A DNA stretch of 64,000 nucleotides from Pseudomonadota bacterium (GTDB lineage Bacteria > Pseudomonadota > Gammaproteobacteria > Steroidobacterales > Woeseiaceae). The notes below the pieces were generated by a model. It saw only the letters and a program-made list of their open reading frames with translations. It searched no databases and was not told where the DNA came from. Each line of letters opens with the position of its first letter. Within the stretch, counting starts at the first letter, position 1. Where the stretch lies: the NCBI GenBank assembly GCA_022563255.1, contig JADFNS010000007.1, positions 1 to 64,000 on the forward strand. The letters are read 5' to 3'. Made by a program: the position numbers and the translations under genes. Shown here piece by piece: positions 1 to 64,000 of the stretch.

Positions 1-2
1 TT

Positions 3-170
3 CTGAAGGGACCGGTTACGCGGCTGGCTGGCCTGTATCAGGGCAACATCACGATTGTATCTTTGGGCCTGGCAGAGAGCGGCGCCATCGTCGGGGCCGC
101 AGTATTGCTGGGCCTGTTTGGGTCCTGGTTTACGGCTGCGCGACACATGCGGCGAATAGAACCGCGTTGA
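3..170 (+). CDS. ftsX: FtsX cell-division ABC permease, C-terminal end (partial)
   Basis: This is the last 55 codons of a gene that begins before the window. The visible peptide has one hydrophobic segment (AESGAIVGAAVLLGLFGSW) followed by a short basic tail ending HMRRIEPR. That is how FtsX ends, with its fourth membrane segment and a short cytoplasmic tail. FtsX pairs with the ATPase FtsE to activate peptidoglycan hydrolases at the septum. Identification rests on the tail and on position: ftsE-ftsX-rpoH is a conserved order in Gammaproteobacteria, and rpoH follows here. The 143-base gap to rpoH carries its own operator. Confidence 0.8.
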   Translation: MKGPVTRLAGLYQGNITIVSLGLAESGAIVGAAVLLGLFGSWFTAARHMRRIEPR

Positions 171-258
171 TTTAACATAACGCTCCGCCCGTCAACACCC
201 TAAATTACTGGTTTGTATAACAATATTCCGTCTTTGTATTGGGAACTAAATGCAGTTG

Positions 259-285
259 TTAGCACTCTAACGCATCGAGTGCTAA
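259..285. promoter_or_regulatory. CIRCE operator (HrcA binding site) upstream of rpoH
   Basis: A perfect inverted repeat, TTAGCACTC (259-267), nine spacer bases (268-276), then GAGTGCTAA (277-285). This matches the CIRCE consensus at every arm position and in spacer length. CIRCE is bound by the repressor HrcA, classically in front of groESL and dnaK. Here it ends 28 bases before the rpoH start codon, so it lies at or just after the transcription start. The match is seen directly; repression of rpoH by HrcA is inference. I could not assign a confident -35/-10 pair. Confidence 0.93.
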
Positions 286-313
286 TATTGAGCCCAATGA
301 AGGGAGGACCCAG

Positions 314-1177
314 ATGACAACCGCCGTTGCGAAATTCAACCACGACCTTGCGCTGGCAGGACCGGTCGGTAGCCTTGATGCCTATATCCAGGGTGTCGGC
401 GCGGTGCCCGTTCTCACCAAAGAGGATGAACAGGCGCTGGCCCATCGCTTCCGTGAAAACGAAGACCTTGAGGCGGCACGCGACCTGGTCATGGCGCATC
501 TGCGTTTCGTCGTACATATCGCCAAGGGCTACACCGGCTACGGCTTGCCACTGAACGATCTGATCCAGGAAGGCAATGTCGGTCTCATGAAGGCCGTCAA
601 GCGCTTCGACCCCGATTACGGGGTGCGCCTTGTATCGTTCGCAGTGCACTGGATCCGTGCCGAAATTCACGAATTCGTACTCAAGAACTGGCGCATCGTA
701 AAAGTCGCCACGACCAAAGCACAGCGCAAATTATTCTTCAATCTGCGCAAGAAAAAGAAGACTCTATCCTGGCTGTCCGCCGCCGAGACCCGGGCCATAG
801 CCGAGGACCTCGGCGTCAGTGCAAAAGAAGTGACGGAAATGGAGAAGCGCCTGTATTCCCGGGACGCCATATTCGATCCGGTGCCCGACGCAGATGATGA
901 GCGTACTTTCACGCCAGCCGCCTACCTGCCAAACCCGGACGCTGATCCGGCCAAACAGGTTGAGACCGCGGACTGGAATGAAAATGCCATCAGACGCATG
1001 ACCTCGGCGCTGAACATTCTTGACGACAGAAGCCGTCGAATCATCGAGGAACGCTGGCTCACCGAAAAAAAGATGACGTTGCATGAACTGGCCGCTGAAT
1101 ACAGTATTTCGGCCGAGCGGATTCGCCAACTTGAAGTGAACGCGATCAAGAAGCTCCGAAACGCGATGGCCGTCTGA
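314..1177 (+). CDS. rpoH: RNA polymerase sigma-32 (heat-shock sigma factor RpoH)
   Basis: A 287-residue sigma-70 family protein of the usual RpoH length. Region 2 lies at about 55-130 (AHLRFVVHIAKGYTGYG, then LIQEGNVGLMKAVKRFDP). The RpoH box QRKLFFNLR is at 137-145, and the region 4 helix-turn-helix at about 240-285 has AAEYSISAERIRQLE. RpoH directs RNA polymerase to heat-shock genes and is normally controlled through mRNA structure, DnaK/GroE and FtsH. The ATG at 314 follows a strong ribosome-binding site, AGGGAGGA. Control appears unusual because a perfect CIRCE lies in the leader. It follows ftsX, as in many Gammaproteobacteria. Confidence 0.97.
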   Translation: MTTAVAKFNHDLALAGPVGSLDAYIQGVGAVPVLTKEDEQALAHRFRENEDLEAARDLVMAHLRFVVHIAKGYTGYGLPLNDLIQEGNVGLMKAVKRFDPDYGVRLVSFAVHWIRAEIHEFVLKNWRIVKVATTKAQRKLFFNLRKKKKTLSWLSAAETRAIAEDLGVSAKEVTEMEKRLYSRDAIFDPVPDADDERTFTPAAYLPNPDADPAKQVETADWNENAIRRMTSALNILDDRSRRIIEERWLTEKKMTLHELAAEYSISAERIRQLEVNAIKKLRNAMAV

Positions 1178-1188
1178 CGGGTAGACAA

Positions 1189-1503
1189 CTACTCGTACAC
1201 GCGAGTCCGATAGCGAACGTAACCGCCTTCTTCGACACCGTGAGGATCATGGTGTGTCCAGTGCATCAGGCCACCGAGCTCGTTCCACTCGTACATGCCA
1301 CGGACGCGCACCCGGTCGCCCATGCCAACAGGCACTCGTTCGGCCAAATCTATATTGTGGGCAATCAATAAAGTCCGGCGACCGCCAATATCCAGAATAA
1401 ATCGTTGGTGACGGTCGCCGTCATTGTCATCGGATAACAAGCGTTTGACGAAGCCTGTAACTTCGATCCAGTTACCGGTCTCGCTCTTTCCGAATTCGAG
1501 CAA
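1189..1503 (-). CDS. DUF3465 family protein
   Basis: A 104-residue protein with the DUF3465 pattern: DRHQRFILDI, then TLLIAHNIDLAERVP, then GDRVRVRGMYEWNELGG and MHWTHHDPHG. The fold looks like a small OB-type barrel, but I know of no proven function for the family. The apparent start is TTG, three bases after the stop of the OmpA-family gene and preceded by GGGATAAGAG, so it is probably translationally coupled to that gene. Relatives often carry a signal peptide; none is visible here, so either the product is cytoplasmic or the true start has been lost. Confidence 0.8.
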   Translation of the reverse strand: MLEFGKSETGNWIEVTGFVKRLLSDDNDGDRHQRFILDIGGRRTLLIAHNIDLAERVPVGMGDRVRVRGMYEWNELGGLMHWTHHDPHGVEEGGYVRYRTRVYE

Positions 1504-1506
1504 CTC

Positions 1507-2184
1507 TTATCCCGAGGTCACCGGCACCATCGTGATTTCGACACGACGGTTTGCCTGACGACCCGCAGGCGAGCCGTTGTCTGACATCGGGCGGTGCTCG
1601 CCCATGCCGACAGTGATGAGTCGTTGGCTGATGACGCCCTGCGCGCCCAGATACGCCGCAACGGATCCCGCACGACGCTCGGACAAACGCTGGTTGTACG
1701 ACTCCGAGCCGGTGCTGTCGGTATGGCCCGCGACTTCGACGATCGTCTGCTCATACTCCGCCAACACCTTGCTGACGGAATTGAGCACGTGATAGAAGGC
1801 GGGGCTCAGGTCCGAGCTACTGGTGGCAAACGTCACGTTGCCAGGCATATTCAGGGTGATGTTGTCGCCTCTACGCGTGACGCTGACGCCGGTCCCTTCA
1901 AGCTCGGCCCGAAGTTCGGCCTCCTGCTTGTCCATGTAATAGCCGATCGAACCGCCCGCCAATGCACCGATTCCGGCAAGGATCAAAGCATGCTGCCGGC
2001 GCTCAACCGCGTCATCGCCCGAAATCAGGCCAACCACGACGCCCGCAGCGGCCCCAATCAACGCTCCCTTGGTTGCGGAGCTGGTCTTTTCGTCGCGTGT
2101 ATAGGCATCGAGGGTTTCACAACCGCTCACGAAGACCGCCAAAACCATCGTCGCAAGCACAATCTTTGCAGACCTGATATCCAT
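1507..2184 (-). CDS. OmpA-family lipoprotein with glycine zipper (YiaD-like)
   Basis: A 225-residue protein with a lipoprotein signal peptide ending VFVSGC, lipidated on Cys22. A glycine-zipper segment follows at about 40-85 (ALIGAAAGVVVGLISG and LAGIGALAGGSIGYYMD). An OmpA C-terminal peptidoglycan-binding domain occupies about 110-222, with VAGHTDSTGSESYNQRLSERRA and GRQANRRVEI. This is the YiaD layout, an outer-membrane lipoprotein that anchors to the cell wall. A DUF3465 gene follows closely on the same strand. It is 5 kb from the sortase remnant and looks like an ordinary YiaD-type protein, so I do not link it to the sortase-associated OmpA protein PdsO. Confidence 0.88.
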   Translation of the reverse strand: MDIRSAKIVLATMVLAVFVSGCETLDAYTRDEKTSSATKGALIGAAAGVVVGLISGDDAVERRQHALILAGIGALAGGSIGYYMDKQEAELRAELEGTGVSVTRRGDNITLNMPGNVTFATSSSDLSPAFYHVLNSVSKVLAEYEQTIVEVAGHTDSTGSESYNQRLSERRAGSVAAYLGAQGVISQRLITVGMGEHRPMSDNGSPAGRQANRRVEITMVPVTSG

Positions 2185-2362
2185 GATTCTTCCTTATTCA
2201 TTAACAGTAAATTAAACGCATTGTAGGCGTACCCCACCTGAACACAGACTTAATTGACGCACTTATGTTCAAGAAAGTCACTTTTTCCAGCTGTAATGAG
2301 GACCAGGTCACAGATCGCCGCCGACCCTGTAGAATGATCCACCCGCCGCGAGAGAACGCACG

Positions 2363-2824
2363 ATGAGCGAAACCGACGAATGGCTGACTCGCTACGAGCG
2401 CATGCACCGTGACCTGACGCGCCCGGTGGTCTACTGGGCCGCCGTGCCAATGCTCGTCATCGGCACGACAGGCCTGCTCTGGGCTTTGCCAGTGCCGAAC
2501 GAATTCTATGAAATTTCGCCACTGCTGAATTGGGGAAGCGCTTTTTTGATGGTGACGGCGATCTACTATTTCATCATCTCAATATCACTCGCGATCGGCT
2601 TGTTGCCATTTCTGCTGGGATTGGCATCCCTGCAAATATGGCTGGCGAATTCGGCTTACCCTGGCGGCGCTGTAGCGGCGAGCCTGTTGGTCGCCGGTAT
2701 CGTCGGGCTGGTGCTGGGTCGCGCGGGTTCCGTGCGCGCAGTAGTGCAGGACCTGCAACTGATGATGATCGGCCCTGCCTGGTTGTTGTCCATCATCTAC
2801 AAGCGGTTCGACATACCGGTTTAG
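2363..2824 (+). CDS. Small membrane protein, possibly Mpo1-like (DUF962)
   Basis: A 153-residue protein with about five hydrophobic stretches, at roughly 22-42, 52-70, 70-92, 100-118 and 132-145. The N-terminus, WLTRYERMHRDLTRPVVYWAAVP, resembles the start of Mpo1-like (DUF962) membrane proteins, which have a Y-x(3)-H segment followed by paired helices. The family's second histidine is replaced here, so the assignment is tentative. Yeast Mpo1 is a dioxygenase acting in fatty-acid alpha-oxidation. A possible -10 element TAGAAT lies at 2330-2335. The gcdH gene starts 47 bases downstream, and the two may be co-transcribed. Confidence 0.65.
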   Translation: MSETDEWLTRYERMHRDLTRPVVYWAAVPMLVIGTTGLLWALPVPNEFYEISPLLNWGSAFLMVTAIYYFIISISLAIGLLPFLLGLASLQIWLANSAYPGGAVAASLLVAGIVGLVLGRAGSVRAVVQDLQLMMIGPAWLLSIIYKRFDIPV

Positions 2825-2871
2825 GCTATCTAGAATCGACGCCCCGAACAGCTTAATCGCAGGAAGATGCC

Positions 2872-4041
2872 GTGAGTAACAAACTCGATCCTATGGATAT
2901 CTATGACATTCGCTCGGAACTGAGCGATGACGAGGTCATGGTGAAGGACACTGTGGGTCGATTCGTCGACGACAAAGTCATTCCACTGATGCGCGAAGCA
3001 TTCGAGAAACACGAATTTCCCCGCCACCTGATCGGCGAAGTCGCAGGACTTGGCCTCCTCGGCAGCACCATCGACGGCTACGACTGCGCCGGGCTGAACA
3101 GCGTAAGCTACGGCCTTATTTGCCAGGAACTGGAGCGCGGCGATAGCGGGCTCCGCAGTTTCGTCTCCGTGCAGAGCAGCCTCGTCATGTTTCCGATTCA
3201 CACTTACGGCTCCGAGGAACAAAAGCAGCGCTGGCTGCCAGCCATGGCACGAGGCGAGGCTATCGGCTGCTTCGGTTTGACCGAATCCCACGGCGGCTCG
3301 GATCCGAGCAACATGAAAACTCACGCGAAACGCGACGGCGATGACTGGATCTTGAACGGTTCCAAGATGTGGATTACGAATGCTACGATCGCGGACGCCG
3401 CGATCGTCTGGGCCATGACAGACGCAGGGCTCAAAGGCTTCATCGTCGAGAAGGACATGCCGGGCTTCGACTCACAGGAAACGGAGAATAAGTTCTCGCT
3501 GCGCGCATCGATAACGGGCGCTTTGTTCTTCGACAACGTTCGCATACCCCAGGCAAACGTCCTGCCCGGCGTCTCCAGCCTGAAAGGCCCGCTCAGTTGC
3601 CTGACTCAGGCGCGCTACGGCATCACCTGGGGCGTGATTGGCGCCGCCCAGGCGTGCCTGAATGAAGTTCTCAATTACACGCAGGACCGTATCTTGTTCG
3701 GAAAACCGCTGGCCAGCACGCAAACCGTACAGATTCGAATGGCCGACATGAGCCGGCGCATAACGACGGCTCAACTGATGTCGCTGAGACTCGGGCGCAT
3801 CAAGGACAAAGGTGAACTGAGTCCGACGCAGGTTTCGATGGCGAAGTGGAATAACTGCCGCGCCGCAATCGATATCGCACGCGACGCGCGCGACATTCTA
3901 GGCGCTGCCGGCATCAGCGCAGAATACGTGCCGATCCGGCATATGCTCAATCTCGAAAGCGTGATCACCTATGAAGGCACCGAGACCATTCACCAACTCG
4001 TGGTGGGCAAGGAACTTACCGGGGTAAACGCCTTCGGATGA
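2872..4041 (+). CDS. gcdH: Glutaryl-CoA dehydrogenase
   Basis: A 389-residue acyl-CoA dehydrogenase that oxidatively decarboxylates glutaryl-CoA to crotonyl-CoA in lysine, hydroxylysine and tryptophan degradation, passing electrons to ETF. The GcdH subgroup is shown by LRSFVSVQSSLVMFPIHTYG near residue 100, GCFGLTESHGGSD for FAD and substrate binding, and the catalytic glutamate in ITYEGTE (Glu368). Length is typical. The start is GTG, preceded by AGGAAGA. It begins a plus-strand run with a MATE transporter (7-base gap) and a thioesterase, suggesting one transcript. Confidence 0.93.
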   Translation: MSNKLDPMDIYDIRSELSDDEVMVKDTVGRFVDDKVIPLMREAFEKHEFPRHLIGEVAGLGLLGSTIDGYDCAGLNSVSYGLICQELERGDSGLRSFVSVQSSLVMFPIHTYGSEEQKQRWLPAMARGEAIGCFGLTESHGGSDPSNMKTHAKRDGDDWILNGSKMWITNATIADAAIVWAMTDAGLKGFIVEKDMPGFDSQETENKFSLRASITGALFFDNVRIPQANVLPGVSSLKGPLSCLTQARYGITWGVIGAAQACLNEVLNYTQDRILFGKPLASTQTVQIRMADMSRRITTAQLMSLRLGRIKDKGELSPTQVSMAKWNNCRAAIDIARDARDILGAAGISAEYVPIRHMLNLESVITYEGTETIHQLVVGKELTGVNAFG

Positions 4042-4048
4042 TGCGCGC

Positions 4049-5374
4049 TTGAGCACAATGCCCCTGCCGCAAAGCAAAGATATGTGGCGCATTGCAGCAC
4101 CCATGATCCTCTCCAACGTATCGGTGCCCTTGCTGGGCATGGTGGACACCGGCGTCACCGGACATCTGGGCAGCTCCGCCTACCTGGGGGCCGTCGCTAT
4201 TGGCTCAATGATTTTCACGCTCATCTACACGGGCATGAATTTTCTGCGCATGGGAACGACGGGAATCGCGGCGCAGAGTTTCGGTGCACAGGATCATGAC
4301 GGACTGCGGGCAGTACTCGGGCAAGCGCTGATTGTCGGGCTTGTTATCGCCCTGACGCTGATCGCGCTGCAACTTCCGCTCAGTCAGCTCGCACTAGGCC
4401 TGTTCGGTGGCGATGCGCAGACACAACAGTTGGCCCGTGAGTATTTCCTGATACGCATCTGGAGCGCGCCGGCAACACTGGCAAACTACGTGTTGATCGG
4501 CTGGTTTATCGGCATGCAAAACGCCCGCGTACCGTTGCTGATTTTCCTCGCCGTCAATCTCACGAATATCGCTCTTGATCTGCTGTTCGTCGTCGTATTG
4601 GGCATGAAGATCGACGGCGTGGCGCTCGCGTCGGTCATCGCGGAGTACACAGGATTCATTGTGGGCGCAGGCTTCGCATTATCCGCACTAAGGCAAAGGG
4701 CGGGCCGCTGGCCATTGGGTCGCCTTACCAACATAGGCGCATACAAGGCCTTCTTCTCGATCAATGCCAATTTGTTCGTCCGCACGTTGGCGCTGATGTT
4801 TACGCTGTCGTTCGTTACGGCGCAGAGCGCGCGTCTGGGCGGACTGGTGTTGGCCGCGAACGCAATTTTGCTGAATTTCCAATACCTGACCGCGTTCGGA
4901 CTCGACGGCATCGCGCACGCGGCGGAGGCGCTGGTCGGAAAAGCCATCGGCGAGCAGCGCCGCGATGCGCTTGAGGCGGCGGTAAGTTTAACGCTCAAAT
5001 GGTCTGTCGTATTCGCGCTCGGTTTCACCGTGTTCTACATCGTCGCGGGGCCAGCAATTATCTCGGTACTGACAAATCTTGAAGATGTCCGCGCCACCGC
5101 AATCCGATACTTGCCGTGGATGATCGCCTCGCCACTCGTGTCGGTCTGGTGTTTTCTGTACGACGGTGTTTACATCGGCGCGACCCGTGCCCGGGAAATG
5201 CGCAATATCATGGTGTTTTCAGCGATCGCCGTTTTCCTTCCCGCCTGGTATTTGTTGCAACCCCTGGGCAATGACGGTCTGTGGCTGGCTTTTTTACTGT
5301 TCATGGCGAGTCGCGGCATGGGTATGCACATAGGCTATCGACGCAAGGTTCTCCACCGCAATGATGCGAAATAA
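4049..5374 (+). CDS. MATE-family efflux transporter, DinF-like
   Basis: A 441-residue protein with about twelve hydrophobic segments and two MATE repeats. It opens MWRIAAPMILSNVSVPLLG and has NFLRMGTTGIAAQSFGA near residue 70, both typical of the DinF subgroup, which exports toxic cations and organic compounds using H+ or Na+ gradients. The start may be TTG at 4049 or ATG at 4058. The last 14 bases overlap the following thioesterase gene, which indicates an operon with gcdH. The substrate cannot be read from sequence. It is the first of three MATE genes within 11.5 kb. Confidence 0.9.
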   Translation: MSTMPLPQSKDMWRIAAPMILSNVSVPLLGMVDTGVTGHLGSSAYLGAVAIGSMIFTLIYTGMNFLRMGTTGIAAQSFGAQDHDGLRAVLGQALIVGLVIALTLIALQLPLSQLALGLFGGDAQTQQLAREYFLIRIWSAPATLANYVLIGWFIGMQNARVPLLIFLAVNLTNIALDLLFVVVLGMKIDGVALASVIAEYTGFIVGAGFALSALRQRAGRWPLGRLTNIGAYKAFFSINANLFVRTLALMFTLSFVTAQSARLGGLVLAANAILLNFQYLTAFGLDGIAHAAEALVGKAIGEQRRDALEAAVSLTLKWSVVFALGFTVFYIVAGPAIISVLTNLEDVRATAIRYLPWMIASPLVSVWCFLYDGVYIGATRAREMRNIMVFSAIAVFLPAWYLLQPLGNDGLWLAFLLFMASRGMGMHIGYRRKVLHRNDAK

Positions 5375-6155
5375 AACGGCATTTTTCTCGACCGACGAAG
5401 ACGGCTGGTTCGTCGGCAATGACGGCGCGCGCGGCCCGTGGAATGCGAACGCCTGCCACGCAGGCCCGGTCGCCGGGTTGCTGGCACGAGCCGCCGAATC
5501 CGCTGTTGCCAACAAGCAACTGGTCCGGCTCACAGTTAATTTCGTCAGGCCCATTCCGATGGGTGGTTTTAGAATCGAGATCGAAGTGACGCGTGACGGC
5601 AAAACTGCAAGCGCCGTAGCCGCAGTGCTGGTCGACCGCGACGGCAAAATCGCTGCAACGGCAACCAGTTTGCACCTCGTTGTCGAGGACATCGAACAGA
5701 TTCCAGAACATGCGGCGGCGGCGCCGACCAGAAAGGGGTCAAAACCGGGAGTATTTGCTCTCCAGAGGGCCGCGCACGGCCTGCCGTTTTTTTCCCAAGC
5801 CATCGATATCGAGTACCCGCCTGGCGAAAACCATCATCCAGGACCGACGACGGCATGGATGCGCGTGCCGCCGTTGCTGGGTGATGAAACGCCGTCGCCG
5901 TTTCAACGCGTCTGTCCCCTGGCCGACTGCGGTAACGGACTCTCAAGAATCATGGAAGTTGGTGAAATGTCCTTCATCAACCCGGATTTAACCATCGTGT
6001 TGCATCGCCTGCCGGAATCCATCTGGCTCGCATCGCGTACTGAGTCCCGCTGGGAGCGCACCGGCATCGGGCTTGCACACGCTGAGCTGTTTGACGAAAA
6101 CGGACCCATCGGAATCGCACTGCAGTCGTTGATACTCAGACCATTGCAGCATTGA
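5361..6155 (+). CDS. Acyl-CoA thioesterase-like protein (TesB-type double hotdog)
   Basis: A 264-residue protein of the TesB-like thioesterase family. The N-terminal hotdog has HAGPVAGLLARAAE near residue 33 and LTVNFVRPIPMGGFRIEIEV near 57-76. The C-terminal hotdog has FINPDLTIVLHRLPESIWLASRTE and ends GIALQSLILRP. Such enzymes hydrolyse acyl-CoA esters to free acid and CoA. The gene overlaps the preceding MATE gene and shares a probable transcript with gcdH, so a role in draining or recycling acyl-CoA is plausible, but no substrate can be assigned. Confidence 0.82.
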   Translation: MMRNKTAFFSTDEDGWFVGNDGARGPWNANACHAGPVAGLLARAAESAVANKQLVRLTVNFVRPIPMGGFRIEIEVTRDGKTASAVAAVLVDRDGKIAATATSLHLVVEDIEQIPEHAAAAPTRKGSKPGVFALQRAAHGLPFFSQAIDIEYPPGENHHPGPTTAWMRVPPLLGDETPSPFQRVCPLADCGNGLSRIMEVGEMSFINPDLTIVLHRLPESIWLASRTESRWERTGIGLAHAELFDENGPIGIALQSLILRPLQH

Positions 6156-6159
6156 CGCG

Positions 6160-7503
6160 TCAGTTCTCCAGATTACATGCCGTACGCCAGGCCCAGACGT
6201 AACCCAGCAAGCCGGAGAGAATATTTGCGATTGCATAGGCACCGAAGATGCCCACAATGCCAAACCACTCCCTGCCGAGGAGCGCCAACGGCACATAGAG
6301 CACGAGCATTCTCGTCACGCTAATGTACACAGCGGGCATCGGTTTACCGAGGCCGTTGAATGCCGCGTTCATTACCATCACGATTCCGTAAGCGCCATAA
6401 CTGACCGGCGCAATCAACAGGAACAAACGGGTAACACGGATGACCTCTGGATTTTGGCTGAACAAGCCGGGAAGAAATCCTGACAACGACGCCAGGATGG
6501 CTGCGATTACTAGTCCGCTGGCGAGACAAAACCACGCACAAAGGCGCAGCGACTGTCGAATTCTTGCCGCTTTCCCCGCGGACAGGTTTTGGCCAACAAG
6601 GGGGCCGATCACCGAAGACAGCGCGTAGTAAATTACCAGCACCATCGACTCAATTCGACTCGCGACGCCGAACCCGGCCACGGCGTCCGGCCCATAGCGC
6701 GCGATCATCGCGGTAATAACCACCACCGCCACGGGAATAATCGCATTGGTTCCCGCCGCCGGAAGTCCGACGTGCAGAATCTCTGCCCACGATTTTCTAA
6801 GTTCGGCCGGATCCGGTTTATTGAAGCTGACCATGTCGAGGCGATGCACCAGAAAGTACAGCGTCCCGACGAACATCGCGCCCCTGGCAAGCAAGGCCGC
6901 CGTCGCAGCGCCATCCAGACCCATCGCGGGTATCGGTCCCAGCCCGAAAATAAAAATCGGATCCAGCAGTACGTTCAAAAGCGCTCCAGCGATCATGAGC
7001 TTGCCCGGCAACCGCGTGTCACCGGTGGCCCGCATGCTGCTCGTACCGACTATGCCAACGACGAGGAAGGGAACGCCGCTGTACAGAATTATCATGAAAC
7101 TTTTGATCATCGGAATCATGTCTGCCGGCGCACCGAGCAACCTGAACAGCGGCTCGATCGTCAATACGCCGATGGTTGACATCGCTGCCGTGACGAGAAA
7201 CGTCAAGAGCAGACTGTCCGTGGCCAGACGTCGGGCGCGACGGTGATCGCCAGCGCCGATCGCTCGTGCCACAACGGAAGACGTGCCCGCGCCGAGGCCG
7301 ATCGCCACGCTCGTGATGATCATGAGCATGGGAAAACCAAAACTGAAAGCGGCAAGCGCCCGGTCTCCGACCTGGCCAAGGAACCAGGCGTCGATCAGCC
7401 CTTGCCCCATCATCGTCGCGATGCCGAACAACATGGGCACAGTCATATTGACGAGGTGTCGACCGACCGGCCCCTCGGTGAGTCTGGCTTTGCGTGATTC
7501 CAT
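6160..7503 (-). CDS. MATE-family efflux transporter (second of three)
   Basis: A 447-residue protein with about twelve hydrophobic segments. It starts VGRHLVNMTVPMLFGIATMMGQGLIDAWFLGQVG and has AIGLGAGTSSVVARAIGAGD at about 68-87, typical of the NorM/VmrA-like branch of MATE transporters. It should sit in the inner membrane and export drugs or metabolites against Na+ or H+. It runs convergent to the thioesterase gene with a 4-base gap. The substrate is unknown, and sequence features place it in a different branch from the DinF-like protein at 4049. Confidence 0.9.
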   Translation of the reverse strand: MESRKARLTEGPVGRHLVNMTVPMLFGIATMMGQGLIDAWFLGQVGDRALAAFSFGFPMLMIITSVAIGLGAGTSSVVARAIGAGDHRRARRLATDSLLLTFLVTAAMSTIGVLTIEPLFRLLGAPADMIPMIKSFMIILYSGVPFLVVGIVGTSSMRATGDTRLPGKLMIAGALLNVLLDPIFIFGLGPIPAMGLDGAATAALLARGAMFVGTLYFLVHRLDMVSFNKPDPAELRKSWAEILHVGLPAAGTNAIIPVAVVVITAMIARYGPDAVAGFGVASRIESMVLVIYYALSSVIGPLVGQNLSAGKAARIRQSLRLCAWFCLASGLVIAAILASLSGFLPGLFSQNPEVIRVTRLFLLIAPVSYGAYGIVMVMNAAFNGLGKPMPAVYISVTRMLVLYVPLALLGREWFGIVGIFGAYAIANILSGLLGYVWAWRTACNLEN

Positions 7504-7563
7504 CTGGACTCGAGCGGTTATTTGGGATACAGACGAATACAGGGAATGGCTTCAGAACACAAG

Positions 7564-7993
7564 CTAGTAAAGCATTTTCGCCGTAACGACATAGCGCAAG
7601 GGCCCGCCGGACTCACCTGCATCGAACGGATAACAGGTCACCAGGCTCAGCATGGCTAAGTCCGTGTCGAGCAACAAACTGCCCTTGCGAGAGTCGACGA
7701 TATCGATGGCGACAACTTTGTAGAGGTGTTTGAGGCCCTTGCCGGACTCGAGCTTGAGGAGATCACCCGGCGCAAACGCCAGTGTCCTCCCCGAACTTCC
7801 GGCAAGTACAATCAAGTCCACCTCGCCGGATCTGGCTGTAAGCCGTGCAACCGGCCATGTATCGGCCCACGGCCACGGCGTCGCTTTGCTCTCGCCTTGT
7901 CCCGTCCTGGGCGAGCCACGCTTTGGCCGGAATGTACGCACCGTGACCCAGTTCCCAAAGCCAGGACCTGTAATCTGATTGTGTACGGTACAT
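7564..7993 (-). pseudogene. Class GN sortase remnant, frameshifted and missing the catalytic His region
   Basis: Fragments of a class GN (marine proteobacterial) sortase lie in two reading frames. One frame has GHGAYIPAKAWLAQ (codons ending near 7907), matching the juxtamembrane end of these sortases. After a frameshift near 7903-7908, the other frame continues with PWPWADTWPVARL, LIVLAGSSGRTLAFAPG, then LLDTDLAMLSLVTCYPFDA and GPLRYVVTA to the stop at 7564. The catalytic Cys (7633-7635) and Arg are kept. The stretch that should follow FAPG, with the catalytic GHRDTHF histidine, is absent: FAPG runs straight into DLLKLESGK near 7761-7770. The membrane anchor is also eroded. This is a decayed, inactive gene, next to an intact dedicated two-component pair. 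Confidence 0.82.
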
Positions 7994-8113
7994 GTCAGCC
8001 TCCGTTTGGCGATAGACTCATTGGACCGCAGCAAAACGGCGCCTGGTGGATCACGGCATGGCAATGCACCAGCGTAATGTGGCAAATTGTGGCAACAGGA
8101 ACGGGAGTCCAGC

Positions 8114-8806
8114 GTGGCAAAACGTATCGCCATCGTCGAAGACGAGGCAGCAATCAGAGAAAACTACGCGGCGGCATTTCGCCGTGAAGGGTATGCGGTA
8201 GACGCTTACGAGGCCAGAGAGCCCGCAATGAGAGCATTCGAAATCCGTCTGCCCGACCTCGTCGTTATCGACGTGAATCTGAAAGACGATGTCGAAGGCG
8301 GCTTTGAATTGTGCCGCAGCCTGCGGGCGCGCGCATCGGATCTGCCGATCATCTTTTTGACCGCAAGAGACAGCGAGTTCGACGCCATTTCCGGTCTGCG
8401 CCTCGGAGCTGACGATTACCTGACCAAGGACATCAGCCTGCCGCATCTGATGGCCAGAATTGCCGCATTGTTCCGTCGCCTCGAAGCGATGCGACAACCG
8501 CAGGGTCCAAACAACAGATTGACGCGCGGCGATCTCGCCATTGACGTCGAACGCATGACGGTCCACTGGCAGGAAACGGCCGTCAGTTTGACGCTCACCG
8601 AATTCTGGCTGGTGCACGCGATGGCGCGATACCCGGGACACGTTAAAAACAGGCAGCAACTCATGGACGCTGCACAAGCCGTTCTCGACGACAACACGAT
8701 CACGTCTCACATCAAACGCATACGCCGCAAGTTCATCGCAATAGACGCCGATTTCAAAGCGATCGAAACCGTCTATGGCATGGGCTATCGCTGGCTAAGC
8801 GACTAA
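8114..8806 (+). CDS. pdsR: Response regulator, dedicated sortase system type (PdsR-like)
   Basis: A 230-residue OmpR/PhoB-type regulator starting at GTG 8114 (VAKRIAIVEDEAAIREN). The receiver domain occupies 1-120, with phospho-acceptor Asp53 (LVVIDVNL), LTARD and LTKDISLPHL. A winged-helix DNA-binding domain runs from about 135 to 228, ending AIETVYGMGYRWLSD. The assignment to the PDS (proteobacterial dedicated sortase) subgroup rests on family resemblance plus position: sortase remnant on one side, PdsS-like kinase 13 bases downstream. It probably controlled genes for the sortase and its target. What it controls now is open. Confidence 0.82.
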   Translation: MAKRIAIVEDEAAIRENYAAAFRREGYAVDAYEAREPAMRAFEIRLPDLVVIDVNLKDDVEGGFELCRSLRARASDLPIIFLTARDSEFDAISGLRLGADDYLTKDISLPHLMARIAALFRRLEAMRQPQGPNNRLTRGDLAIDVERMTVHWQETAVSLTLTEFWLVHAMARYPGHVKNRQQLMDAAQAVLDDNTITSHIKRIRRKFIAIDADFKAIETVYGMGYRWLSD

Positions 8807-8819
8807 CCACCGTTCACCG

Positions 8820-10835
8820 ATGACGCTACGACGCCAGTTACTTCTCGTCAGCTTGTTTACGCTGATGTTGCCGTGGGCCGGTTGTGAATTTATCCGCGAG
8901 ACCGAATCTGCGCTGCGCAGTGGCCAGCAACAAATGCTGGCCGGCACGGCTCGCGCGCTCGCAAATTCCATGGCGCAGTATGTCGAAGAATATCCCCTGG
9001 ACAACGCGTACGGCTCGTCTTCGGAGCAACTGTACCTGCACGAGCTTGCCACACAGCCGCAAATTGACGGTTACTTCGATGACTGGCCATTATCGACCTC
9101 ATCACTCAAAATTCTGCGCGGCGTGGACGGCCCGATCCTCGTGGCGCTGGGTTCCTTCGGCGGCGCCGTCTATCTCTACGTCGAGGTCAGCGACCGAAAC
9201 GTAGTCTATACGACGCAGGACGGCCCTCGTTATACGGATCGCGTCAGCCTGGTCAGCGTCAGCCCGCCATACCTGCGGGAAAGTTTTGTCTTCGCCGCCG
9301 AGGCACCCGGCTCTTTGATCAGTTACAAACGAGACGATTACGGCTTGACGCCCGAACCCGCGATACGTGCTTACTGGCAGGATATTCCGGGCGGCTATCG
9401 AGTCGAGGCGCGGCTTCCCGAAAAACTTCTGGGCACCCATCTCGGAATCACAGTTAGCAGTACACCGGACGGTTTGCAGCCAGCAACGCGGATCAGCAGT
9501 TTTACCTCAGATACTCCAGCCGCCATCGTCAAACCATCTTCGAAGCTGCGCGAGATCGCCGCATCGCTGATCCAGCCAGGCATGCGCATGATCGTAACCG
9601 ACGCCGCAGGTTGGCGAATCGCGATGGCAGGTACACTGTCCGCCGATGCGGCAGATGGATCTTTCGCTTCGGTCTGGTCGCGACGCATCTACGCGCTGCT
9701 CGTCGAGTCCGGCAAGGATATGGCTGCGGCTGAACCGGATCCCTCGGGACGCGAGCGACAACCCTACGTCAGCGCCGCGTTGGACGGTCACGAAATGTCC
9801 GGTTGGTTCCGAAGCGATGACAGCGGCAGGGCGATAGTAGCCGTGGCCGCGCCGATCGCATCAGACGACGGGATTCTGGGTGCCCTGGTATTGCAACAAG
9901 GCACGGACGCGATATTGAGCCTGACCAACAAGGGTCTGGCGCGCCTGATAAATGTCACCCTTATCGCCACTTTGCTCGTGGCCGGAGCATTGCTCGGATA
10001 CGCGTCGTGGCTGTCCCGGCGCATTCGTCAGTTATCCGTTGCGGCCGAGCACGCTCTCGATAATGAAACCCTGCATTCCGCCTTGCCCAGCGCGTTTGCG
10101 AACGACGAGATCGGCGATTTGTCGCGCAGCTTCTCCCATGTACTGCGACAACTCGGCGACTACAACAACTACCTTCGTACGCTGGCGTCGAAACTGTCGC
10201 ACGAACTTCGGACGCCACTCGCGATAGTGACGTCGTCGTTGGAAAATCTCGAGCATGAAACGTTAAACGACGCGTCCGCTGAATACACAACCCGCGCGCT
10301 CGACGGCGCCAGTCGCCTGCGACAAATTTTAAGCGCGATGAGCGAAGCCAGCCGAGTCGAAGAATTGATGGCGCACGCAGAACCCGAATCGTTCGATCTG
10401 CACTCGGCGCTGCAATCTACGGTGGCGGCCTATCGCGACATCTACGCTGAGAGGGACTTTGCGTTCGACAGTTCAATAGACAGTGCGCCAGTAACGGGTT
10501 CGCCTGAATTGCTCATTCAGATGCTCGACAAGCTGGTCGATAACGCCGTTGATTTCAGCACGGCGGGCGACTTGATCCGTCTGGGTCTCGCCGATCAGGA
10601 CGGCGAGTATTTGCTCACGGTCACAAATCCCGGACCGCCGCTTCCGGACCGCATGCGTACGCAGCTGTTCGATTCCATGGTTTCTATGCGAGAGGGAGAA
10701 AACACGCGGCACCTCGGCCTCGGCCTGTACGTGGCAAAACTGATAGCGGAAGGACATAACGGTCGCATCGGCGCCAGAAATATCGATGGCGGCGTCGTGT
10801 TCGAGGTACATTTGCCGCATCAGGACTCGAGGTAG
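8820..10835 (+). CDS. pdsS: Sensor histidine kinase, dedicated sortase system type (PdsS-like)
   Basis: A 671-residue kinase. The first membrane segment is at about 6-22. A long extracytoplasmic domain follows, with the CBM9-like opening QIDGYFDDWP at 81-90. The second membrane segment is at about 373-396 (INVTLIATLLVAGALLGYASW), then HAMP. The dimerisation domain has KLSHELRTPLAIVTSSLE with the phospho-accepting His near 461. An HATPase domain follows, with MLDKLVDNAVDFS and LGLGLYVAKLIAEGH. This size and layout match the PdsS family, which pairs with PdsR beside class GN sortases. All kinase motifs look intact, in contrast to the broken sortase. Confidence 0.85.
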   Translation: MTLRRQLLLVSLFTLMLPWAGCEFIRETESALRSGQQQMLAGTARALANSMAQYVEEYPLDNAYGSSSEQLYLHELATQPQIDGYFDDWPLSTSSLKILRGVDGPILVALGSFGGAVYLYVEVSDRNVVYTTQDGPRYTDRVSLVSVSPPYLRESFVFAAEAPGSLISYKRDDYGLTPEPAIRAYWQDIPGGYRVEARLPEKLLGTHLGITVSSTPDGLQPATRISSFTSDTPAAIVKPSSKLREIAASLIQPGMRMIVTDAAGWRIAMAGTLSADAADGSFASVWSRRIYALLVESGKDMAAAEPDPSGRERQPYVSAALDGHEMSGWFRSDDSGRAIVAVAAPIASDDGILGALVLQQGTDAILSLTNKGLARLINVTLIATLLVAGALLGYASWLSRRIRQLSVAAEHALDNETLHSALPSAFANDEIGDLSRSFSHVLRQLGDYNNYLRTLASKLSHELRTPLAIVTSSLENLEHETLNDASAEYTTRALDGASRLRQILSAMSEASRVEELMAHAEPESFDLHSALQSTVAAYRDIYAERDFAFDSSIDSAPVTGSPELLIQMLDKLVDNAVDFSTAGDLIRLGLADQDGEYLLTVTNPGPPLPDRMRTQLFDSMVSMREGENTRHLGLGLYVAKLIAEGHNGRIGARNIDGGVVFEVHLPHQDSR

Positions 10836-10879
10836 CGTTAAAATGTCGGGTACGGACGGCTCGAAGAGCGATTTTGAGC

Positions 10880-11362
10880 CTATTTTGCTCTGGAGTAGAA
10901 GCGAATCGTGCCGCTATTACGGTACTGCAAAGACGGTATTAACGGAATATCAATGGCCAGCCGCCCTTCGAGCTCGTATCGAATATCCTGATGTACGCCG
11001 GCACGTACTATGGACAGTAGCTGCGGCGCCGTTTGCAATAAATTCAGATCCACGCTAATCGCGAACTGTGTGTCACCGCCCGCCGGAACCGTGAATTCAC
11101 TGGCCGTTTCGCCACTCGCGAAATGCTGACCGTTCAGTTTGACTCCGTACCCGACATTCCTCACGGGCAATGGAAACGGATTGGGATTTGCAACATCGAA
11201 TGACAACAGGAACGTCTGGCTTTTGAATCCCAGGCCAATCACCTGAACGCTGCGCAACTCAACACGAGGAGCGCTGACAAGCTTGTCGGGAATCGATGCA
11301 CAGGCGGACAAGCAACATGCCAGCCACGCGAGCAAGAATTGCCTTTTTATCTGTGTCTTCAT
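10880..11362 (-). CDS. LEA14/WHy-domain lipoprotein
   Basis: A 160-residue protein with a lipoprotein signal ending LSAC (Cys21), followed by a LEA type 2 (WHy) domain: FLLSFDVANPNPFPLPVRNVGYGVKLNG, then ASEFTVPAGGDTQFAISVDLN. Bacterial members are small envelope lipoproteins with a beta-sandwich fold; most have no proven role. It sits 21 bases downstream of another predicted lipoprotein gene on the same strand, and the two are probably one transcript. It is convergent with the PdsS-like kinase gene. Confidence 0.85.
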   Translation of the reverse strand: MKTQIKRQFLLAWLACCLSACASIPDKLVSAPRVELRSVQVIGLGFKSQTFLLSFDVANPNPFPLPVRNVGYGVKLNGQHFASGETASEFTVPAGGDTQFAISVDLNLLQTAPQLLSIVRAGVHQDIRYELEGRLAIDIPLIPSLQYRNSGTIRFYSRAK

Positions 11363-11383
11363 ACTGTCCTCCTCAGAGCATCG

Positions 11384-11869
11384 CTAATGCAACTCGCCTC
11401 CAAGCTGGCCCCAGCGCGCCCCGATCAATTGCCACTCATCGCCGTTTAATTCCAGCTCCAGGGCAAAACGATAGGCATCGGCGCTAAACCCAAAATCGCC
11501 GTCTTTGGTCCCCGCCATACCCACGGTCAGGTCTATCTCTGCTGCCGAATCGCCATACAAACGCACATCGTCGATCGAGGTAAGCAACTTAATACGGTGT
11601 TGCCGCAAGAAATAAAACCGCAGCAATACCTCGATATCATCTCGATCGTTGCCCCGGGGGTCCGCATATGCCGGGGAAATCATACCGACGAGCTTACGGC
11701 GCTCTTTGGCTTCAGCTGCCTGGTTTGCGATCGTCACCCATTGCCTGAGCTGCTCCTCGGGGCCGGTCTCCGCTCCTCCACAAGCGCCCAGCAATACCGA
11801 ACACGCAAGCATGGTGACCGTCGCATGGATAACGACGGGGCTGCGTTGTTGGGTAGTCGCGTCCTTCAT
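11384..11869 (-). CDS. Predicted lipoprotein of unknown function
   Basis: A 161-residue protein with a signal peptide ending VLLGAC (lipidated Cys near residue 30). The mature part is a compact alpha/beta domain with EEQLRQWVTIANQAAEAKE early, AYADPRGNDRDDIEVLLRFYFLRQ in the middle and DAYRFALELELNGDEWQLIGARWG at the end. The helix-then-curved-sheet pattern looks like the SnoaL/NTF2-like superfamily, but that is only a fold guess. It is upstream of and probably co-transcribed with the WHy-domain lipoprotein gene. Confidence 0.75.
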   Translation of the reverse strand: MKDATTQQRSPVVIHATVTMLACSVLLGACGGAETGPEEQLRQWVTIANQAAEAKERRKLVGMISPAYADPRGNDRDDIEVLLRFYFLRQHRIKLLTSIDDVRLYGDSAAEIDLTVGMAGTKDGDFGFSADAYRFALELELNGDEWQLIGARWGQLGGELH

Positions 11870-11939
11870 CTGCTAAAGTCTACTGACAACCACGACCCCA
11901 AATGGCCTGTTCGGCTCATTTTGTGACCGAGTTCGCACT

Positions 11940-12638
11940 TTGGAGCGCAACTACTGGAATCCTGGGTACAGGCAAATCTCCGTGAAACTCTTGAGTGAAA
12001 GTGCGGACGCGACCATCACCGACGAAGATCAGGCCCGCATCGATGCGATTTTGTCCTTCTGGTTCAGGAAACAGGAGCTTTCAGCGCCACAGATAGATCG
12101 CCGCATGGACCTCTGGTTCGGCGCCGACTCAGTCCTCGATCTCGAGATTGAAAAAGAATTTGCCGACGATGTTGAGGCTGCCTGTGACGGCAGACTCGAC
12201 CACTGGGCGGCAGAACCGGAGGGTCGCCTGGCGCTGATCATCATCATCGACCAGTTTCGGCGCAACATTTACCGCAATACCGCTGCCGCGTTTTCGAAAG
12301 ACCGGCTGGCCCTCAAACTTTGCGTCGAAGGCGCGGTCGAGAAAAAAGACAAGGGACTTACGCCGATCCAGAAGGTCTTTTTCTACATGCCGCTGCAGCA
12401 TGCGGAGTCGCGCAAGGTGCAGGCCAAGTCTGTCGAGTTGTACAATCGCCTCGCGGAATCAGTGTCGCCGACCTACCGCGAAACATTTCTGACCGTCGCT
12501 CAATTCGCCGAACTGCACAAGGACATCATTGATCAGTTCGGACGATTCCCCCATCGCAATACGATCCTCAACCGTGAGAACACGGCGGAAGAAAATGAAT
12601 ACCTCACCACCGACGATACGGGTTTCGGACAGAAATAA
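11940..12638 (+). CDS. DUF924 family protein
   Basis: About 220-232 residues, depending on start (TTG at 11940, or an inner GTG near 11981). The DUF924 signature is clear: IDAILSFWFRKQ, then RMDLWFGAD, IIIDQFRRNIYRNTAAAFSKD, and FFYMPLQHAES. The protein is all-helical and related to tetratricopeptide-like folds. It is widespread in proteobacteria and some eukaryotes, and no function is established. It stands alone between a minus-strand lipoprotein gene and a BBE-like oxidase gene. Confidence 0.85.
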   Translation: MERNYWNPGYRQISVKLLSESADATITDEDQARIDAILSFWFRKQELSAPQIDRRMDLWFGADSVLDLEIEKEFADDVEAACDGRLDHWAAEPEGRLALIIIIDQFRRNIYRNTAAAFSKDRLALKLCVEGAVEKKDKGLTPIQKVFFYMPLQHAESRKVQAKSVELYNRLAESVSPTYRETFLTVAQFAELHKDIIDQFGRFPHRNTILNRENTAEENEYLTTDDTGFGQK

Positions 12639-12705
12639 GCTCCACGCCATTCATTTCGCAGATTTTCGACTACACTTTGGATAGGCAATACTTAAGGAAC
12701 CGACC

Positions 12706-14178
12706 ATGCGTAGACGTACCTTTTGCAGGACGACGCTCGCGGCTGGAATTGCAGCCGCGTTGCCCGGCTGCGGTTATGAATCGAACGAATCTTCTGCAAG
12801 TTCAACCATAGCTGCCCTGACAAGCAGCGGCGCTGAAATCAACATCGAAACAAGCGCCGTCTCCGAATTGGCCGGGGAATTGGCTGGACGCCTGCTTTTG
12901 CCCGCGGACGACGGCTACAATTTAGCCCGCAGGATCTGGAATGGCATGTTCGACAAGCGGCCGGCTCTTATCGCCCAGTGCCAGAACACCGCTGACGTGG
13001 CGAACGCCGTTGCCTTTGCTGCCGAGCGCGGGCTTTTGGTCTCCGTTAAGGGCGGTGGTCACAGCCTGCCTGGAAAATCGACTTGCGACGGCGGCATGAT
13101 GATCGACCTGTCGCACATGCGCACCGTTGATGTCGATACCGAAAATCTCACGGCGCGAGTCGACGGTGGCGCATTGCTTGGTCACGTTGACGTCGCAACG
13201 CACCAGCACAAGCTTGGGACTACCACAGGTGTCGTATCGCACACCGGCGTCGGTGGCTTCACCTTGGGCGGTGGCTACGGCCGCACGGACAGGCTGATTG
13301 GTCTGGCTGTGGATAATTTACTGTCCGCCAACATCGTGATTGCCGACGGCAGCACGCTGCATGCCAGCGAACAGGAAAATCCGGACCTTTTCTGGGCCAT
13401 ACGCGGCGGCGGCGGAAACTTCGGCGTAGCCACGGAGTTCGTTTACCGGCTGCATCCTTTTGACCCGACCATTTATGGCGGAACGGTCGTCTTCGATCTC
13501 AGCAAAGAGCTACTGGTGCTATACGGTGAACTCAGCGCGAGCTTGCCGAACGAGGCCAGCATTGAACCACAGATCGGGCTTGATGAGGACGGTAACCGGA
13601 TCGTAACCATCGAAGTTTGCTACGCGGGCGATCACGCGACCGGCGAACAGGTCATCGCCCCGCTATTGACGCTCGCAAAACCTCGGGCTGCTGATTTGGG
13701 CGCCATGGAATACCGGCTGTTACAAACCGGCGGCGATGCCTTCATGCGTCACGGCCGGCAGTATTATATGAAGTCCGGACTAATGACTGCGCTTTCATCC
13801 GGGGCCGCCGAAGTTATTGTTGATTATATGAGTCGTGATGACCCCGTTGCTTCCTGGTTCCAGCACCTGGGTGGCCTGCCCTCGACGATAGCGCCCGATG
13901 CCATGGCTTATTCGCACAGAGCTGCGGCGCTAAACCTGGGAATCATGGTGATTTCAGACGACCCGTCCGAAATGGACGAGAGAATTGCCACCGCACGCGC
14001 TTTCTACAAGGATGTTGAGCCTTACACGCAAGGTTTCTACACCAATCTCAACGACGATACGGAAATTAAAACCTGGCGCAACTACGGCGACAACTATCTG
14101 CGGCTCGTCGAAGCGAAAAACCAGTACGATCCAAAGAACCTTTTTCGGCTCAATGCGAACATCCTGCCGTCCGTCTAA
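12706..14178 (+). CDS. Exported FAD-linked oxidase, berberine-bridge (BBE) type
   Basis: A 490-residue flavoprotein. The N-terminus has a twin-arginine-like signal (MRRRTFCRTTLAAGIAAALPGC) that also ends in a possible lipobox. The FAD-binding type 4 domain has VSVKGGGHSLPGKS, whose His is the usual covalent FAD site, and TGVGGFTLGGGYGRTDRLIG. The C-terminus has YDPKNLFRLNANI, the BBE-domain ending. Family members oxidise alcohols, sugars or alkaloid-like compounds with O2. Export in a folded state by Tat suits a flavoenzyme. The substrate is unknown. The ATG follows AAGGAACC. Confidence 0.88.
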   Translation: MRRRTFCRTTLAAGIAAALPGCGYESNESSASSTIAALTSSGAEINIETSAVSELAGELAGRLLLPADDGYNLARRIWNGMFDKRPALIAQCQNTADVANAVAFAAERGLLVSVKGGGHSLPGKSTCDGGMMIDLSHMRTVDVDTENLTARVDGGALLGHVDVATHQHKLGTTTGVVSHTGVGGFTLGGGYGRTDRLIGLAVDNLLSANIVIADGSTLHASEQENPDLFWAIRGGGGNFGVATEFVYRLHPFDPTIYGGTVVFDLSKELLVLYGELSASLPNEASIEPQIGLDEDGNRIVTIEVCYAGDHATGEQVIAPLLTLAKPRAADLGAMEYRLLQTGGDAFMRHGRQYYMKSGLMTALSSGAAEVIVDYMSRDDPVASWFQHLGGLPSTIAPDAMAYSHRAAALNLGIMVISDDPSEMDERIATARAFYKDVEPYTQGFYTNLNDDTEIKTWRNYGDNYLRLVEAKNQYDPKNLFRLNANILPSV

Positions 14179-15524
14179 TGGGCTTCTCGTGACAAGCGAA
14201 TATATCGCACGGTCAGCAGTGTCGCCGCTACGGCAAGACCAACCACGAATCCTGCCCAGGTGTAGTTGGGCGGCGCCCGGTAAGTGATCGTCGCAAGGTA
14301 GGCCAGCGGAAAAGCAAGCACCCAAAACGCGAAGATATTGATCGCCATCGGTACGGCAGTGTCTTTATAGCCGCGTAGCGCGCCAGCCGCGCCAATCTGC
14401 ACACCGTCGGCAATCTGGAAAATTGCGGCCATCAGCAACAGGCTGATGGCGATTCCGTTGACGGCTGCGTCTTTGGTGTACAGACCCACAACGGCATCGC
14501 GGAACACGAGCAGGAAAATGGCGGAGCAAGTCATAAATGCGGCGCACATCACGATCCCGATCCCGCCACTGACCCGAGCCCGACGAAAATTCCCCGAACC
14601 CAGGAGTTGACCCACCTTGATCGTTGTCGCCGAACTCAGCGCCAGCGGAATCATGAACAAGGTTGACGAAAAATTGATCGCAATCTGATGTGCCGCCGTA
14701 ATTTCACTGCCGCGCGTTCCCATCAGTATGGCGACGGCCGAGAACAGCCCGGCCTCGGCAGTAATCGTTACGGATATCGGGACGCCCAGGTAAATTATTT
14801 CCTTGAAAACCGCCAACCGTGGCGGCGCCATCCGGGTGAAAATATGGAAGGGCCGGTAGTGCGAACTGGCGATCATGTAAATCGCCAACACCAGCATCAA
14901 GAGCCACATCGTTATCGCGCTCGCGTAGCCACAGCCTACGGCACCCATTGCGGGCGCACCGAAATGACCGAACATCAGAACGTAGTTAAGGAAAACGTTG
15001 CAGACCAACGCAAATAAAGACGCGTACATGATCGGCCGCGTGCGTCCGATCCCTTCGGTTGTGAATCGCAGTGCGAGAAAAATGAGGATGCCCGGTGCGC
15101 CAAACATGATTGCGCGGGTGTAGCCAACTGTCAGCTCTCGAAACTCCGAATCGATACCGAAGCTCTCCATCAACGGCGCAGCCGCGAACTGTCCAAGTAA
15201 GGTCAGCAGGACGCCCATAATCAAAGCGAGATAGATGCCCTGCCGCGTATAGCGACCGATCAGGGCGTAATTCTTCGCTCCGAAATGACGCGATACGATC
15301 GGCGATATGGCCATCAGGATGCCGAGGCAAAAAACGAAGCCAAGAAACCAGAAACTGCCGCCGACAGCAACCGCAGCCAACTCCCTGGCCCCCAACTGAC
15401 CGGCCATGACAGCATCGGCAAACTGCATGCCGGCGACGGCGAGATTATTAACCATCAGTGGAGCGCCCAGACGCAGCAGCGACTTCGCCTCCGACCCCCA
15501 GCTAACTGTCTCCTGATCAATCAT
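14175..15524 (-). CDS. MATE-family efflux transporter, NorM-like (third of three)
   Basis: A 449-residue protein with twelve hydrophobic segments. It starts WGSEAKSLLRLGAPLMVNNLAVAGMQFADAVMAGQ, then VGGSFWFLGFVFCLGILMAISPIVSRHFGAKN, the pattern of NorM-type multidrug/Na+ antiporters. The C-terminus holds IGAAGALRGYKDTAVPMAINIFAFWV. The last few bases overlap the end of the convergent BBE-like gene. Its start region faces the thiolase gene across an 84-base divergent promoter region that contains an inverted repeat. Confidence 0.92.
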   Translation of the reverse strand: MIDQETVSWGSEAKSLLRLGAPLMVNNLAVAGMQFADAVMAGQLGARELAAVAVGGSFWFLGFVFCLGILMAISPIVSRHFGAKNYALIGRYTRQGIYLALIMGVLLTLLGQFAAAPLMESFGIDSEFRELTVGYTRAIMFGAPGILIFLALRFTTEGIGRTRPIMYASLFALVCNVFLNYVLMFGHFGAPAMGAVGCGYASAITMWLLMLVLAIYMIASSHYRPFHIFTRMAPPRLAVFKEIIYLGVPISVTITAEAGLFSAVAILMGTRGSEITAAHQIAINFSSTLFMIPLALSSATTIKVGQLLGSGNFRRARVSGGIGIVMCAAFMTCSAIFLLVFRDAVVGLYTKDAAVNGIAISLLLMAAIFQIADGVQIGAAGALRGYKDTAVPMAINIFAFWVLAFPLAYLATITYRAPPNYTWAGFVVGLAVAATLLTVRYIRLSREAH

Positions 15525-15565
15525 GTGCGCATCTTATCTTACGGTTAAGTCCTTGAATGGTGTAA

Positions 15566-15589
15566 AGTTACGTTGCGCCCTGCGTAACT
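15566..15589. promoter_or_regulatory. Inverted repeat in the MATE/thiolase divergent promoter region
   Basis: Perfect 7-base arms AGTTACG (15566-15572) and CGTAACT (15583-15589) separated by ten bases, giving 17 bases between arm starts. This spacing suits a dimeric regulator binding successive major grooves. It lies 20 bases before the thiolase ATG and 42 bases before the MATE start. The symmetry is seen in sequence; its role as an operator is inference, and I do not recognise the motif. Confidence 0.4.
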
Positions 15590-15608
15590 ATCAAGAACGG
15601 AGACAGGT

Positions 15609-16895
15609 ATGTTGCATGACGGACGAGCGGTACGAGTCGCGGTATTGGGTGGATCAAGGATACCGTTTTGCCGCTCGCATTCAGTGTATCGCAATTGCAG
15701 CAATCAGGACCTGATGGTCGCTGCACTGCAAGGCGTAGTAAATAAATACGATCTGAAAGGTCAGACGCTCGGCGACGTTGCCCTGGGCTCCGTTTTGAAA
15801 CACTCCCGCGACTGGAACCTGGCACGGGAGTGCGTGATCGATTCGGGTTTGTCATTGCAGACGCCAGGCGTCGATCTGCAGCGCGCCTGTGGTACCAGCC
15901 TCGAAGCCGCCATCATGATCGGCAATAAGATCGCCCTCGGTCAGATCGAGGCAGGCATCGCCGGTGGTACCGATACCGTGAGCGACGCGCCGATCGTTTA
16001 CCCGGGCGATTACCGCTCGATTCTGTACGAGATCCATCGATCGCGCTCGCTGCCAGGTCGCATCAAAGCAATTTTCAGAATTCGGCCGCAACACTTCAAG
16101 CCGGAATTCCCGGGAGTCGAAGAGCCGCGCACGGGTTTATCGATGGGCGAAAGCACTGAGATCAGCGCAAAAGAATGGGATGTACAACGCGAACATCAGG
16201 ACCAACTGGCGCTTTCAAGCCATATCAAGGCGGCAGGCGCCTACGATGCGGGATGGTATGACGATCTCGTTGTGCCGTTCGAGGACGCCGAAGAGGACAA
16301 CAACATCCGGCGTGATACAACCTTCGACAAGTTGTCTGCATTGAAACCGGTATTCGACAAAAGCGGCGAAGGCACGATGACCGCAGGCAACAGCACGCCA
16401 TTGACTGATGGTGCTGCGGCCGTATTGCTGGCATCCGAAGACTGGGCCCGACAGAAAAATTTGCCCGTCATGGCTTACCTCACGTTTGCGAAAGTTGGCG
16501 CTGTCGATTTCATTGGCAAAGAGGGCCTGTTGATGGCGCCCGCTTATGCCGTGTCCGATATGCTCAAGCAGGCAAACCTGACGCTACAGGATTTTGACCT
16601 TTACGAGATTCACGAAGCATTCGCCGCGCAGACCATCGCGACGCTCAAGGCCTGGCAGGACGCCAGGTTCTGTCGCGATCGATTAGGACGCAACGAGCCG
16701 ATGGGTCCGATCGATCTCTCTCTCTTGAACACGAAAGGTGGCAGTATTGCGATAGGCCATCCGTTCGCCGCCACTGGCGCACGGATCGTTGCAACGATGG
16801 CCAAGTTACTGCACGAGAAGGGCTCTGGTCGCGGCCTGATTTCCGTTTGCACCGCAGGCGGCATGGGTGTTTGCGCGATTATGGAAGCCACTTAA
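15609..16895 (+). CDS. Acetyl-CoA C-acyltransferase (FadI-like thiolase)
   Basis: A 428-residue thiolase. The active-site Cys94 is in VDLQRACGTSLEA, the histidine is in YEIHEAFAAQ near 335, GHPFAATGAR is near 383, and the second cysteine is in CTAGGMG near 414. Length and the HFKPEFPGVEEPRTGLSMGE segment resemble FadI, the thiolase that releases acetyl-CoA in beta-oxidation. No fadJ-like partner is adjacent; an AGCS symporter gene follows 24 bases later. It could equally be a degradative thiolase serving another pathway. The ATG follows GGAGACAGGT. Confidence 0.88.
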   Translation: MLHDGRAVRVAVLGGSRIPFCRSHSVYRNCSNQDLMVAALQGVVNKYDLKGQTLGDVALGSVLKHSRDWNLARECVIDSGLSLQTPGVDLQRACGTSLEAAIMIGNKIALGQIEAGIAGGTDTVSDAPIVYPGDYRSILYEIHRSRSLPGRIKAIFRIRPQHFKPEFPGVEEPRTGLSMGESTEISAKEWDVQREHQDQLALSSHIKAAGAYDAGWYDDLVVPFEDAEEDNNIRRDTTFDKLSALKPVFDKSGEGTMTAGNSTPLTDGAAAVLLASEDWARQKNLPVMAYLTFAKVGAVDFIGKEGLLMAPAYAVSDMLKQANLTLQDFDLYEIHEAFAAQTIATLKAWQDARFCRDRLGRNEPMGPIDLSLLNTKGGSIAIGHPFAATGARIVATMAKLLHEKGSGRGLISVCTAGGMGVCAIMEAT

Positions 16896-16919
16896 GAACA
16901 CAATAATCCTGGGGAAACC

Positions 16920-18626
16920 ATGGCGGAATTCAGCGCACTGCTCGCCACAATCAACAGCATACTTTGGCACGAATATGTGCTGTACGCGATCGTCGGAACC
17001 GGCATCGTATTTACGTTCTGGAGCGGTTTTAGCCAGTACCAGGCCCTTACGCACGGGCCGGCGGTTATCCGTGGAGTTTATGACAATCCCGACGACCCCG
17101 GGGCGATCAACCACTTTCAGGCGCTCTCGGCGGCACTGTCAGCAACGGTAGGACTCGGCAACATCGGGGGCGTGGCGCTGGCCATCACGCTCGGCGGACC
17201 TGGAGCTGTGTTCTGGATGTGGGTTATCGGTCTGCTGGGCATGGCGATCAAGCTCACCGAAGTCACATTGTCGATGCTGTATCGCAACACCGACGATCCG
17301 GACAATCCGCACGGCGGTCCGATGTGGGTCGCACACAAGGCACTGGAGCGCAAGGGCCTGCCCCGACTCGGCCGTGCCATCGGCGTCATTTTCTGCGTGA
17401 CGCTGCTGGTGTCAACGGCGACCGGCGGCAACATGTTTCAGGCGTGGAACGTAGGCGAACTAACGCAGGAGTACTTCTCAATACCGAGTTGGATCACAGG
17501 CATCGTGCTTGCCCTGATTGTCGGCTCGGTCATTCTTGGCGGCATCAAGCGCATCGGTAGAGTCGCTGCGACGCTCGTACCTCTCATGGTCGTTATGTAC
17601 CTGGGCGCCGGCTTTTACGTGCTGGCACTCAACATCGGCGAAATCCCGGGTATTTTTGTCCTTATTTTCAAATCTGCGTTCGCGCCCACTGAGGCGGCAG
17701 GTGCGTTTATCGGCGGCTCGGCAGCGTCGGCGTTCTTGTTCGGCCTCAAGCGCGCGGTCTTCTCGAACGAAGCTGGACAGGGTTCTTCACCGATTGCACA
17801 TGCGGCGGCCAAGACCGACGAACCGGCTCGCGAAGGCATCGTTGCGGGCCTTGAGCCCTTTATTGACACGATTGTCGTTTGCACTTTTACGGCACTCATC
17901 ATTCTTTCAACCGGGATTTGGAATCGTGCGCCAGACGTAGATTTGCAATCGATGCCAACCGCCGTGCAGACGCAAGAGGGCTGGCAGTTCTCGCAGAGCG
18001 CCGTGCCAGGCGACGATTGGGCGACGAACGACCGAGTGATGTTAGTCGTCGCAGCACACCCGAACGAGACAACGGGAACCGCGCTCCATCGGGTCGAGGG
18101 AATTGTTGCCGCGAGCGCCGACAGCTACGTTATCAATTGGGTGCCGTTTGCCACGCCGTCGATTCCAACGGCCGTCGGCGACGGCATCTATCGAACTTAC
18201 GTGGGCGCTACGCTCACTGCGAAGGCTTTCGACAGCGTGACGCCCGGTCTCGGAAAGTGGCTGATCTCAATCGCCGCCTGGCTGTTCGCCATATCAACGA
18301 TGATTTCCTGGAGCTATTACGGCGAACAGGGAATGGTCTATCTGGCCGGGGATAAATCCGTACGCCCTTACAAGATCGTCTACTGCCTGCTGATTGTCGT
18401 TGCAACCCTGGGCTTCATCAAGACCGATGCAGACCTCGACAACATTACCGGCATCGGTACGGCCGTCATGCTGTTCGCCAACATCCCCATCTGCTGGTTC
18501 TTCGGACACCAGGCGATGAAAGCTTACAAAGACTATGTCAGGCGACTGAAAAGCGGTCGCATGGGACCCGGCCATCCGCCGCCGAGTCTTAACGACCTGT
18601 TATCCGGTCGCGACGTACAGAAATAA
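16920..18626 (+). CDS. Sodium:alanine symporter family (AGCS) protein with an extra loop
   Basis: A 568-residue membrane protein of the alanine/glycine:cation symporter family. Signatures include LSAALSATVGLGNIGGVALAI, GPGAVFWMWVIGLLGMAIKL, FGLKRAVFSNEAGQGSSPIAHAAAKT and ISTMISWSYYGEQGMVYL. Most family members are 450-500 residues. The extra length is a hydrophilic stretch of roughly 80 residues at about 335-415, between the TALIILSTGIW helix and GATLTAKAFDSV. It would import alanine or glycine with Na+. It follows the thiolase gene by 24 bases and may share its transcript. Confidence 0.9.
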   Translation: MAEFSALLATINSILWHEYVLYAIVGTGIVFTFWSGFSQYQALTHGPAVIRGVYDNPDDPGAINHFQALSAALSATVGLGNIGGVALAITLGGPGAVFWMWVIGLLGMAIKLTEVTLSMLYRNTDDPDNPHGGPMWVAHKALERKGLPRLGRAIGVIFCVTLLVSTATGGNMFQAWNVGELTQEYFSIPSWITGIVLALIVGSVILGGIKRIGRVAATLVPLMVVMYLGAGFYVLALNIGEIPGIFVLIFKSAFAPTEAAGAFIGGSAASAFLFGLKRAVFSNEAGQGSSPIAHAAAKTDEPAREGIVAGLEPFIDTIVVCTFTALIILSTGIWNRAPDVDLQSMPTAVQTQEGWQFSQSAVPGDDWATNDRVMLVVAAHPNETTGTALHRVEGIVAASADSYVINWVPFATPSIPTAVGDGIYRTYVGATLTAKAFDSVTPGLGKWLISIAAWLFAISTMISWSYYGEQGMVYLAGDKSVRPYKIVYCLLIVVATLGFIKTDADLDNITGIGTAVMLFANIPICWFFGHQAMKAYKDYVRRLKSGRMGPGHPPPSLNDLLSGRDVQK

Positions 18627-18640
18627 GAAAAATTCGCCTC

Positions 18641-19060
18641 TTATTTTCTGCGCTGAACTGCGTCCAGAATTCTGTCCAGATGTTTTTTCGCCTGGGTGGT
18701 TATTCCGCCGTGTTTGGCTTCGTCGATTAAGAAAGACTCGAATTTACCGAGCAGATCGTCAATATCACCGTCGCCGAACCGTTGTCGTTGCTGCAATTTC
18801 TCAGGCGAATTTTCAACGGCTCCAAACAAGTTGATCCAATGCTCTGTTTGCTTGCCAAAAGCCAGCATTTGATAAAATTGGCTGCCCGGATGACCGTCTT
18901 TGCTATTGACCAGACTGACAATGCCCGCGATCAGCGTGGCGGGAACCAAAACCAGGTCGCGCAGCCCGTCGATGATCAATTTAGCCTGAACGACCCCGAT
19001 ATCTCTGAGCAGAACCCAGCGCTCGTTCGCATGGGGATTTTCGGTGGACAAGGTTTTCAT
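18641..19060 (-). CDS. Hypothetical protein with one possible membrane helix
   Basis: A 139-residue protein if it starts at the ATG at 19060 (MKTLSTENPHANERW); an upstream in-frame start would add 13 residues. One moderately hydrophobic segment lies at about 34-52 (LRDLVLVPATLIAGIVSLV). It is followed by a helical, charged C-terminal half (FYQMLAFGKQTEHWINLFG, then LGKFESFLIDEAKHGG). I do not recognise the family. It is convergent with the AGCS gene and divergent from hemH. A perfect TATAAT on the minus strand lies at 19099-19104. Confidence 0.7.
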   Translation of the reverse strand: MKTLSTENPHANERWVLLRDIGVVQAKLIIDGLRDLVLVPATLIAGIVSLVNSKDGHPGSQFYQMLAFGKQTEHWINLFGAVENSPEKLQQRQRFGDGDIDDLLGKFESFLIDEAKHGGITTQAKKHLDRILDAVQRRK

Positions 19061-19131
19061 TGGCGCTTCACTTCTACAATTGTCAATCAAGACAAGCAAT
19101 TATAGTGGCTTTCGCTGGCGTGTGGCGTTTC

Positions 19132-19159
19132 TTTACAGTAGTGTTGGCCGTGTTAGAAA
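19132..19159 (+). promoter_or_regulatory. Candidate hemH promoter
   Basis: TTTACA at 19132-19137, a 16-base spacer, then TAGAAA at 19154-19159, with an upstream TG one base before the -10 hexamer (extended -10). It lies 15 bases before the hemH start codon, so the leader would be very short. Proposed by eye only. Confidence 0.35.
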
Positions 19160-19174
19160 ACCGTCTCCGAGACT

Positions 19175-20206
19175 ATGCCGACGCACCGCAATACACCGCA
19201 AATTGAACACGGACCCTCGGGGTCCACGGGAATTCTCGTCGTCAATCTCGGCACGCCGCAGGCGCCTACCACGACGGCGGTGCGACGCTTTTTGCAACAA
19301 TTTCTGTCCGATCCTCGCGTCGTGGAATTTCCGCGGCTGCTTTGGTGGCTGGCCTTAAATTTCTTCGTCCTGAGAGTTCGTCCGGCGCGCGCCGCGGCCG
19401 CGTATCGGAAAATCTGGACAGATCGGGGATCGCCCCTTCTTGTTTACTCGATTGAAATTGCGAAAAAACTGCAGCGACGCCTGGCGACGCTGGAGGGCAA
19501 TCCGATCCCGGTCGAACTCGCAATGAACTACGGTGAGCCTTCGATAGACTCCGCCGTTGATCGTCTGTTAGCCAACGGCATGCGTCGCGTGCTTGTTCTG
19601 CCTCTGTATCCGCAGTATTCAGGCGCCACAACGGCGTCCGTTTTCGACTCCATTGCTCGCAAGTTCGGCAAACTTCGCTGGATTCCGGAAGCGCGCTTTA
19701 TCAACGACTATCACAACGCGCCGGGATACATCGATGCGCTTGCTGACAGCATCCGCACGGACTGGGCGTTGCACGGTCGTGGCGACAAGCTCATGCTTTC
19801 CTTTCACGGCTTGCCCGCCAGCATGCACTCGAACGGCGATCCCTATCATTTTCAGTGTCAGGAAACCGCAAGGCTCCTGGCCACAAGACTGAATCTCAGC
19901 GATGATGATTGGCTGATATCCTTTCAATCGCGAGTAGGCCGCGAAGAATGGCTGCGCCCGTATACCGACGAGACGATCGCGTCGCTTGGCAAACGGGGTC
20001 TGGCTCGTCTCGATGTAGTGTGCCCTGGCTTTGCCGCGGATTGTCTGGAAACACTGGAGGAAATCGCGATGCGGTACACCGAACTGTTTGCCGCGTCGGG
20101 TGGCGAGTCATTGCATTACATACCGGCGCTCAATGCCGGTGATGTGCATGTCGAATTCCTGGCGGCGCTCACGACGCAACATCTCGCGGGATGGACAACA
20201 GCATGA
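19175..20206 (+). CDS. hemH: Ferrochelatase
   Basis: A 343-residue enzyme that inserts Fe2+ into protoporphyrin IX, the last step of protohaem synthesis. It shows GILVVNLGTPQAPT, YRKIWTDRGSPLL, AMNYGEPSI, VLPLYPQYSGATTASV, the catalytic histidine in LSFHGLPASMHSNGDPY, SFQSRVGREEWLRPYTDET and VVCPGFAADCLETLEEI. Length is normal for a proteobacterial ferrochelatase. The final 16 bases overlap the next gene, a two-domain VOC protein, which implies coupled translation. Confidence 0.96.
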   Translation: MPTHRNTPQIEHGPSGSTGILVVNLGTPQAPTTTAVRRFLQQFLSDPRVVEFPRLLWWLALNFFVLRVRPARAAAAYRKIWTDRGSPLLVYSIEIAKKLQRRLATLEGNPIPVELAMNYGEPSIDSAVDRLLANGMRRVLVLPLYPQYSGATTASVFDSIARKFGKLRWIPEARFINDYHNAPGYIDALADSIRTDWALHGRGDKLMLSFHGLPASMHSNGDPYHFQCQETARLLATRLNLSDDDWLISFQSRVGREEWLRPYTDETIASLGKRGLARLDVVCPGFAADCLETLEEIAMRYTELFAASGGESLHYIPALNAGDVHVEFLAALTTQHLAGWTTA

Positions 20207-20979
20207 GTACGATAGGCCGCTTCCTCGAATTTTCCGTGCACACGCCCAACATTCTCGAGTCATTGCACTTCTACAAGTCGCTTGGCTTTGTCGAACTCGA
20301 GATCTCCGATGTCTGGTCACACAAATACACTGTAGTGAGCGACGGCGAATTCAATATCGGATTGCATGATATCGAATTCGAGTCGCCCGCGATTTCATTC
20401 GTTCTGCAGGATCTGGCGAAACATGCGCCGTCAATGACAGACCATGGATTCGACTTTACCTATATGCAGCTCGATGAAGATTCATTCAACGAATTGCGCT
20501 TCGCCGACCGTGACGGCAACATGATCGCAATGCTTGAGGCGCGGACTTTTCACGGCGCTGAAGAAGCTGAAAACAATTCCGCATGCGGCAGTTGGTTCGA
20601 GCTGACTTTGCCCGTCAAAGATGCATTACGGGCCGCTCAATTTTGGGCTCCAATAGCCCCGACGCTGCTGGAAATGCGTGAAGAACCGACCATGCACATG
20701 CGTTTTGATGCTGACGGCTGCCCGCTGGGACTGTCAGAAAGCATTGCAGTTACGGCGCCGTCGCCTTGTTTTAAATGCCCGGACCGACCGGCTCTCATGG
20801 AATTGCTGCAACAAAACGGCATGACGTTCGAAAAGTTTCCGGGTTTTGAGGGTGCGTTCGTCGCTATCAAGGCGCCCGAAGGAACGACGCTGTACGCTTT
20901 CGAACAGGATTTTCTTGGCGAAAAATACGAGGTTGACGAGTCCGGTGATGCGAGCGACTTTCCGCAACTCGGTCAGTAG
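20191..20979 (+). CDS. Two-domain VOC (glyoxalase/dioxygenase fold) protein
   Basis: A 262-residue protein with two vicinal-oxygen-chelate modules. The first is at about 6-118 (FLEFSVHTPNILESLHFYKSLGFVELE, ending RDGNMIAMLEART). The second is at about 130-245 (CGSWFELTLPVKDALRAAQFWAPIAP, ending APEGTTLYAFEQD). VOC proteins bind a metal and catalyse isomerisation, dioxygenation or resistance reactions; the substrate here is unknown. The start overlaps the hemH stop by 16 bases. An alternative start is the ATG four codons in (MSTIGRFLEF). Confidence 0.82.
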   Translation: MDNSMSTIGRFLEFSVHTPNILESLHFYKSLGFVELEISDVWSHKYTVVSDGEFNIGLHDIEFESPAISFVLQDLAKHAPSMTDHGFDFTYMQLDEDSFNELRFADRDGNMIAMLEARTFHGAEEAENNSACGSWFELTLPVKDALRAAQFWAPIAPTLLEMREEPTMHMRFDADGCPLGLSESIAVTAPSPCFKCPDRPALMELLQQNGMTFEKFPGFEGAFVAIKAPEGTTLYAFEQDFLGEKYEVDESGDASDFPQLGQ

Positions 20980-21755
20980 TTGCGCTGCACGCCGATCCTT
21001 GCCATGACCCAGCTGCTCAGCGGCGTCTGCAATATGGGCACAAGGAATCGATAGAGAGACCCGCTGGTATGGACGGCCTTGCCTTTCTCCAGCGCGGCCA
21101 ACCCTTCCCGGACAACGGTATCCGCGCTATACCAGATAAACGCCGGCGTCGAAGCCTTCATCTTCGACAGCGTCTTTGAGGCATGGAAATCCGTGTGGGT
21201 AAATCCCGGGCAGAGCGCCAGCACCTGTACCCCGCTGCTGCGCAGGCTAACTGACAGCGCTTTGGAGAAAGCGATCAGGTACGCTTTTGTCGGACCGTAA
21301 CTATAGTCACCCGGAACCGTAATGCGCCCAGCAACCGACGCCACGTTAAGAACGCGTCCAAAACCACGTTCACACATTGCGGGAATGAAGTAGTGGCACA
21401 GACCCGTTACCGAAGTCATCATTAACTCGACATAACGTCGATGGGCAGGCCAGTCCCTGTCGCGCAGCAAATCCGGGCCACTCGCACCGGCATTGTTGAT
21501 CAAGTAATCGACCTGCAGCCCTCTGCTCACGACCTCCTCATACAAATTCGCCACCGCGTCCGGTAGTGAAAGGTCAGCTTGAATAACGTCTACAACGACA
21601 TCGTAGTCGTTGATCAACTCGCGCGCGAGCTCTTCCATCGCTGCCACGCGTCGTGCAACTAAAATCAAATCCTTGCCCCTGCTCGCAAGTTGCCTGGCGA
21701 ACTCGCTGCCCAATCCCGCGGACGCGCCCGTAATCAAAGCTCTGGTCACATTCAT
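20973..21755 (-). CDS. Short-chain dehydrogenase/reductase
   Basis: A 260-residue classical SDR. The cofactor motif ITGASAGLGSEFA is at 8-20, LVARR at about 32-36 suggests NADP(H), NNAGAS follows, the catalytic Ser is in LNVASVAGRI, and Tyr/Lys are in YSYGPTKAYLIAFSKAL. The C-terminal extension after residue 225 (LYRFLVPILQTPLSSWVMARIG) is hydrophobic and may touch the membrane, as in DltE-like SDRs. It is the last gene of the minus-strand pntAB-HNH-xni-fructosamine kinase run, 9 bases after its neighbour, and its end overlaps the convergent VOC gene. Confidence 0.9.
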   Translation of the reverse strand: MNVTRALITGASAGLGSEFARQLASRGKDLILVARRVAAMEELARELINDYDVVVDVIQADLSLPDAVANLYEEVVSRGLQVDYLINNAGASGPDLLRDRDWPAHRRYVELMMTSVTGLCHYFIPAMCERGFGRVLNVASVAGRITVPGDYSYGPTKAYLIAFSKALSVSLRSSGVQVLALCPGFTHTDFHASKTLSKMKASTPAFIWYSADTVVREGLAALEKGKAVHTSGSLYRFLVPILQTPLSSWVMARIGVQRNY

Positions 21756-21764
21756 ACATCGTTC

Positions 21765-22634
21765 TCATAGTAATTTATCAATCAAACCAAACGCCCTGCC
21801 CAAATAAGCGCTGCCAAATAAGTTCAGGTGGTTCAACACGTGGTACAGCTGATACAAAACCATCCTCTCGCGGTGTCCCGGCGCCAGCGGCCAGCTCGCT
21901 TCGTACGCGTCATAAAAGTCCGCACCAAATCCACCGAACAATCGCGTCATCGCAAGATCGGTTTCGCGGTCGCCATAGTAAACCGCGGGATCGAAGACCA
22001 CTGGAGCGCCAGCACTGCACCCCCAGTTTCCACCCCAGAGATCGCCGTGCAATAACGAGGCTTCGGGATCGTCACGATCGAAATAGATCGGCATGCGTTT
22101 GAGGAGAAGCGCGCCGCGTTCCTGCAACTCACCGCCGAAACCATTGTCGGCAGCGAGTTGCAGCTGGAACCTCAACCTGCGCTCGCGAAAGAACTCCAGC
22201 CAATCGTCAGTTGCCACGTTGTGCTGCTGGTTGAGTCCGATCGTATTGTCACGATGCCAACCGTAACGGTCTTTGCTTACGCGATGCATTTGCGCAAGTT
22301 GTTCGCCAAACTGCCGCTCAACAGCGGCGCCGGAACTCTCGAAAGCCAGCCATTCGAGCGCGAGAAATGCGGCGTCTTCGCTGTGTCCTGTCGCGATCAC
22401 GTCCGGAACACGGACCGTAGCAGTTCGGGAAATTTCAGCGAGGCCTTCAGCTTCGGCCAGAAACATATCGGCAACCGACAGCGGGCCTGTTTTGATGAAG
22501 ACGTCGCCACCGTCGGCGGCCATTCGCCAGGCCGCGCTGATATCGCCACCACCCACCGGGGTGGGTGGGTGGTCGCCACTGACTGCAACGCCGGCGGCCT
22601 CCAGTTGCGGGATGATTAAGGACCAGTCGGGCAT
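21765..22634 (-). CDS. Fructosamine/ketosamine-3-kinase family protein
   Basis: A 289-residue kinase if it starts at the ATG at 22634 (MPDWSLIIPQLEAAG), preceded by GGACAGGAC. It has GGDISAAWRM for the glycine-rich loop, DVFIKTG with the ATP-binding lysine, and HGDLWGGNWG for the catalytic aspartate loop, then FDPAVYYGDRETDLAMT. The family phosphorylates sugar amines on glycated proteins or small molecules so that the adduct breaks down. An in-frame ORF extends 36 codons upstream into xni, but family length and the ribosome-binding site favour this start. Confidence 0.88.
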   Translation of the reverse strand: MPDWSLIIPQLEAAGVAVSGDHPPTPVGGGDISAAWRMAADGGDVFIKTGPLSVADMFLAEAEGLAEISRTATVRVPDVIATGHSEDAAFLALEWLAFESSGAAVERQFGEQLAQMHRVSKDRYGWHRDNTIGLNQQHNVATDDWLEFFRERRLRFQLQLAADNGFGGELQERGALLLKRMPIYFDRDDPEASLLHGDLWGGNWGCSAGAPVVFDPAVYYGDRETDLAMTRLFGGFGADFYDAYEASWPLAPGHRERMVLYQLYHVLNHLNLFGSAYLGRAFGLIDKLL

Positions 22635-22650
22635 GTCCTGTCCGCCGTTC

Positions 22651-23541
22651 TTAGTGCCGGTAAATATCCGACACGCGCTCCGCCTGCCGGCGCAACGCCA
22701 TGCCGATTCCGGCTTCATCGAACAGCGCGTTGATTTCGCCAAGCTTCGGCGCTGCCGGCTGCATCAGAGCTTCCGCGTTTTCGATGGGGACGTCGCACGC
22801 AATACCCGTCAATCGGCGCGCAAGATACGCATCTTCCCTGTGAGTATCGAGTTTCGCAGCCAGAGTTTTTGCGCCGCGCACATTCACCTCGTGCACCTTA
22901 TCGAGATTGGCGTAAATCTCATCCAGACTTCCAAAATGCTGCAGCAATCCTGTCGCTGTTTTTTTACCGACGCCGGGTACGCCCTTGATGTTATCCACCG
23001 CATCGCCGGCAAGCGCCAGAAAGTCGGCGATCTGTTCCGGCCAGACGCCGAACGAGTCCGGAATTTGGTCGTAACGCAACTTGCCTTTGCCGGCGTAGTC
23101 CCAGAATACGTCGTCCTTTGATACCAGTTGCGTCAGATCTTTATCGCGCGTGACGATTGTCGATGCACGGCCTTTTCTGCGCCCGTGTTCAACCAGGGTT
23201 CCAATCAGGTCGTCGGCTTCATAGGCCGGATTCGAAAGCTCCATCAAGCCAAGCGCGCGCACATAGCGACGGCATTGTTTAAATTGACGTTTCAACTCCG
23301 GCGGCGCCGGCTCGCGATTCGCTTTGTACTCCGGATAGATCGCCGTACGAAATGTTTCGGTCGAGCTCTCGTCGAAAAGTACCGCTACGTACTCCGGAGT
23401 GACCTGTTCCATAAAGTCGCCAATGAATCGGCAAAAACCATAGAGCGCGTTTATCGGGTTGCCTTGGTCGTCAACCATGTCGTCGGGCATCGAGTAGTAC
23501 GCCCGAAACACATACACGCTGGCGTCAATCAGATATTGCAT
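22651..23541 (-). CDS. xni: 5'-3' exonuclease / flap endonuclease (Xni/ExoIX type)
   Basis: A 296-residue protein corresponding to the 5'-nuclease domain of PolA without polymerase. Acidic metal-binding motifs are MQYLIDASVYVFRAYY, AVLFDESSTETFR, YEADDLIGTLVEHGRRKG, IVTRDKDLTQLV and LAGDAVDNIKGVPGVGKKTA (the helix-hairpin-helix). Xni-type proteins cleave 5' flaps during DNA repair and Okazaki fragment processing. Its ATG overlaps the HNH gene's stop by one base (TGATG), so the two are translationally coupled. Confidence 0.92.
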   Translation of the reverse strand: MQYLIDASVYVFRAYYSMPDDMVDDQGNPINALYGFCRFIGDFMEQVTPEYVAVLFDESSTETFRTAIYPEYKANREPAPPELKRQFKQCRRYVRALGLMELSNPAYEADDLIGTLVEHGRRKGRASTIVTRDKDLTQLVSKDDVFWDYAGKGKLRYDQIPDSFGVWPEQIADFLALAGDAVDNIKGVPGVGKKTATGLLQHFGSLDEIYANLDKVHEVNVRGAKTLAAKLDTHREDAYLARRLTGIACDVPIENAEALMQPAAPKLGEINALFDEAGIGMALRRQAERVSDIYRH

Positions 23542-24194
23542 CAGTCATGAAAATGCACCTCAACAATCTCCTCTCCGCTTAAGAGGTGATCGCTGAGTCG
23601 TGCATGCAGCGGGCTGGAACGCGGGATGTGAGCAAGCAGATACTGCATCTGGTCGGCCAGCACCCGCCGCCCCTTCAGGTAAATGTACTCGGCATAGTTG
23701 GGCGTGAAAGGAACCGCGATCAGCTGCATCGACGCCTGTTGAGGTGTCTGCCCGCCTTTGTGGTTGTTGCAGCGCCGACACGCCGTGGCAACATTGTTCC
23801 AGGCGTCGTGACCACCTTGTGAAACCGGCGTGATGTGATCCCGCGTCAGGTCCCGCGTCATGTAACGCATGCCGCAATAAAGACACAGGTTTGCGTCGCG
23901 CTTGAACAGGGTGCGGTTGTTCAATGGCGGCACGTACCGGTCACGATTGCGCGTCAGACTCCGGCTGGTGCCGTGCGTCGCAATGATGGAATTCACGTCC
24001 ACGCGACTGCGGCGGCCATCCAGCGAACTGTAGCCGCCAAAAACCGTGTAAAGCAGGGTTCCACAGTCATAGGCCACCTGCTCTGAGTGATACAACCGCA
24101 CCGCCTCGCGGTAATCGATCCACTCAAGCGGCATGCCGGCAACATCGGTTCTCAGGACCTGTTGCGAAATGTCGGATGCGAGCCCAGCAAGCAT
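23541..24194 (-). CDS. HNH endonuclease family protein
   Basis: A 217-residue protein starting at the ATG at 24194 (MLAGLASDISQQ), with a strong GGGAGGGGG upstream. The HNH domain covers about 130-180: LCLYCGMRY supplies the first zinc cysteine pair, TRDHITPVSQGG is the catalytic core, WNNVATACRRCNNHKGGQ gives the second pair. The conserved tail is LIAVPFTPNYAEYIYLKGRRVLADQM. This family is common beside housekeeping genes and is not obviously part of a restriction system. The longer ORF reaching into pntB is not the true start. Confidence 0.88.
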   Translation of the reverse strand: MLAGLASDISQQVLRTDVAGMPLEWIDYREAVRLYHSEQVAYDCGTLLYTVFGGYSSLDGRRSRVDVNSIIATHGTSRSLTRNRDRYVPPLNNRTLFKRDANLCLYCGMRYMTRDLTRDHITPVSQGGHDAWNNVATACRRCNNHKGGQTPQQASMQLIAVPFTPNYAEYIYLKGRRVLADQMQYLLAHIPRSSPLHARLSDHLLSGEEIVEVHFHD

Positions 24195-24238
24195 AGATTT
24201 CCCCCTCCCCGGGGAAGCATACCTCAATGCGCAACCGG

Positions 24239-25636
24239 CTACAGCGACTTCAAAACTTCGTCGAGAGTCTCTTTGGCGTCGCCAAACAACATCCGCGTGT
24301 TTTCCTTGTAGAACAGCGGGTTTTGCACTCCAGCGTACCCGGTCGCCATGGTGCGTTTCAGAACGATGGTCATAGCGCCTTTCCAGCACTCGAGTACCGG
24401 CATGCCGGCGATCGGGCTGTCCGGTTCGTCGAGCGCGGCGGGATTGACGATGTCGTTTGCCCCGATTACAACCGAGACATCGATGTTCGGAAAATCGGCG
24501 TTGACTTCATCCATCTCGAAAACGATATCGTACGGCACTCTTGCCTCGGCGAGCAGGACGTTCATGTGCCCGGGCATGCGACCGGCGACCGGATGAATAC
24601 CAAAACGCACGTTGATCCTCTTCGCGCGCAGCACTTTCGTGATTTCGTTCACGGTGTGCTGAGCCTGGGCGACGGCCATGCCATAGCCCGGTATGATCAT
24701 CACCTCTTTGGCGTTTGCGAGCATCGCCGCAGCTTCCTGGGCCGTCAACGAGACAACTTCGCCCTGCATTTCTTCGGCGCCTTTCGCCACAGAGCCACCC
24801 GCCGTGCCGAAACCGCCAGCGATCACGCTGAAGAACTTGCGATTCATCGCACGACACATGATGTAACTGAGGATCGCGCCACTGGAACCCACGAGCGCTC
24901 CCGTAACGATCAACAAATCGTTGCCGAGCATGAAACCTGTCGCTGCGGCCGCCCAACCTGAGTAACTGTTGAGCATTGATACGACGACCGGCATGTCCGC
25001 ACCGCCGATCGCCAAAACCATATGGGCGCCGAAGAGCAGGGCGATCCCGGTCATGATGACGAGCGGCTCCATACCGTCCCCGGCCGCGGACTGCACGACG
25101 AACTCATAACCGAACCAGATCGCGCCGACCAGCAATCCGAGGTTCAGCCAGTGGCGTCCCGGCAGCGTTAGCGGCGTACCGCTTATCCGCCCGGACAATT
25201 TACCGAAGGCAACGACTGAGCCCGATAGAGTGATCGCGCCAATCAGAACGCCAAGATAGGTTTCGATATCATGGATCGTAAGTTCGACTCCGGCGAAGTG
25301 CTTTTCAGGATCCATGAAGCTCGCAAATCCTACCGCGACCGCGGCAAGACCGACCAGGCTGTGCAGCATTGCGACCAGCTCCGGCATCTGTGTCATTTGT
25401 ACGCGCCGCGCGACAAAAAGACCGATGCTGCCGCCCACCAGCAACGCGATCAGCAAAATCTCGTAGTGTCGCTCGACGACACCGATCATCGTCGCAAGCA
25501 ACGCGATGCTCATGCCGATGATGCCGTACCAATTGCCACGACGGGCCGTCTCTTGATTGGCAAGTCCGCTGAGTGCCAGGATGAAGAGAATGGTCGCAAT
25601 GATGTACGACACAGTTACGATGCCCGCGCTGTTCAT
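24239..25636 (-). CDS. pntB: Proton-translocating NAD(P) transhydrogenase, beta subunit
   Basis: A 465-residue subunit starting at the ATG at 25636 ([19 protein letters not shown]) after GTGAGGTCGAA. The N-terminal half has about nine membrane helices forming the proton channel. The C-terminal domain III binds NADP(H): [53 protein letters not shown]. Together with PntA it uses the proton gradient to make NADPH from NADH. It follows pntA by 7 bases. Confidence 0.95.
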
Positions 25637-25643
25637 TTCGACC

Positions 25644-27179
25644 TCACTTGCGGAACATTTCGAGCATCCGATGCGTGACCGCAAAACCGCCGGCAATATT
25701 GATACTCGTTATCAATACGGTGGCCGCCGCGACCCACATGATCGTCGTTTGAGTTGAACTGATTTGCAGCAGCGCGCCGATGACGATGATGCTCGATATC
25801 GCGTTGGTCACGCTCATCAGCGGCGTGTGCAACGCCGGCGACACGTTCCAGATCACCATGTAGCCAATGAAGCAGGCGAGTACGAATACGGTGAAATGTG
25901 TCATGAACGAGGGCGGCGCAACCGCACCAAGCCCAAGCAATGCCAGTCCACCGATAATCATGCCGAAAACAGGTCCGGCCGCAGAGCGTTTCTCCACGGG
26001 TGGCACCAATGTCACATCAGGCTCTGCTTTCTTCGGCGCCGCAGACGGTTTGGGCGCCGGCGGCGGCCAGGTCGTTTCGCCGTCCTTGCAAACCGTCGCG
26101 CCACGAATAACCTCGTCTTCCATGTCGACGACCACGTTGCCGTCCTTCTCTGGCGTGAGTTCCGACAACAAGTGGCGCAAATTGGTCGCATACAATTGAC
26201 TCGACTGCGCCGCCAGCCGGCTTGGCAAATCCGTATAGCCGATAATCGACACACCGTTGCTCATAACGACCTTGTCGGCTTCGGTCAATTCGCAGTTGCC
26301 GCCCTGTTCGGCCGCCAGATCGACGATCACGCTGCCATCTTTCATTGACCGCACCATGTCCGCCGTAATCAGGAGCGGGGCGGGTTTGCCAGGGATCAAT
26401 GCGGTGGTGATGATGATGTCGACTTCTTTCGCCTGCTCGGCAAACAGCGCCATCTCAGCCTTGATGAATTCATCGCTCATGGTCTTGGCGTAGCCACCTT
26501 CGCCGGAGCCGTCTTCGTCGTCGTCAAATTCCAGCATCAGGAATTCGGCATCCATGCTTTCAACCTGTTCTTTGACCTCAGGCCGTGTATCGAATGCTCT
26601 GACGATCGCGCCCATGCTCTTCGCCGTGCCTATCGCGGCCAGACCCGCGACGCCCGCGCCGATGACCATGATCTTGGCTGGCGGAACCTTACCAGCGGCC
26701 GTAATCTGCCCGGTAAAGAATCGTCCGAAATGCTGCGCCGCTTCTATGACGGCCCGGTAGCCGGCAATGTTGGCCATGGAACTGAGCGCGTCCATTTTCT
26801 GCGCTCGCGAAATCCGCGGCACGCTGTCCATCGCTATCGCAGTAACGCCATTGATCGTGAGCCGTTGCAGGAGCTCCGGGTTTTGTGCCGGCCAGAGAAA
26901 ACTGATCAGAATCTGTGGGCCGGCAAGCTTGCCAACTTCATCTCCCTCGGGAGCCCTGACTTTGAGAATGACGTCGGATTGCGACCAGATGTCGTCGTTC
27001 GACGCGACAATTTCGCAGCCAGCCTCTTTATAAGAGGCGTTCGAATAGCTCGCGGCTACGCCCGCGTCTTCTTCAACCGCAACGCTGAAACCCAGCTTGA
27101 TGAGCTGCGCTGCAACCTCTGGCGTCGTCGCGACACGTCTTTCGCCAGCGTGAATCTCCTTCGGTACACCAATCCTCAT
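25644..27179 (-). CDS. pntA: Proton-translocating NAD(P) transhydrogenase, alpha subunit (single chain)
   Basis: A 511-residue subunit with the NAD(H)-binding domain I at 1-375 ([56 protein letters not shown]), a proline/alanine-rich linker near 380-405 and three or four membrane helices at the C-terminus ([19 protein letters not shown] onward). The E. coli type has these parts in one chain; many other bacteria split it into PntAA and PntAB. It is the first gene of the minus-strand run that continues through pntB, HNH, xni, fructosamine kinase and SDR. Confidence 0.95.
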
Positions 27180-27239
27180 CGATATCCCTCTGTTTGAACT
27201 GCGGCAGTGTAACGAAGGTGGTGTACATGCACAAAACTA

Positions 27240-27713
27240 TCAGTCGCGAACAGGGGTCCGGTGTCTGTGCCTCGCTTTGTTGTGCATGCGCTGCCGTTGT
27301 TCCGGAGTCATATCGCGATATCTTTCTCGCATCTTTTGCCGACGGTCGTGATCCATGCGATTGAAGCGCCGGTAATTATTTCTTATGCGCCGCTGCTCCG
27401 TCGGAGACAGCCTTCTGTAGATCTCGTAACGATCACGAATCAGTGCGCGCCGTTCACCAGGCAGCGCCCGCCAGGACGCAAATCGCAGTGCGGCCTCTGC
27501 GTGCTGTTCGGGACTCATGGTCGCCAGGCGATCCGCACCTCTGACGAGATGTTGGCGACGCGCGGCTGGAATGTCGGTCCAGTCTTGCGAGAACGGCGCC
27601 AACACCTCACGTTGCGACGCGCTCAGGCTGTCCCAGGCAATGCCGTCGTCGTCCGCAAACGCCGCACAAACGAACAGCAGCAAGACAACTCCGATGATAT
27701 GTTTAGCTTTCAT
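27240..27713 (-). CDS. DUF3106 exported protein
   Basis: A 157-residue protein with a signal peptide (MKAKHIIGVVLLLFVCAAFA). The mature part is rich in Arg and Trp, with repeated short motifs of the DUF3106 family: WDSLSASQREVLAPFSQDW, MSPEQHAEAALRFASWRAL, LSPTEQRRIRNNYRRF, MTPEQRQRMHNKAR. Each resembles a helix-turn of the type seen in periplasmic CpxP/Spy-like helical proteins. It ends the sigma-factor cluster, overlapping the preceding small acidic protein gene by 11 bases. Function is unknown; periplasmic sensing or chaperoning is a guess. Confidence 0.85.
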   Translation of the reverse strand: MKAKHIIGVVLLLFVCAAFADDDGIAWDSLSASQREVLAPFSQDWTDIPAARRQHLVRGADRLATMSPEQHAEAALRFASWRALPGERRALIRDRYEIYRRLSPTEQRRIRNNYRRFNRMDHDRRQKMRERYRDMTPEQRQRMHNKARHRHRTPVRD

Positions 27714-27942
27714 CTTCCAACTCCGTCGACTCATCACCTTCCGGTACGGGGTCGCGCCGTTGCTCTTTGTCAGGTATCACATTTTCTTGCAGCAGCAGCC
27801 AGTCTTCGTCCGTCTCCTCCCACAGGCCGAGGTATTCGATAAATCCCATGTCGGCAGACTCATCGTCGTCCGCCATTGCAAAGGTCGCGGCGCACAGGGC
27901 GAACGCGCACAATGTTATGCAGCGGCCACCTTTAGCCAACAT
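27703..27942 (-). CDS. Small acidic exported protein of the sigma/DUF3106 cluster
   Basis: A 79-residue protein if it starts at the ATG at 27942 (MLAKGGRCITLCAFALCAATFAMA, a signal peptide). The mature 55 residues are strongly acidic and contain FIEYLGLWEETDEDWLLL, an aromatic/acidic motif found in small proteins at this place in similar clusters. The tail is GDESTELEDES. It overlaps both neighbours by 11 bases, which supports translation in this frame. Its strong negative charge next to a very basic DUF3106 protein suggests that the two might pair in the periplasm; that is inference. Confidence 0.72.
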   Translation of the reverse strand: MLAKGGRCITLCAFALCAATFAMADDDESADMGFIEYLGLWEETDEDWLLLQENVIPDKEQRRDPVPEGDESTELEDES

Positions 27943-28288
27943 CGCTTCCGCTATCCAGCTCCTGTCCGTCAAGCCAACTGTAAAACTCGAGCTCCTCAAG
28001 CATCTCAATGCTTGCCTCACTGAGCAGAATATCGAAATCCACCGCCGGGGCGTCGATGACATCTGCGCCACCGGGCGCGCGCATCGTCATCACGACCAGT
28101 AATACGGACGCCGCAACACCCATCGCCGGCAACCATCCAGACCACCGCCAGCCGGACTGACCCGCCGCCGCAAGTGCTGCATGTCTACCGCGATTCAGTC
28201 GCGACAGCGTGGCGGCGTCAAGACGCTCAACTGACTCGTCGAACAGCTCTTTTGCCCGCCGGCCGATTTGTTCATCTGGCTTGTTCAT
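27932..28288 (-). CDS. DUF3619-like membrane protein, candidate anti-sigma factor
   Basis: A 118-residue protein: a soluble N-terminal part (RRAKELFDESVERLDAATLSRLNRGRHAAL, about 9-38), one membrane helix at about 48-66 (GWLPAMGVAASVLLVVMTM), then a short acidic outer part (FDILLSEASIEMLEELEFYSWL). This is the DUF3619 layout seen after ECF sigma genes. Its start overlaps the sigma gene stop by four bases (ATGA). A single-span protein coupled to a sigma gene is likely to bind that sigma at the membrane, but no zinc anti-sigma motif is present. Confidence 0.78.
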   Translation of the reverse strand: MNKPDEQIGRRAKELFDESVERLDAATLSRLNRGRHAALAAAGQSGWRWSGWLPAMGVAASVLLVVMTMRAPGGADVIDAPAVDFDILLSEASIEMLEELEFYSWLDGQELDSGSDVG

Positions 28289-28887
28289 GTCCAGTGTTCT
28301 CCCAACCTGTCGCGCAACGTATGTACCGCCCGCGAATAATGTGTCTTTACGCTGCCCGTGCTGCAGCCCATGGCCACGGCCGTTCCCGCAACGTCGAGAC
28401 CTTCGAATGTTCTCAGCATGTACGCCTCGCGCTGCCGCGCCGGCAATCGATGCACTGCCGATTCCAGATCCCGCATCGCCTCTGAATTTTGCAATTCTTC
28501 GTCAGGCGTTCGACCGGCAGGGTCCGGCGCCGCCGCAATGACGTCATAGTCATCGGACTTCGACCCGTCAAACCACACCATCACGCGGTTGCGAACTGCC
28601 TGCCGACGATGCCAGTCGCGGACGCCGTTCTGGAGTATTCGATAAAAAAGCGGCGTCCACTCGTCCGCCCCCTTGTTGGCGTAACTGCGCACGAGCTTGA
28701 TCATTGCATCCTGCACGAGATCCAAAGCTTCATCGCGATCACGCACGGCTATTTCGGCGATACGCAAAGCCCGCCTTTCCACCCCGGCCAGAAACCGGTC
28801 AAGTTGCTGTTCCTTCTGCAGTACCCGAGCCTCTGTCGATCGCTCACCGGTGCACGATACCGCAAAAACTGCAGTGCCTGTCGTCAT
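28285..28887 (-). CDS. ECF-type RNA polymerase sigma factor
   Basis: About 200 residues. Region 2 has RDEALDLVQDAMIKLVRSYANKGADEWTPLFYRILQN, and region 4 has LPARQREAYMLRTFEGLDVAGTAVAMGCSTGSVKTHYSRAVHTL. The start is uncertain: the ATG at 28887 has AAGGAG only one base away, and an upstream GTG is also possible. The downstream genes overlap it and each other, so sigma, DUF3619-like, acidic and DUF3106 genes form one operon. Which promoters it recognises is unknown. Confidence 0.85.
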   Translation of the reverse strand: MTTGTAVFAVSCTGERSTEARVLQKEQQLDRFLAGVERRALRIAEIAVRDRDEALDLVQDAMIKLVRSYANKGADEWTPLFYRILQNGVRDWHRRQAVRNRVMVWFDGSKSDDYDVIAAAPDPAGRTPDEELQNSEAMRDLESAVHRLPARQREAYMLRTFEGLDVAGTAVAMGCSTGSVKTHYSRAVHTLRDRLGEHWT

Positions 28888-29000
28888 ACTCCTTGACTCC
28901 ACCACGAGGTGATCTAACTTGTCTCCTTTAGCTTAACGTCCGAACACCGCCACGGTTGACCGGCTTCGGAGTGAACCTGACCCGCATTATGTAGACCCTT

Positions 29001-31208
<2,208 letters not shown>

Positions 31209-31275
31209 CGGGGTCTGTACAGAACCTCATAACCCGGTAGAATTGCCGGCTCGCCAGGATCGATCCGAACTCTCA

Positions 31276-33027
31276 ATGAAACAAATTGTCGCGACACTCG
31301 TTAATGACGCACTTGCCAGGCTGACAGACTTCGCCGACGCCGCGGCCGACCTGTCGATCGAAACCACTGTTGAACGTACGCGCGATCCCGATCATGGCGA
31401 TTTCACGACCAACATCGCGATGCGGCTTGCCAAACCAACACGCAAGAACCCGCGAGAAATCGCTGCCGGCATTATTGCCGCGCTGGACGACAGCAAACTA
31501 ATTGAGAAAATCGAGATCGCGGGACCCGGCTTTATCAACTTCTACCTCAGTGCAGCGGCATTCCACGCTGAGTTGCGTACGATCGTCAGTGATGGCGAGA
31601 AATACGGTCGGGCCAAACCGAAAGACAGCCCGAAAATCCTGCTCGAATTCATATCAGCCAATCCAACCGGCCCGCTGCACGTTGGCCACGGTCGTCACGC
31701 AGCCTACGGTGCGACAGTCGGAAATTTACTCGAGGCTGCCGGCTATTGTGTACATCGCGAATATTACGTCAACGATGCCGGTCGCCAAATGGACATACTC
31801 GGCGCGAGCGTGTGGCTGCGCTGGCTCGGGAGCAAGGGCGTCGAGGTGCCGTTCCCGGAGAACGGGTATCGCGGCGCTTACATTCGCGACATCGCAGAGG
31901 ATATTGATACCGAAAATTTGGTCACGCCGACCGCTGACGACGTGCTCAGGGACCTGCCGGCAGATGCGCCGGAGAGCGACAAGGAAATATACATAGACGC
32001 GTTGGTTGCCAGGGCGAAAGCGCTGCAGGGCGAAGACGGCTTCGATCACATTCGTCAGCAGGCCCTCGATTCCATACGCGACGATATCGAGGACGACCTC
32101 ACTGAGTTCGGCGTCACTTTCGACACCTGGTTCTCCGAGCAAAGCCTGACAAAGACTGGCCGTATTGACGACGCTCTTACGCTGCTCGAAAAGCGCGGCT
32201 TGCTGTACAAAAAAGACGGCGCGACCTGGTTTCCGGCGAGCAATTTCGGCGACGAAAAAGATCGCGTCGTCGTTCGTGAGAATGGCGCTAAAACCTATTT
32301 CGCGTCGGACATCGCCTATCACTTCGACAAACGCGAACGCGGCTTCGATTACCTGATCGACATCCTCGGCGCCGATCATCACGGCTACCTGGCCAGGTTG
32401 CGCGCCGGTCTCGGCGCCATGGGCTACCAGGGCGACGATCTCGAAGTCCAGCTGGTACAGTTTGTGACGCTGTATCGCAACGGCGAAAAAATGCAAATGT
32501 CGACGCGCTCCGGCGAGTTCGACACGCTACGCGAATTGCGCGCCGAAGTCGGCAACGACGCTGCGCGTTTCTACTATGTTATGCGCTCCAACAATCAGCA
32601 CCTCGATTTCGACCTGGATATCGCGAAATCGCAATCCAATGACAATCCGGTTTTCTACATCCAGTACGCCCATGCCCGCATCGCCAGCGTATTCCGTCAG
32701 CTGACCGAGAAATCACTCGGGTGGGATCCGTCCGGCAGTGGCGCGCAACTTGGCCAGCTGCGCGAGCCGCAGGAAAAAACACTGATGACATCGTTGAGTC
32801 GCTATCCCGAGGTTTTGGAACTTGCCGCCAATAACCGGGCGCCACAGCACCTTGTACATTACTTGCGCGACCTCGCAAACGATTTCCACACCTACTACAA
32901 CGCCCACACGTTCATCGTCGACGACGAATCGCTGCGCAATGCCCGTTTGTACCTGATCCTGGCAACCCGCACAGTCATCGCCAACGGTCTCCACATGCTC
33001 GGTGTATCCGCGCCGAATAAAATGTAA
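31276..33027 (+). CDS. argS: Arginyl-tRNA synthetase
   Basis: A 583-residue class I synthetase starting at the ATG at 31276 (MKQIVATLVNDALARL). The HIGH motif is PTGPLHVGHGRHAAYG, the KMSKS loop is relaxed to KMQMSTRSGEF as usual for ArgRS, and the DALR anticodon-binding domain closes the protein (LVHYLRDLANDFHTYYNAH). The N-terminal Add1 domain has ERTRDPDHGDFTTNIAMRLAK. The stop overlaps the start of the SPOR gene by one base (TAATG), so the two are coupled. An in-frame TTG upstream is less likely to be the start. Confidence 0.97.
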   Translation: MKQIVATLVNDALARLTDFADAAADLSIETTVERTRDPDHGDFTTNIAMRLAKPTRKNPREIAAGIIAALDDSKLIEKIEIAGPGFINFYLSAAAFHAELRTIVSDGEKYGRAKPKDSPKILLEFISANPTGPLHVGHGRHAAYGATVGNLLEAAGYCVHREYYVNDAGRQMDILGASVWLRWLGSKGVEVPFPENGYRGAYIRDIAEDIDTENLVTPTADDVLRDLPADAPESDKEIYIDALVARAKALQGEDGFDHIRQQALDSIRDDIEDDLTEFGVTFDTWFSEQSLTKTGRIDDALTLLEKRGLLYKKDGATWFPASNFGDEKDRVVVRENGAKTYFASDIAYHFDKRERGFDYLIDILGADHHGYLARLRAGLGAMGYQGDDLEVQLVQFVTLYRNGEKMQMSTRSGEFDTLRELRAEVGNDAARFYYVMRSNNQHLDFDLDIAKSQSNDNPVFYIQYAHARIASVFRQLTEKSLGWDPSGSGAQLGQLREPQEKTLMTSLSRYPEVLELAANNRAPQHLVHYLRDLANDFHTYYNAHTFIVDDESLRNARLYLILATRTVIANGLHMLGVSAPNKM

Positions 33028-33602
33028 TGGCGAAGCGCAGAAAAAGACGTTCGGTACGCCGCAGGAAGCGGGACGACTACCCGGGCTGGCTGTGGTTGCT
33101 CTTCGGCCTCGCAATTGGATTGTCTGTCGCGTTCGCCATTTATGTAAAAGACCGCGTACCGATGGTCGCTGTAGAACCGCCAGCCCGAAAACCAGCGAGC
33201 ATGCAGAGCGCTCTCGACGACAACGGCGAGTCACGACCGCCGGACGACGACGCGCCGAGCATGCAGCGATTCACTTTCTACACCATTTTACCGGATTTCG
33301 AGGTCACCACTCCCGACAGGGAAGCCAACGTCGAAAAGGACCTCGAACCACGAGCGATCGAGGAGCCCGGAGTCTATGTGCTGCAAGCGGGCTCGTTTTC
33401 GACCAACAAAGACGCCGACCGCCGCCGCGCAGAACTCGCTTTGCATGGCATCGAATCGCGCGTTCAGCGCGTCAAAGTCAACTCCCGCAATTACCATCGC
33501 GTCTACATCGGACCGATCGATGATCTCGACGAGCTGAACATGCTGCGCAGTCGCTTGCGGGCGGCAAAAATTGACGTACTGCGTATTAGACTCAGTGACT
33601 AG
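33027..33602 (+). CDS. SPOR-domain membrane protein (FtsN-like)
   Basis: A 191-residue protein. A very basic cytoplasmic start (MAKRRKRRSVRRRKRDDYPG) precedes a membrane helix at about 21-40 (WLWLLFGLAIGLSVAFAIYV). A disordered, acidic stretch follows, then a SPOR domain at about 113-190 (GVYVLQAGSFSTNKDADRRRAELALHG, YHRVYIGPIDDLDELNML). SPOR domains bind denuded septal glycan. The layout and the argS neighbourhood match FtsN-like division proteins. It is shorter than E. coli FtsN and lacks an obvious essential periplasmic helix region, so I leave the symbol empty. Confidence 0.87.
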   Translation: MAKRRKRRSVRRRKRDDYPGWLWLLFGLAIGLSVAFAIYVKDRVPMVAVEPPARKPASMQSALDDNGESRPPDDDAPSMQRFTFYTILPDFEVTTPDREANVEKDLEPRAIEEPGVYVLQAGSFSTNKDADRRRAELALHGIESRVQRVKVNSRNYHRVYIGPIDDLDELNMLRSRLRAAKIDVLRIRLSD

Positions 33603-34764
33603 ACTGGGCCGACTTCTCCTGCCACTGGCGCTATTGCAGCTTGCAGCTTGCGCTGCCGCGCCCCGGAGCGCGCCTGTGCCTGATCCTGCGCCGGTCGCAA
33701 CGTCCACCGCTTCGCCGCCGCAGCTGCGACCGCTGGCGGCAGACAAGACGACCATGCGCATCACTATCGCCGCCGTTGGCGACATGATGATCGGCACAAA
33801 CTACCCCGAAAACCATTTGCCCGACGACGATGGCGTCGGTTTTTTCGCGGCGGTCGCGCCGATACTGTCCGGCGCAGATATCGCTTTCGGGAACCTTGAG
33901 GGTGTGCTCATCGATGGTGGCGAGCCCGGCAAGAAATGCAGCAATCCGGACGCCTGTTACCTGTTTCGTTCGCCGACGCAGTACGCGGAGCTCTACAGGA
34001 AGGCTGGTTTCGACGTACTCAGTCTCGCGAATAATCACGCCCGCGACTTTGGCGAGGAGGGCAGAACGAGCAGCATGGAGGCGATAGCTGCAAGCGGCAT
34101 GCTGCATTCCGGACGTGAGGGAGATTTCGCCAGTTTTGAAATTAACGGGCTCAAGGTCGCGCTGCTCGCATACGCCGTCACCAAAAACTCAAACATGATG
34201 CTCGATTATGAGCGCGCGTTCGTGACGGTCGCACAATGCGCCGCATCACACGACGTCGTCATTGTTTCGTTTCACGGCGGCGCCGAAGGGATCGACGCTA
34301 CTCGCATACCGTTCGCAGAGGAAGAGTATTACGAAGAGCCTCGTGGCGACGTCGTCTGGTTTGCGAGAGGCGTTGTCGATGCCGGAGCCGACCTGGTCAT
34401 CGGCCACGGGCCGCATGTCGCACGCGGGATCGAGCGCTACAAGGGTCGGCTGATCGCCTACAGCCTGGGGAACTTCGCAACCTATTACGGCATCAGCGTT
34501 GCCGGAATAAAAGGCATCGCTCCAATTTTGCTGGTGACCCTGGATGGAGAAGGCGCCTTCGTCGAAGGCGAGATTATTTCAACCGTACAACGGCGGCCCG
34601 ACGGCCCGAGCATTGACGTTGGACAACGCGCTTTGAACCTCATACGAGGCCTGAGCGTGCAGGATTTCGGCGACCCGGGCGTCAAGTTCCTTCCGGACGG
34701 CCGCTTGATCGTCACCGAGCGAGCGCCGGTCGACCCCCATCAGCTAGTCGTCGCTCCCGATTGA
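33595..34764 (+). CDS. CapA-family metallophosphatase-like lipoprotein
   Basis: A 389-residue protein starting at GTG 33595 (VTRLGRLLLPLALLQLAAC), with a lipobox ending LAAC. The CapA/PgsA domain covers most of the rest: ITIAAVGDMMIGTNYP, AFGNLEGVLID, VLSLANNHARDFGEEG, VIVSFHGGAEG and VIGHGPHVARGIERYKGRLIAYSLGNF, which supply the metal-binding D, N and H residues of this calcineurin-like family. CapA homologues take part in poly-gamma-glutamate or capsule assembly, though many solitary members have other roles. It overlaps the SPOR gene by 8 bases and ntrX by 21 bases at its end. Confidence 0.88.
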   Translation: MTRLGRLLLPLALLQLAACAAAPRSAPVPDPAPVATSTASPPQLRPLAADKTTMRITIAAVGDMMIGTNYPENHLPDDDGVGFFAAVAPILSGADIAFGNLEGVLIDGGEPGKKCSNPDACYLFRSPTQYAELYRKAGFDVLSLANNHARDFGEEGRTSSMEAIAASGMLHSGREGDFASFEINGLKVALLAYAVTKNSNMMLDYERAFVTVAQCAASHDVVIVSFHGGAEGIDATRIPFAEEEYYEEPRGDVVWFARGVVDAGADLVIGHGPHVARGIERYKGRLIAYSLGNFATYYGISVAGIKGIAPILLVTLDGEGAFVEGEIISTVQRRPDGPSIDVGQRALNLIRGLSVQDFGDPGVKFLPDGRLIVTERAPVDPHQLVVAPD

Positions 34765-36111
34765 CTTGAAATCCACGCCGAGCGCGCGGAGCTTGCGATA
34801 CAAATGCGTACGCTCCATGCCGACGCGTTTGGCCAGCTTCCCTACCTTGCCGTCACACAACACCAGCTGTTGTTGCAAGTAAGAGCGTTCGAAATGTTCA
34901 CGCGCCTCGCGCAGCGGCAACGCCAGCAAGTCTTGCTTGACCAGCGGTTCGTCTACCGGAGTGACGGCGCTGATCTCAGCCTCGACTTCGCTAAGCGCAA
35001 TGTCTTCGCTGTCGCCGGACATCAGCAGGCGTCGAACAAGGTTCTTCAGCTCGTGGACATTGTCCGGCCATGGGTAATTACGCAGACGGTTTTGCGCCGC
35101 AACGCTAAAGCGCCGGAACGTCAATCGTTCTGCATCGACAAGCTTGTCAACATAGTATGCCAGCAGTTCCGGGACGTCCTCCGAGTAATCACGCAACGGC
35201 GGTATCCGCAAACTCAGCACGCTGAGCTCCGCGACGAGGTCGCGTCTCAACTTGCCTGCCTCGATCAGGGCCTCGTAGTCCGCGCTGATTGTCGCGACGA
35301 TTCTTGCGTCCAGCTTTACAGGACTCGAACCGCCCACTCGTATGAAATGACCGCTTTCGATCACGCCAAGCAAGATCTTTTGCGCGGCTTCACTGAGGTC
35401 TGATAGCTCGTCGATGACCAACGTGCCGCCTGACGCTCGTTCGAACACGCCCACATTGACTTCGTCGCCCTGTTCACGACCCAGCAACTGCTCCTCGAGT
35501 CCGCTGTCCGACACGGACGCCGCCGTCAGGGTCGTCAGCGGCTCGTCAGCGCGTCGACTGAGGGCGTGCATGTAGCGGGCGAACGCGCCACGGCCGGTTC
35601 CGGGCTCGCCGCTCAACAACACCGAGCCTTCGTGGCGGGCATACTGTTGCACTCGCTCGCGTAATGCCTGCATCAACGCGCTGCGGCCGACGGGAGCCAG
35701 CAAAGATGGCAACAAACTGCGCGCAGTCCTGGACTGCTTGCCCATCGAATCAAGCGCCGCCTCCACGGTTCGCAACAATTTTGCGAGCGAGAGCGGCTTC
35801 TCGATGAAGTCGAATGCGCCCAGTCGAGTTGCCTCAACCGCCGTATCGACGGTGCCATGACCGGACATGATAACGACGGAGCAATTGAGGTCGCCGCCTT
35901 CCGACCACTCCCGCAATAAGGTGATGCCGTCCGTGTCAGGCATCCAGATATCCAGAAGTATGAGGTCAAATTTTTGGTTCGCGCGCGCCTCGCGTGCTTC
36001 GTCTGCATTCGCCGCCACGGTTACGCCGTAGCCTTCGTCGGACAAAACGTCCTGTATCGCTGTGCGAATATCCGCCTCGTCGTCAACTACCAGTACATGA
36101 GGATTGCTCAT
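34744..36111 (-). CDS. ntrX: NtrX-type response regulator with degenerate AAA+ domain
   Basis: A 455-residue NtrC-family regulator. The receiver has Asp54 ([13 protein letters not shown]) and Lys105. The AAA+ domain at about 138-365 is altered: Walker A reads GEPGTGRGA (168-176) with Arg174 in place of the lysine, the sigma-54 contact motif GAFTGA is absent (the segment reads [21 protein letters not shown]), and the sensor II arginine of NVREL is His (NVHEL, 351-355). Walker B (LVIDEL) is kept. A Fis-type helix-turn-helix closes the protein ([21 protein letters not shown], about 421-441). Overlap by four bases with ntrY marks them as partners. Confidence 0.9.
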
Positions 36112-38342
36112 GCTTTTTCCCTCCTTTTTTCAGCGCGTCCCGGCGCCCTTGCAATCATCAACTCTCTCGCCGCCTCATTGAGCGGCAAGCGGATGCTGAT
36201 CATTGCGCCTCCATCGCTTCGGTTTTTCGCGCGGATAGAGCCGATATGCTCCTCCACGAGTTTCTTGACAATGGCAAGACCAAGACCCGTGCCTTTGGGC
36301 TTCGTCGTCACGTACGGGTCGAATATCTGGCTCATCGAACCGGCCTTGAATCCGGGGCCGTTGTCCTCAACCCGGATCTGTGCAATTGCGATTTCATCAA
36401 TCTCGGCAACACCGACCTGCACGTCAATGCGCCCATCATTGCTGCCCTCAAGCGCTTCCACGGCGTTGCGAATAAGATTGTGAAGTATTTGACGCACACG
36501 ACCCATGTCAGCCTCGACAAGCGGCATCGTCGGATCAGACGTCAGAACGATCTCAACATTACTTTCCTGCGCACGATACAAATCCACGATCTCGTGCGCG
36601 AGCTTGCCCAGATCGAAAAGACCGATGTCCATGTCAGGCGCACGCGCGTAATCGCTGAACGCGTTCACCATTTCCTTCATCGCTTCGACCTGTTGCACGA
36701 TCGTGTGAGTAGCGCGGTCAAGTACCTGCGCTTCCTCCTCGTCCATCGTGCCCAGATACTTCCGGCGTATGCGTTCGGCGGACAGCTGGATCGGTGTGAG
36801 CGGATTTTTGATCTCATGCGCGAGCCGGCGTGCGACCTCGCCCCAGGCCGCGTCTCGTTGTGCCTGCAATAACGCAGTAATGTCGTCGAATACAATAACG
36901 TAGCCGGCCGCATGATCTTCGTCGCCGGGCAAAGTCGTGCAGGCACAACTCAATACGCGTCTGCCTAACTCTCCGCGCAGGACAATTTGCTCTCGCCATT
37001 CTGTTTCGCCGGCATCGAGGTGCACGCATGCGACGTCCACAAATTGTTCCAGCAGTGGCATGTCCTTTGCGACGTCACGGAGCAACTCGCCAACGCGATT
37101 CTCAAGATCCACGCCGAGAATCGACCCGGACGCCTGATTTGCGGTGCGGATCTTCAGGTCCGAATCAAGCGCAAGCACTCCTGTCGACAAGCGCGCCAGT
37201 ATGACTTCGAGGTTCGTGCGTTCGGCCTCTACGAGCGCCTGACTCAGGCTCGCTTCACGCCTGGCGGTCGCCAGCCGTTGTGTCATGTCATTGAACGAAC
37301 TGACCAGAAAACCGATCTCGTCACGGCCCGGCGTTGGCAGGCGCGTATCGAAATCGCCCATCGCAACGGCGCGTGTTCCGGCAACGAGGTCCTGGATCGG
37401 AGCGACGAGCCGACGTGACAATACGAACGCGCCATAAATGGCGGCCAGCAAACTGAGCAGCAAGACGAAGGCGAGCGTCAGCGTCAGCAAGTCCTTCAGG
37501 TCTTCGCGAAAAAACATGAGCTGCTGATACTCGGAGTACGAATTTTCGACGCTGTTGATCATTTTTCCGAGTCGCTCCGCGATCGGATAATGCGCCAGCA
37601 CAACACGCGTCTCTTGTCCGCGGGAGCCGATGTACTTGAAGGCAACGGCTGTGCGGATTTCGACATTGCCATTATGCAACGATTCAAGGCTGACGAAAGG
37701 TCGGTTCTGCCGCATCTGCAGCGCCACTTCCTCAGTCAGCGGTTTTGGCAAAACGGCCACCGCGCCGTCGGAGCTGGTCGCGATTATGGTGTTATTGGTT
37801 CCATACAGCGTCATTTCGCTTGCGCCGCTTTCGCGGCGCATCATCCGGAGCTCGAACACCACCCGGCTGTCGGACACGAGCGCCAGTCGTTGCGCCACTC
37901 GCGTCGTTGCGTAGAGATTTTCACGTTTTCGAAACTCTATTGCTGCTCGGCTTAGTGTCAACGCATTTTCGAGCCCTTCTTCGATCTGCACGTTAAACCA
38001 GCTGTCGATACCGCGGTTGATGAATTGAATCGAAAAGTAGAAAACAACGATCAATGGCAGCACGGCCAGGCCGACAAACATCCCCACCATGCGCGCCTTT
38101 AGTTTGGTTCCGGGAACATTGGCGCGATAGTCGCGCAGTAGTCGCCACAGGTTGCCAACCAGCATCCCGATCAGCAGGAAGCCGCCCGCAATGTTGATCG
38201 CCAGTATGATGCCCTGCAAGCGATCGAAGTCATCAGACTTTTGTACGGTTTGAGTCAACAGAAACAGAGCAACAAGCGCCAGTGTGACGCCGGCCACGCC
38301 CATTAAGGAATAAAAAGCGCGTTTTAGCGTTCTAGCGACCAT
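36108..38342 (-). CDS. ntrY: NtrY-type sensor histidine kinase
   Basis: A 744-residue membrane kinase. Three hydrophobic segments lie near 10-30, 45-65 and 88-110, a long extracytoplasmic domain follows, then another helix near 290-312 ([24 protein letters not shown]) and HAMP ([17 protein letters not shown]). A PAS domain ([23 protein letters not shown]) precedes the His domain with [24 protein letters not shown] (His near 509) and the HATPase ([36 protein letters not shown]). All catalytic motifs are present. NtrY kinases respond to nitrogen or redox state in other bacteria; the signal here is unknown. Confidence 0.93.
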
Positions 38343-38926
38343 TCAAACCATTCACTCTGTAACTGCCATTGACCGCGCCAGAAAAACAAAAGTCGCAATG
38401 GCGCAGGAATTTGTTGCGTATTGAGCATCGCGCGCAGACGCAGTCGGTAGGCCCGGTCCGGCGCCAGCAATGCGTCGTCAATAACGGGTAACCCCTGGAT
38501 ACGGCCGAGACTGTTCAACGCGGAGTAAAGCGTTGCGAATGAATCCTGGTCTCCGCTGTTTAAATTTCTAACGATGTAACGCTGACTGAGAGGTCTGTGC
38601 TGAAGTTCATAGCGGACGGCCAGCTCCGCCTCAACATCGTCAAAAAAGAAGCGCCGTGTGCGAATGACCTGCATCTGCATCTCGATGGTCAGAGTGACGC
38701 CGCTGTTCAACGCCGCCAGCGCCTCGCTGCTCAGCACAAGCTGCAAACGAGCATCCAGCGTATGCACACCGCCGATTTGCTGCGTGGAAGCGGAACGAAC
38801 TTCAAAATAGCCCTCACGCTCGACGATGTCCTGCGCAAAACCGGCGCTCGCCGCAAACGCCACCAGAATCGCGACAAGAACGAATTTTGGCCGGTTCAGG
38901 CGTTCCATAGTGGCTTGCAAAGACAT
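38324..38926 (-). CDS. DUF4390 exported protein
   Basis: About 200 residues if it starts at the ATG at 38926 ([15 protein letters not shown]). A signal peptide ([17 protein letters not shown]) is followed by the DUF4390 domain: [97 protein letters not shown]. The family nearly always sits between rsmB and an NtrY-like kinase, as here, and overlaps the kinase gene by 19 bases. It may help the kinase sense something in the periplasm; that is inference from linkage. Confidence 0.88.
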
Positions 38927-38936
38927 CGCTATTTTT

Positions 38937-40262
38937 TCAGGCCTTCTTTTTTTCGAAGCACGCGTAGTAAAAACCGTCCAGATCCGCCGTTCCCGGCAAA
39001 ATCTGGTAACCACATATCCTCCTCCGCATTAGATCGCGGATGTTGTTATTTGGCAACACATCAATTTCCAGCGCATCGCCGTGATCGCCCAGAAACCGTG
39101 CCGCCACCTCTTCGTTCTCCGCCGCGATCACCGAGCACGTCGCGTACAAAAGCCTGCCGCCAGACTCCAGCAAGGGCCATAGAGCCTCCAGAATGGCGCG
39201 CTGCAATACGATCAGGCGTTCCAGGTCGCTTGATCGCCGCAGCAACTTGATATCCGGGTGGCGCCTGATGACGCCCGTCGCCGAACACGGCGCATCCAGC
39301 AGAATGCCGTCGAACAGCTTCCCATCCCACCATTCCTCTGGTTTCGATGCATCGCCGACAATAATGGTTGCATCGCGACCGATTCGGGCAAGATTCTCCG
39401 AAATACTCGCCGTGCGGGACTCGTCGAGCTCGAGGGCGACCAGCGACACGCCGTCGCCACCGAGTTCGAGCAGATGACCCGTCTTGCCGCCGGGCGCCGC
39501 GCACGCATCCAGAAGCCGGCCATGCCGCCCCTGGAGCAACCAGTGCGCAGCGATTTGCGCGGCCCCGTCTTGTACCGAGACAGCGCCATCCGCAAAACCC
39601 GGCAGCTCTGCGACTGCCAGGGGCGCTTGCAGGCGCAGCGCTCCGGGTATGCCCGCAAGCAACCCGGCATCGACATTCGCGCCTGGCAGCAATTTACGGT
39701 ACTCCGCCGCCGAGTGTCGTGAACGGTTAACGCGCAACCACATTGGCGCACGTTCATTGTTTGCCGCCAGAATCACCTGCCAGTCGTCGGGCCAGTCCTG
39801 CCTGATCCTGTCGATCAGCCACTGCGGATGATTCCACAGAGCCTGTTCGTCCCCGGAATCTTTAAACACAACGTGTCCACGCATAAATCGTCTCAGACAT
39901 GCGTTGACCAGGCCGGCGAGCATCGGCCGTCCAAGCTCCCGCGTCGCCTCGACCGTCTCGGATACGACCGCGTGATCGGGGATGCGCATTTCACCAATCT
40001 GGTAGAGACCGATCGCGAGGAGAGCATTCACCACGCGATCTCTCTTCCTGAGCGGCTTGCTGAGCAGTTGATCGACCATGCTTTGCAGCCGCCAGTGGTT
40101 TCTCAGGCTGCCGAAGCTCAGCATGCGCAGCAACGAGCGGTCGTTCGCGGCAATACGCTGCTCGTTCCTGGCGACGGCCGCATCCAGCGACTGGCCGCCG
40201 TTGACGACCGCATCGACCACTTCTGCGGCCACGGCCCTTGTTTTCGCCCCCGCGTTTTTCAT
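38937..40262 (-). CDS. rsmB: 16S rRNA m5C967 methyltransferase
   Basis: A 441-residue protein with an N-terminal NusB-like RNA-binding domain (1-140) and a C-terminal Rossmann methyltransferase. SAM binding is LLDACAAPGGKTGHLLEL; the catalytic cysteines are in LDAPCSATGVIRRHPDIK and YATCSVIAAENEEV. It methylates C967 of 16S rRNA (E. coli numbering). It lies between fmt (5-base gap) and the DUF4390 gene, a conserved order. Confidence 0.96.
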   Translation of the reverse strand: MKNAGAKTRAVAAEVVDAVVNGGQSLDAAVARNEQRIAANDRSLLRMLSFGSLRNHWRLQSMVDQLLSKPLRKRDRVVNALLAIGLYQIGEMRIPDHAVVSETVEATRELGRPMLAGLVNACLRRFMRGHVVFKDSGDEQALWNHPQWLIDRIRQDWPDDWQVILAANNERAPMWLRVNRSRHSAAEYRKLLPGANVDAGLLAGIPGALRLQAPLAVAELPGFADGAVSVQDGAAQIAAHWLLQGRHGRLLDACAAPGGKTGHLLELGGDGVSLVALELDESRTASISENLARIGRDATIIVGDASKPEEWWDGKLFDGILLDAPCSATGVIRRHPDIKLLRRSSDLERLIVLQRAILEALWPLLESGGRLLYATCSVIAAENEEVAARFLGDHGDALEIDVLPNNNIRDLMRRRICGYQILPGTADLDGFYYACFEKKKA

Positions 40263-40267
40263 TGCTG

Positions 40268-41221
40268 TCAGCCGGGCAATCGCTGATCGCGAAGATCTAT
40301 TTGCTGCATGGCTTCAAGCACCGTAGCGCGGCGCTTACCGGGCAGCTGCATCGTTTCGACACACAGACCGCCGCTGCCGCACGCGATAATCAAACCGTCG
40401 TTACTGTACTCAACGACCGTGCCGGGCGCGGCGTCGATTTCAGCAACGGGCCGTGCATTCCAGACCTTGATGCGCACCGGCTCACGCGTACCTGTACCTC
40501 CCACAAGGAAAAAGGCCCCGGGTACCGGGTTGTAGGCACGCACGTGACGATCAAGTTCGTCGGCCGGCAGCGTCCAGTCGAGCTCGGCGTCCCGCTTGTC
40601 GATCTTGGCGGCGTACGTGGCCAGCGTATCGTCCTGAGCGTCGGCCACAATCTCGCCGTCAAGTATGCCTGGCAACTTCTCGACCAGCAGCTCCCCGCCG
40701 AGCGAAGCGAGGCGATCGTGCAAATCGCCGGCATTGTCATCCCCTGCAATCGTCAACGCGCTCGCCGCAAACACCGGGCCGCAGTCCAGACCGGCCGTCA
40801 TTCCCATGAGACTGATGCCCGTCGAGTCATCATTGGCAAGAATCGCCGCCTGTATCGGCGCAGCACCACGCCAGCGTGGCAATAACGATGCGTGGACATT
40901 CAGACAACCGTGCGCAGGCATATCGAGCACGTTTTGGGGCAAGATCAATCCGTAGGCAGCGACGATAATGATGTCGGGCCGCAGCGCCTCGATCCCGGCG
41001 GCGGCGGCGGCATCGCGCAACGTCTCCGGCTGCAGCACCGGAATGCCCGCCTGCCCGGCATGAATTTTCACCGGACTCGCCGTCATGCGTCTCCCGCGAC
41101 CGGCCGGGCGATCAGGTTGCGTCAGAACGGCCACCGGCGACAAGCCAGCCGCCAGCAGCGCCACCAGCGATGCCAGTGCGAACTCCGGGGTGCCGGCGAA
41201 GACTATGCGGGGGTTCCTCAC
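40268..41221 (-). CDS. fmt: Methionyl-tRNA formyltransferase
   Basis: A 317-residue enzyme that formylates initiator Met-tRNA using 10-formyl-THF. It starts at GTG (VRNPRIVFAGTPEFALASLVA). Motifs include VLTQPDRPAGRGRRMTASPVK, the catalytic HASLLPRWRGAAPIQAAI and GMTAGLDCGPVFA, with an OB-type C-terminal tRNA-binding domain (PGTVVEYSNDGLIIACGSGGL). The longer ORF upstream runs through def in another frame and is not coding. It is 10 bases downstream of def. Confidence 0.95.
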   Translation of the reverse strand: MRNPRIVFAGTPEFALASLVALLAAGLSPVAVLTQPDRPAGRGRRMTASPVKIHAGQAGIPVLQPETLRDAAAAAGIEALRPDIIIVAAYGLILPQNVLDMPAHGCLNVHASLLPRWRGAAPIQAAILANDDSTGISLMGMTAGLDCGPVFAASALTIAGDDNAGDLHDRLASLGGELLVEKLPGILDGEIVADAQDDTLATYAAKIDKRDAELDWTLPADELDRHVRAYNPVPGAFFLVGGTGTREPVRIKVWNARPVAEIDAAPGTVVEYSNDGLIIACGSGGLCVETMQLPGKRRATVLEAMQQIDLRDQRLPG

Positions 41222-41231
41222 GACGAACTGC

Positions 41232-41747
41232 CTAGGCGACTTCTGTGGCCTGTTGACGCCGATCCTTTTCGAGCTTCCTGCGTATGCGCTGTCGCTTCGC
41301 TTCCGACAGATAATCCACGAATAACTTACCGTCGAGATGGTCGACTTCGTGCTGAATACAAACCGCCAGCAACCCAACCGCTTCCATCTCGATTTCAGTC
41401 TCATCGCGGTCGATAAAACGCACTTTGATGCGCTCGGCCCGTTCCACCGCCTCGTAATAGCCCGGCACCGACAGGCAGCCCTCATCGGTGACAATGACGC
41501 CATCCTTTTCGAGAATCTCCGGATTGATCAACACATGCGGCTCGGTATTGTCGTCCGATAGGTCGGCCACCAGCAGGCGTTTGTGCACGTCGACCTGAGT
41601 AGCAGCAAGCCCAATGCCGGGAGCCGCGTACATGGTTTCGAACATGTCGCTGATTAACGTGCGCAATTCGTCGGAAACAAACTCCACGGGAGTCGCTTTT
41701 ATCCTGAGGCGCGGATCAGGAAATTCCAGAATCTTCAGTTTTGCCAT
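41232..41747 (-). CDS. def: Peptide deformylase
   Basis: A 171-residue iron/zinc enzyme that removes the formyl group from nascent proteins. All three motifs are present: [14 protein letters not shown] (motif 1), [11 protein letters not shown] with the metal Cys (motif 2) and [17 protein letters not shown] with the two metal His and catalytic Glu (motif 3). It opens the minus-strand operon def-fmt-rsmB-DUF4390-ntrY-ntrX. Its promoter must lie in the 265-base gap shared with the LysM gene. Confidence 0.97.
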
Positions 41748-41807
41748 TATTTAAACATAAGCCATTCAGCGGGCTTTCGGGTCATAATCGAACCCTTGAA
41801 ACATAAT

Positions 41808-41833
41808 AATTCACACGATATTTCGCGTGAATT
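41808..41833. repeat. Inverted repeat in the def / LysM-gene divergent region
   Basis: Ten-base arms AATTCACACG and CGCGTGAATT with one mismatch, separated by ATATTT. The outer seven bases pair perfectly. There is no T-run after it on either strand, so it is more likely an operator or an AT-rich cruciform than a terminator. It lies 60 bases upstream of def and 180 bases upstream of the LysM gene. Confidence 0.55.
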
Positions 41834-41855
41834 ACCTAAAAAGAGACCTAAATGT

Positions 41856-41885
41856 TTGACTTTATTGAATAAGATGTCAGACAAT
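41856..41885 (+). promoter_or_regulatory. Weak promoter candidate for the LysM-lipoprotein gene
   Basis: TTGACT at 41856-41861, an 18-base spacer, then GACAAT at 41880-41885. It would give a leader of about 120 bases. The rest of the gap 41748-42012 shows no gene, tRNA-like fold or repeat beyond the inverted repeat at 41808. Proposed by eye. Confidence 0.3.
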
Positions 41886-42012
41886 GTCGCCGTAAAATCG
41901 CCTTTCCGGACTGTGTTTGGGGCCGGAAATGTGACGTAATTGGCAGCCTCAGCCGTACCGGAACGACATAGTATAGCAACGCCTTATTAAGCACGGGCCC
42001 GAACTCATCTGT

Positions 42013-43212
42013 ATGGAGCAACCGCGAATTATGTCTCTTAGCAAGAATTGCCTGAATATTTCCTACAGGCTGACCCTTATCACGCTGGCCACCGCTTTGG
42101 CCGGCTGCTCTTTGAACCCGTTCTCCGGCGATAGCTCCGCGGACCGGCCGGTTGTTCAGGCTGTGTCGACGACCCGGCCGGAAAGTCGATCGGACACAAT
42201 GGCGTCAAATACGCAGCCTGCGACTTACGAGCCCATGCTTGAGCGCATTAACGAACCCGTGCCGCTGGCCGAGGGCCACCCGGACGAATATGTCGTGCAG
42301 GTTGGTGACACCTTATGGGACATCTCCGCGACGTTTTTGAAGGATCCCTGGTTCTGGCCCGAAATCTGGTACGTCAATCCGGAGATCGAAAACCCTCACC
42401 TGATTTACCCGGGAGATGTTCTCGGCCTGGTTTACATCGGTGGACGAACACGCATAACGAATGTGCACGGATCCGCGTATCGCCTGTCGCCGCAGGCACG
42501 CGTAACGCCGCTGACCGAGGCCATAACCAGCATACCTTACGAAGATGTCGTCGCGTTCCTGACCTCCGGAGTCGTTCTTGAGAAATCTCAGGCCGCCGCT
42601 CTTCCGTATTTACTCGAAACTCGCGGTGAGCACATGATCGCATCGGCCGGCAACCAGGTTTATGTGCGCGGCATCACCGGCGATGCGCTAGGTACACGAT
42701 ACAACTTCGTACATGTGGGCGACCCGTTAATTGATCCCGACGACAACCGCCTGGTCGGCCATCACGGCATCATCGTCGCCGAAGGCCGGCTGCAGCGCAG
42801 TGGCGATCCTGCGACAGTCGCAATCACGAGCTCGATGCGAGAAGCAAAGATTGGTGATCGGCTGCTCCCCGCGGCAGTCGACGTACCGCTGAATTTCTTT
42901 CCGCGCGCGCCGAGCGCGACGATCGATGGCCGGATCATTTCCGTGGTCGACGGTGTAACGCAGATCGGGCAATACCAGGTCATTATCATGAACCGGGGAT
43001 CGGACGATGGCCTCACGGTCGGCGATATCCTCTCGGTCTTTCAGCCGGGCAAGGTCATCAAGGATCGCGTCCGTGGCGGTCGCGTCAAACTCCCTGACGA
43101 AAAAATCGGAACGGTGATGGTTTTCAAGACCTTCGACCGCATCAGCTACGGACTGGTTATGGAAGCGACGCATTCAATTCATATTCACGATTTCGTTCGC
43201 AACCCGACCTAG
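42013..43212 (+). CDS. LysM-domain lipoprotein
   Basis: A 399-residue protein (start at 42013 or at the ATG at 42031) with a lipoprotein signal ending TALAGC. After a Pro/Ser-rich linker comes one LysM domain, unusually aromatic: YVVQVGDTLWDISATFLKDP followed by WFWPEIWYVNPEIENPHLIYPGDVL. The remaining 240 residues form a beta-rich domain with VYVRGI, YNFVHVGDPLIDPDDN and DDGLTVGDILSVFQ. This type of LysM protein is commonly found just upstream of dprA in Gammaproteobacteria and is thought to bind peptidoglycan. A clear terminator follows. Confidence 0.9.
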   Translation: MEQPRIMSLSKNCLNISYRLTLITLATALAGCSLNPFSGDSSADRPVVQAVSTTRPESRSDTMASNTQPATYEPMLERINEPVPLAEGHPDEYVVQVGDTLWDISATFLKDPWFWPEIWYVNPEIENPHLIYPGDVLGLVYIGGRTRITNVHGSAYRLSPQARVTPLTEAITSIPYEDVVAFLTSGVVLEKSQAAALPYLLETRGEHMIASAGNQVYVRGITGDALGTRYNFVHVGDPLIDPDDNRLVGHHGIIVAEGRLQRSGDPATVAITSSMREAKIGDRLLPAAVDVPLNFFPRAPSATIDGRIISVVDGVTQIGQYQVIIMNRGSDDGLTVGDILSVFQPGKVIKDRVRGGRVKLPDEKIGTVMVFKTFDRISYGLVMEATHSIHIHDFVRNPT

Positions 43213-43242
43213 GCTCAGGTTTAACTAAAACGATTTAAGAAG

Positions 43243-43267
43243 CAGCGCCGGTCGGCGCTGTTTTTTT
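43243..43267 (+). terminator. Rho-independent terminator after the LysM-lipoprotein gene
   Basis: Stem CAGCGCC / GGCGCTG with loop GGTC, followed immediately by seven T residues (43261-43267). It lies 30 bases after the stop of the LysM gene and 28 bases before the dprA ORF, so dprA-smg should have its own promoter or rely on read-through. Confidence 0.9.
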
Positions 43268-43295
43268 GCCTGGTTTCTTCGCCTAAGAACGAGAA

Positions 43296-44453
43296 ATGCG
43301 TTATCTGCCTGTCGTCGCCGGCGGTATGATGGCTATCTCCAACACTCCGGGTGCGGCAATGAATCATCGCGCGTGGCTGAATCTGGCGCATGCGTATGTG
43401 AGCGTCGCTGAGTTACAGGCACTCAAAGAACGCTTCGGCGATGTGGCCGCGATTGTTGCGGCGAGTGCGAGCCAACTCCGCGCGGCCGGGCTACCCGACA
43501 AGAAAGCTCAGGCGATATCGATGCCCAGTGAAAAAACGCTCCGTTCCTCATTGTCGTGGCTCGACGGTGACAGCCATCACATCGTGGCGTACGGCCGCGA
43601 TGATTTTCCGGAGATGCTCACTCAATTGTCCGGCGCACCGTTGCTGTTATTCGTTAACGGCAATATCGATGTGCTGCATTTGCCGTCTCTCGCCATCGTC
43701 GGAAGTCGCAATCCAACCCGGGGCGGAGTCCGTAATGCAGTGGATTTTTCGCGACACCTTGCCAGCAGCGGCTATGCAATCGTCAGCGGACTCGCAGAGG
43801 GAATCGACACGGCGGCGCACCGTGGCGCACTCTCCGCTGGCGGCAAGACAGTGGCCTTTCTGGGCCACGGTATCGACCGTGTTTATCCCGCGCAAAATCA
43901 CGACCTGGCCCATGAAATTGCTGCAAGCGGGGCCCTCGTCACCGAGTATGCGCTCGGCGCACCCCCCGATCGCCGGCATTTTCCCGAACGCAATCGCCTG
44001 ATCAGTGGCTTGAGCCTTGGAACGCTGGTCATCGAAGCCGCCCGTCGCAGCGGTTCTTTGATTACGGCGCGCTGCGCTGCCGAACAGGGGCGGGAGGTCT
44101 TCGCTCTGCCCGGTTCCATCCATAATCCACTGGCGCGTGGCTGCCACGAATTGATTCGCCAGGGCGCGAAACTCGTTGAAACCGCCAACGACATCGGCGC
44201 CGAACTTGCGCCGCTGGCCGGCCATTTGCAGCAAACCGCAGGTAAAGTGGAGCAAGACACGGCCCCAACACCCGATGACGATAAAGACTACGTGGAACTG
44301 CGCAAACTCCTGGGCCATGACCCAATCGCCATCGACGATCTGAAGAATCAATCCGGATTGACGATTGAGCAGCTTTCCTCCATGCTTCTGATCCTGGAGC
44401 TTCATGGTGAAGTTGAATCACTGTCAGGCGGACGCTACGCACTAATTGCTTGA
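43296..44453 (+). CDS. dprA: DNA processing protein DprA
   Basis: A 385-residue protein, or 364 residues if it starts at the ATG at 43359 (MNHRAWLNLAHAYV), which fits relatives better. The Rossmann-like DprA domain has LAIVGSRNPTRGGVRNAV, IVSGLAEGIDTAAHRGALSAG, FPERNRLISGLSLGTLVIEAARRSGSLITA and a C-terminal winged helix (IDDLKNQSGLTIEQLSSMLLILELHGEVE). DprA loads RecA on incoming single-stranded DNA during transformation. It precedes smg by 21 bases. Confidence 0.94.
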   Translation: MRYLPVVAGGMMAISNTPGAAMNHRAWLNLAHAYVSVAELQALKERFGDVAAIVAASASQLRAAGLPDKKAQAISMPSEKTLRSSLSWLDGDSHHIVAYGRDDFPEMLTQLSGAPLLLFVNGNIDVLHLPSLAIVGSRNPTRGGVRNAVDFSRHLASSGYAIVSGLAEGIDTAAHRGALSAGGKTVAFLGHGIDRVYPAQNHDLAHEIAASGALVTEYALGAPPDRRHFPERNRLISGLSLGTLVIEAARRSGSLITARCAAEQGREVFALPGSIHNPLARGCHELIRQGAKLVETANDIGAELAPLAGHLQQTAGKVEQDTAPTPDDDKDYVELRKLLGHDPIAIDDLKNQSGLTIEQLSSMLLILELHGEVESLSGGRYALIA

Positions 44454-44474
44454 AGAAAAGGAGTTGCTCCAGGC

Positions 44475-44951
44475 ATGAAAGAAAACGTACTCGACGTACT
44501 AATGTACCTGTTTGAAACTTACGTCGAAACAGAAGAAGATCCCGAACCCGACCAAAACGAACTGCGCATGGAGTTGTCGCGGGCTGGCTTCGGCGATTCC
44601 GAGATCGAGCGCGCGCTCGAGTGGCTGGACGGTCTCACAGACCAACAGGAATGCCTGAATTACGGTAATCAGACCGCACACGCCACTCGCATCTTCAACG
44701 ACTTTGAGCACGAGAGACTCGACACTTTCTGCCGCGGCTACATCACTTACCTCGAGCAGGCCGGCATCCTGTCGCCACCGCAGCGCGAAATTCTGGTTGA
44801 CCGTCTGCTCGCTCTCGAATCCGAGGACATCGACGTCGAGCAGATCAAGTGGGTGGTCCTGATGGTGCTGTTCAGCCAGCCTGGCCAGGAACTCGCCTAT
44901 GCGCGCATGGAAGACCTCGTTTTCGAGGAAGGCACGGGCTCGATTCACTAG
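44475..44951 (+). CDS. smg: Smg protein (DUF494)
   Basis: A 158-residue, acidic, helical protein of the Smg family: MKENVLDVLMYLFETYVE, LRMELSRAGFGDSEIERALEWLDGL, and EDIDVEQIKWVVLMVLFSQPGQE. It is conserved next to dprA and topA in Gammaproteobacteria. The molecular role is not established. GGAG precedes the ATG at good spacing. Confidence 0.93.
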   Translation: MKENVLDVLMYLFETYVETEEDPEPDQNELRMELSRAGFGDSEIERALEWLDGLTDQQECLNYGNQTAHATRIFNDFEHERLDTFCRGYITYLEQAGILSPPQREILVDRLLALESEDIDVEQIKWVVLMVLFSQPGQELAYARMEDLVFEEGTGSIH

Positions 44952-44981
44952 GTAAATCGCCTGGACGGAAGCGCAATTTCC

Positions 44982-45010
44982 TTGACACACTGCTAACAAG
45001 CATGTAATTC
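44982..45010 (+). promoter_or_regulatory. topA promoter
   Basis: A consensus TTGACA at 44982-44987, a 17-base spacer, and TAATTC at 45005-45010 preceded by TG. The transcription start would be near 45017, about 64 bases before the topA ATG. It is the best-looking sigma-70 promoter I found in the window. Confidence 0.65.
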
Positions 45011-45040
45011 AACCGCGGCACAGTCCGCGGTTTTCTGTTT
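45011..45040 (+). terminator. Hairpin with T-rich tail just after the topA promoter
   Basis: Perfect 8-base arms AACCGCGG (45011-45018) and CCGCGGTT (45025-45032) around CACAGT, then TTCTGTTTT. It can end transcription coming from dprA-smg. Because the arms begin right after the -10 hexamer, a topA transcript starting near 45017 would contain only part of the left arm, so the hairpin probably forms only in read-through RNA. Confidence 0.6.
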
Positions 45041-45080
45041 TGCAGCCGCCGAACCTGAGAAAAAGGTCGCGAATTAGTTT

Positions 45081-47435
45081 ATGTCGAAGAATCTCGTCAT
45101 TGTCGAATCGCCCGCCAAGGCTAAGACAATCAGCAAATACCTGGGCAAGGACTTTGACGTTCTTGCGTCCTACGGTCATGTTCGCGACCTGGTACCCAAG
45201 GAAGGAGCCGTCGATCCGGACAACCAGTTCGCGATGAAATATCAGATCATCAAACGCAACGAAAAACACGTCAACGCCATTGTCAAAGCGCTTAAGAACG
45301 CCGACGCCCTGTACCTCGCAACTGATCCGGATCGCGAGGGTGAAGCGATCTCGTGGCACCTGGTTGAACTGCTCAAAGAAAAAGGCGTACTCAAAAACAA
45401 GGCCGTGCACCGCGTGGTCTTCCACGAAATTACCAAAAAGGCCGTGCAGGACGCTGTTGATAACCCGCGCGATATTTCCAGCGATCTCGTTGGCGCGCAG
45501 CAAGCGCGCCGCGCACTCGACTACCTGGTGGGGTTCAACCTCTCGCCGTTGCTCTGGAAAAAGATTCAGCGCGGCCTGTCCGCAGGCCGGGTCCAGAGTC
45601 CGGCTCTGCGCATGATCGTGGAGCGCGAACTTGAGATCGAAGCTTTCAACGCGCGCGAGTACTGGTCGATAGAGGCCGATATCAGCAAAAACGATCAGGT
45701 CTTCGTCTCGCGCCTGATCCGTTATAAGGGCGAGAAGGTCGAACAATTCAGTTTCGAAAATGAAACGGCCGCTCGCGAAGTCGAAACAACCCTGCTGGAT
45801 GCAGCCCAGGGCGAATTGCATGTCGCGAGCGTCACCAGGAAGCAACGTCGCCGCAATCCCGCAGCGCCGTTTACCACCTCGACACTGCAGCAAGAAGCCT
45901 CTCGCAAACTGGGCTTTAACACGCAACGCACGATGCGCGTGGCGCAAAAGCTCTATGAGGGTGTTGCGCTGCCAGGTGAAGATAGCGTCGGACTGATCAC
46001 TTACATGCGTACCGATTCGGTCGTCCTTGCCGAGGTGGCAATTAGCGAAATTCGCGACCTTATCGCAGAGCGCTATGGCGCGCACAACGTTCCCGATGCG
46101 CCGCGCCAGTTCAAGACCAAGTCCAAGAACGCGCAGGAAGCCCACGAGGCCATACGCCCGACGTCTGCCGCACGAACTCCCGCAGACTTCCGGACCGTGC
46201 TCGATGACGATCAGTTCAAGCTGTACTCATTGATCTGGAAGCGCACCATAGCCTGCCAAATGGTACCGGCCGTGTTCGATACCGTCGCCATAGAAATGAC
46301 GATTGGTGGCGAAGAAAGCGGCCACCGCATGCGCGCCAATGGCTCGGTGCTGGTCGAACCGGGATTCATAGCCGTATACCAGGAAGGCAAAGACGACGCC
46401 GAAGACGACGAAGGCGATCGCTTGCTGCCGGAAATCGAAGAGGGCGACACGATAAAGCTCGACGAATTACGACCTGAACAGCATTTCACGGAACCGCCAC
46501 CGCGATTCACCGAAGCGAGCCTGGTCAAGACGCTCGAAGAGTACGGCATTGGTCGCCCTTCGACCTATGCCAGCATCATCGCGACATTGCAAAATCGTGA
46601 GTACGTCGAGATGGACGCCAAGCGCTTTATTCCGACTGACATCGGCCGCATCGTCATCGGCTTTCTGACCGAACATTTTAAACAATATGTTGACTACGAC
46701 TTCACGGCGAAGCTCGAAGACGACCTCGACGCTGTTTCACTGGGTGAAAAAGACTGGGTGCCCCTGCTCGATAATTTTTGGCGGCCCTTTCACAAACTCT
46801 GTGTTGAGAAAGAAGCCTCTGTCACTCGTGAACAGGTTGCGCAGGCGCGCGACCTGGGTACGGACCCCAAAAGCGGCAAGCCCGTGACAGTGCGCATGGG
46901 CCGCTATGGCCCGTTTGTGCAAATTGGCACCAAGGACGATGAAGAGAAGCCCAAATTCGCGGGCCTGCGTCCTGACCAGAAAATGAACGACATCGACCTC
47001 GAAACCGCGATGGAGTTGTTCAAGTTGCCGCGCAAGTTGGGCGAAACCGCCGACGGTCTGCCGGTATCGGCGAGCGTCGGACGCTTCGGGCCTTACGTTC
47101 GATACGGAGACAAATACGTTTCCCTCAAAGACGACGATCCCTATACGATCGAACTCCCCCGAGCGCTGAAGCTGATCGAGGAAAAGAAAATTATTGATGC
47201 AAACCGCATCATTCAGGACTTCGAGGAACAGGGAATTCAGGTTCTTAACGGACGCTACGGACCTTACATTACCGACAAGACCAAGAACGCGCGCGTTCCC
47301 AAAGATCGCGAACCCAAATCTTTAACACTCGAAGAATGTGTTGAGCTTTTGGCGGCGGCGCCAGCACGCGGTCGTCGCGGCAAGAAAAAAACGAAAGCGA
47401 CGAAGAAAAAGGCTGCAAAAAAGATAAAAGGCTGA
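45081..47435 (+). CDS. topA: DNA topoisomerase I
   Basis: A 784-residue type IA topoisomerase that relaxes negative supercoils. The Toprim domain has LVIVESPAKAKTISKYLG and ATDPDREGEAISWHL; the active-site tyrosine is in LITYMRTDS near residue 310; FTTSTLQQEASRKLGF, EAHEAIRPTS and IGRPSTYASII also match. The C-terminus lacks the four-cysteine zinc fingers of E. coli TopA and instead has repeats such as VRMGRYGPFVQIG, ASVGRFGPYVRYG and NGRYGPYI (Topo_C_Rpt), then a lysine-rich tail. Confidence 0.97.
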   Translation: MSKNLVIVESPAKAKTISKYLGKDFDVLASYGHVRDLVPKEGAVDPDNQFAMKYQIIKRNEKHVNAIVKALKNADALYLATDPDREGEAISWHLVELLKEKGVLKNKAVHRVVFHEITKKAVQDAVDNPRDISSDLVGAQQARRALDYLVGFNLSPLLWKKIQRGLSAGRVQSPALRMIVERELEIEAFNAREYWSIEADISKNDQVFVSRLIRYKGEKVEQFSFENETAAREVETTLLDAAQGELHVASVTRKQRRRNPAAPFTTSTLQQEASRKLGFNTQRTMRVAQKLYEGVALPGEDSVGLITYMRTDSVVLAEVAISEIRDLIAERYGAHNVPDAPRQFKTKSKNAQEAHEAIRPTSAARTPADFRTVLDDDQFKLYSLIWKRTIACQMVPAVFDTVAIEMTIGGEESGHRMRANGSVLVEPGFIAVYQEGKDDAEDDEGDRLLPEIEEGDTIKLDELRPEQHFTEPPPRFTEASLVKTLEEYGIGRPSTYASIIATLQNREYVEMDAKRFIPTDIGRIVIGFLTEHFKQYVDYDFTAKLEDDLDAVSLGEKDWVPLLDNFWRPFHKLCVEKEASVTREQVAQARDLGTDPKSGKPVTVRMGRYGPFVQIGTKDDEEKPKFAGLRPDQKMNDIDLETAMELFKLPRKLGETADGLPVSASVGRFGPYVRYGDKYVSLKDDDPYTIELPRALKLIEEKKIIDANRIIQDFEEQGIQVLNGRYGPYITDKTKNARVPKDREPKSLTLEECVELLAAAPARGRRGKKKTKATKKKAAKKIKG

Positions 47436-47444
47436 GGGTTGATA

Positions 47445-47990
47445 ATGATGTTCGTCGACCAGGCCGCCGCAATCCTGCTTCGCGGCGGCGTCATTGCGTA
47501 TCCGACTGAGGGCGTGTTCGGTCTCGGCTGCCTTCCCGACAGGCTGGACGCGATTCAGCGGCTGCTGCGAATCAAGAATCGCGATCCGGCAAAGGGCTTG
47601 ATCCTGATTGCGGCGGACGCGTCACAACTCGATGGCTGGATCGCCTTACCCGCTGGCCGGTCATTGCCGACGCCGGATCCGCTAACTCCCATTACCTGGG
47701 TTGTGCCGCCAGACGACAAAGTTGCGGCGATCGTGCGCGGAAACAACGACGGCGTCGCCGTTCGCTTGACAACCAACCCGGTAGCGATATCACTTTGCAA
47801 TAAGGTCGGCTCTCCACTGATATCAACAAGCGCCAATCTCAGTGGCCAACCGGTCGCCCGCAACCCGCTCATACTGCGCCGTCAATTCGCAAGCCTAGTA
47901 GACTATGTCGTACCCGGCGAGTGCGGACCCTCTTCGGGACCGTCGGAAATCCGCGACTTGTTGACCGGAAAAATACTACGACCACGCTGA
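47445..47990 (+). CDS. tsaC: Threonylcarbamoyl-AMP synthase TsaC
   Basis: A 181-residue Sua5/YciO/YrdC protein that makes L-threonylcarbamoyl-AMP for the t6A37 modification of tRNA. Motifs: [60 protein letters not shown] and [14 protein letters not shown]. The start is at 47445 or the next codon, with GAGGG upstream. It follows topA closely and precedes hemF by only 2 bases, a common order in Gammaproteobacteria. Confidence 0.93.
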
Positions 47991-47992
47991 CT

Positions 47993-48901
47993 ATGAGCAA
48001 CATCGATCAGATTAAGGAATACTTGCTGGCCTTGCAGAATCGCATTACGGCGGAACTGGAGCAGCTCGATGGCGGCGCCGTGTTTGTGCGCGATACCTGG
48101 GAGCGATCCGGTGGTGGCGGCGGCGAAAGTCGGGTGCTGTCGGGCGGCGGAATTTTCGAGCAGGCTGGCGTGGGATTTTCCCATGTATTTGGCAAAGAGA
48201 TGCCGGCGTCTGCTACCAGGACGCGACCGGAACTCGTTGGCAAAAGTTTTCAGGCCATAGGCGTCTCGCTCGTCCTGCACCCACAGAACCCCTACGTCCC
48301 GACCGCGCATGCGAATTTTCGTTTTTTCAGCGCCGGCGAGAAAAATCCAGTCTCGTGGTTCGGCGGCGGCTTCGACCTGACCCCCTACTATGCGTTCCGC
48401 GAAGATGTCGTGCACTGGCACTCGGTCGCGAAGGCGGCTTGCGATCCGTTCGGCGCAGAACTCTATCCGCGCTACAAGAAGTGGTGCGACGATTATTTTT
48501 ACCTGCCGCATCGCGGCGAAACACGTGGCGTTGGCGGTCTGTTCTTTGACGACGTCAACGAGCGGGGTTTCGACGAAAGCTTTGCGTTCGTGCGATCCGT
48601 CGGTGACTGTTTTCTCGATGCCTACAAGCCAATCGTGAAAAAACGCGCCAGCCACCCGTACGGCGACAGGCAACGTAACTTTCAGCTGTATCGACGCGGC
48701 CGCTACGTCGAGTTCAATCTGCTTTATGACCGCGGCACGATGTTCGGACTGCAGTCGGGTGGTCGCACCGAGTCCATCCTGATGTCGCTGCCGCCACAGG
48801 TGCGCTGGGAGTACAATTGGCAACCGGAACATGGCTCGCCGGAAGAAAAACTGTACAGCGACTACCTGCGGCCACGCGACTGGCTTGGAGATGCCGGATG
48901 A
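47993..48901 (+). CDS. hemF: Oxygen-dependent coproporphyrinogen III oxidase
   Basis: A 302-residue enzyme starting at the ATG at 47993 ([18 protein letters not shown]). It decarboxylates coproporphyrinogen III to protoporphyrinogen IX using O2. Motifs: [61 protein letters not shown] and [31 protein letters not shown]. Its presence points to aerobic haem synthesis. The last four bases overlap a VOC gene (ATGA). Confidence 0.97.
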
Positions 48902-49323
48902 CGGACACCCTCTGCCCGTTCCACCTGGCGCTGCCGGTGAACGATCTCGCAGCAGCCGAGATTTTTTATTGTGGCTTGCTGGGCTGCGAAAAAGGTCGCG
49001 CTACATCGCGCTGGCTTGACCTCAATTTCTTTGGCCACCAGGTAACATTGCACCTGGTTGAAGGAGACGATGACAATCCTGTAACGAATACGGTGGACGG
49101 CGACGCCGTGCCTGCACGCCACTTCGGCGTCATTCTGAATATGGACGACTGGCAGGCGCTAGCTGATCATCTGCGGGACGCGGACGGTAATTTTCTGCTT
49201 TCGCCCAAGATCCGATTCGAAGGGGAAATCGGTGAGCAAGCTACATTTTTTATTCGCGACCCCAGCGGCAACGCGCTTGAATTCAAGAGTTTCGCCGATT
49301 CGGAGCAATTGTTCGCAACCTGA
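48898..49323 (+). CDS. Single-domain VOC (glyoxalase-fold) protein
   Basis: A 141-residue protein beginning at the ATG that overlaps the hemF stop. The VOC fold shows in [65 protein letters not shown] and [17 protein letters not shown], with metal-ligand His and Glu positions of the family. The substrate is unknown. Translational coupling to hemF suggests related expression. Confidence 0.87.
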
Positions 49324-49404
49324 GAACGTCCGGACGCGACAGGCGTTCTCTTTTGGCTATCCCGGTGGTAACGTCAATTGCACTGAGGCCCGTGGCGAGG
49401 AACT

Positions 49405-49965
49405 ATGTCCTGGATAGAAGAAATAGAAGTCAGCGAGGCTGAAGGCAAGCTAGCTGCAACCTACGCTGCACTGATTAAACAGCGGGGGAAAGTCTCAAAC
49501 ATTCTCAAGGTTCACAGTCTGAACCCCGACGCGATGGGAGACCATCTCGATTTTTACATGACCATCATGTTCGGCAAGTCGGGGCTGAGCCGGGCGGAAC
49601 GCGAAGCTATCGCCGTAGTCGTTTCGGCAAGTAACGAATGTGCGTACTGCGTAAGTCACCATGAGGAGGCGTTACGACGCTACATTAAAGACGATACTAC
49701 GATCAGTCTTTTGACGTCAGCCGACGGCCTGGAAAGACTGGAGCCGCGACTAAGTGACATCGTTCGCCATGCTGAAAAGCTGACAACAGCGCCCGGGGCC
49801 ATGACCGAGACCGACCTCGGCGAGCTGCGATCTGCGGGACTCTCCGACAAGGACATTCTCGACCTCACGCTGATCGTCGGTTATTTCAACTTCGTCAATC
49901 GAGTCGCATTGGGGCTGGGTGTCACCTTCAGCGAGGAAGAATTAAGTGGCTATAAAGACGACTAG
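49405..49965 (+). CDS. AhpD-family peroxidase-related protein
   Basis: A 186-residue carboxymuconolactone decarboxylase/AhpD-like protein of the 'peroxidase-related enzyme' type. The redox motif CAYCVSHHEEALRR has Cys79, Cys82 and His86; LSRAEREAIAVVVSASN precedes it. Such proteins reduce peroxides through the Cys pair. GGCGAGGAA precedes the ATG. Its 3' end overlaps the start of the S8 protease gene by 20 bases, an odd pairing of a cytoplasmic antioxidant with an exported protease. Confidence 0.88.
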   Translation: MSWIEEIEVSEAEGKLAATYAALIKQRGKVSNILKVHSLNPDAMGDHLDFYMTIMFGKSGLSRAEREAIAVVVSASNECAYCVSHHEEALRRYIKDDTTISLLTSADGLERLEPRLSDIVRHAEKLTTAPGAMTETDLGELRSAGLSDKDILDLTLIVGYFNFVNRVALGLGVTFSEEELSGYKDD

Positions 49966-52900
49966 ACTCATCGTCGCGTTGCTTTGCAGCTTGCTCCTGA
50001 TACCGATCACGGCCGCCGCACAAGATGAACCTGCTATTAAGAGCGCGGGAAACCTGGCGCTGCCTGCCGCACCAGATTCGGCCACGTCAAAAGTCTATAT
50101 CGTGCAACTGCGTTCCCCATCTGCAGCTGAATATCACGCATCGACGTCGAAATCGACTGTAGCGGCGGCATCCATCGCTCCCAATAACAAACGCCCTGCG
50201 CGCTTTGAAAAGAACAGCGCCGCTATTCAGGCCTATACGGCGAAACTCGAAGACGAACAGCAGCAAGTACTCCGCAAGATTGGCCCCAATACCCGTGAAA
50301 TCTACAGCTACAAGTACAGTCTGAACGGTTTCGCCGTGCGCATGAGCGTCGCTCAGGCGCAAAAACTTGAAACCCTTCCCGAGGTCCTCAATGTCTGGGA
50401 GGACGAAATCCGACCTCTCGCAACAAGACAGAGTGCAATTTTTCTCGGCTTGTTTGACCGTGAAACCGGCCTGCGCGCCAAGCACGAATTCGACGGAGAC
50501 GGCCTGGTTATCGCCTTCATCGACAGCGGCGTGGCGCCGGAGCACCCTGCCTTGCAAGACACGCGCGCAGCGGACAGACCGCGTGTTTGCCGCAGCAATT
50601 GGGCGAAGACCTCGCTGCTCGGGCGTTGGCTTTGTCATCGCTTTGACAAACTTGCCGACGTGCAGGTGTTCGCTGCACCAGACAACTGGAACGGTGCGTG
50701 CGAGACGGGTGAAGAATTCGACGAGTCGCTGTGCAATAACAAATTGATCGGCGCCCGCTGGTTCATCGACGGTGCGCTGGAAACCGGTCCAATTGATGTC
50801 GGCGAATATCGTTCACCGCGGGACGCCGACGGCCACGGCACTCACACAGCGACGACGGCTGCCGGCAATCGCACCAGTGCGTCGATATTCGGTACGTTGA
50901 TCGGCGACGTTGAAGGCATGGCGCCAAAGGCAAGAGTCGCCGTCTACAAGGCCTGCTGGCTGCGCCCCAACAAATCGCGTGCCAGCTGCAACACGTCGGA
51001 CCTCGCCCGCGCGATCGACAGCGCCGTCGCCGATGGCGTCGATATCATCAACTACTCGGTCGGTAGCTCGATGACCGGCGTCACGGCGCCCGACGATATC
51101 GCGCTGCTCGCCGCAACCAAGGCGGGCATTATCGCCGTTGTCGCTGCGGGCAACGAGGGCCCTAATCTTGCGACCATCGGCTCGCCCGCAGGCGGTCCCT
51201 GGGTGATCACTGTCGCTGCATCAAGCCGAGACGGCGACTCTTCGGTGGAAGCGATGCAGGTATCAACGCCACCGTCCATCGCGGGAAAATATGCGACCAA
51301 AGAGGCCTTGTTTTCGACGCCCCTGCAGGATGTCGATCCGATAGAAGGCACATTGGTGCTTGTCGACGACAGCGACAGCAGCTTGCCCAACGGATCGCCC
51401 GGTGTTACGTCGGACGGCTGCCAGCCCCTGACGAATGGCGCGGACGTTTCCGGCGCCATCGCCCTGCTGCAAAGATCGGGTTGTCTGTTCACCGACATGG
51501 TAAGGAACGCCGAAGACGCCGGCGCAGTTGCTGCCCTGGTTTACAACATTGCCGGCGAGCCGATTGTCATGTTCGGGGAAGACGGGCTTGTCGGCATCCC
51601 GGCCCTCATGATCGGCCAGGCGGACGCCAACCTGATCCTGGCGGAGATGGATGCAGGTAACGAAGTGACCGTCGTCCTCGAGAAAAGCTTTTTGTTGACC
51701 ACAGCCGACACGGGCAACGTCATGGCCGGCTTCTCGGCCCGCGGTCCCGGGCCAGTCCCTGACATTCTCAAGCCGGATGTCACGGCGCCGGGCATTAATA
51801 TTATTGCCGGCTTCACGCCGGATGCGGCGAACGCCACGCCCGGGGAGAACTTCGCGTATTTGAGTGGCACGTCGATGTCAACGCCGCACGTCGCCGGCGT
51901 CGCTGCCCTCCTGCGCCAGGCCCATCCTGACTGGTCGCCTGCCGCCATCAAATCAGCATTAATGACCAGCGCGCGGCAAGACTTGCAATTGCCAGACAAT
52001 CTCGCCGCGGCGAATCCGTTCGACTACGGGGCCGGGCACATCGTGCCGAACGATGCGCTATCTCCCGGTCTTGTATACGAGGTCAGCGACGATGCCTACG
52101 ACGCGTTTTCCTGCGGAACCGCTTCGCCTGCCGTCACCCAGGAACGCTGCGACCAACTCAGCGCCGCGGGCTTTTCGTTCTTTGCCCGCGACCTCAACCA
52201 AGCTACGATCTCGGTCTCAAGACTGGCGAGCCAGCAGAAGGTGACTCGCCAGGTGACCAATGTCAGCGCCGACGCTGAGTCATACACGGTCACGGTCACG
52301 CCGCCGCCCGGAATCAGCGTGGCCGTGTTCCCTCCGAGTATCAGCGTCGGCCCAGGAGAGTCAGTAAGCTATGAGGTCACGCTCACCTACGAGTCGGGGC
52401 CGCTGGATCTTTGGCGCTTCGGCTCACTGACATGGTCCAGCGACGAACATGACGTTGTCAGCACCGTGGCGGTCAAGCCCACATCGATCACTGCACCCAT
52501 CGAAATCGTATCTTTCGGCGGCACAGGGAGCGAGACGTTTGCCGTCGAATTCGGCTACAACGGCAGCTACGACCTGGGCGTACACGGCCTCAATTTACCG
52601 CTCATCCAGGAGCGGATGGTCGACAACGACCCGACCAAGACATTCACTCGTCGCACGATGAACGGCGTGACTGAGCACGTGCTCATCGTGCCGCGGGATC
52701 AGCTATTCCTGCGCTTCTCGCTGTTCGACGCATTGACCGATGGCGATGACGATCTGGATATGTACGTGTACTACTGCGGACTGGATGGTAGTTCGTGCGA
52801 CGAAATCGGCCAAAGTGGCGAGCCTACGTCACAGGAGCAATTCAACCTTTATCGGCCCGCACCGGGTGTATACGGCGTGTATATCCATGGCTTCGAAACG

Positions 52901-53137
52901 GATCAAATCAGTGGCGGCCCGGGCGCCGTTTACAGCCTGCTCGCCTGGTCCATCGGCAACATCGACGATCAGGGCAACATGAGCGCCACCGGCCCATCCT
53001 TTGTTAACGCGGGCACTACGGCTGACGTCACCGTGACTTGGTCGGGGTTGCTGTCCAATACCATTTACCTGGGTGGCATCTCGCACATTACGCCGCAGGG
53101 CGTATCAGCGCTGACGATAATCACAATCGGTAACTGA
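49946..53137 (+). CDS. Large exported subtilisin-like (S8) serine protease with PA domain
   Basis: A 1063-residue protein starting at GTG after GAGGAAGAA. A signal peptide (LIVALLCSLLLIPITAAAQ) and I9-type propeptide (about 45-150) precede the catalytic domain. The triad is Asp in IAFIDSGVAPEHPAL near 193, His in GHGTHTATTAAGN near 296 and Ser in LSGTSMSTPHVAGVAALL near 643. A PA insert lies between His and Ser at about 440-570. A fibronectin-like domain (about 750-850) and a beta-rich C-terminal domain with acidic DGDDDLDMYVYYCG follow. The layout is that of plant-type and marine bacterial subtilases acting outside the cell. Confidence 0.93.
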   Translation: MAIKTTRLIVALLCSLLLIPITAAAQDEPAIKSAGNLALPAAPDSATSKVYIVQLRSPSAAEYHASTSKSTVAAASIAPNNKRPARFEKNSAAIQAYTAKLEDEQQQVLRKIGPNTREIYSYKYSLNGFAVRMSVAQAQKLETLPEVLNVWEDEIRPLATRQSAIFLGLFDRETGLRAKHEFDGDGLVIAFIDSGVAPEHPALQDTRAADRPRVCRSNWAKTSLLGRWLCHRFDKLADVQVFAAPDNWNGACETGEEFDESLCNNKLIGARWFIDGALETGPIDVGEYRSPRDADGHGTHTATTAAGNRTSASIFGTLIGDVEGMAPKARVAVYKACWLRPNKSRASCNTSDLARAIDSAVADGVDIINYSVGSSMTGVTAPDDIALLAATKAGIIAVVAAGNEGPNLATIGSPAGGPWVITVAASSRDGDSSVEAMQVSTPPSIAGKYATKEALFSTPLQDVDPIEGTLVLVDDSDSSLPNGSPGVTSDGCQPLTNGADVSGAIALLQRSGCLFTDMVRNAEDAGAVAALVYNIAGEPIVMFGEDGLVGIPALMIGQADANLILAEMDAGNEVTVVLEKSFLLTTADTGNVMAGFSARGPGPVPDILKPDVTAPGINIIAGFTPDAANATPGENFAYLSGTSMSTPHVAGVAALLRQAHPDWSPAAIKSALMTSARQDLQLPDNLAAANPFDYGAGHIVPNDALSPGLVYEVSDDAYDAFSCGTASPAVTQERCDQLSAAGFSFFARDLNQATISVSRLASQQKVTRQVTNVSADAESYTVTVTPPPGISVAVFPPSISVGPGESVSYEVTLTYESGPLDLWRFGSLTWSSDEHDVVSTVAVKPTSITAPIEIVSFGGTGSETFAVEFGYNGSYDLGVHGLNLPLIQERMVDNDPTKTFTRRTMNGVTEHVLIVPRDQLFLRFSLFDALTDGDDDLDMYVYYCGLDGSSCDEIGQSGEPTSQEQFNLYRPAPGVYGVYIHGFETDQISGGPGAVYSLLAWSIGNIDDQGNMSATGPSFVNAGTTADVTVTWSGLLSNTIYLGGISHITPQGVSALTIITIGN

Positions 53138-53143
53138 ACGCGA

Positions 53144-53737
53144 TCAGGGCTTCGACGCCGCCAGTTTTTTGCATGGCTGGTGACGAAAACATCCGATGAC
53201 GTGATCATTGACCATGCCGGTCGCCTGCATATGCGCGTACATGATCGTGCTGCCCACGAACTTGAAGCCGCGCTTTTTCAGGTCTTTGCTGAGCGCATCC
53301 GACTCCGCGGATGTCGCAGGCACGTCGCCGTCTTGTCGCAAATTCGTCTGGATCGGAGTACCGCCCACGAAACCCCAGATGTATTCGGAGAAGCTGCCAA
53401 ATTCCTTCTGTACCTTGAGAAAAGCCTTCGCGTTCGTCACGGTTGACTGAACTTTAAGTCGATTTCTCACGATTGCGGGATCCTGCAAAAGTTTTTCGAT
53501 GCGCTTGTCTGTAATTCGAGCAACTTTCACGACCTCGAAATTGGCGAATGCACGCCGATAACCTTCTCGTTTGTTGAGGATCGTCGACCAGCTAAGTCCG
53601 GCCTGCGCCCCCTCCAGAACAAGGAACTCGAATTGCACCTGGTCGTCCCATACCGGCACGCCCCACTCCCGGTCGTGGTATTCAATATAGGCAAGACTGA
53701 CGCCTTCGGCCCATGTACAACGCGTTACCTTCCCCAT
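53144..53737 (-). CDS. tag: 3-methyladenine DNA glycosylase I
   Basis: A 197-residue protein starting at the ATG at 53737 (MGKVTRCTWAEGVSLAYIEYHDREWGVPVWDD). It excises 3-methyladenine from alkylated DNA. Tag signatures: FEFLVLEGAQAGLSWSTILNKREGYRRAFANF, the glutamate that contacts the base, and the zinc ligands near both ends (Cys in RCTW, His in EYHD, His and Cys in VNDHVIGCFRH). It is convergent with the protease gene. A terminator upstream separates it from the EGSCG-peptide gene. Confidence 0.94.
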   Translation of the reverse strand: MGKVTRCTWAEGVSLAYIEYHDREWGVPVWDDQVQFEFLVLEGAQAGLSWSTILNKREGYRRAFANFEVVKVARITDKRIEKLLQDPAIVRNRLKVQSTVTNAKAFLKVQKEFGSFSEYIWGFVGGTPIQTNLRQDGDVPATSAESDALSKDLKKRGFKFVGSTIMYAHMQATGMVNDHVIGCFRHQPCKKLAASKP

Positions 53738-53822
53738 CGTGTATTGCTCTTCATATTGTGCGACTTGCCAATGTAGCAGTACTGTTGTCACTTCTCATCG
53801 CACATATCTACAGAGCACGCAC

Positions 53823-53856
53823 AAAAAAGCCCGCGCAGATGCGCGGGCTCTTTTTT
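53823..53856. terminator. Bidirectional-looking rho-independent terminator
   Basis: Nine-base GC-rich arms AGCCCGCGC (53828-53836) and GCGCGGGCT (53841-53849) around AGAT. Six A precede it and six T follow after one C, so it can work on both strands. On the minus strand it ends the EGSCG-peptide transcript about 40 bases after its stop and insulates tag. Confidence 0.92.
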
Positions 53857-53887
53857 CTTCGATAGAAGTATTCGCTCGGCTTATAGC

Positions 53888-54262
53888 TTAAAGCATTCCA
53901 CCACAGCTACCTTCTCCATCGTCTTTCTTGTCGTCGCCACCGCAAGAACCTTCTGCGTCTTTCTTGTCAGCGCCGCAAGAACCTTCGCCGCAAGAACCTT
54001 CTGCGTCTTTCTTGTGGTCGCCGCCACAAGAACCTTCTCCGTCTTTCTTGTCGTCGCCGCCACAAGAACCTTCTCCGTCTTTCTTGTCGTCGCCGCCACA
54101 AGAACCTTCGCCCTCACCGAGCATGTAGCCCGCGCTCAGCGCCGACATTTGGAACGGGCTGTCGACGGAGGCCGCATTAACCGACCCGCCGATTGCGAAT
54201 GCTCCGGCCAGTGCAACACCAACAGCCAACGCAACAGGTTTTAGTAATTTCTTCTCTGACAT
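53888..54262 (-). CDS. HvfA/bufferin-like exported peptide with seven EGSCG motifs
   Basis: A 124-residue low-complexity protein. A signal peptide (LKPVALAVGVALAGAFAIGGSVNA) is followed by FQMSALSAGYMLGEG, the conserved lead-in of HvfA-type precursors. Seven EGSCG motifs follow, with cysteines at 55, 67, 79, 91, 96, 107 and 120, separated mostly by GDDKKDG spacers. In H. influenzae HvfA and related bufferins the cysteines of EGKCG repeats are modified by a DUF692/DUF2063 enzyme pair to bind copper. Neither enzyme gene lies in this window. AGGAGA precedes the ATG. It is the third gene after an ECF sigma and its anti-sigma. Confidence 0.9.
   Translation of the reverse strand: MSEKKLLKPVALAVGVALAGAFAIGGSVNAASVDSPFQMSALSAGYMLGEGEGSCGGDDKKDGEGSCGGDDKKDGEGSCGGDHKKDAEGSCGEGSCGADKKDAEGSCGGDDKKDDGEGSCGGML
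53921..54113 (-). repeat. Tandem near-identical 36-base coding repeats
   Basis: The EGSCG gene contains five or so copies of a roughly 36-base unit encoding GEGSCGGDDKKD, nearly identical at DNA level, plus one shortened unit (EGSCGEGSCGADKKDA). Such identity suggests recent expansion by slippage or unequal recombination, and the copy number probably varies between strains. Assembly from short reads could miscount it. Confidence 0.88.
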
Positions 54263-54323
54263 CTCTATTTTCTCCTACAGGTTTTTGCCCAAGACCGGGC
54301 GTTCGTTTCTCAACAAAAGAGCT

Positions 54324-55055
54324 TCAAGTGCTCCACATTACTGAATCCAATATGTTTCGCCTGACGCGATCGAGTTGTTCCTCGCGACTTCCGACGATAG
54401 CAATACTGCCGCTGCCCACTGGAAGAATGACGCCCCGAATGTTGTCGCCCTCAAGCAGTTTGGCCTCAGCAATCGATTCTTCTGGCATCAACAAGATCGT
54501 TATGGGACCGAATTCTCCCTGGATAACAAGGTGCGGCACTTCGTTGCCGTTAATAACGCAATTCCGTGCGTAGGTGATAATCCCGGCGTCGTGATTCAAG
54601 ACCGCGATATCCGCCGGCACGGCCGACGCCAAATGACTGTTCGATACGCGCGTATTGCTGACCAGAAATGCCGTTGGTTCATGATCGACATGCGCCAGGA
54701 TCTGTTCCTCAAGCGTGCCATAGGTCACGCCGAATTCACTGAGCCGGACACCGATGGCCACCGCGAGCATCACGGAGGCCGCCAGCGCAAACCAGACCGG
54801 CTTCGAGAGGACACGACGGTCGGACAACGACGCCACGTTCTGCGTGTCGAGATCCGGTAACTGAGGCATCTGCAAAACAGGCACGGCGATTTCCAGTGCG
54901 CTTGCGATCTCGTCGTTCAGCGTCAGCATCTGTGTGCGATACGCCTGACACTCAGCACAGGCTTCCACATGCCCGGCCCCGCCCTCAAAGGTCGGGTCCA
55001 CGGTCAGCGCTTCAATGTATTCCTTGCAGTTCATCATCTCACTTGTCCGGCTCAT
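54324..55055 (-). CDS. DUF3379 membrane protein, zinc-type anti-sigma factor candidate
   Basis: A 243-residue protein. The N-terminus has Cys10, His29, Cys33 and Cys36 (MNCKEY, then HVEACAEC), a ZAS/zf-HC2-like zinc site typical of anti-sigma factors. One membrane helix is at about 85-105 (KPVWFALAASVMLAVAIGVRL). A C-terminal outer domain follows (TAFLVSNTRVSNSHLASAVPADIAVL, YARNCVINGNEVPHLVIQGEFGPITILLMP). This is the DUF3379 family. It overlaps the sigma gene by four bases (ATGA) and should hold the sigma inactive until a signal arrives. Confidence 0.86.
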   Translation of the reverse strand: MSRTSEMMNCKEYIEALTVDPTFEGGAGHVEACAECQAYRTQMLTLNDEIASALEIAVPVLQMPQLPDLDTQNVASLSDRRVLSKPVWFALAASVMLAVAIGVRLSEFGVTYGTLEEQILAHVDHEPTAFLVSNTRVSNSHLASAVPADIAVLNHDAGIITYARNCVINGNEVPHLVIQGEFGPITILLMPEESIAEAKLLEGDNIRGVILPVGSGSIAIVGSREEQLDRVRRNILDSVMWST

Positions 55056-55567
55056 GAGGCCATCTCATCAGCCACGTCTCGCTTAAGCTTGAGGCGAGCC
55101 CTGTGCAGACGCGTTAATACCGCTCCCTGCTTGAGCCCCATCATCTGTGCAATCTCGTTCGTGCTGTAGCCCATCAGGACTTGCAGAACCAACGGTTCGC
55201 GATAATCGTCGTCGAGCCGATAAATCGCTTCCCTGAGATCGTCAAGCTCCTCGTTTGGCGTCTCAGCCAGCAATGCAGACTGAGATGCCGTCAAATTATC
55301 AATGTCGACCGTCTCCAGCCGGCGTCGTTCAAAGTAGCGAGCGTTCTCCCGTCGCACGATCGTCAGCAACCACTGCTTGGCTGCCACGTCGTCGCGCAAC
55401 GCATCGAGGGACTTCCAGGCGCGCAGCAACGCCTCCTGAACGACGTCTTCGGCAATCGACTTGTCACGGCTCAACCATGCGGCATAACGGTACATGTCCA
55501 TATGGAAAACGGTGACAATCCTGTCAAATCTTCGCCGCCTGTCGCGCGCGGTTTTGCTACTGTTCAT
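55052..55567 (-). CDS. ECF sigma factor
   Basis: A 171-residue ECF sigma. Region 2: FHMDMYRYAAWLSRDKSIAEDVVQEALLRAWKSLDAL. Region 4: YREPLVLQVLMGYSTNEIAQMMGLKQGAVLTRLHRARLKL. Translation may start at an inner Met. It heads a three-gene minus-strand unit with the DUF3379 anti-sigma and the EGSCG peptide. In other bacteria, sigma/anti-sigma pairs of this kind control bufferin-type copper or oxidative stress peptides, so this pair likely controls the peptide gene. Confidence 0.9.
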   Translation of the reverse strand: MNSSKTARDRRRRFDRIVTVFHMDMYRYAAWLSRDKSIAEDVVQEALLRAWKSLDALRDDVAAKQWLLTIVRRENARYFERRRLETVDIDNLTASQSALLAETPNEELDDLREAIYRLDDDYREPLVLQVLMGYSTNEIAQMMGLKQGAVLTRLHRARLKLKRDVADEMAS

Positions 55568-55612
55568 ACGAGATGACCCGCTCCTGTTGATTTTTATTAC
55601 GCGAACCGCCCA

Positions 55613-55635
55613 AAACCACCTTTTAGAGGTGGTTT
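55613..55635. repeat. Perfect hairpin between the ECF sigma gene and hemB
   Basis: Nine-base arms AAACCACCT (55613-55621) and AGGTGGTTT (55627-55635) around TTTAG, in the 118-base divergent region. Neither side has a clean T-run. It may be an operator or part of a leader for either gene. The rest of the gap is AT-rich and surely holds both promoters, but I could not fix hexamers with confidence. Confidence 0.5.
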
Positions 55636-55679
55636 CCTTGGTAAAATATAGGGAAAATAAGCACTTACTATTATTTTGA

Positions 55680-56693
<1,014 letters not shown>

Positions 56694-56697
56694 GTAT

Positions 56698-57549
56698 TTG
56701 GCCAATCAAATAACAGGGGAAATCAAGGCCGTCGATCGTTACGGTGTCATGGGATATCCGATATCCCACAGTCGCTCTCCTATCATTCACCGCCTGTTCG
56801 CATTGCAAACCGGACAGGATATTCAGTATGAACTTCTGCAAGTCTCGCCGGAAAAACTGGAAACGGCGGTGCGACAATTTCAGCGCACAGGGGGCCGGGG
56901 CCTTAACATCACGGTGCCACACAAAGCGGAAGTAACACGGCTCGTGGATCAGTTGAGTGAGCGGGCCGCGACCGCAGGCGCCGTGAACACGCTCGCATTC
57001 AAGGGCGGCGAGGTCATGGGCGACAACACCGACGGTATCGGGTTGCTGCGCGACCTTGCGGTCAATCTCGGCGTATCGATCGAAAAAGCGAACATTCTGA
57101 TTTTGGGAGCGGGCGGCGCAACACGCGGCATCATCGGGCCGTTGCTGGAAATGCAACCAACACGTATTCAAATTGCAAATCGAACGCTAGGGAAAGCGAA
57201 AGCGCTGGCCGATCACTTTTCAAGATCAGGCCCGGTTTCTGCTTGCCGCTTTAATGAAGTCGCAACCGGCAAGACCTACGACCTGATCATCAATGCCACG
57301 TCGGCGGGACTGAGGGGCGAAACTCCTCCATACCCACAGGCCGCCATTTCGGAAAATACATTTTGCTACGACCTGTCCTACGGGATACAGCCAACGCCTT
57401 TCAGCGTCTGGGCGCGCGAAGCCGGCGCCAGAAAATCCGTCATGGGCTGGGGGATGCTCGTGGAACAAGCTGCAGAGTCGTTCAAAATCTGGCGGGGCGT
57501 GCGACCCGACACCGCGCCTGTACTCAAGCAGATGATCATCGCAGCCTGA
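56698..57549 (+). CDS. aroE: Shikimate dehydrogenase
   Basis: A 283-residue NADP enzyme reducing 3-dehydroshikimate to shikimate in aromatic amino acid synthesis. Motifs: VMGYPISHSRSPIIHRLF, GLNITVPHKAEV with the catalytic Lys, AVNTLAF, GDNTDGIGLLRDL, ILGAGGATRGIIGPLLE, and IANRTLGKAKALAD for NADP. The start is probably TTG at 56698, with GGAGTAAG upstream; an in-frame ATG at 56659 would lie inside hemB. Confidence 0.94.
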   Translation: MANQITGEIKAVDRYGVMGYPISHSRSPIIHRLFALQTGQDIQYELLQVSPEKLETAVRQFQRTGGRGLNITVPHKAEVTRLVDQLSERAATAGAVNTLAFKGGEVMGDNTDGIGLLRDLAVNLGVSIEKANILILGAGGATRGIIGPLLEMQPTRIQIANRTLGKAKALADHFSRSGPVSACRFNEVATGKTYDLIINATSAGLRGETPPYPQAAISENTFCYDLSYGIQPTPFSVWAREAGARKSVMGWGMLVEQAAESFKIWRGVRPDTAPVLKQMIIAA

Positions 57550-57558
57550 CAGGCTGAG

Positions 57559-58917
57559 CTAACGCATCGTTACCAGTTCTTCTGCGCTCGTCGGATGAAT
57601 CGCGAGCGTATCGTCAAAATCTTTCTTCGTAGCGCCCATGCGTATCGCCACGGCGAATCCCTGCAACATTTCGTCAGCCCCCTCGCCGATAATGTGGCAA
57701 CCGACAATGTGCTCGTCCACGCCCGCCGTTATGAGCTTCATAACGGAACGATGTTTCTCCTCACCCAGCGCGTAGTACATGCCAGTGAACCCGGATGTGT
57801 AGATCTTTATGTCATCGCCATATTCGGTGCGCGCCTCGTCTTCTGTCATGCCGATCGTGGCAATGGTCGGATGGCTGAAGATCACGGTCGGAATCATCTT
57901 GTAGTCGAGATGACGCCCTGCCATCGAGCCGTACAGGCGATCAGCCAGGCGGCGGCCTGCCGCGATGGCGACTGGCGTTAAGGGGGCGCGCCCCGTGATA
58001 TCTCCCAGCGCGAAGATGTTTTCCACGTTCGTCCGCTGCAAGTCATCGGTATGGATAAAACCTTCACTGTTCACTTGAACGCCGGTTTTGTCCAGGTCCA
58101 GCAATGCCGTATTCGGCTCACGTCCGATGGCCCACAGGATCGAATCCACGGGCCCGAATTCACGGCCATCCTTCGCTGTAAGCACCAGCCCGTCGTCGAT
58201 CTTGCGAACCGACTCCGGGATCACGCCCGTATCAAATGCGATGCCGCTTGCGCGCATTGCGCTCATGAGTTCCGTTCTCAGCATTTCGTCGAAGCTGCGC
58301 AGTATGCCGTCTTTGCGGACGATTATTCCCGTTTCGCTCCCAAGCCCGTTGAAAATGCCTGCGAGTTCAACCGCGACGTAACCGCTGCCAGCGATTAACA
58401 CGCGCGCGGGCCGCTCTTCCAGCGCAAAGAAACCGTCTGATGTGATCCCCAGTTCGGCGCCCGGGATGTCGGGAACCATCGGTCTGCCACCGGTCGCGAT
58501 AACGATTCGTTCTGCCCGATATTCCTTGCCGTCGACGGCAACCGTGTTGGCGTCCACGAACCGTGCAGTACCACGAATATAGGTAACGCCACGCTTCTCG
58601 AGATTGCTGTTGTAAATGCCGTTTAAACGCACAATGTAGGCGTCACGCCTTTTTTTCAGCGCACCCCAGTCATGGCCATTGACGGCAATATCGTAGCCAT
58701 AGTCAGGCGCATGACGCAGTTGATGTGCATGGTGGGCCGCATACCACATGACTTTTTTCGGCACGCAGCCAACATTGACGCAGGTGCCACCTAGCGGCCC
58801 GTACTCGACAACGGCCGCCTTTGCTCCGTACTCGGCCGCCCGCTGTGCATGTGCGAGCCCGCCGCTGCCTCCGCCTACGACCAGCAGATCAAAAACTTCC
58901 GTCACTACTTTCTCCAT
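57559..58917 (-). CDS. gor: Glutathione-disulfide reductase
   Basis: A 452-residue flavoenzyme that keeps glutathione reduced with NADPH. FAD binding is DLLVVGGGSGGLAHAQRAAEYG, the redox-active disulfide is GGTCVNVGCVPKKVMWYAAHHAH, the NADPH domain has VLIAGSGYVAVELAGIFNGLG, and the C-terminal catalytic His is in LAIHPTSAEELVTMR. It runs divergent from prlC across 80 bases and convergent with aroE. It could draw its NADPH from pntAB elsewhere in this window. Confidence 0.95.
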   Translation of the reverse strand: MEKVVTEVFDLLVVGGGSGGLAHAQRAAEYGAKAAVVEYGPLGGTCVNVGCVPKKVMWYAAHHAHQLRHAPDYGYDIAVNGHDWGALKKRRDAYIVRLNGIYNSNLEKRGVTYIRGTARFVDANTVAVDGKEYRAERIVIATGGRPMVPDIPGAELGITSDGFFALEERPARVLIAGSGYVAVELAGIFNGLGSETGIIVRKDGILRSFDEMLRTELMSAMRASGIAFDTGVIPESVRKIDDGLVLTAKDGREFGPVDSILWAIGREPNTALLDLDKTGVQVNSEGFIHTDDLQRTNVENIFALGDITGRAPLTPVAIAAGRRLADRLYGSMAGRHLDYKMIPTVIFSHPTIATIGMTEDEARTEYGDDIKIYTSGFTGMYYALGEEKHRSVMKLITAGVDEHIVGCHIIGEGADEMLQGFAVAIRMGATKKDFDDTLAIHPTSAEELVTMR

Positions 58918-58997
58918 GTTCTGGCGCCTTAATCTCCAATCTGCGCCTGTGGCGCTGTGTTAATATGCGGCGGCTACAGAGGATATCAACCCGCTAC

Positions 58998-61019
58998 ATG
59001 ACAAACCCCTTGCTCGACACTTCATCGCTGCCGCGTTTCGGCGATATCAAACCGGAACACGTATTGCCGGCGATCGAGCAGCTGATATCCGATCATCGCA
59101 AACAACTCCACGCATTACTGGACGAAATCGGCGAACCGGATTTCGATTCTCTCGTCGTGCCGGTCGAACTGATGGAACATGAGCTGGGGCGAGTCTGGTC
59201 ACCCGTTAACCACCTGCAAAGCGTACTTGGATCGCGCGATTGGCGTGAAGCATACAAGCACGCCCTGCCTCTATTGACCGAGCACGGCACCGAAATATCA
59301 CAAAATTTGCGTCTGCAGCGAGCCTATTCCTCGGTCGAGAAATCACTACCGGCCGATGCGAGCGAATCGCAGCACAGCGCAGTCAGTCACGCGTTGCGCG
59401 ATTTTCGCCTGGCCGGAGTGGCCCTGGAAGAAGCAGACAAGAACCGCTTCAAGGAAATTATGCAAAAACTCGCTGCGATCCAGGCCGATTTCGAGCACAA
59501 GGTGCAGGATGCATCCGACGCCTGGTCGATGCATATTCTCGACGCCAGCGACCTGCTCGGGGTACCGCAACGGACGCTGGATCGCGCTGCGGAAGATGCC
59601 GCCAGTGAAGATCTCGAGGGCTGGTTGCTGTCTCTTAATTATCCCACTTACGACGCAATCATGAAGCACGCGCACGGGCGCCAGCTGCGGGAAAAAATGT
59701 ACCGCGCATGGACTACGCGCGGCTCCGATCTGGGCGACAACCCCGAGTGGGATAACAGCAAGAACATCGACCAAATCCTCGCGCTGCGACACGAAGCAGC
59801 CAATCTCGTCGGCTTTGACACCTATGCCGATTACTCGCTGGCAACGAAGATGGCGGGTTCGACTGACGAAGTGATCGCATTTTTGAAAGAGCTCGCCGAT
59901 CGCTCACGAAGCGCTGCAAAGCGGGAGCTATCGGACCTGGAGAACCTTGCCGGCATGCGCCTTGAGCCGTGGGACGTCGCTTTCTGGCTCGAGAAATACA
60001 AACAGGCCAAGTACTCGGTGTCCAACGAGGAGCTGCGACAATACTTCCCCGCGAACGCCGTGATCGATGGTTTGTTCTCCCTGGCGACGCGGCTTTACGG
60101 CGTCGAACTACTCGAGCAAGACGATATCGCGGTTTGGCACGACGACGCACGTTACTTTTCACTCAAGAATGCGGACGGCGCTGTGATCGGCGGTTTTTAC
60201 ACGGATATCTATGCTCGCAACGGCAAGCGCAATGGCGCCTGGATTGACGAGTGCATCAGCCGGCAGGATTTGCACGGACACACCGAATTGCCCGTCGGTT
60301 ACCTTGTCTGCAATTTTCCGGCGCCTGACGACGCCGGCCTGTCCCTCCTGACCCACGACGATGTCGTAACATTGTTCCACGAGTTCGGTCACATGCTGCA
60401 TCACCTGTTGACACGTATCGACCTGCCCAGTATTGCGGGTATCAATGGCGTGCCATGGGACGCTGTGGAACTGCCGAGCCAGTTCATGGAAAACTTCGCC
60501 TGGAGTTACGAGGTCCTCGAACGATGCTCAGCGCATCCTGACACCGGTGAACCCTTGCCGCGCACATTGTTCGACAAGCTGGACAAGAGTCGCCATGCTG
60601 GCGCGGGACTTGCGATGTTGCGTCAGCTGGAACTTGGTCTGTTCGATTTTCGACTGCACTCAGAATACCAGCCGGACCAGCCTGCGCGTCCCCTTGAGGT
60701 ACTTGCTGCGGTACGTGACGAAGTCTGCCTGCTGAAACATCCTGATTACAATCGGCTGCCACACGCTTTCTCGCACATTTTTGCGGGCGGTTATGCCGCC
60801 GGATATTACAGTTATAAATGGGCCGAAGTGCTGGCGGCAGACGCATTCGCAGCCTTCGAAGAGACCGGTATTTTTGATCCCGAAACCGCGCAGAGATTTC
60901 GCAGCGAGATTCTTGAAGTCGGCGGCAGCCGGGATATCATGCAGGCCTACATCGCATTTCGCGGCCGCAAGCCAACCATAGATGCTCTGTTACAGCGCAA
61001 CGGAATTCCGACCAAGTGA
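58998..61019 (+). CDS. prlC: Oligopeptidase A (M3 metallopeptidase)
   Basis: A 673-residue zinc peptidase starting at the ATG at 58998 (MTNPLLDTSSLPRFGDIKPEHV). The active site is VTLFHEFGHMLHHLL with the zinc-binding HExxH variant HEFGH, then the third ligand in NGVPWDAVELPSQFMENFAW. It degrades signal peptides and small peptides in the cytosol. The N-terminal helical half (1-200) is typical. The larger ORF upstream overlaps the gor promoter and start and is not coding. Its stop overlaps the xthA start. Confidence 0.94.
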   Translation: MTNPLLDTSSLPRFGDIKPEHVLPAIEQLISDHRKQLHALLDEIGEPDFDSLVVPVELMEHELGRVWSPVNHLQSVLGSRDWREAYKHALPLLTEHGTEISQNLRLQRAYSSVEKSLPADASESQHSAVSHALRDFRLAGVALEEADKNRFKEIMQKLAAIQADFEHKVQDASDAWSMHILDASDLLGVPQRTLDRAAEDAASEDLEGWLLSLNYPTYDAIMKHAHGRQLREKMYRAWTTRGSDLGDNPEWDNSKNIDQILALRHEAANLVGFDTYADYSLATKMAGSTDEVIAFLKELADRSRSAAKRELSDLENLAGMRLEPWDVAFWLEKYKQAKYSVSNEELRQYFPANAVIDGLFSLATRLYGVELLEQDDIAVWHDDARYFSLKNADGAVIGGFYTDIYARNGKRNGAWIDECISRQDLHGHTELPVGYLVCNFPAPDDAGLSLLTHDDVVTLFHEFGHMLHHLLTRIDLPSIAGINGVPWDAVELPSQFMENFAWSYEVLERCSAHPDTGEPLPRTLFDKLDKSRHAGAGLAMLRQLELGLFDFRLHSEYQPDQPARPLEVLAAVRDEVCLLKHPDYNRLPHAFSHIFAGGYAAGYYSYKWAEVLAADAFAAFEETGIFDPETAQRFRSEILEVGGSRDIMQAYIAFRGRKPTIDALLQRNGIPTK

Positions 61020-61783
61020 AGATAGCCACATGGAACGTCAATTCGATGAACGTGCGCCAGCCGCATGTCATCGAGTGGCTGCAGGCGCATGAACCCGATG
61101 TGCTGGTGTTGCAGGAGATCAAACAGCTTACGGAGAAGTTTCCGGTCGAAGAATTGCAGGCACTCGGCTACCACTCATTTGCCAGTGGCCAGAAAACCTA
61201 TAACGGCGTTGCTGTCATCAGTAAATCACCGGCGACTGATCCGATTACCGACTTCCCGGATCTCGAGGATCCGCAACGACGCCTATTGGCGGTCACGGTC
61301 GGCGACGTCCGGGTAATCAATCTATACATTCCCAACGGTTCCGAGGTTGGTTCGGAAAAATACGCGTACAAGCTTGACTGGCTGGCGGTACTGCACCGCT
61401 TTCTGGCAACCGAAATTCAACAACAGGAAAAACTCGTGGTCCTCGGAGATTTCAATATCGCGCCAGCCGACGAGGATGTACACGACCCTGAGAAATGGGG
61501 GGAGGCCATTCTTTGCAGTCCGGCCGAACGCAAGGCGCTCGCCGGGTTGGTCGATCTGGGCCTGACGGACGTCTTTCGGAAGTTCAAGCATCCCGAAAAA
61601 ACGTTCAGCTGGTGGGACTATCGAGCTGCCGGCTTCCGCCGTAACGCGGGCTTGCGCATCGATCTTGTTCTCACTAACGAAGCGATGACCAACTGTTGCA
61701 CGGCTTGCTATGTGGACAAGGAACCCCGGATGTGGGAACGGCCCTCGGATCACGCGCCGGTTGTCGCTGAATTCGGTTTTTGA
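61016..61783 (+). CDS. xthA: Exodeoxyribonuclease III
   Basis: A 255-residue AP endonuclease/3'-5' exonuclease of the Xth type. Motifs: IATWNVNSMNVRQPHVIEWL, DVLVLQEIKQ with the metal Glu, RLLAVTVGDVRVINLYIPNG, LVVLGDFNIAPADEDVHDP, TFSWWDYRAAGFRRNAGLRIDLVL and RPSDHAPVVAEF with the catalytic Asp-His. The start is GTG, overlapping the prlC stop by four bases. A base-excision repair role fits with tag and xni in the same window. Confidence 0.95.
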   Translation: MKIATWNVNSMNVRQPHVIEWLQAHEPDVLVLQEIKQLTEKFPVEELQALGYHSFASGQKTYNGVAVISKSPATDPITDFPDLEDPQRRLLAVTVGDVRVINLYIPNGSEVGSEKYAYKLDWLAVLHRFLATEIQQQEKLVVLGDFNIAPADEDVHDPEKWGEAILCSPAERKALAGLVDLGLTDVFRKFKHPEKTFSWWDYRAAGFRRNAGLRIDLVLTNEAMTNCCTACYVDKEPRMWERPSDHAPVVAEFGF

Positions 61784-61809
61784 TGTGACATATTCCCGGG
61801 ATTCCCGCT

Positions 61810-62898
61810 GTGAGCCATGAACCCGCCATGTATCATGACAAACAAAAAAAATGGGAAACAATGTCTCAGGATCGGCGTAACGATTACGACGTAACGAACA
61901 CCGTGCAGGTCAGTAACCCTGTCGCGGTTCGCGACGCTGTGCAAAACCTTTTTGCCAAGACATTTCCGAGTATGTCGTACGACAAATTGTGGCTCGCATT
62001 TTACGATTTCGAACGATTGTTCGAGGGTCGGTATCCCGGTTACATGGGCTGCGATACGACTTACCATGACATGCAGCACACCCTCGATATGACGTTGGCG
62101 CTCGCACGGCTCGTTGTCGGCTACGAGCGCAGCGCCGAGCCGCCTGACCGCCTTGGCGCAAACCGCGCACAAATGGCGGTTCTGACGTCGCTTTTTCACG
62201 ACTCAGGATATATTCGCCACGAAGTGCGCGACAAGGGTTTCTCGAACGGCGCGGAATTCACGCTCTACCACGTCTCGCGCAGCGCCGACTTCCTGCGCCG
62301 GTATCTGCCGGAACTTGGGCTGGCCAAAGACGCCGCCGTCAGCAGTGTGATCGTACATTTCACAGGCTACGAACTCGATCTCGACGAAATCGAACTCGAC
62401 GATCCACGCGACATTATTTGCGGTCACCTGATAGGCACCGCAGACCTTATTGCACAGATGGCCGATCGCTGCTATCTGGAGAAGTGTCGCGATCGTCTTT
62501 ACAAGGAGTTCGTTGTCGGCGGCGTGGCGGTTGAGAACGCGACACCCGGCGAATACATGGTGCGATACAAGTCCGGCGAGGATCTCTTGAGAAAGACCCC
62601 GTCTTTTTATCAGCAAGTCACGCGCGAACGCCTGAACTCCAAGTTCAATCGCGTTTACCGTTACGCCGAAGTTTTATACGGCGGGCAGAATCCGTACATC
62701 AATGCGATACGCAGCAACATTGCGCATCTCGTTCGCGTGCTGGAATCCGATGACTGGTCGCTCTTGCGACGTGAACCCGCCTATTTTCTCGGCATTGCAA
62801 ATGCCGTGCAGAACCTGGAAAAACTCGTCGCCACACAACTCGCCTCATTGACTGGCACCAGGACCAAGGTCGAAAATCCGTTACTCATGCCGGTCTGA
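61810..62898 (+). CDS. HD-domain protein resembling class I cyclic-nucleotide phosphodiesterases
   Basis: Up to 362 residues; the start may be GTG 61810, ATG 61828 or ATG 61861, the last with GGGAAACA nearby. Metal-binding residues follow the HD/PDEase pattern: DTTYHDMQHTLDMTLALARL (His86, His90), SLFHDSGYIRHEVRD (His130, Asp131, His137), YHVSRSADFLRRYLPELG and GTADLIAQMADRCYLEK with a further Asp. Residues YHDxxHTxD resemble the PDEase signature YHNxxHAxDV. I do not know a characterised member. It could hydrolyse a nucleotide second messenger. It follows xthA by 26 bases. Confidence 0.78.
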   Translation: MSHEPAMYHDKQKKWETMSQDRRNDYDVTNTVQVSNPVAVRDAVQNLFAKTFPSMSYDKLWLAFYDFERLFEGRYPGYMGCDTTYHDMQHTLDMTLALARLVVGYERSAEPPDRLGANRAQMAVLTSLFHDSGYIRHEVRDKGFSNGAEFTLYHVSRSADFLRRYLPELGLAKDAAVSSVIVHFTGYELDLDEIELDDPRDIICGHLIGTADLIAQMADRCYLEKCRDRLYKEFVVGGVAVENATPGEYMVRYKSGEDLLRKTPSFYQQVTRERLNSKFNRVYRYAEVLYGGQNPYINAIRSNIAHLVRVLESDDWSLLRREPAYFLGIANAVQNLEKLVATQLASLTGTRTKVENPLLMPV

Positions 62899-62900
62899 AG

Positions 62901-63434
62901 TCACCGTTCACGCCATAGTCTAAGTGCATAGTACTGCGACCTGGTCAGACGACGGCTCGCCAGAAACGCCGCAAACGCCGCTCCGTATATCGCATAAAAC
63001 GCGTCCGCTGCTGTCAGCACCTCATCGAAATACACCGGCCAGGTCATGCTTGTGACCGCTTGCAGAATCTGTACCGTGCCTGTGCCAAAAGACTCCGCAG
63101 TATAAGAGGCTGACACCACGACATTCGCCAGCAACGACCCGACGAGAGTGAACACCGCCGCGATGAGCGGAAATCGCCAGTCGACGCCCTTACCGGCTTG
63201 CCTGACGGCAACGCCAATCAGAAACCCGAGCAGAACCGTCAACCACGGAAACACCCGATCCAAAAGCAACGACAATGCAGCCCAAAAAACGCTGAACACG
63301 ATAATCGTAATCAAGCCGGCGACCATCGCGCTGCGCACTGATTGAAATTCGACCAATCGCTCGCCGTCCGCAGCCGTCGAATCCAGGGGCGCACCGGATC
63401 CGTGTTTTTTTCTGAGGCGAAACGGGCTACTCAT
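62901..63434 (-). CDS. Hypothetical membrane protein (about four helices)
   Basis: A 177-residue protein. A polar N-terminus (1-32) is followed by hydrophobic segments at about 35-57 (SAMVAGLITIIVFSVFWAALSLL), 62-78 (FPWLTVLLGFLIGVAVR), 86-108 (FPLIAAVFTLVGSLLANVVVSAS) and 140-157 (ADAFYAIYGAAFAAFLAS). The first and last bases touch neighbours: it starts inside the end of the zinc-ribbon gene (8-base overlap), so the two are one unit. I do not recognise the family. Confidence 0.8.
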   Translation of the reverse strand: MSSPFRLRKKHGSGAPLDSTAADGERLVEFQSVRSAMVAGLITIIVFSVFWAALSLLLDRVFPWLTVLLGFLIGVAVRQAGKGVDWRFPLIAAVFTLVGSLLANVVVSASYTAESFGTGTVQILQAVTSMTWPVYFDEVLTAADAFYAIYGAAFAAFLASRRLTRSQYYALRLWRER

Positions 63435-63756
63435 CTTGCGAAAACCAGGTTAACCGGCCGCAGTTTTCACACGAAAGAACCGTCGCGCTGGAGTCCAGCC
63501 AGTCGATTCTAAGTAGCGATAAAAGCCAGGTGTTCAGAAGTATGGTCTGAGCCTTGAAGCTCGTGCTACCACAATGTGAACAAACGACTCTCTTTCCGGC
63601 AACTTCGAAGCTTCCGTCAGCCGACTCGGTGATCGGCGGGCTGTGTATCGGCGTCCGTGATACCGCCCTGAAAACAACGATTCCGAGTGCCAGAAAAACA
63701 AGAATAAGCGCCATTCCGAACAGCGTTGCGAGAAAAACAGAAGAGCTTAATTCCAT
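63427..63756 (-). CDS. Small membrane protein with a zinc ribbon
   Basis: A 109-residue protein. One membrane helix at about 7-30 (VFLATLFGMALILVFLALGIVVF) is followed by a zinc-ribbon-like domain with two CxxC pairs, VVCSHCGS (about 58-61) and LSCENCGRLTWF (about 94-97). The ribbon could bind zinc or another protein at the inner face of the membrane. It overlaps the start of the four-helix protein gene by 8 bases. No function can be assigned. Confidence 0.8.
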   Translation of the reverse strand: MELSSSVFLATLFGMALILVFLALGIVVFRAVSRTPIHSPPITESADGSFEVAGKRVVCSHCGSTSFKAQTILLNTWLLSLLRIDWLDSSATVLSCENCGRLTWFSQDE

Positions 63757-63767
63757 CTAACTGATCA

Positions 63768-64000
63768 TCAGGATTTCAGCCGGTGGCACACGGCTTCTAC
63801 GTTATTGCCGTCCGGGTCGGTCAGGAAAGCGCCGAAGTAGTTTTCATGATAGTTCGGCCGAAGGCCCGGCGCACCAAAATCTTCGCCACCAGCCGTTAAT
63901 CCAGCCAGGTGAAATTCCGCGACTGCTTCACGGGATTCGGCAGCGAAGGCTATGTGCCTTGGGCTCGACGATTCGCGAACTTCGACAACCCAGAATACCG
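63768..64000 (-). CDS. VOC-family protein, C-terminal part (partial)
   Basis: The last 77 codons of a gene that continues beyond the window. The visible peptide has PRHIAFAAESREAVAEFHLA, then GAPGLRPNYHENYFGAFLTD and PDGNNVEAVCHRLKS. This is the end of a VOC (glyoxalase/bleomycin-resistance fold) protein, with the DPDGNNVEAVCH signature in which Glu is a metal ligand. It is the fourth VOC-type coding region in the window, counting the two-domain protein once, the hemF-linked gene once and this one as a third locus. Confidence 0.85.
   Translation of the reverse strand, partial: VFWVVEVRESSSPRHIAFAAESREAVAEFHLAGLTAGGEDFGAPGLRPNYHENYFGAFLTDPDGNNVEAVCHRLKS

Follow-up and report, generated by a model that had tools for sequence, protein, structure and literature searches.

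The window, the whole 64,000-nt stretch of DNA that was analysed, carries on its minus strand a compact unit of three genes, encoding an ECF sigma factor, a DUF3379 anti-sigma with a zinc motif and an exported-type peptide. The initial annotation had read these genes as one unit; its coordinates are right and each product matches a profile. The features of the unit are as follows.

55575–55600, minus strand: ECF-type promoter-like element, GTAATAAA-N14-GGTC, with GGTC ending 7 nt before the sigma ATG
55052–55567, minus strand: ECF sigma factor, 171 aa, with Sigma70_r2 and r4_2 (Pfam) over cut-off
54324–55055, minus strand: DUF3379 anti-sigma, PF11859 at 98.4 bits (cut-off 33.2), HxxxCxxC present
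54287–54300, minus strand: stem-loop GCCCGGTCTTGGGC between the DUF3379 and peptide genes, 24 nt upstream of the peptide ATG
53888–54262, minus strand: HvfA-like precursor, 124 aa, NF050137 match, putative N-terminal signal/leader plus core
53828–53849, unstranded: palindromic terminator-like hairpin with a T-run on both strands, read from the sequence, closing the unit

In a profile search the sigma factor also scores 200.4 bits against NF009170 (cut-off 197). Its gene overlaps that of DUF3379 by 4 bp, and 61 bp separate the latter from the peptide gene. The unit is flanked by hemB, divergent and upstream, and by a methyladenine glycosylase gene downstream. A scan with a sigma alignment returned 80 loci, 48 of which (L159–L206, 70–87% identity; hereafter ‘named loci’) come from Woeseiaceae, Woeseia, Gammaproteobacteria or Proteobacteria records, and of these 48/48 have a hemB gene oriented opposite to the unit and 43/48 have the glycosylase gene. 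The named loci are not independent of the 107-genome survey described below, because they partly come from the same genomes. A second conserved block (ATTTTCCCTGTATTTAGGTAGGGTTTCCAC-like) was seen by eye at 55590–55690, between hemB and the sigma gene, and in most of 30 family upstream regions.

The intergenic stem-loop recurs in the family: a hairpin scoring at least 8 is found in 46 of 49 distinct intergenic sequences, compared with 75 of 245 shuffles, and may stabilise the peptide mRNA or set the peptide:sigma ratio. It usually lies about 20–28 nt 5′ of the peptide start. At the other end of the unit, where a strong terminator had been annotated, a hairpin with T-runs is present. The terminator scan reports it on the plus strand only, and its count of three terminator-like sites for the region is, taken together, not significant against 1.9 in shuffles.

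The peptide precursor and the anti-sigma

The window peptide scores 39.4 bits against the HvfA-family model NF050137 (cut-off 19.5) over two stretches, bearing out its reading as an HvfA/bufferin-like precursor; it has no Pfam match. Its cysteines, at positions 55, 67, 79, 91, 96, 107 and 120 (spacings 12, 12, 12, 5, 11 and 13), all lie in EGSCG motifs, with none elsewhere. As the initial annotation had noted, the motif is EGSCG rather than EGKCG, with Lys at position 3 in none of the seven. A putative N-terminal signal/leader was recognised by eye, and so was the PFxMxxLSxGYM stretch in it that is conserved across family sequences.

Serine is the rule in the family, which consists mostly of marine-sediment metagenome-assembled genomes (MAGs). 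Across 50 distinct family peptides, position 3 of the xxxCG motifs is Ser in 335 of 428, Lys in 49 and Ala in 30, and the cores are acidic, with 457 basic (K, R, H) versus 1129 acidic residues after residue 45. Peptides of a class sample (26, from 30 loci) have Lys in 199 of 208 motifs and 526 basic versus 356 acidic residues, a contrast that is inflated because the class set was chosen by a Lys-trained model. A second precursor type, EGACG/EGSCG, occurs away from DUF3379 in two genomes (G006 and G093; loci L007 and L015). FonBC tolerated Ala, Arg and Thr at motif position 3, and Phe and Glu there severely impaired processing; of substrates with one or two repeats, the two-repeat peptide alone was modified, losing 8 Da (PMC13097082). 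Serine at this position is absent from sections 12 and 13 of that report, and the tolerance of FonBC for other residues makes EGSCG plausibly a substrate of an MNIO enzyme.

DUF3379 comprises HxxxCxxC, a predicted membrane helix at about 85–107 and a domain at about 140–243. Beyond the helix, H122, H125, C166 and H175 are conserved, giving the periplasmic part near-invariant Cys and His. Of 53 family copies, 50 have the zinc motif. Its three residues align in only 33 of 59 DUF3379 rows from further afield, in part because the matches are trimmed. This partner of the sigma factor matches DUF3379 only, and not NrsF (DUF1109). Gene overlap, motif and fold suggest that DUF3379 inhibits its adjoining sigma, and its periplasmic part may be RseB-like. 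We found neither a role for DUF3379 nor a paper of that name in the open-licence PMC literature.

Separation of the precursor from its putative enzymes

The initial annotation had listed DUF692, DUF2063 and DoxX genes as absent. This is correct locally, as none is seen beside the unit or within up to 6 kb in the 48 related loci, but not for the genome as a whole. The proposed search, run on the source MAG (2.45 Mb, 34 contigs, 84% complete), located a single PF05114 (MNIO) match (4.7e-103) on another contig, C21, within one operon.

L002, 5425–7558: MNIO-DUF2063-DoxX operon, headed by MNIO, directly after DUF1841

All three gene types are thus in the genome, in an arrangement that departs from the canonical hvf/captophorin one, in which the precursor adjoins MNIO and DUF2063. 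The operon contains no precursor, and none lies between DUF1841 and MNIO; a search of the MAG with NF050137 found no second HvfA-like gene, and no EGxCG open reading frame lies within about 1.5 kb at 31 family MNIO loci. Among the HvfA-like loci of the class sample, MNIO is within 1.5 kb in 23 of 30, and the order DUF1841, precursor, MNIO occurs at 9 of 30 (for example, L134, L136, L141, L147 and L150). Because these other genomes hold a precursor there, the family appears to have an empty precursor slot, from which the precursor may have moved away.

The separation is conserved. Among 107 family genomes, 78 have the peptide, 87 DUF3379 and 87 MNIO. The matches listed give 81 peptide places (one per gene, from 77 of the 78 matching genomes), and at 77 of these, in 76 genomes, the peptide lies directly 3′ of DUF3379 on the same strand. 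The four exceptions are one contig edge (G083) and extra matches in G006, G091 and G093, each of which also has an adjacent copy. In the 76 genomes with the peptide after DUF3379, MNIO is never near, and 73 have it elsewhere. Among the matches listed, G011 and G105 alone have both genes on one contig, where some 2.1 Mb or more of contig coordinates separates them. The named loci agree: the peptide follows DUF3379 in 45 of 48, the remaining three contigs end there, and flanks of up to 6 kb hold no MNIO. Absence of linkage between DUF3379 units and Cys-repeat peptides, proposed at the outset as a refutation, is contradicted because the linkage is near-universal in the family. Four genomes scored as lacking the peptide (G027, G058, G081 and G088) are among those that have one below the profile threshold. 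Beyond the family, a homologue search gave 1,758 HvfA-like clusters at E up to 0.001, from 4,454 candidates, and such relatives are therefore common in public data.

MNIO is present in 75 of the 78 peptide-bearing genomes. In G035, one of the three with no MNIO match, the promoter and an ATG stand at the end of a contig; the other two, G062 (100% complete, in 470 contigs) and G087, show no such sequence. DUF3379 and MNIO co-occur across the 107 genomes (both in 82, one only in 5 and 5, neither in 15; Fisher 2e-10, uncorrected for relatedness). In a maximum-likelihood tree of 53 MNIOs (midpoint root, with a long-branch warning from the program), the 25 family enzymes of the main type make up a clade with 100/100 support, nested in a group of 45 rows that includes 20 MNIOs encoded beside EGxCG precursors. 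The other eight split off (100/100), among them five paralogues from the family and an EGxCG row on a long branch.

Relatives outside the family show other arrangements. In G244, sigma-DUF3379 is divergent from EGSCG precursor-MNIO (59% identity)-DUF2063-DoxX in one cluster; the exact element is absent and GTAAGGAT-N14-GGTC is present. G286 follows the gene order of the window, from hemB through sigma, DUF3379 and an EGKCG precursor to a more distant glycosylase gene, also with the exact element absent. MNIO lies within 1.5 kb in at least 10 of 45 extra-family class genomes with DUF3379 over cut-off (eight by coordinates; G244 and G289 by BLAST).

A promoter-like element common to both units

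The element GTAATAWW-N14-GGTC connects the two units. It lies upstream of the sigma gene at 30/30 and of MNIO at 23/23 family loci (22 distinct places), and is found neither upstream of the peptide (0/59, 49 distinct sequences, short intergenic only) nor of DUF1841 (0/14). All 48 named loci (partly the same genomes) have it, with a gap of 7 nt from GGTC to the sigma ATG in 45; this gap would suit a transcript that is possibly leaderless. The window contains one exact match, and three matches with up to two mismatches, no more than chance. In the source genome, the looser GTAATA-N16-GGTC has six sites, three of which read GTAATAAA-N14-GGTC, before sigma, MNIO and a 67-aa open reading frame. The reversed pattern has four there, so that in this genome sites other than those of sigma and MNIO carry little weight by themselves.

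Across the family the excess is clear: the 87 genomes with DUF3379 have 289 sites versus 27 for the reversed-pattern control, and the 20 without it have 28 versus 24. About two sites per genome in these counts are those of sigma and MNIO. In the 54 genomes with listed sites, 152 sites comprise 35 at MNIO, 35 at sigma and 82 others, and a perfect site is present at 35 of 49 MNIO and 35 of 41 DUF3379 places. The 14 MNIO places with no site are five paralogues (35–41% identity), three contig-edge pieces and six that are unexplained. From this distribution, the DUF3379-linked sigma probably recognises GTAATAWW-N14-GGTC.

For the 82 further sites, made up of 80 fetched loci and, from the source genome, L094 and L099, downstream genes were assigned by BLAST. 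Peroxiredoxin-like genes follow 19 of them (AhpC/TSA by Pfam in the one tested, L242), DUF547 five (one tested by Pfam), TlpA-like thioredoxins four (27–100% identity to the query locus), a thiamine-pyrophosphate (TPP) enzyme four, YHS-like genes three (one of two tested passes Pfam), sigma itself three and a second DoxX one; an undescribed short peptide stands behind the element at four, in four genomes including that of the window.

L094, 1266–1466, minus strand (also at L241, L247 and L253): 65–67-aa membrane or exported peptide ending RRNDI/RRTDI/LRNDI

Two of these peptides were tested against Pfam and neither matched. The sites at L239 and L318 lie at contig ends and resemble promoters of MNIO. 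At 36 of the 82 sites no recurrent gene follows; four of these form two pairs of like genes. In the source genome, the TlpA-like gene has GTAATAAG-N14-GGTC upstream and the peroxiredoxin-like gene GAAATAAA-N14-GGTC, with one mismatch; neither is significant alone. A second peroxiredoxin-like copy there (L320) has two in-frame stops and no promoter site. The TPP enzyme gene has GTAATATT-N14-GGTC in three genomes, with near-identical proteins (L249, L252 and L254). Six genomes with no DUF3379 or MNIO match (G014, G015, G016, G022, G032 and G046) have peroxiredoxin, TlpA, small-peptide, TPP or YHS genes at none of their nine sites and DUF547 at one, and G045 (an MNIO fragment only) has recurrent genes at none of five.

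Interpretation and relation to known systems

Our reading, which we hold to be probable, is that the unit in the window supplies the precursor for a split system of the oxazolin/bufferin-like kind (MNIO-modified, HvfA-type), under its own ECF sigma and matured in trans. The setting is best read as a periplasmic thiol/metal-stress regulon. An envelope signal would relieve the inhibition of sigma by DUF3379, and the freed sigma would read GTAATAWW-N14-GGTC promoters, one driving sigma-DUF3379-precursor and a second, on another contig, MNIO-DUF2063-DoxX. Acting in trans in the cytoplasm, the enzyme pair would then modify the cysteines of the EGSCG motifs, as the analogy to 5-thiooxazoles suggests. 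Once exported, the peptide would serve as a buffer against stress from copper-like metal and/or oxidants, alongside the co-regulated peroxiredoxin-like and TlpA-like proteins. Woeseia is reported as one of the leading genera of a copper surface (PMC6917582), which fits and proves nothing.

The initial annotation had left two alternatives, enzymes acting in trans or a peptide working unmodified. The former is strongly favoured, as the sole MNIO operon is precursor-less and shares the sigma's element. The latter, in which the EGSCG thiols would stay free and form a periplasmic buffer that binds metal or scavenges oxidants while the MNIO operon serves another substrate, we consider unlikely. It would accord with an enzyme that is not co-located, with the thiol-redox nature of several recurrent co-regulated genes and with G062 and G087, which carry the peptide with no MNIO match. 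It is disfavoured because 75 of 78 peptide-bearing genomes have MNIO and because the EGSCG precursor of G244 adjoins one; the MNIOs of the group otherwise sit beside EGxCG precursors, neither the MAG nor the 31 MNIO loci offer another HvfA-like or EGxCG candidate, and both units have the same promoter element.

That element might instead be a general promoter of another sigma, with coincidental co-regulation, as the 36 sites with no recurrent gene and the regulon-type sites of G026 (82% complete) and G031 (77% complete), in which DUF3379 is undetected, could suggest. The site excess is confined to DUF3379-bearing genomes, however, and in the named loci the element keeps a fixed position ahead of the sigma gene, as autoregulation would predict, leaving this explanation very improbable. 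A canonical hvf cluster broken by fragmentation or rearrangement in this strain, conceivable for an incomplete MAG in 34 contigs, has next to no probability, being contradicted by the family survey (76 genomes among the matches listed with MNIO not near the peptide, the two same-contig cases and the named loci) and by DUF1841 standing directly before MNIO with no precursor between.

Building on the split-system reading, we tentatively propose, as a possibility more doubtful than probable, an acidic Ser-type (EGSCG) branch of MNIO peptides tied to its own sigma switch. DUF3379 would unite anti-sigma and RseB-like sensor in a single protein whose periplasmic Cys/His site responds to metal or oxidant; the mature peptide would buffer the same signal and so shut off its own sigma, in a regulon that includes peroxiredoxin-like and TlpA-like proteins and the 65–67-aa peptide. 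More generally, the analysis proposes a role for DUF3379, supplies a motif for finding further members and connects a metallophore-like peptide with genes of periplasmic thiol-redox function; a Ser-type substrate would also probe enzyme tolerance. Precursors away from MNIO genes have been noted before, in work that did not decide between modification by enzymes of a different locus and no modification at all (PMC12452194); for one family, the promoter-like element common to both units favours the trans route.

Like the present system, the HvfA/oxazolin system of H. influenzae and fontiphorin FonA (Buf_EGKCG/captophorin) combine a precursor bearing xGxCG repeats with MNIO, DUF2063 (PME1) and DoxX genes of one genome; their precursors have a signal peptide, comparable to the putative one seen here, and FonA has seven sites, as does the window peptide (PMC13419390, PMC13097082, PMC12452194). 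Here, unlike in those systems, the precursor lies apart from the enzymes in a sigma-DUF3379 unit, Ser mostly replaces Lys and the cores are acidic, so that the tested EGKCG substrates differ from those of the family. A 2025 survey of the MNIO landscape reports sigma and NrsF genes in Buf1 clusters and their absence from Buf2, and its section 15 names no sigma gene for Buf_EGKCG clusters (PMC12452194). Neither a sigma-DUF3379-precursor unit nor the EGSCG type was found in the open-licence PMC literature, in keeping with the earlier suggestion of a possibly undescribed variant.

Sigma control of MNIO operons is already known from Caulobacter and H. influenzae (PMC3511200, PMC7907618). A single motif, GTAACC-N16-CGAA, places DUF692/DUF2063/DoxX operons of more than one locus under Caulobacter sigmaF-NrsF, which shares with the present system an ECF sigma with a negative regulator and the use of one promoter motif across loci; in Caulobacter, however, DUF2282 precursors lie within the enzyme operons, the regulator is NrsF/DUF1109 rather than DUF3379 and the promoter differs (PMC3511200). 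H. influenzae RpoE2 controls the doxX cluster under HOCl, and RpoE2-HrsE and Neisseria SigE also pair an ECF sigma and a ZAS anti-sigma over this cluster (DoxX, periplasmic COG3767, UPF0276/COG3220 and DUF2063) and oxidative-repair genes (PMC7907618). COG3767 presumably corresponds to the HvfA precursor. Unlike here, those four genes lie together, the anti-sigma is a 67-aa cytoplasmic protein and the sigma unit has no precursor (PMC7907618). The possible resemblance to RseB/MucB, periplasmic RpoE regulators, would be one of fold only; unlike them, the DUF3379 domain is part of the anti-sigma itself and has near-invariant Cys and His.
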